Shown here: one piece after another, positions 1 to 10,565 of the stretch
Layout: each line of letters begins with the position of its first letter
How positions within the stretch are numbered: position 1 is the first letter of the stretch
From: JBFJWU01 sp041623475 [NCBI: bacterium]
Lineage (GTDB): Bacteria > J088
Assembly (NCBI GenBank): GCA_041623475.1
Contig: JBFJWU010000092.1
Location: 1-10,565 of the forward strand
DNA length: 10,565 nucleotides
Reading direction: 5' to 3'
The notes under the pieces: generated by a model
What the model was told of the DNA's origin: nothing
The model's input: only the letters and a program-made list of their open reading frames with translations
Database searches by the model: none
Translations under genes and position numbers: made by a program

Positions 1-758
1 AGCTGATCGACGCGATCGAATATGGCGGTGCGCGTGGCGTCCGGTTTGGACTGCTTACCAACGGAACGGCACTGTCGGACCGTTTTGTCGAACGGGCCCT
101 TGAACATTTCGCCTATATCCGGGTGACGTTGGATGCGGCAGACGCAGAGATGTACGGCGTCGTTCGGCCCAGTAAAGGCCGAAACCCATGGGAGCGTGTC
201 CTGGAGAATGTTTCCCGGATCGTAAGCGAGCGCAATCGCCGCGGGCTGTCGCTGGACATCAGCACAAAATTCCTGGTCAGTTCGGTTAATCGGCACCAGA
301 TTGCACCCGCCGTCGATCTGGCTGGCCAGTTGGGTGTCGATTCGATCCAGTTCAAGGCACTGCGCCTGGATCCGACGGAATTGACGCCAGACGAGGCACG
401 AAACGTCAGCGAAGAACTGGAAGCATTGCGACAGGCTGGACCGGCAGTGCCAATCCTGGGTGGCGTTGACAAATTGGAAATGACCCGACAATGCGAACTG
501 ACACCGCTGCAGGTCACGATCGACGCCCATGGCGATGTCTTTCTTTGCTGCTATTTTCGGCACCGCAGGAAACGGCACTCGATCGGCAACATTTATGAGG
601 ACGATTTTGCCAGTATCTGGGCGACTGAACACCATCGTCGGGCAATCGCCGAGATCCGGCCGAGCGAATGCAGTCTGCTGGACTGCCGGTTTGTCAGGTA
701 TCACGACCTGGTCGACCAGTGGATGGGGGACCGTCCCGACACGTTTTCATTTATTTGA
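1..758 (+). CDS. Radical SAM protein with SPASM/twitch-like C-terminus (5'-truncated)
   Basis: The frame is open from the window edge (first full codon at 3) to the TGA at 756-758, giving 251 visible residues; the N-terminus, with the expected CxxxCxxC cluster motif, lies upstream. The visible part carries typical radical SAM TIM-barrel signatures: a LLTNGT strand near residue 17, a YIRVTLDA strand near 37-44, then RPSKG and WERVLENV, where related enzymes have their substrate loop and helix. The C-terminus fits the start of a SPASM domain: C164, 12 residues, G177, 4 residues, C182, then C183, the sequence IGNIYEDDFASIW, and C223-x4-C228. Members of this superfamily cleave S-adenosylmethionine to a 5'-deoxyadenosyl radical, and SPASM/twitch cysteines hold auxiliary Fe-S clusters; many such enzymes modify peptides or sugars. 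The substrate here is unknown. The full seven-cysteine SPASM pattern is absent, so one auxiliary cluster is more likely than two. The stop overlaps the next start as TGATG, indicating one operon. Confidence 0.85.
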   Translation, partial: LIDAIEYGGARGVRFGLLTNGTALSDRFVERALEHFAYIRVTLDAADAEMYGVVRPSKGRNPWERVLENVSRIVSERNRRGLSLDISTKFLVSSVNRHQIAPAVDLAGQLGVDSIQFKALRLDPTELTPDEARNVSEELEALRQAGPAVPILGGVDKLEMTRQCELTPLQVTIDAHGDVFLCCYFRHRRKRHSIGNIYEDDFASIWATEHHRRAIAEIRPSECSLLDCRFVRYHDLVDQWMGDRPDTFSFI

Positions 759-2140
759 TGAAGCCCGGCATCCGCCCGGTGTCTGAGTGGCCCGGCAACA
801 TCCGTCGCGTTGCGTTCATTACCCCACCATCGAAACGCCCGGTCCTGCGCGATTACTATTGCACAAGTACGACCAAAGGCAATTATTATTGGCATCCTGC
901 GGACCTTTGGGTCCAGGGCGCGTACCTGAAAGACTACGTCGAAACGCGCCTGTTCGAAGGGCCAGGCCAGGAGCCTGCCCGATTTGCTCGAGCGATTGCC
1001 AACTGGAAACCAGATCTGCTGGTTGTCCTGGTCGGCGGGTTCAGCCTGGATGACGACACGTCTTTTGCGCGGGCCGTTGCCCACGCCACCGGTGCGCCAC
1101 TGGTCATTGGCGGTGAATCCGTATTCCTGGGGTGGGGGCACTGGCAGCGGCAGCCGATGGTGGCCGGTCTACTGACCGGGTTTGCGGGCCCCGGCTTGCG
1201 CAGCGCAATTACCGGTAGCGGATTGCTGGACGGGTTTCTGCCGCGGCCGGATTCCCGGGGACCATTCAATGGAGCGGTTCAACCGGCTGGGCAGGCCACA
1301 CTCGCCTGGGGCCTGCCCCCGGACTGGCCCCTGGAAGGATACCGTTATCCGTTGCTGGGGCGGCCGTTTGCGTCAGTACTCACCTCTTATGGGTGCCCAT
1401 TTCGCTGCAACTACTGCAACAACAACCGCGATATTCTAGGTGTTGCCGTCCGGGACCTGGATGACCTGGCGCTGGAACTGGGTCACTGGGCAGAAAAGGG
1501 TCTGCGCTGGCTGCATTTTCGCGACGTCAATTTTGGCGGCCCACTGGCAAACGCCAGGCGAATCCTGCGTCATCTGGCAGACAGGCAATATGGTTTTCGC
1601 TGGAACGCGTTCCTGCGACCCGAGATTGTTACCGGGCCATTGGCCGAGCAACTGGCGGCCAGCGGTTGTGTACAGATCCAGATGGGCGTCGAGTCGGCAA
1701 GCCAGGATACGCTGGACCGGGTATCCCGAAAAGGCAAGTTGGAACAGGTTCGCCGCGCGTTTGAAATCCTGGATCGTGTCGGCATTCGGCGTGGCGCCCA
1801 TTTTGTCCTCGGCTTACCCGGGGAATCGGTTGACGACGTGCAGCGAACAATTGATTTTGCCTGCAGCCTGAACCCCGACTACGCATCGTTCAATATCGGA
1901 ATTGTCCGGGGCGGCACGATTTACGATGGCGGTGCGCCATTGGGCGATTGTTCCGGCGATGGCAAGGTCGATTCGATTTCGCTGTTGGATTCAGGGCAAC
2001 TGCGACGCCTGCAACGTACCGCAAACCGCCGGTTCTACCTGCGCAGCCGATTCGTCGGCCGGACGATCAGGTCGCTCGCACGGGATCCCGGGCTGTTTCC
2101 CCGAGTTATCGCCGACGGTGTGGGCTTATTGATGACCTGA
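758..2140 (+). CDS. B12-binding-like radical SAM protein
   Basis: This gene encodes 460 residues. The ATG at 758 is chosen because it overlaps the preceding TGA (TGATG, translational coupling) and is followed at once by the domain start; an in-frame ATG at 668 would sit deep inside the upstream gene. I see no Shine-Dalgarno sequence. Residues about 15-160 look like a Rossmann-type cobalamin-binding domain (RRVAFITPPS strand, then KPDLLVVLVGG and APLVIGGE), but a DxHxxG cobalamin-ligand motif is absent, as in many relatives. The radical SAM core begins with C213-x3-C217-x2-C220 (YGCPFRCNYC), the 4Fe-4S ligands, followed by MGVES (309-313) and LGLPGES (351-357), both typical of the BchE/class-B-methylthiolase-like group. 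The C-terminal roughly 60 residues are basic and helical. Such enzymes often catalyse methylation, cyclisation or oxidation in secondary or lipid metabolism; the specific reaction cannot be read here. The last 15 bp overlap the convergent gene. Confidence 0.85.
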   Translation: MKPGIRPVSEWPGNIRRVAFITPPSKRPVLRDYYCTSTTKGNYYWHPADLWVQGAYLKDYVETRLFEGPGQEPARFARAIANWKPDLLVVLVGGFSLDDDTSFARAVAHATGAPLVIGGESVFLGWGHWQRQPMVAGLLTGFAGPGLRSAITGSGLLDGFLPRPDSRGPFNGAVQPAGQATLAWGLPPDWPLEGYRYPLLGRPFASVLTSYGCPFRCNYCNNNRDILGVAVRDLDDLALELGHWAEKGLRWLHFRDVNFGGPLANARRILRHLADRQYGFRWNAFLRPEIVTGPLAEQLAASGCVQIQMGVESASQDTLDRVSRKGKLEQVRRAFEILDRVGIRRGAHFVLGLPGESVDDVQRTIDFACSLNPDYASFNIGIVRGGTIYDGGAPLGDCSGDGKVDSISLLDSGQLRRLQRTANRRFYLRSRFVGRTIRSLARDPGLFPRVIADGVGLLMT

Positions 2141-4375
2141 CCTCTCGTGGTCTGAGCCGGAAGGTTCCCCTGGCGCTTTGGTGGTCCATAATCGCGGTTG
2201 GACATTGATTTCTGTGGCTGCAGCTTTGTTTTCGCTGACGGCATAGATTCTGTTTGGTTCCAGGCCCTCGAAAGTCGAGATCGAGCCGGATCCATGCCAA
2301 TAAACGAGCAACTGCGAGATTCGGGTCGAATCACCCAGCCCGATTTCCAGTTGCAGACTGTTGCTGCCAAAACTGCCGCCAGACCCGACGCGTCTATGGA
2401 TTGACCGCGCGCCCGATGGCCCCTCTGTTTCCAGCTGCACCCGGCTATCCATTGCATCGCGGTTGGATTTGCTGCCTGCCAGGCGCAGGATCACCCAGTT
2501 CTCTTGCCCACCGGGGTTGGCATACAACGAATCAGCAAACCGGTCGGCCGGTATCCACCCGCCGAAACTGGCAGCGACGTCCTGGTCACCGTCCAGGTCC
2601 AAATCGCCAAATGCGATTCCGTGTCCTTTTTGAAGGTGGCCGAACCCGCCACGATACGTGATATCGATGAAGCCGCGCCCCGTCCGGTTCTGGAACGCCC
2701 TGTTCGGCATCAACATTTCAAACGGTGGTGCGCCGGTGCCAATCAGCACATCCTGGAATCCATCGTTATCCAGATCGCCAAAATTACCGCCCATCGGAAA
2801 GCAGGCTCCGTGTAACGCGTATTTTTCAGTCTGGTCGACCAGGTTGCCTGTCCCGTCGTTGACATAGACCCGGGGCCGGTCGCACGTGGATTTGGCTCCC
2901 GCAAAAGGAACCCCTGACGGTCGGCTGGACGAATTGTAATCACCAACCATCAGGTCCAGCCAGCCGTCATTATTGACATCCCAGAACCAGGATGTGAAGG
3001 CACGGCCCGGATGTTCTGCCAATGTTGCGGGAGTTTGCTCGACGAACGTACCATCGCCCCGATTCAGATACAGACGATTTGGACCAGAAAATCCGGCCAG
3101 AAACAGATCCAGCCAGCCATCATTGTCGATATCGCCCCACAGACTGGCCAGGCACCGTTTAACTGTCCTAAGGCCCGCGGCCTCGGCAACGTTCGAAAAT
3201 GATTTGCCGTTTTCGTTTCTGAACAATTCAATCTCGCGATGCTCGTTGCAGACCACCAGGTCCAGCCAGCCGTCATTGTTGTAGTCGCCCCAGTCCGCAG
3301 CGACACCGTTATTGATGCTTGTACGCAGGCCCATTTTCCGGGTTACATCGGAAAAGCGCCCGCGGCCGTCGTTTGCGAGCAATGTGTGGTGCTGCGCCTG
3401 ATGATAGATCGTATCTGCCGTCGTCGTGGACTCCCAGACGCCACGCATCAGGTATATGTCACGGTCGCCGTCGTTATCAAAATCAGCCTGGATCAAGTTC
3501 GCGACCCCAGTCTGTCTGGCCAGCTCAGGATCGTTGGCGGCAACCAGGCCCGACTCCGTATTCCTGTATAAACGGATCGGGTCGCACGGACCAGACGACG
3601 TCATAACCAAATCCAGCCAGCCGTCCCCGTCAACATCTTCCATCAGCGCGGATCCAACCAGGCCGTCGGCGATCAGTCCCAGGGAGGGAGCGATATTCGC
3701 GAAATGTCGAAAGTGCGCGCCTGGGACAACGGCGGTAATTGGCAGTAACCATTTCGGCGGGACCGATACGGGATAGCCCCCTGCAGCCATCGCAGCCACA
3801 TTCAGCAGCCATTGAATTTGCCCATCGGGACCAATCAGTTCCAGGGCCCGGTCCAGAGACGTTACTGCGTCTCGCGCAGGTGATGCGTCTTGATGGATGC
3901 CGCCTCCCTGAAGGGGATAGACGCATGCGTCTGCGAGATGGCCGGTCGCACAGTTGCGGGTTTCAGCCCGGCGCAGCTGGGCGATCCCCAGTTGACGCAG
4001 CGCCATACCATGTCGAATCTGTCCAAGTTCTACGGATTTTGTCACCGCTTCCTGGAAATTGGCCACCGCCGCATCGTCCATACCGTTGTGCAGCAGGTAT
4101 GTGCCACGGTTGGCCAAGGCTTTGACCGCCGCCGATTGATCCTGCGCATCGGCTAGTTTGCGGTCGAAACCGGGAAGGCAGTCTGCAGGATCTTCTGCGG
4201 TTTGCTGGCACCTGCTGCCAGCCAGGTCCGTTCGAATGCAGGTCCACCCCTGCAGTACGGTGGCCTGGTAGCTTGCCTGTGGGGGCGGTGCCTGCCGCCG
4301 GACAACAATGGCGGCGACTGCCACGACCATTGCTGTGACCATTGAAACAGCAATCAGAGCGTTGCGGGTAAACAT
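2126..4375 (-). CDS. CRTAC1-family protein: TPR-like, FG-GAP propeller, ASPIC/UnbV
   Basis: This gene encodes 749 residues. A hydrophobic segment at about 6-25 followed by RR suggests an uncleaved signal anchor or signal peptide, so the body is probably periplasmic. Residues about 76-190 are helical and TPR-like. The WLLNVAAMAAGGYP...VPPKWLLP stretch (189-212) is the usual junction in this family. A beta-propeller follows with seven DxDxDG-type calcium loops starting at 247, 298, 364, 415, 466, 534 and 591, four of the six intervals close to 51 residues. Residues about 625-715 form an ASPIC/UnbV domain with the hallmark GSGGSFGSNSLQLEIGLG. UnbV proteins are known from enediyne clusters, and CRTAC1 homologues are widespread in environmental bacteria; no enzymatic role is established. 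The gene lies back-to-back with the UnbU/UnbV fusion gene across 55 bp. The only clear start is the ATG at 4375; no convincing Shine-Dalgarno precedes it. The TAA overlaps the convergent radical SAM gene by 15 bp. Confidence 0.9.
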   Translation of the reverse strand: MFTRNALIAVSMVTAMVVAVAAIVVRRQAPPPQASYQATVLQGWTCIRTDLAGSRCQQTAEDPADCLPGFDRKLADAQDQSAAVKALANRGTYLLHNGMDDAAVANFQEAVTKSVELGQIRHGMALRQLGIAQLRRAETRNCATGHLADACVYPLQGGGIHQDASPARDAVTSLDRALELIGPDGQIQWLLNVAAMAAGGYPVSVPPKWLLPITAVVPGAHFRHFANIAPSLGLIADGLVGSALMEDVDGDGWLDLVMTSSGPCDPIRLYRNTESGLVAANDPELARQTGVANLIQADFDNDGDRDIYLMRGVWESTTTADTIYHQAQHHTLLANDGRGRFSDVTRKMGLRTSINNGVAADWGDYNNDGWLDLVVCNEHREIELFRNENGKSFSNVAEAAGLRTVKRCLASLWGDIDNDGWLDLFLAGFSGPNRLYLNRGDGTFVEQTPATLAEHPGRAFTSWFWDVNNDGWLDLMVGDYNSSSRPSGVPFAGAKSTCDRPRVYVNDGTGNLVDQTEKYALHGACFPMGGNFGDLDNDGFQDVLIGTGAPPFEMLMPNRAFQNRTGRGFIDITYRGGFGHLQKGHGIAFGDLDLDGDQDVAASFGGWIPADRFADSLYANPGGQENWVILRLAGSKSNRDAMDSRVQLETEGPSGARSIHRRVGSGGSFGSNSLQLEIGLGDSTRISQLLVYWHGSGSISTFEGLEPNRIYAVSENKAAATEINVQPRLWTTKAPGEPSGSDHERSGHQ
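2955..3625 (-). repeat. Propeller-blade repeats visible at DNA level
   Basis: The 14-mer TCCAGCCAGCC(G/A)TC, read on the plus strand, occurs at 2955, 3108, 3261 and 3612. The first three copies are exactly 153 nt apart, which is 51 codons. On the coding strand they encode DGWLD, the calcium-loop core of successive FG-GAP blades. These are internal coding repeats of the minus-strand gene, not a mobile or intergenic repeat. Confidence 0.8.
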
Positions 4376-4430
4376 GTTGTCAGGTTAGCCAATTCGATCG
4401 ACCGATGGCGAGGAAAGGTAAGATACCCGA
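4376..4430. promoter_or_regulatory. 55-bp divergent intergenic region
   Basis: This short gap separates the start codons of the two FG-GAP/UnbV genes and must hold control signals for both, unless promoters extend into coding sequence. I see no convincing -35/-10 pair in either direction. TAAGAT at 4419-4424 is only a weak -10-like match. The palindrome CGATCG at 4395-4400 could be chance. Shared regulation of the pair is inferred from the divergent arrangement. Confidence 0.35.
4411..4418 (+). promoter_or_regulatory. Possible ribosome binding site for the fusion gene
   Basis: AGGAAAGG is a purine-rich Shine-Dalgarno-like stretch ending 12 nt before the ATG at 4431. The spacing is longer than ideal, but it is the only candidate near this start. 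Confidence 0.4.
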
Positions 4431-7280
4431 ATGAACGAGCGGATCTCCAGCGCGCCAGTGCAGCCTCGCGGCATTCGGTTGCAACAGCTGCTTAACCAAC
4501 TGGTTTTCTTGTACTTCGCCAAAGTAGTCTTTCATCTGTCGATACGCTGGATCGATCTGGTGGCTGTGCTGGCGGTCGCGTTCATTGTGGAACACGCTAT
4601 GATCTGGCTGCGCAGCCGACGGGCGGGTATCCCCTGGTATTTTTCGACATCCGCACTCAGCAGTGGATTCAATGTGGTGTTTATGCTGGGGTCCGTTTCG
4701 ACGATTCTGCTGTGCGGTGCCGTCGCATTCGGCCTCGTGCACAAGCATCTTGTCCAGTTAACAGGCCGCCGGCATTTTCTGAACCCGTCCAATGTCGGAA
4801 TCGTCGGCGCGATGTTGTTTTTCCCCGACATCACCTGGGCGACATTCCTGGACTGGGGGACCGATATGACCTTTGCCCTTACTGTGGCAGTCCTGGCAGG
4901 CGTTCTTCTGGCCAGGGTCCGGTTGCTGCACGTCGCGATCGTCTTTCTGGTCAGTTGGATGACACTCAGTTGGTTGTTCAATCCGTTGTCGGCGGGCACG
5001 ATTATTGTCCAGGTCGGGTCGGGCGGGTTCCTGTTGTATGCATTGTTGATGGTTACCGATCCGCGATCATTGCCTGCGACAGTCCGTGGTCGGATTGTCT
5101 ACGCGATCCTGACGGCCACATTCGCCGTTGTGATACCACTGGTGGTTGGAACAAAAGACATCAATCTGTTCCTGGCGCTGTTGTTGGGCGGGTGTTTTGT
5201 TCCGTTCATTCGTCGCGTGGAATCAAGAGCTACGGAGCCGTCCGGAATAATCGCTGGTGCGGCTGTTGCCGTATATGTTGTTGCTGTACTGGGAATCGCA
5301 CTTTCGCCGGTCAATGCCAGACGGAATCTGGATATGTCGACGATTGCTGAACGGTTGTCCGCCCCGCTTACGGTTTCAGTCCCGGATCAGGCTGGAACCG
5401 TTATCGGCGCGGTTAACGAGTCGCTATACCCTGCGGGATGGTCACGGTCTGGCATTGTCGCATTGCCCCTTGAACCAGTCGCCCGGAAACGACTGGCGTT
5501 CCAGCAGGTAGAAAACGGTTTGTCCGGTTATGCATCGGCGCTGACCGCGGCGCATCTGGGATGTGACCTGTTTATGTATTCTGCCGTTGCTGCCGCGGAC
5601 ATGGACCTTGACGGCCATACCGACCTGGTCCTGGCAAAACCGGCGCAGGGATTGCGCATCTATTTGTGGCGATCTGGACAGTTCAGTGACGGGACCAGCC
5701 TGTTTTTCCCCGACGGGGCACCTGCACATATCGAGCACGTGATCGCTGCGGACTTCGACAGCGACCGCCGAATCGACCTGTTGGTTACGCGCAGTGACTA
5801 TACCAGCGGCGCGGGCGGCACGTTGTACCTGCAGCAGGACAACGGAACGATGCGGCCGGTCGTGGATCGAATCGGCGCAGGTTTGCATAGTTCCGGCGGG
5901 ATATCGGTGGTTGACCTGAACGGCGACCGTCGACTGGATTTCTACATCAGTTATGGCGCGGACTGGCACAGCGAACAGGATGACTTCCTGACGGCGCCGG
6001 ATCCAGACCTGTTTTACCTGAGTGCCACAGACGGCTGGCAAGTATACGATTTGGGCTGGTATCCTCGCCAGGTTGCTGGCCGGCCGCTGCTGGGAATGAC
6101 TGTATTATTCACAGACTGGAACCAGGATGGTGCAATCGATTTCTTGCTGGGGTCCGATTTTCTGGACCCCAGTTTGACGTATTCCGGTGGCTTGTCGATG
6201 CAGGTCGTTAACCGGGGAATGATCGAGAACAACACGATGCACAGCATGAGCTATTTTCCTGTCGATGTTGACAACGACGGCGTTTTTGAACTTTGGGAAA
6301 ACGGAATATCCCACGCGGCCAGTTTTGACCGCGTGGAACACGTCAAATTACATGGTCCGGCACACAGCATCCTCGAACGTGAAATACTGCATCTCGCCCG
6401 GAACCGGGACCCCGGGCGTTTTGACTGCGGCGTGTACATGCACCCGCATTCGCGCAACCTGTGCCTGGACCTGAGCCAGCGCCGGCGCGCGCTGGCCGCA
6501 GGTGATGACAGCCTGTGTGCCGGGGTCGCGGCCATCGAAACCCGCCGCGAGTGTATCCGCAAGGTGGCCCGCGCCAGGGGGCGGTCAATCCCGGACCCGC
6601 GTCAGTCAGCTGCCGACATCGAGCGGTTTCCGCCGCAGCTGCGGGAAAACGTTCTGTTGAAAAAAGATCTCGACACTGGGCGTTACATAAATCGTCTGCG
6701 CGACGACGATGCAGCCCAATACACAGGATTTTCCTGGGCGACGGTGCCGCTTGACGCTGACAATGACGGTTTTGTTGACTTGTACATTGGCAATGGCGCG
6801 CTGATGGAGTCCCACGACAGCAACCGGTTCCTGCACAACCTGGGGCGGGGTGGTGCTGGCGGTAAATGGTTTTCCGAGCGAGCCATTGAGTTGGGAATTG
6901 CTGATCGCCGGGATACCCGAGGCGTTGTTGCAATTGATATGGACAATGACGGCGACCAGGACCTGGTCGCCAATCATTTCATGGGAGTACCAACCGTCTG
7001 GGAAAATCGGTCGGGCGGGGACAGTCTTCGCGTAGAGCTAAGGGGCCGCGTCGCGAATTACTATGGGATCGGTTCGCTGGTGCGAATGAAGACCACCCGC
7101 GGCGTTCAAGTACAAAGTATGACGAGCGGAGGCACTTGGAACAGCAGCGGGCCTTGGGCGTTGCATTTTGGTATTGCCGACGGCGACATGCCTGCCGAGT
7201 TGCTGGTCACCTGGCCGGATGGCACTACCACCGCTGTGGCCAATCCGCCGGTCAACCACCGAATAATTATTTTCCAGTAA
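4431..7280 (+). CDS. UnbU-like (RnfD/NqrB-type) membrane domain fused to FG-GAP/UnbV domain
   Basis: This gene encodes 949 residues in two clear parts. Residues about 20-291 hold nine to ten hydrophobic helices with RnfD/NqrB-family landmarks: SALSSGFNVVFML (74-86), HFLNPSNVGIVGAM (115-128, compare the family's FNP motif) and LLMVTDPRSLPATVRGRIVY (205-224, compare MATDPVT...KG.IIY). UnbU of enediyne clusters is of this type. RnfD and NqrB are ion-pumping subunits that bind FMN covalently at an SGAT-type threonine; I find no SGAT in this domain. Residues about 380-850 contain seven calcium-loop motifs starting at 390, 441, 495, 562, 612, 775 and 836. The end (867-949) is ASPIC/UnbV-like, with GIGSLVRMKTTRGVQVQSM and SGGTWNSSGPWALHFGIAD. 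Between loops five and six lies a roughly 150-residue insert with C666, C678, C696 and C708. The propeller is presumably outside the cytoplasm, though an even helix count would argue otherwise. The domain assignment is firm by pattern; the function is unknown. Confidence 0.88.
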   Translation: MNERISSAPVQPRGIRLQQLLNQLVFLYFAKVVFHLSIRWIDLVAVLAVAFIVEHAMIWLRSRRAGIPWYFSTSALSSGFNVVFMLGSVSTILLCGAVAFGLVHKHLVQLTGRRHFLNPSNVGIVGAMLFFPDITWATFLDWGTDMTFALTVAVLAGVLLARVRLLHVAIVFLVSWMTLSWLFNPLSAGTIIVQVGSGGFLLYALLMVTDPRSLPATVRGRIVYAILTATFAVVIPLVVGTKDINLFLALLLGGCFVPFIRRVESRATEPSGIIAGAAVAVYVVAVLGIALSPVNARRNLDMSTIAERLSAPLTVSVPDQAGTVIGAVNESLYPAGWSRSGIVALPLEPVARKRLAFQQVENGLSGYASALTAAHLGCDLFMYSAVAAADMDLDGHTDLVLAKPAQGLRIYLWRSGQFSDGTSLFFPDGAPAHIEHVIAADFDSDRRIDLLVTRSDYTSGAGGTLYLQQDNGTMRPVVDRIGAGLHSSGGISVVDLNGDRRLDFYISYGADWHSEQDDFLTAPDPDLFYLSATDGWQVYDLGWYPRQVAGRPLLGMTVLFTDWNQDGAIDFLLGSDFLDPSLTYSGGLSMQVVNRGMIENNTMHSMSYFPVDVDNDGVFELWENGISHAASFDRVEHVKLHGPAHSILEREILHLARNRDPGRFDCGVYMHPHSRNLCLDLSQRRRALAAGDDSLCAGVAAIETRRECIRKVARARGRSIPDPRQSAADIERFPPQLRENVLLKKDLDTGRYINRLRDDDAAQYTGFSWATVPLDADNDGFVDLYIGNGALMESHDSNRFLHNLGRGGAGGKWFSERAIELGIADRRDTRGVVAIDMDNDGDQDLVANHFMGVPTVWENRSGGDSLRVELRGRVANYYGIGSLVRMKTTRGVQVQSMTSGGTWNSSGPWALHFGIADGDMPAELLVTWPDGTTTAVANPPVNHRIIIFQ

Positions 7281-8919
7281 TGGAGAAATCGAACTGGACC
7301 GGCTGCTTTCGTTTACAAACTGAAACCCGGTGTCTGGCTGCTGTCGGTGCCAGCGGCGCGCGCAACCAGGCAGCGTCAGCCGGTTCGTCGGCAATAACAA
7401 TCGTCCGTGGGCGGTCGCCGCAGTACGCGACCAGGTCATCGTCGTCAGGATGTCCCCAGATCACGTTTGCGCGGTTGGGCGGCGTCACCAGTGCGGAAAC
7501 GCATGGTTGATCACAGACGTTCAGCGGCAGGCTCAGCAGCCCGGCAGAAATGACGCGGGTCCCTGACGCAAGCTCGTCCGAAAGTTGTTGCAGGGGGAAT
7601 GACTCAAACAGGCGAAATCCCCGGGACTGGACCCACGGTTGTTCGTAGACATGGTCCAGCCTTTCCCAGACACGGATTGGCGGGTTGCCGGGATACCACT
7701 CGGTTCCAGCCGACATCGGGACAACCCAGGTCCGGGCACGGGAATTTGCAATCACGCCAAGGTATCCGGGTTCTGTCAGGAATGACAGGTCGGTGAGGAA
7801 TATGTCGTCGTCATTCAGATCCTGCAGGATCGTTTGCAGCGGATAGCGGGATTCGATATTCCAGTAGAATTCGGGCGATGAATACTGAAACCGTGCGAAA
7901 CTGGCAAAAAAGATGAGGCTTACCCCTGCAATCATTACTCGTTCGCCCCAGACGGATGTCGGGCGAATGGATGCCAACCCCAGAGGCCAGGCCATGGTCA
8001 GTGCCAACAGATAACGGCTGTGAAGTGGCGGCTGTAGAACGGCCCAGCCAACAACATGCATCAGCACTGCGGCCGCGAGTATTTTTACAATACACCTGTG
8101 CTGCCGAAGGCCGGCCAATCCAATGATCGCGATAGTGGCGGCCGCGATGGCCCACGGAAGTGGTCCAGTCCAGCCGAATAATTCCAACAGGTCGAGCGGG
8201 CTGACTCCTGATAATCGATCGGGCAGTGTGTAGTTGGTACCTTCGACGACCGTTCGCACCGGACCACGGTATAGATAGACCTCCCACGATGTCGCGATGG
8301 CGAGCAATGCCAGTTCAATCGCGCCGCCAATGCCAACACGATCGCGTTGCCAATTGGATCTGTTGGCAACCAGGATCGTGGCCAGCCACATCGGTGCGCC
8401 GAACGGTGCTGACAGGACTGATACCAGGTTGGGAACGGCTCGCCGCCAACTGAACCCGGCAATATCCCGATAGATTACGCACGCCAGGCCGCCAAGAATC
8501 AGGAATGCATATTGCCGCCCGTGGTGTGCGTAATACAACGGGAACGGGGTCCCCAATAGGAAACCGACGGTCAGCAGGCGCTCGCGCAGGCTGCGATGGT
8601 CACGCCTGGCTGCAGCGGCGAGGACCAGTGCAAGGACCAGCGCAATTACGTGAGGCACTCGAAAAGTCCAGCCGCGGAACGTGCAGTCGCCAAACAGCAG
8701 TTGCCAGGCAAACTCCGTCGTAAAGCCTGCGGACATTGTCAATTTTTCGGACAACGACCACGGCAGGCAGGCTGCCAGTCCAGCCCAGGATTCGTTAAAT
8801 GTTGCCGGCAGCGTGGTTTGCCAGGCGAGATGGTGAGCAATCCCGCAAATGACCAACGCCCACAGGGTCGCTTCGCCTACGGATCTTGCGGGTGTTGGTT
8901 TGTCTGTGATCTGTGCCAT
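7267..8919 (-). CDS. Polytopic membrane protein, probable GT-C-type glycosyltransferase
   Basis: This gene encodes 550 residues. About nine to ten hydrophobic helices (roughly 17-34, 89-105, 112-130, 135-152, 163-185, 196-214, 254-270, 276-295, 300-318, 326-342) are followed by a soluble C-terminal part of about 200 residues. The layout resembles GT39/ArnT/PMT-like GT-C transferases, which move sugars from polyprenyl-phosphate donors on the outer face of the cytoplasmic membrane. Supporting patterns are an acidic residue in the first external loop (E43 in TFNESWAGL, where relatives have a catalytic Asp or Asp-Glu), FRVPHVIAL (86-94), HHGRQYAFLIL (132-141), comparable to the family's ARxYxL segment, and HSRYLLALTMAWPLGLA (300-316). 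The match is by pattern only and the usual DE pair is not present, so substrate and activity are open. The ATG at 8919 is the only good N-terminal start; no Shine-Dalgarno is visible. Its TAA overlaps the fusion gene end by 14 bp. Confidence 0.6.
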   Translation of the reverse strand: MAQITDKPTPARSVGEATLWALVICGIAHHLAWQTTLPATFNESWAGLAACLPWSLSEKLTMSAGFTTEFAWQLLFGDCTFRGWTFRVPHVIALVLALVLAAAARRDHRSLRERLLTVGFLLGTPFPLYYAHHGRQYAFLILGGLACVIYRDIAGFSWRRAVPNLVSVLSAPFGAPMWLATILVANRSNWQRDRVGIGGAIELALLAIATSWEVYLYRGPVRTVVEGTNYTLPDRLSGVSPLDLLELFGWTGPLPWAIAAATIAIIGLAGLRQHRCIVKILAAAVLMHVVGWAVLQPPLHSRYLLALTMAWPLGLASIRPTSVWGERVMIAGVSLIFFASFARFQYSSPEFYWNIESRYPLQTILQDLNDDDIFLTDLSFLTEPGYLGVIANSRARTWVVPMSAGTEWYPGNPPIRVWERLDHVYEQPWVQSRGFRLFESFPLQQLSDELASGTRVISAGLLSLPLNVCDQPCVSALVTPPNRANVIWGHPDDDDLVAYCGDRPRTIVIADEPADAAWLRAPLAPTAARHRVSVCKRKQPVQFDFSITGK

Positions 8920-8925
8920 GGGCTG

Positions 8926-8931
8926 ATTATA
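8926..8931 (-). promoter_or_regulatory. Possible -10 element for the GT-C-like gene
   Basis: On the minus strand TATAAT, a perfect -10 hexamer, lies six bases before the ATG at 8919. No good -35 is found at 16-18 bp. If used, transcription would begin at or next to the A of ATG, giving a leaderless mRNA, which would agree with the missing Shine-Dalgarno. Confidence 0.3.
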
Positions 8932-8989
8932 GCTGCAATGGAGCCCGCAAGCCGATCACAATAACCAGGCCAGACCCCACCTGCGCGCG

Positions 8990-9035
8990 TCCAGTTGTAA
9001 TATTTAGTTAACAATATATATTTTAAATAACTGGA
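8990..9035. repeat. Inverted repeat around an AT-rich core
   Basis: TCCAGTT (8990-8996) and AACTGGA (9029-9035) are perfect 7-bp inverted arms around a very AT-rich 32-bp centre. That centre contains GTTAAC (9007-9012 region) and the palindrome AATATATATT (9013-9022). It sits about 25 bp upstream of the -35 element at 9060, so an operator or UP-like activating element is possible. Chance is not excluded. Confidence 0.35.
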
Positions 9036-9059
9036 GGTAAACAACTTTTTTTAACTGAC

Positions 9060-9089
9060 TTGACACACTTTAGAAATACGTGTTAATAT
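9060..9089 (+). promoter_or_regulatory. Sigma-70-type promoter for the Cys/Gly-rich gene
   Basis: TTGACA (9060-9065) is followed after 18 bp by TAATAT (9084-9089). A TG one base upstream of the -10 (9081-9082) makes it an extended -10. The upstream DNA is rich in A and T tracts, as in UP elements. The predicted start is near 9096, giving a leader of about 205 nt before the ATG at 9302. Confidence 0.65.
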
Positions 9090-9097
9090 ATTGCTGT

Positions 9098-9298
9098 ATG
9101 AAAACGACCTTGGCTATCATGTGCGAAAACCCCCTTTCGCCGCAACGGTTTAGCGGCGCCAGGGCGAGGGGCATCTCGGCGGCTGGCAGTAGTACCATTG
9201 CCGCCGCACCGAGCAAATTTATTGCGCAGGTATTGAATTATGAAACAGCGTTTGTTAGATTGAAGAATACGGATTTTTCCGCTCAGGCGAGGAGTTAG
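9098..9298 (+). CDS. Possible small leader ORF (66 aa), doubtful
   Basis: An ATG at 9098 opens 66 codons ending in TAG at 9296-9298, three bases before the next start. The ATG lies only 8 nt after the -10 hexamer, so it could be read only from a nearly leaderless transcript; there is no Shine-Dalgarno. The product begins MKTTLAIMCENPLSP and has no signal peptide, membrane helix or motif I recognise. Two AGG codons and strong GC hairpins within it fit an untranslated structured leader better. It is kept because its end is tightly placed against the next gene. Confidence 0.2.
   Translation: MKTTLAIMCENPLSPQRFSGARARGISAAGSSTIAAAPSKFIAQVLNYETAFVRLKNTDFSAQARS
9177..9206 (+). other. Strong GC-rich hairpin in the leader
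   Basis: A seven-base-pair all-GC stem (9177-9183 with 9200-9206) is extended by TGG/CCA (9184-9186 with 9195-9197) across a two-base bulge, leaving an 8-nt loop. No run of T follows, so it is not an intrinsic terminator. A regulatory or stabilising role is inferred. Confidence 0.5.
9290..9294 (+). promoter_or_regulatory. Ribosome binding site for the Cys/Gly-rich gene
   Basis: AGGAG lies 7 nt before the ATG at 9302. This near-ideal match and spacing fixes that start codon over the in-frame ATG at 9308. Confidence 0.8.
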
Positions 9299-9301
9299 GA
9301 A

Positions 9302-10565
9302 ATGGGGATGAGGCGAGGAATTTACGGGGGACTGCAGTCGCTGCGGTGGCCGGCATTGATGTTGGCGCTGACGGTGTCGATGCAGTCGGGCGCGGACGTC
9401 TCGGCAATGATTGCCAACGAAGACGACACGGTCTTTGCGGCAGATGAACTGCCGGTACAGTTGGCGGTGCCCCAGGCCAATACGCTGGTTGATGATATCG
9501 GCATCCGGATCAGTACCCGAGGCTTCGAGTTTCTCGGTACTCAGATCCAGTTGATCGTTAATGGTTGGATCCGGACTGATCGCCTCAATACGACCACCTA
9601 TGACGATTACGAAAGTACGATCCAGTATCTGTTGAACGATTTTACAATGGGCTACAAGTTTTCGACCGAGCCGACACTGACCGGCTGCCTGTTGTTGATG
9701 AACCGTGACGATGACAACGGCGGCAATGGCAGTTGCCTGTGCGATTACGAATCCGGCAGTCAGGGCAATACAGACCCGCCGTGGGCAGATACGGTTGACT
9801 GTGACCGCTGCTGGCCGGTGGCCGGTGTCAATAACCCCGTGCCAGCGGCAGGTACCTTTACCGGCTGCCCGGCTGGCCTGGGGGCCCGCCGCTCCCGTTA
9901 TCAGGACCCGGCTGCACCGTCAGATCCGACCTTTTACGACTGGTGCAAGGGGCCGATGGTCGACGAGGTCCTCAGTTTCAATAACTTTAATGCCGACCCT
10001 GACTGTTACAAGCGGGATTCGCAGGATACCGGCGAAACGTGTCCGACAATTTATAATTCCGGCGGTGGCCTGATCACCTGTGGTGACAAGGACGGCGATG
10101 GCCGTTACTGCGACCCCGACTATGATCCCGAGAACGACGTCCGCGTTAACGTCTGGAATGATTCCGGTAATAACCGCCTGGTTCTGGATATCGAACTGGA
10201 AAATTTTCAGGTTGATGGCTGGGTATTCCTGGATATCGGTTGTGATTACTGCCTGTGGGGCAGCGGTGGCCGGTTTGCCAGTGTCAGCGGTATCGATGCC
10301 CGCCTGTATGTTGAATTCGTCAACGGCAACAACCCCACCTGGGCCCGTGATGGTGAGCCCTACAGTGGTGGTGGCGGTGGCGGCGGCGGCGGTGGTGGCG
10401 GCGGCGGCGCTCCCCCCGCCAAGAATCTGGGCAGCTGTAGTGGCGGCTCCGGCGGTGGCGGTGGCTCCGGCGGTGGCGGTGGACCAACGGCTCCGCCGCT
10501 TGAATCGCTCAGTAATGATGCCCTGATCGGCATTAACCTGGTGGTTGATTATGTCAGTATCCAGG
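9302..10565 (+). CDS. Exported Cys-rich protein with poly-Gly linkers (3'-truncated)
   Basis: The frame stays open from the ATG at 9302 to the window end, giving 421 codons. A good AGGAG site supports the start. The N-terminus has basic residues (RR at 4-5), a hydrophobic stretch (WPALMLALTVSM, 16-27) and a small-residue cleavage region near VSA (33-35), so export is likely. The mature part has 14 cysteines (129, 145, 147, 167, 170, 189, 215, 235, 247, 260, 270, 314, 317, 379), suggesting disulfides outside the cytoplasm or metal sites. DKDGDGRYCDPD (262-273) resembles a calcium loop. Fourteen consecutive glycines (356-369), then GGS(G)5S(G)5 (381-394), form flexible linkers before a further domain starting near 400. 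I do not recognise the family; a surface or outer-membrane-associated protein is plausible. Long frames in another register (9705-10073, 10080-10526) are shadows of this gene. Confidence 0.75.
   Translation, partial: MGMRRGIYGGLQSLRWPALMLALTVSMQSGADVSAMIANEDDTVFAADELPVQLAVPQANTLVDDIGIRISTRGFEFLGTQIQLIVNGWIRTDRLNTTTYDDYESTIQYLLNDFTMGYKFSTEPTLTGCLLLMNRDDDNGGNGSCLCDYESGSQGNTDPPWADTVDCDRCWPVAGVNNPVPAAGTFTGCPAGLGARRSRYQDPAAPSDPTFYDWCKGPMVDEVLSFNNFNADPDCYKRDSQDTGETCPTIYNSGGGLITCGDKDGDGRYCDPDYDPENDVRVNVWNDSGNNRLVLDIELENFQVDGWVFLDIGCDYCLWGSGGRFASVSGIDARLYVEFVNGNNPTWARDGEPYSGGGGGGGGGGGGGGAPPAKNLGSCSGGSGGGGGSGGGGGPTAPPLESLSNDALIGINLVVDYVSIQ
10367..10408 (+). repeat. GGY codon tract encoding 14 glycines
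   Basis: Fourteen successive GGT/GGC codons encode an unbroken glycine run. The codons are mixed rather than identical, so it is not a perfect microsatellite, but it could still vary in length by slippage in multiples of three. Confidence 0.9.
10442..10483 (+). repeat. Second Gly/Ser linker tract
   Basis: This tract encodes 14 residues, GGSGGGGGSGGGGG, with two near-identical units of TCC GGC GGT GGC GGT. With the tract at 10367-10408 it brackets a short Pro/Ala/Cys segment and separates the upstream Cys-rich region from the domain starting near 10500. Confidence 0.9.

What the first reader, a model, noticed from the sequence alone, without database searches (positions are those of the whole stretch)
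4431..7280. Single-chain fusion of UnbU-like and UnbV-like proteins
The sequence shows an RnfD/NqrB-type membrane domain (NPSN and MVTDP...RGRIVY landmarks) followed in the same frame by seven FG-GAP calcium loops and an ASPIC/UnbV end. In enediyne clusters UnbU and UnbV are known as separate, conserved proteins of unknown role. A natural fusion would imply that they work as one complex and would place the UnbV propeller at the mouth of the membrane domain.
Basis: partly seen in the sequence, partly recalled or inferred. Interest (0 to 1): 0.75.

Follow-up and report, generated by a model that had tools for sequence, protein, structure and literature searches.

The report
Membrane channel-like domain fused to propeller
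One gene joins a membrane-embedded domain of a transporter-like or electron-transfer-like fold to a calcium-binding propeller that should sit just outside the cell membrane; the joining looks natural and recurs with different membrane partners, which makes the unknown job of such pairs, including one in antibiotic-making clusters, easier to test.

Summary
Window 4431-7280 is one open frame (949 aa): an RnfD/NqrB-fold membrane domain, an extra hydrophobic helix, seven FG-GAP calcium-type loops and an ASPIC/UnbV end. Pfam, two AlphaFold models and structural matches agree (RnfD Z 20.4; CRTAC1 Z 39.9). The halves are not the orthologues of enediyne UnbU and UnbV. The membrane half is a diverged member of the UnbU-like superfamily, without the RnfD flavin-attachment loop. 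The propeller half groups (98/98) with a cysteine-insert lineage whose 14 other tree members come with an ArsP_1-type domain: in the same frame in 12, as an adjacent frame in 2. So the window protein is that propeller on a different membrane domain. Genuine UnbU::UnbV fusions do exist: I found six in other genomes, all near Rieske-oxygenase and GH3-like genes. The window does not belong with them (AU p 3.6e-6 and 0.0195), so fusion probably arose at least twice. Best reading: a single-chain 'propeller-capped' membrane conduit. Whether it moves a small molecule (favoured) or electrons is unproven. New variant of a known kind. The literature searches found no description, but that library is incomplete.

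The parts
4431..7280 (+). Fusion gene, 949 aa: membrane domain, anchor helix, seven-loop propeller, ASPIC end
4467..5228 (+). RnfD/NqrB-fold (UnbU-like) membrane domain, residues about 13-266
   Evidence: Pfam NQR2_RnfD_RnfE at 154-264; separate model pLDDT 80.9; RnfD 8rbq_D Z 20.4, rmsd 3.4 over 247 residues
4764..4799 (+). R-R-H-F-L-N-P-S-N motif region, residues 112-123; H115, N118 and P119 invariant in 21 UnbU-like rows
5049..5063 (+). M-V-T-D-P motif, residues 207-211; M207, D210 and P211 invariant in 21 UnbU-like rows
5241..5324 (+). Extra long helix, residues 271-298, inferred to carry the chain to the outside
   Evidence: model helix 271-298; hydropathy peak at 273-291
5490..7025 (+). 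CRTAC1/integrin-type beta-propeller with seven calcium-type loops (residues 390, 441, 495, 562, 612, 775, 836)
   Evidence: CRTAC1 9etn_A Z 39.9 over 449 residues, model range 354-949; loops
6315..6575 (+). Helical insert with four cysteines (666, 678, 696, 708); 678, 696 and 708 shared with the ArsP-type propellers
7065..7265 (+). ASPIC/UnbV C-terminal domain, residues 879-945
2126..4375 (-). Divergently transcribed neighbour: second FG-GAP/ASPIC protein (749 aa); 55 bases between the two start codons
668..2140 (+). Radical SAM protein with a weak, sub-threshold B12-binding match (490 aa)
3..758 (+). Radical SAM/SPASM protein, 5' end outside the window
7267..8919 (-). Hydrophobic protein with no Pfam or NCBIfam match (550 aa), convergent with and overlapping the fusion gene's end by 14 bases

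Best explanation
The gene makes one inner-membrane protein with two coupled modules. The N-terminal module is an RnfD/NqrB-fold domain, a fold that structural matches also relate to urea and ammonium channels; it lacks the loop where RnfD carries covalent flavin. It ends on the cytoplasmic side, so an extra helix carries the chain out and places a CRTAC1-like calcium propeller with a cysteine-bearing helical insert and an ASPIC end at the outer mouth. The same propeller lineage otherwise rides on an unrelated ArsP_1 permease. I therefore think the membrane module is a replaceable conduit for a small molecule, and the propeller binds the cargo, or a partner that handles it, outside. Shown by computation: architecture, folds, relatives, module exchange. 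Inferred: topology, calcium and disulfide states, transport. That the cargo is a product of the neighbouring radical-SAM enzymes is a guess.
For: Open frame and three Pfam domain types. Membrane model matches RnfD/NqrB at Z 18-20 and urea/ammonium channels at Z 8-11. C-terminal half matches murine CRTAC1 at Z 39.9. The stretch with the flavin site is absent in 30 of 30 UnbU-like rows aligned, the window included. A hydrophobic helix lies between membrane domain and propeller in the window and in 6 of 6 true fusions. The propeller groups with 14 ArsP-type propellers at 98/98. Of 11 genomic cysteine-insert loci inspected, nine have the ArsP-type domain in the same frame and two in an adjacent frame.
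Against: No substrate, transport assay or expression data. The membrane half is a very long branch (2.47), so its place within the superfamily is unsure. Full-length model pTM is 0.62 and residues 291-338 between anchor and propeller are under pLDDT 50, so the placement of the propeller over the membrane domain is not predicted with confidence. RnfD relatives carry electrons, and redox genes sit beside several UnbU-like genes, which fits the rival. The ArsP_1 link to transport rests on family names, and the match to the Cu/Zn-efflux model is far below its cut-off (40.6 of 300 bits). An earlier propeller tree did not join the window to the ArsP group but to L001, another long branch. Separate UnbV proteins show a clear N-terminal hydrophobic segment in only 5 of 8, so the idea that the fused anchor is UnbV's own is not general.
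Confidence: 0.45

Rival explanations
1. It is an electron conduit: the membrane domain binds flavin or quinone non-covalently and passes electrons to an outside partner held by the propeller, as an NQR/RNF-like one-way system.
For: RnfD/NqrB fold. A published NqrB/RnfD-like subunit without the conserved flavin-bearing Thr is still proposed to transfer electrons (PMC10979944, passages seen). Redox neighbours of relatives: Rieske oxygenase near 6 of 6 true UnbU::UnbV fusions, a redoxin-family gene beside the Metabacillus gene, a halogenase-like FAD gene and a gene with a weak radical-SAM match in L170-L172. An ASPIC protein with CxxCH heme-type motifs, read by eye, beside PQQ-dehydrogenase and Rieske genes in Alteromonas.
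Against: No NAD-binding domain found by Pfam and no flavin-attachment loop in the window protein. No Rnf/Nqr partner among the six window proteins scanned. The same propeller lineage goes with an ArsP_1 permease, which I do not know as an electron carrier. No FMN-binding domain found by Pfam (E up to 0.001) in ten other long UnbU-like frames.
Confidence: 0.28
2. It is a sensor or scaffold: the propeller binds an outside ligand or protein and the membrane domain is mainly an anchor or signal transmitter.
For: The propeller's structural matches include ligand-binding integrin and CRTAC1 folds. UnbU-like domains also occur fused to DUF2330 and in frames with Sel1 repeats, so they accept several partners.
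Against: Seven membrane-domain residues are invariant in 21 of 21 rows (K105, H115, N118, P119, M207, D210, P211), which suggests a working membrane core. No cytosolic signalling domain was found by Pfam.
Confidence: 0.17
3. It is exactly a single-chain UnbU-UnbV, orthologous to the enediyne pair.
For: UnbU-like motifs and the ASPIC/UnbV domain. Such true fusions exist elsewhere.
Against: Both trees speak against it: membrane domains AU p 3.6e-6 for the window held with three true fusions, propellers AU p 0.0195 with five. Propeller similarity to UnbV E 2e-4 at best. The cysteine insert is absent from the six true fusions. No polyketide synthase among the six window proteins.
Confidence: 0.05
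4. It is an assembly or sequencing artefact that joins two neighbouring genes.
For: No whole genome is held for the window, so reads cannot be checked. No second copy of this exact combination was found.
Against: Similarity to the fused ArsP-type proteins already begins at residue 295, next to the anchor helix. The frame is open with no stop. Six fusions of the same general layout (one clade) exist in other genomes.
Confidence: 0.05

Closest known systems
ArsP_1-permease::FG-GAP/ASPIC proteins (Rhodobacteraceae plasmids; genomes of the phylum of G066)
   Same: Same propeller lineage: 26-29% identity, shared cysteine insert, tree support 98/98; same layout of membrane domain then propeller
   Different: Their membrane domain is ArsP_1 (PF03773; weak match to SO_0444 Cu/Zn efflux), not RnfD/UnbU-like
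Enediyne cassette proteins UnbU and UnbV (equated from recall and gene order with E5 and E4)
   Same: UnbU-like membrane motifs; ASPIC/UnbV domain; neighbours in the cassette
   Different: Separate genes in the order UnbV then UnbU; both window halves fall outside the UnbU and UnbV clades; no PKS in the window
True UnbU::UnbV fusions found here (L115, L155, L156, L204, L205, L206)
   Same: Single chain, UnbU-type domain, hydrophobic helix, propeller and ASPIC end
   Different: Those placed in trees are sister to the enediyne proteins; all six lack the cysteine insert; all lie near Rieske and GH3-like genes, which the window lacks
RnfD / NqrB
   Same: Fold, Z 18-20; Pfam family PF03116
   Different: No covalent-flavin loop; separated from five RnfD/NqrB rows at 100/100 in the tree
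CRTAC1 (ASPIC1)
   Same: Propeller plus C-terminal domain, Z 39.9, rmsd 2.6 over 449 residues
   Different: Animal protein; the solved chain has 551 residues and aligns only with window residues 354-949; whether it has a counterpart of the cysteine insert was not compared
UnbU-like::DUF2330 fusions (L157, L158, L160, L161)
   Same: The window membrane domain matches L158 at 26% over 269 residues, E 4e-17, its best pairwise match among those compared
   Different: The partner domain is DUF2330, not a propeller

Membership tests
RnfD/NqrB (PF03116) fold family | Significant profile match and fold | tested here: met
   E 3.6e-12, above cut-off; RnfD Z 20.4
RnfD/NqrB proper (Rnf/NQR subunit) | [ST]GAT-type loop for covalent FMN | tested here: not met
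   Stretch missing in the window and in all 30 UnbU-like rows; of five RnfD/NqrB rows three show S/TGAT (L090, L091, L094), one SAAT (L092), and in one (L093) I could not find it
RnfD/NqrB proper (Rnf/NQR subunit) | Other Rnf/NQR subunit genes alongside | tested here: inconclusive
   None among six window proteins, but the window is only 10.5 kb and no genome is held
Enediyne UnbU | Falls in the UnbU clade | tested here: not met
   Excluded by a 98/96 branch; AU p 3.6e-6 when held with three true fusions; long branch noted
Enediyne UnbU | UnbU-like motif set (K105, H115, N118, P119, M207, D210, P211) | tested here: met
   Invariant in 21 of 21 rows and in nine rows that include enediyne UnbU; H-x-x-N-P also occurs in wider RnfD-like proteins, so not exclusive
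Enediyne UnbV | ASPIC/UnbV domain | tested here: met
   E 1e-11
Enediyne UnbV | Groups with UnbV in a tree | tested here: not met
   Groups with ArsP-type propellers 98/98; held with five true-fusion propellers AU p 0.0195; in an earlier tree it joined L001, also not UnbV
Cysteine-insert propeller lineage (ArsP-type) | Shared insert cysteines 678, 696, 708 | tested here: met
   7 of 7 rows of A4, window included; 10 of 10 other genomic rows in A5
Cysteine-insert propeller lineage (ArsP-type) | ArsP_1 membrane domain | tested here: not met
   No PF03773 match and no match to a profile of three ArsP-type domains; UnbU-like instead
CRTAC1-like propeller | Propeller plus ASPIC fold | tested here: met
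   9etn_A Z 39.9 over 449 residues
Propeller-capped membrane conduit | Propeller outside, transport or electron flow through the membrane domain | not testable with these tools
   Needs biochemistry

The most novel reading that the evidence does not exclude
Polytopic membrane domains capped by an ASPIC propeller are a modular class of envelope machine in which one propeller lineage has been mounted on two unrelated membrane domains (ArsP_1 and RnfD/UnbU-like) and one membrane superfamily carries several outside modules (two propeller lineages, DUF2330). The enediyne proteins UnbU and UnbV are one member of this class, working as a single unit. The window protein is a swapped hybrid that shows the modules are interchangeable.
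Probability: 0.5. Interest if true: 0.75.

Novelty: new variant of a known kind. Interest (0 to 1): 0.6.

Why it matters
PMC5181780 (passages seen) counts five genes common to the enediyne clusters compared; from the gene order in our loci two of them should be UnbV and UnbU, whose roles I know of as unassigned (recalled). Natural single-chain versions argue that such pairs act as one unit, give single proteins to purify, and link the pair to clusters with a Rieske oxygenase. The finding that one propeller lineage rides on two unrelated membrane domains turns the role of the propeller into a direct, testable question.

Tried and rejected
Window lineage: no genome is held and I could not place the organism. 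A viral-contig scan found nothing. The single genome-contig scan kept 80 of 105 confirmed loci; local tblastn of the membrane domain against those 80 gave no significant match (best E 0.17).

Exact window combination: not seen elsewhere. A4 searches with a strict limit found none in 277 and 246 genomes of two other phyla, but only 4-5 candidates per genome were scored and there was no positive control, so these are weak negatives. In 377 genomes of the phylum of G066 (3 candidates scored per genome, 167 genomes with a match) I fetched ten of the best-covered propeller places and already held an eleventh (L116); all eleven have the ArsP-type domain in the same or an adjacent frame. The many partial propeller matches were not inspected. 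I also fetched 20 regions from the A1 searches: 19 weak long RnfD-like frames, of which 19 of 19 had no propeller, and one (G860) with a propeller frame and a separate UnbU-like frame. Other weak long frames were not inspected.

A first propeller tree paired the window with L001 (87/93), flagged as long branches meeting; after L001 and twelve other rows were left out and twelve added it joined the ArsP-type group at 98/98. Left out: L001, L018, L012, L002, L004, L006, the two TPR rows, L172V1, L172V2 and three Streptomyces UnbV (NBC887, Szao, NBC209). L204-L206 were found after the membrane tree and are not in it; L205 is not in the propeller tree.

An idea that the fused anchor helix is UnbV's own N-terminal segment was tested: all six fusions have the helix, but only 5 of 8 separate UnbV proteins pass the same hydropathy mark (1.6), one is at 1.41, and two (Sgosh, Szao) show none as annotated.

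Literature: UnbU with UnbV, enediyne with UnbV, enediyne with SgcE4, enediyne with heptaene and cassette: 0 papers each. ASPIC/UnbV/FG-GAP: 5 papers, listing only, not opened. led to PMC5181780 and to PMC8238504 and PMC10979944 (passages seen). A broad search returned unrelated words and shows nothing; one search gave nothing useful; one search listed one paper that was not opened. Subscription journals are mostly missing, so absence in print is not shown.
Full report
Observation. The window holds one 949-codon frame at 4431-7280 (+). Pfam finds NQR2_RnfD_RnfE at 154-264 (E 3.6e-12), FG-GAP_3 (E 2.1e-24, four stretches) and UnbV_ASPIC at 879-945 (E 1e-11). NCBIfam gives only sub-threshold RnfD/NqrB matches. 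Seven calcium-type loops are present; five are of strict form against 0.012 expected in shuffles.

Structure. A full-length AlphaFold model from 28 rows has mean pLDDT 76.8 and pTM 0.62. It shows membrane helices to residue 266, one long extra helix at 271-298, a poorly predicted link (291-338 under pLDDT 50), a propeller, and a helical insert at 629-715. A separate model of the membrane domain (pLDDT 80.9) matches RnfD of Azotobacter (8rbq_D, Z 20.4, rmsd 3.4, 247 aligned) and other Rnf/NQR chains at Z 18-20, then urea and ammonium channels at Z 8-11. The C-terminal half matches murine CRTAC1 (9etn_A, Z 39.9, rmsd 2.6, 449 aligned).

Membrane half. It shares with UnbU-like proteins K105, H115, N118, P119, M207, D210 and P211, invariant in 21 of 21 rows. 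All 30 UnbU-like rows aligned, window included, lack the stretch that carries the [ST]GAT flavin site in RnfD; of the five RnfD/NqrB rows three show S/TGAT, one SAAT, and in one I could not find it. In a tree of 35 rows the RnfD rows separate at 100/100. The window lies outside the group that holds enediyne UnbU and three true fusions (98/96), next to DUF2330-type domains (92/80), on a branch of 2.47 that makes its place unsure. Best pairwise match among those compared: L158, 26% over 269 residues, E 4e-17. The H-x-x-N-P motif is also found in wider RnfD-like proteins, so it is not a mark of UnbU alone.

Propeller half. Plasmid tblastn found Rhodobacteraceae proteins that align with residues 295-939 (Leisingera 27%). 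Their N-termini are ArsP_1 permease domains: 6 of 6 full-length proteins scanned. BLAST gives E 2e-36 to the best of these but 2e-4 at best to UnbV. They share a cysteine insert: columns 678, 696 and 708 are C in 7 of 7 rows of A4 and in 10 of 10 other genomic rows of A5, while the six UnbU::UnbV fusions and L001 lack it. In a 41-row tree the window joins 14 such propellers at 98/98; only columns filled in at least half of the rows were kept, and the insert should be present in just 15 of 41 rows, so it should not drive this. In an earlier tree the window paired with L001 at 87/93, flagged as two long branches. In the phylum of G066, 11 cysteine-insert loci were inspected: nine have the ArsP-type domain in the same frame (L116, L197-L203, L214) and two in a separate adjacent or overlapping frame upstream (L195, L196). 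The window itself gives no match to the ArsP-type profile.

True UnbU::UnbV fusions. Searching UnbU-like domains (A1) gave three fusions in 377 genomes of the phylum of G066 (L115, L155, L156) and three in 246 genomes of the phylum of G005 (L204, L205, L206); in 297 genomes of the phylum of G003 and 80 of that of G006 I saw none, among the frames inspected or by frame length. Only some candidates per genome were scored in most of these. From the titles of the loci that led to them and from G002 (L001, Myxococcales) lying in the first set, the first two phyla should be Myxococcota and Planctomycetota; the tool does not name them. The long N-terminal extension of the L155 frame is probably not part of the gene. 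L115 runs to its contig end. L204 and L205 come from two genomes but are close relatives (Rieske genes 90% identical). In the membrane tree L115, L155 and L156 form a 100/100 group with the unfused L173; in the propeller tree five of the six form a 100/100 group. Both groups are sister to the enediyne proteins and their kin (98/96; 98/92; 99/94). Holding the window with three of them is rejected for membrane domains (AU p 3.6e-6) and with five for propellers (p 0.0195). All six loci carry a Rieske oxygenase (PF00355 with VanA_C in the two scanned), a GH3-like gene (PF03321 in the one scanned) and a gene of no Pfam family (one scanned) nearby: 6 of 6 for each by tblastn, the query's own locus included. 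The window has none of these.

Separate neighbours. Seven of seven Streptomyces plasmid loci fetched have a UnbV-type gene, then UnbU, then a type I PKS, as expected for the five-gene enediyne cassette reported in PMC5181780 (passages seen). So the fusions reverse the gene order. L170, L171 and L172 carry a TPR-ASPIC gene, a propeller gene, a UnbU-like gene and a second propeller gene in a row (the TPR match was scanned in L170 only).

Junction. The window and 6 of 6 true fusions have a hydrophobic helix between membrane domain and propeller (window 273-291; L115 341-359; L155 849-867; L156 318-336; L204 and L205 302-320; L206 305-323). Five of eight separate UnbV proteins have an N-terminal segment of like strength, one is weaker and two show none as annotated. 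A helix there suits a membrane domain whose end is cytoplasmic and a propeller outside; this topology is inferred.

Mechanism. Shown by computation: a single chain, two folds, module exchange. Inferred: propeller outside, at the mouth of the membrane domain, helping to move or hand over a small molecule. Because one propeller lineage is served by an ArsP_1 permease or by an RnfD/urea-channel-like fold, I prefer transport (0.45) to electron flow (0.28). Redox neighbours keep the rival alive, and PMC10979944 (passages seen) describes an NqrB/RnfD-like subunit without the conserved flavin threonine that is still proposed to carry electrons. PMC8238504 (passages seen) gives the wider frame and has no match for UnbU or DUF2330 in its main text.

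Novelty. A new combination of known parts, within a wider pattern (propeller-capped membrane domains) for which the searches found no paper and those only papers that I did not open; the library omits most subscription journals.

Noticed in passing
L115, L155, L156, L204, L205, L206: A conserved cluster: UnbU::UnbV fusion with a Rieske oxygenase, a GH3-like gene and a 257-aa gene of no Pfam family, 6 of 6 loci. Likely a small-molecule pathway.
   Followed up: partly
L157, L158, L160, L161: UnbU-like membrane domain fused to DUF2330: another kind of partner.
   Followed up: partly
L212 10010-10822 (-), same as L173 5011-5823: A 270-aa frame with a UnbU-like domain and, by tblastx to true fusions, the ASPIC end but apparently not the propeller between them; internal deletion or assembly error.
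   Followed up: no
L170, L171, L172: Run of TPR-ASPIC gene, propeller gene, UnbU-like gene and second propeller gene, facing a halogenase-like FAD gene and a gene with a weak, sub-threshold radical-SAM match.
   Followed up: partly
L085 5355-8675: Alteromonas plasmid protein with CxxCH heme-type motifs (read by eye) in the N-terminal part and an FG-GAP-like C-terminal part, beside PQQ-dehydrogenase and Rieske genes.
   Followed up: no
L125, L127: UnbV-UnbU pairs on a Serratia proteamaculans plasmid (a ketosynthase-like gene annotated nearby) and a Sinorhizobium meliloti pSymA (a large PKS-like frame, read by eye, next to them): enediyne-like cassettes outside actinomycetes.
   Followed up: no
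L159, L164, L166, L167: UnbV and UnbU frames followed by large frames with a PKS-like start read by eye: directly in L159, L164 and L167, after two small frames in L166. No family search was run on these.
   Followed up: no
L207, L208, L209, L213, L236: Propeller and UnbU-like genes or frames side by side in genomes of the phylum of G005.
   Followed up: no
L224, L227, L231, L234: RnfD-like frames with Sel1 repeats at the C-terminal end (in L227 the RnfD-like match comes only).
   Followed up: no
window 9302-10564: Protein with glycine-rich runs and no Pfam or NCBIfam match, running off the window end.
   Followed up: no
L082 6628-9761: Parasedimentitalea copy of the ArsP-type protein is annotated as three frames; appears broken or mis-sequenced.
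   Followed up: no
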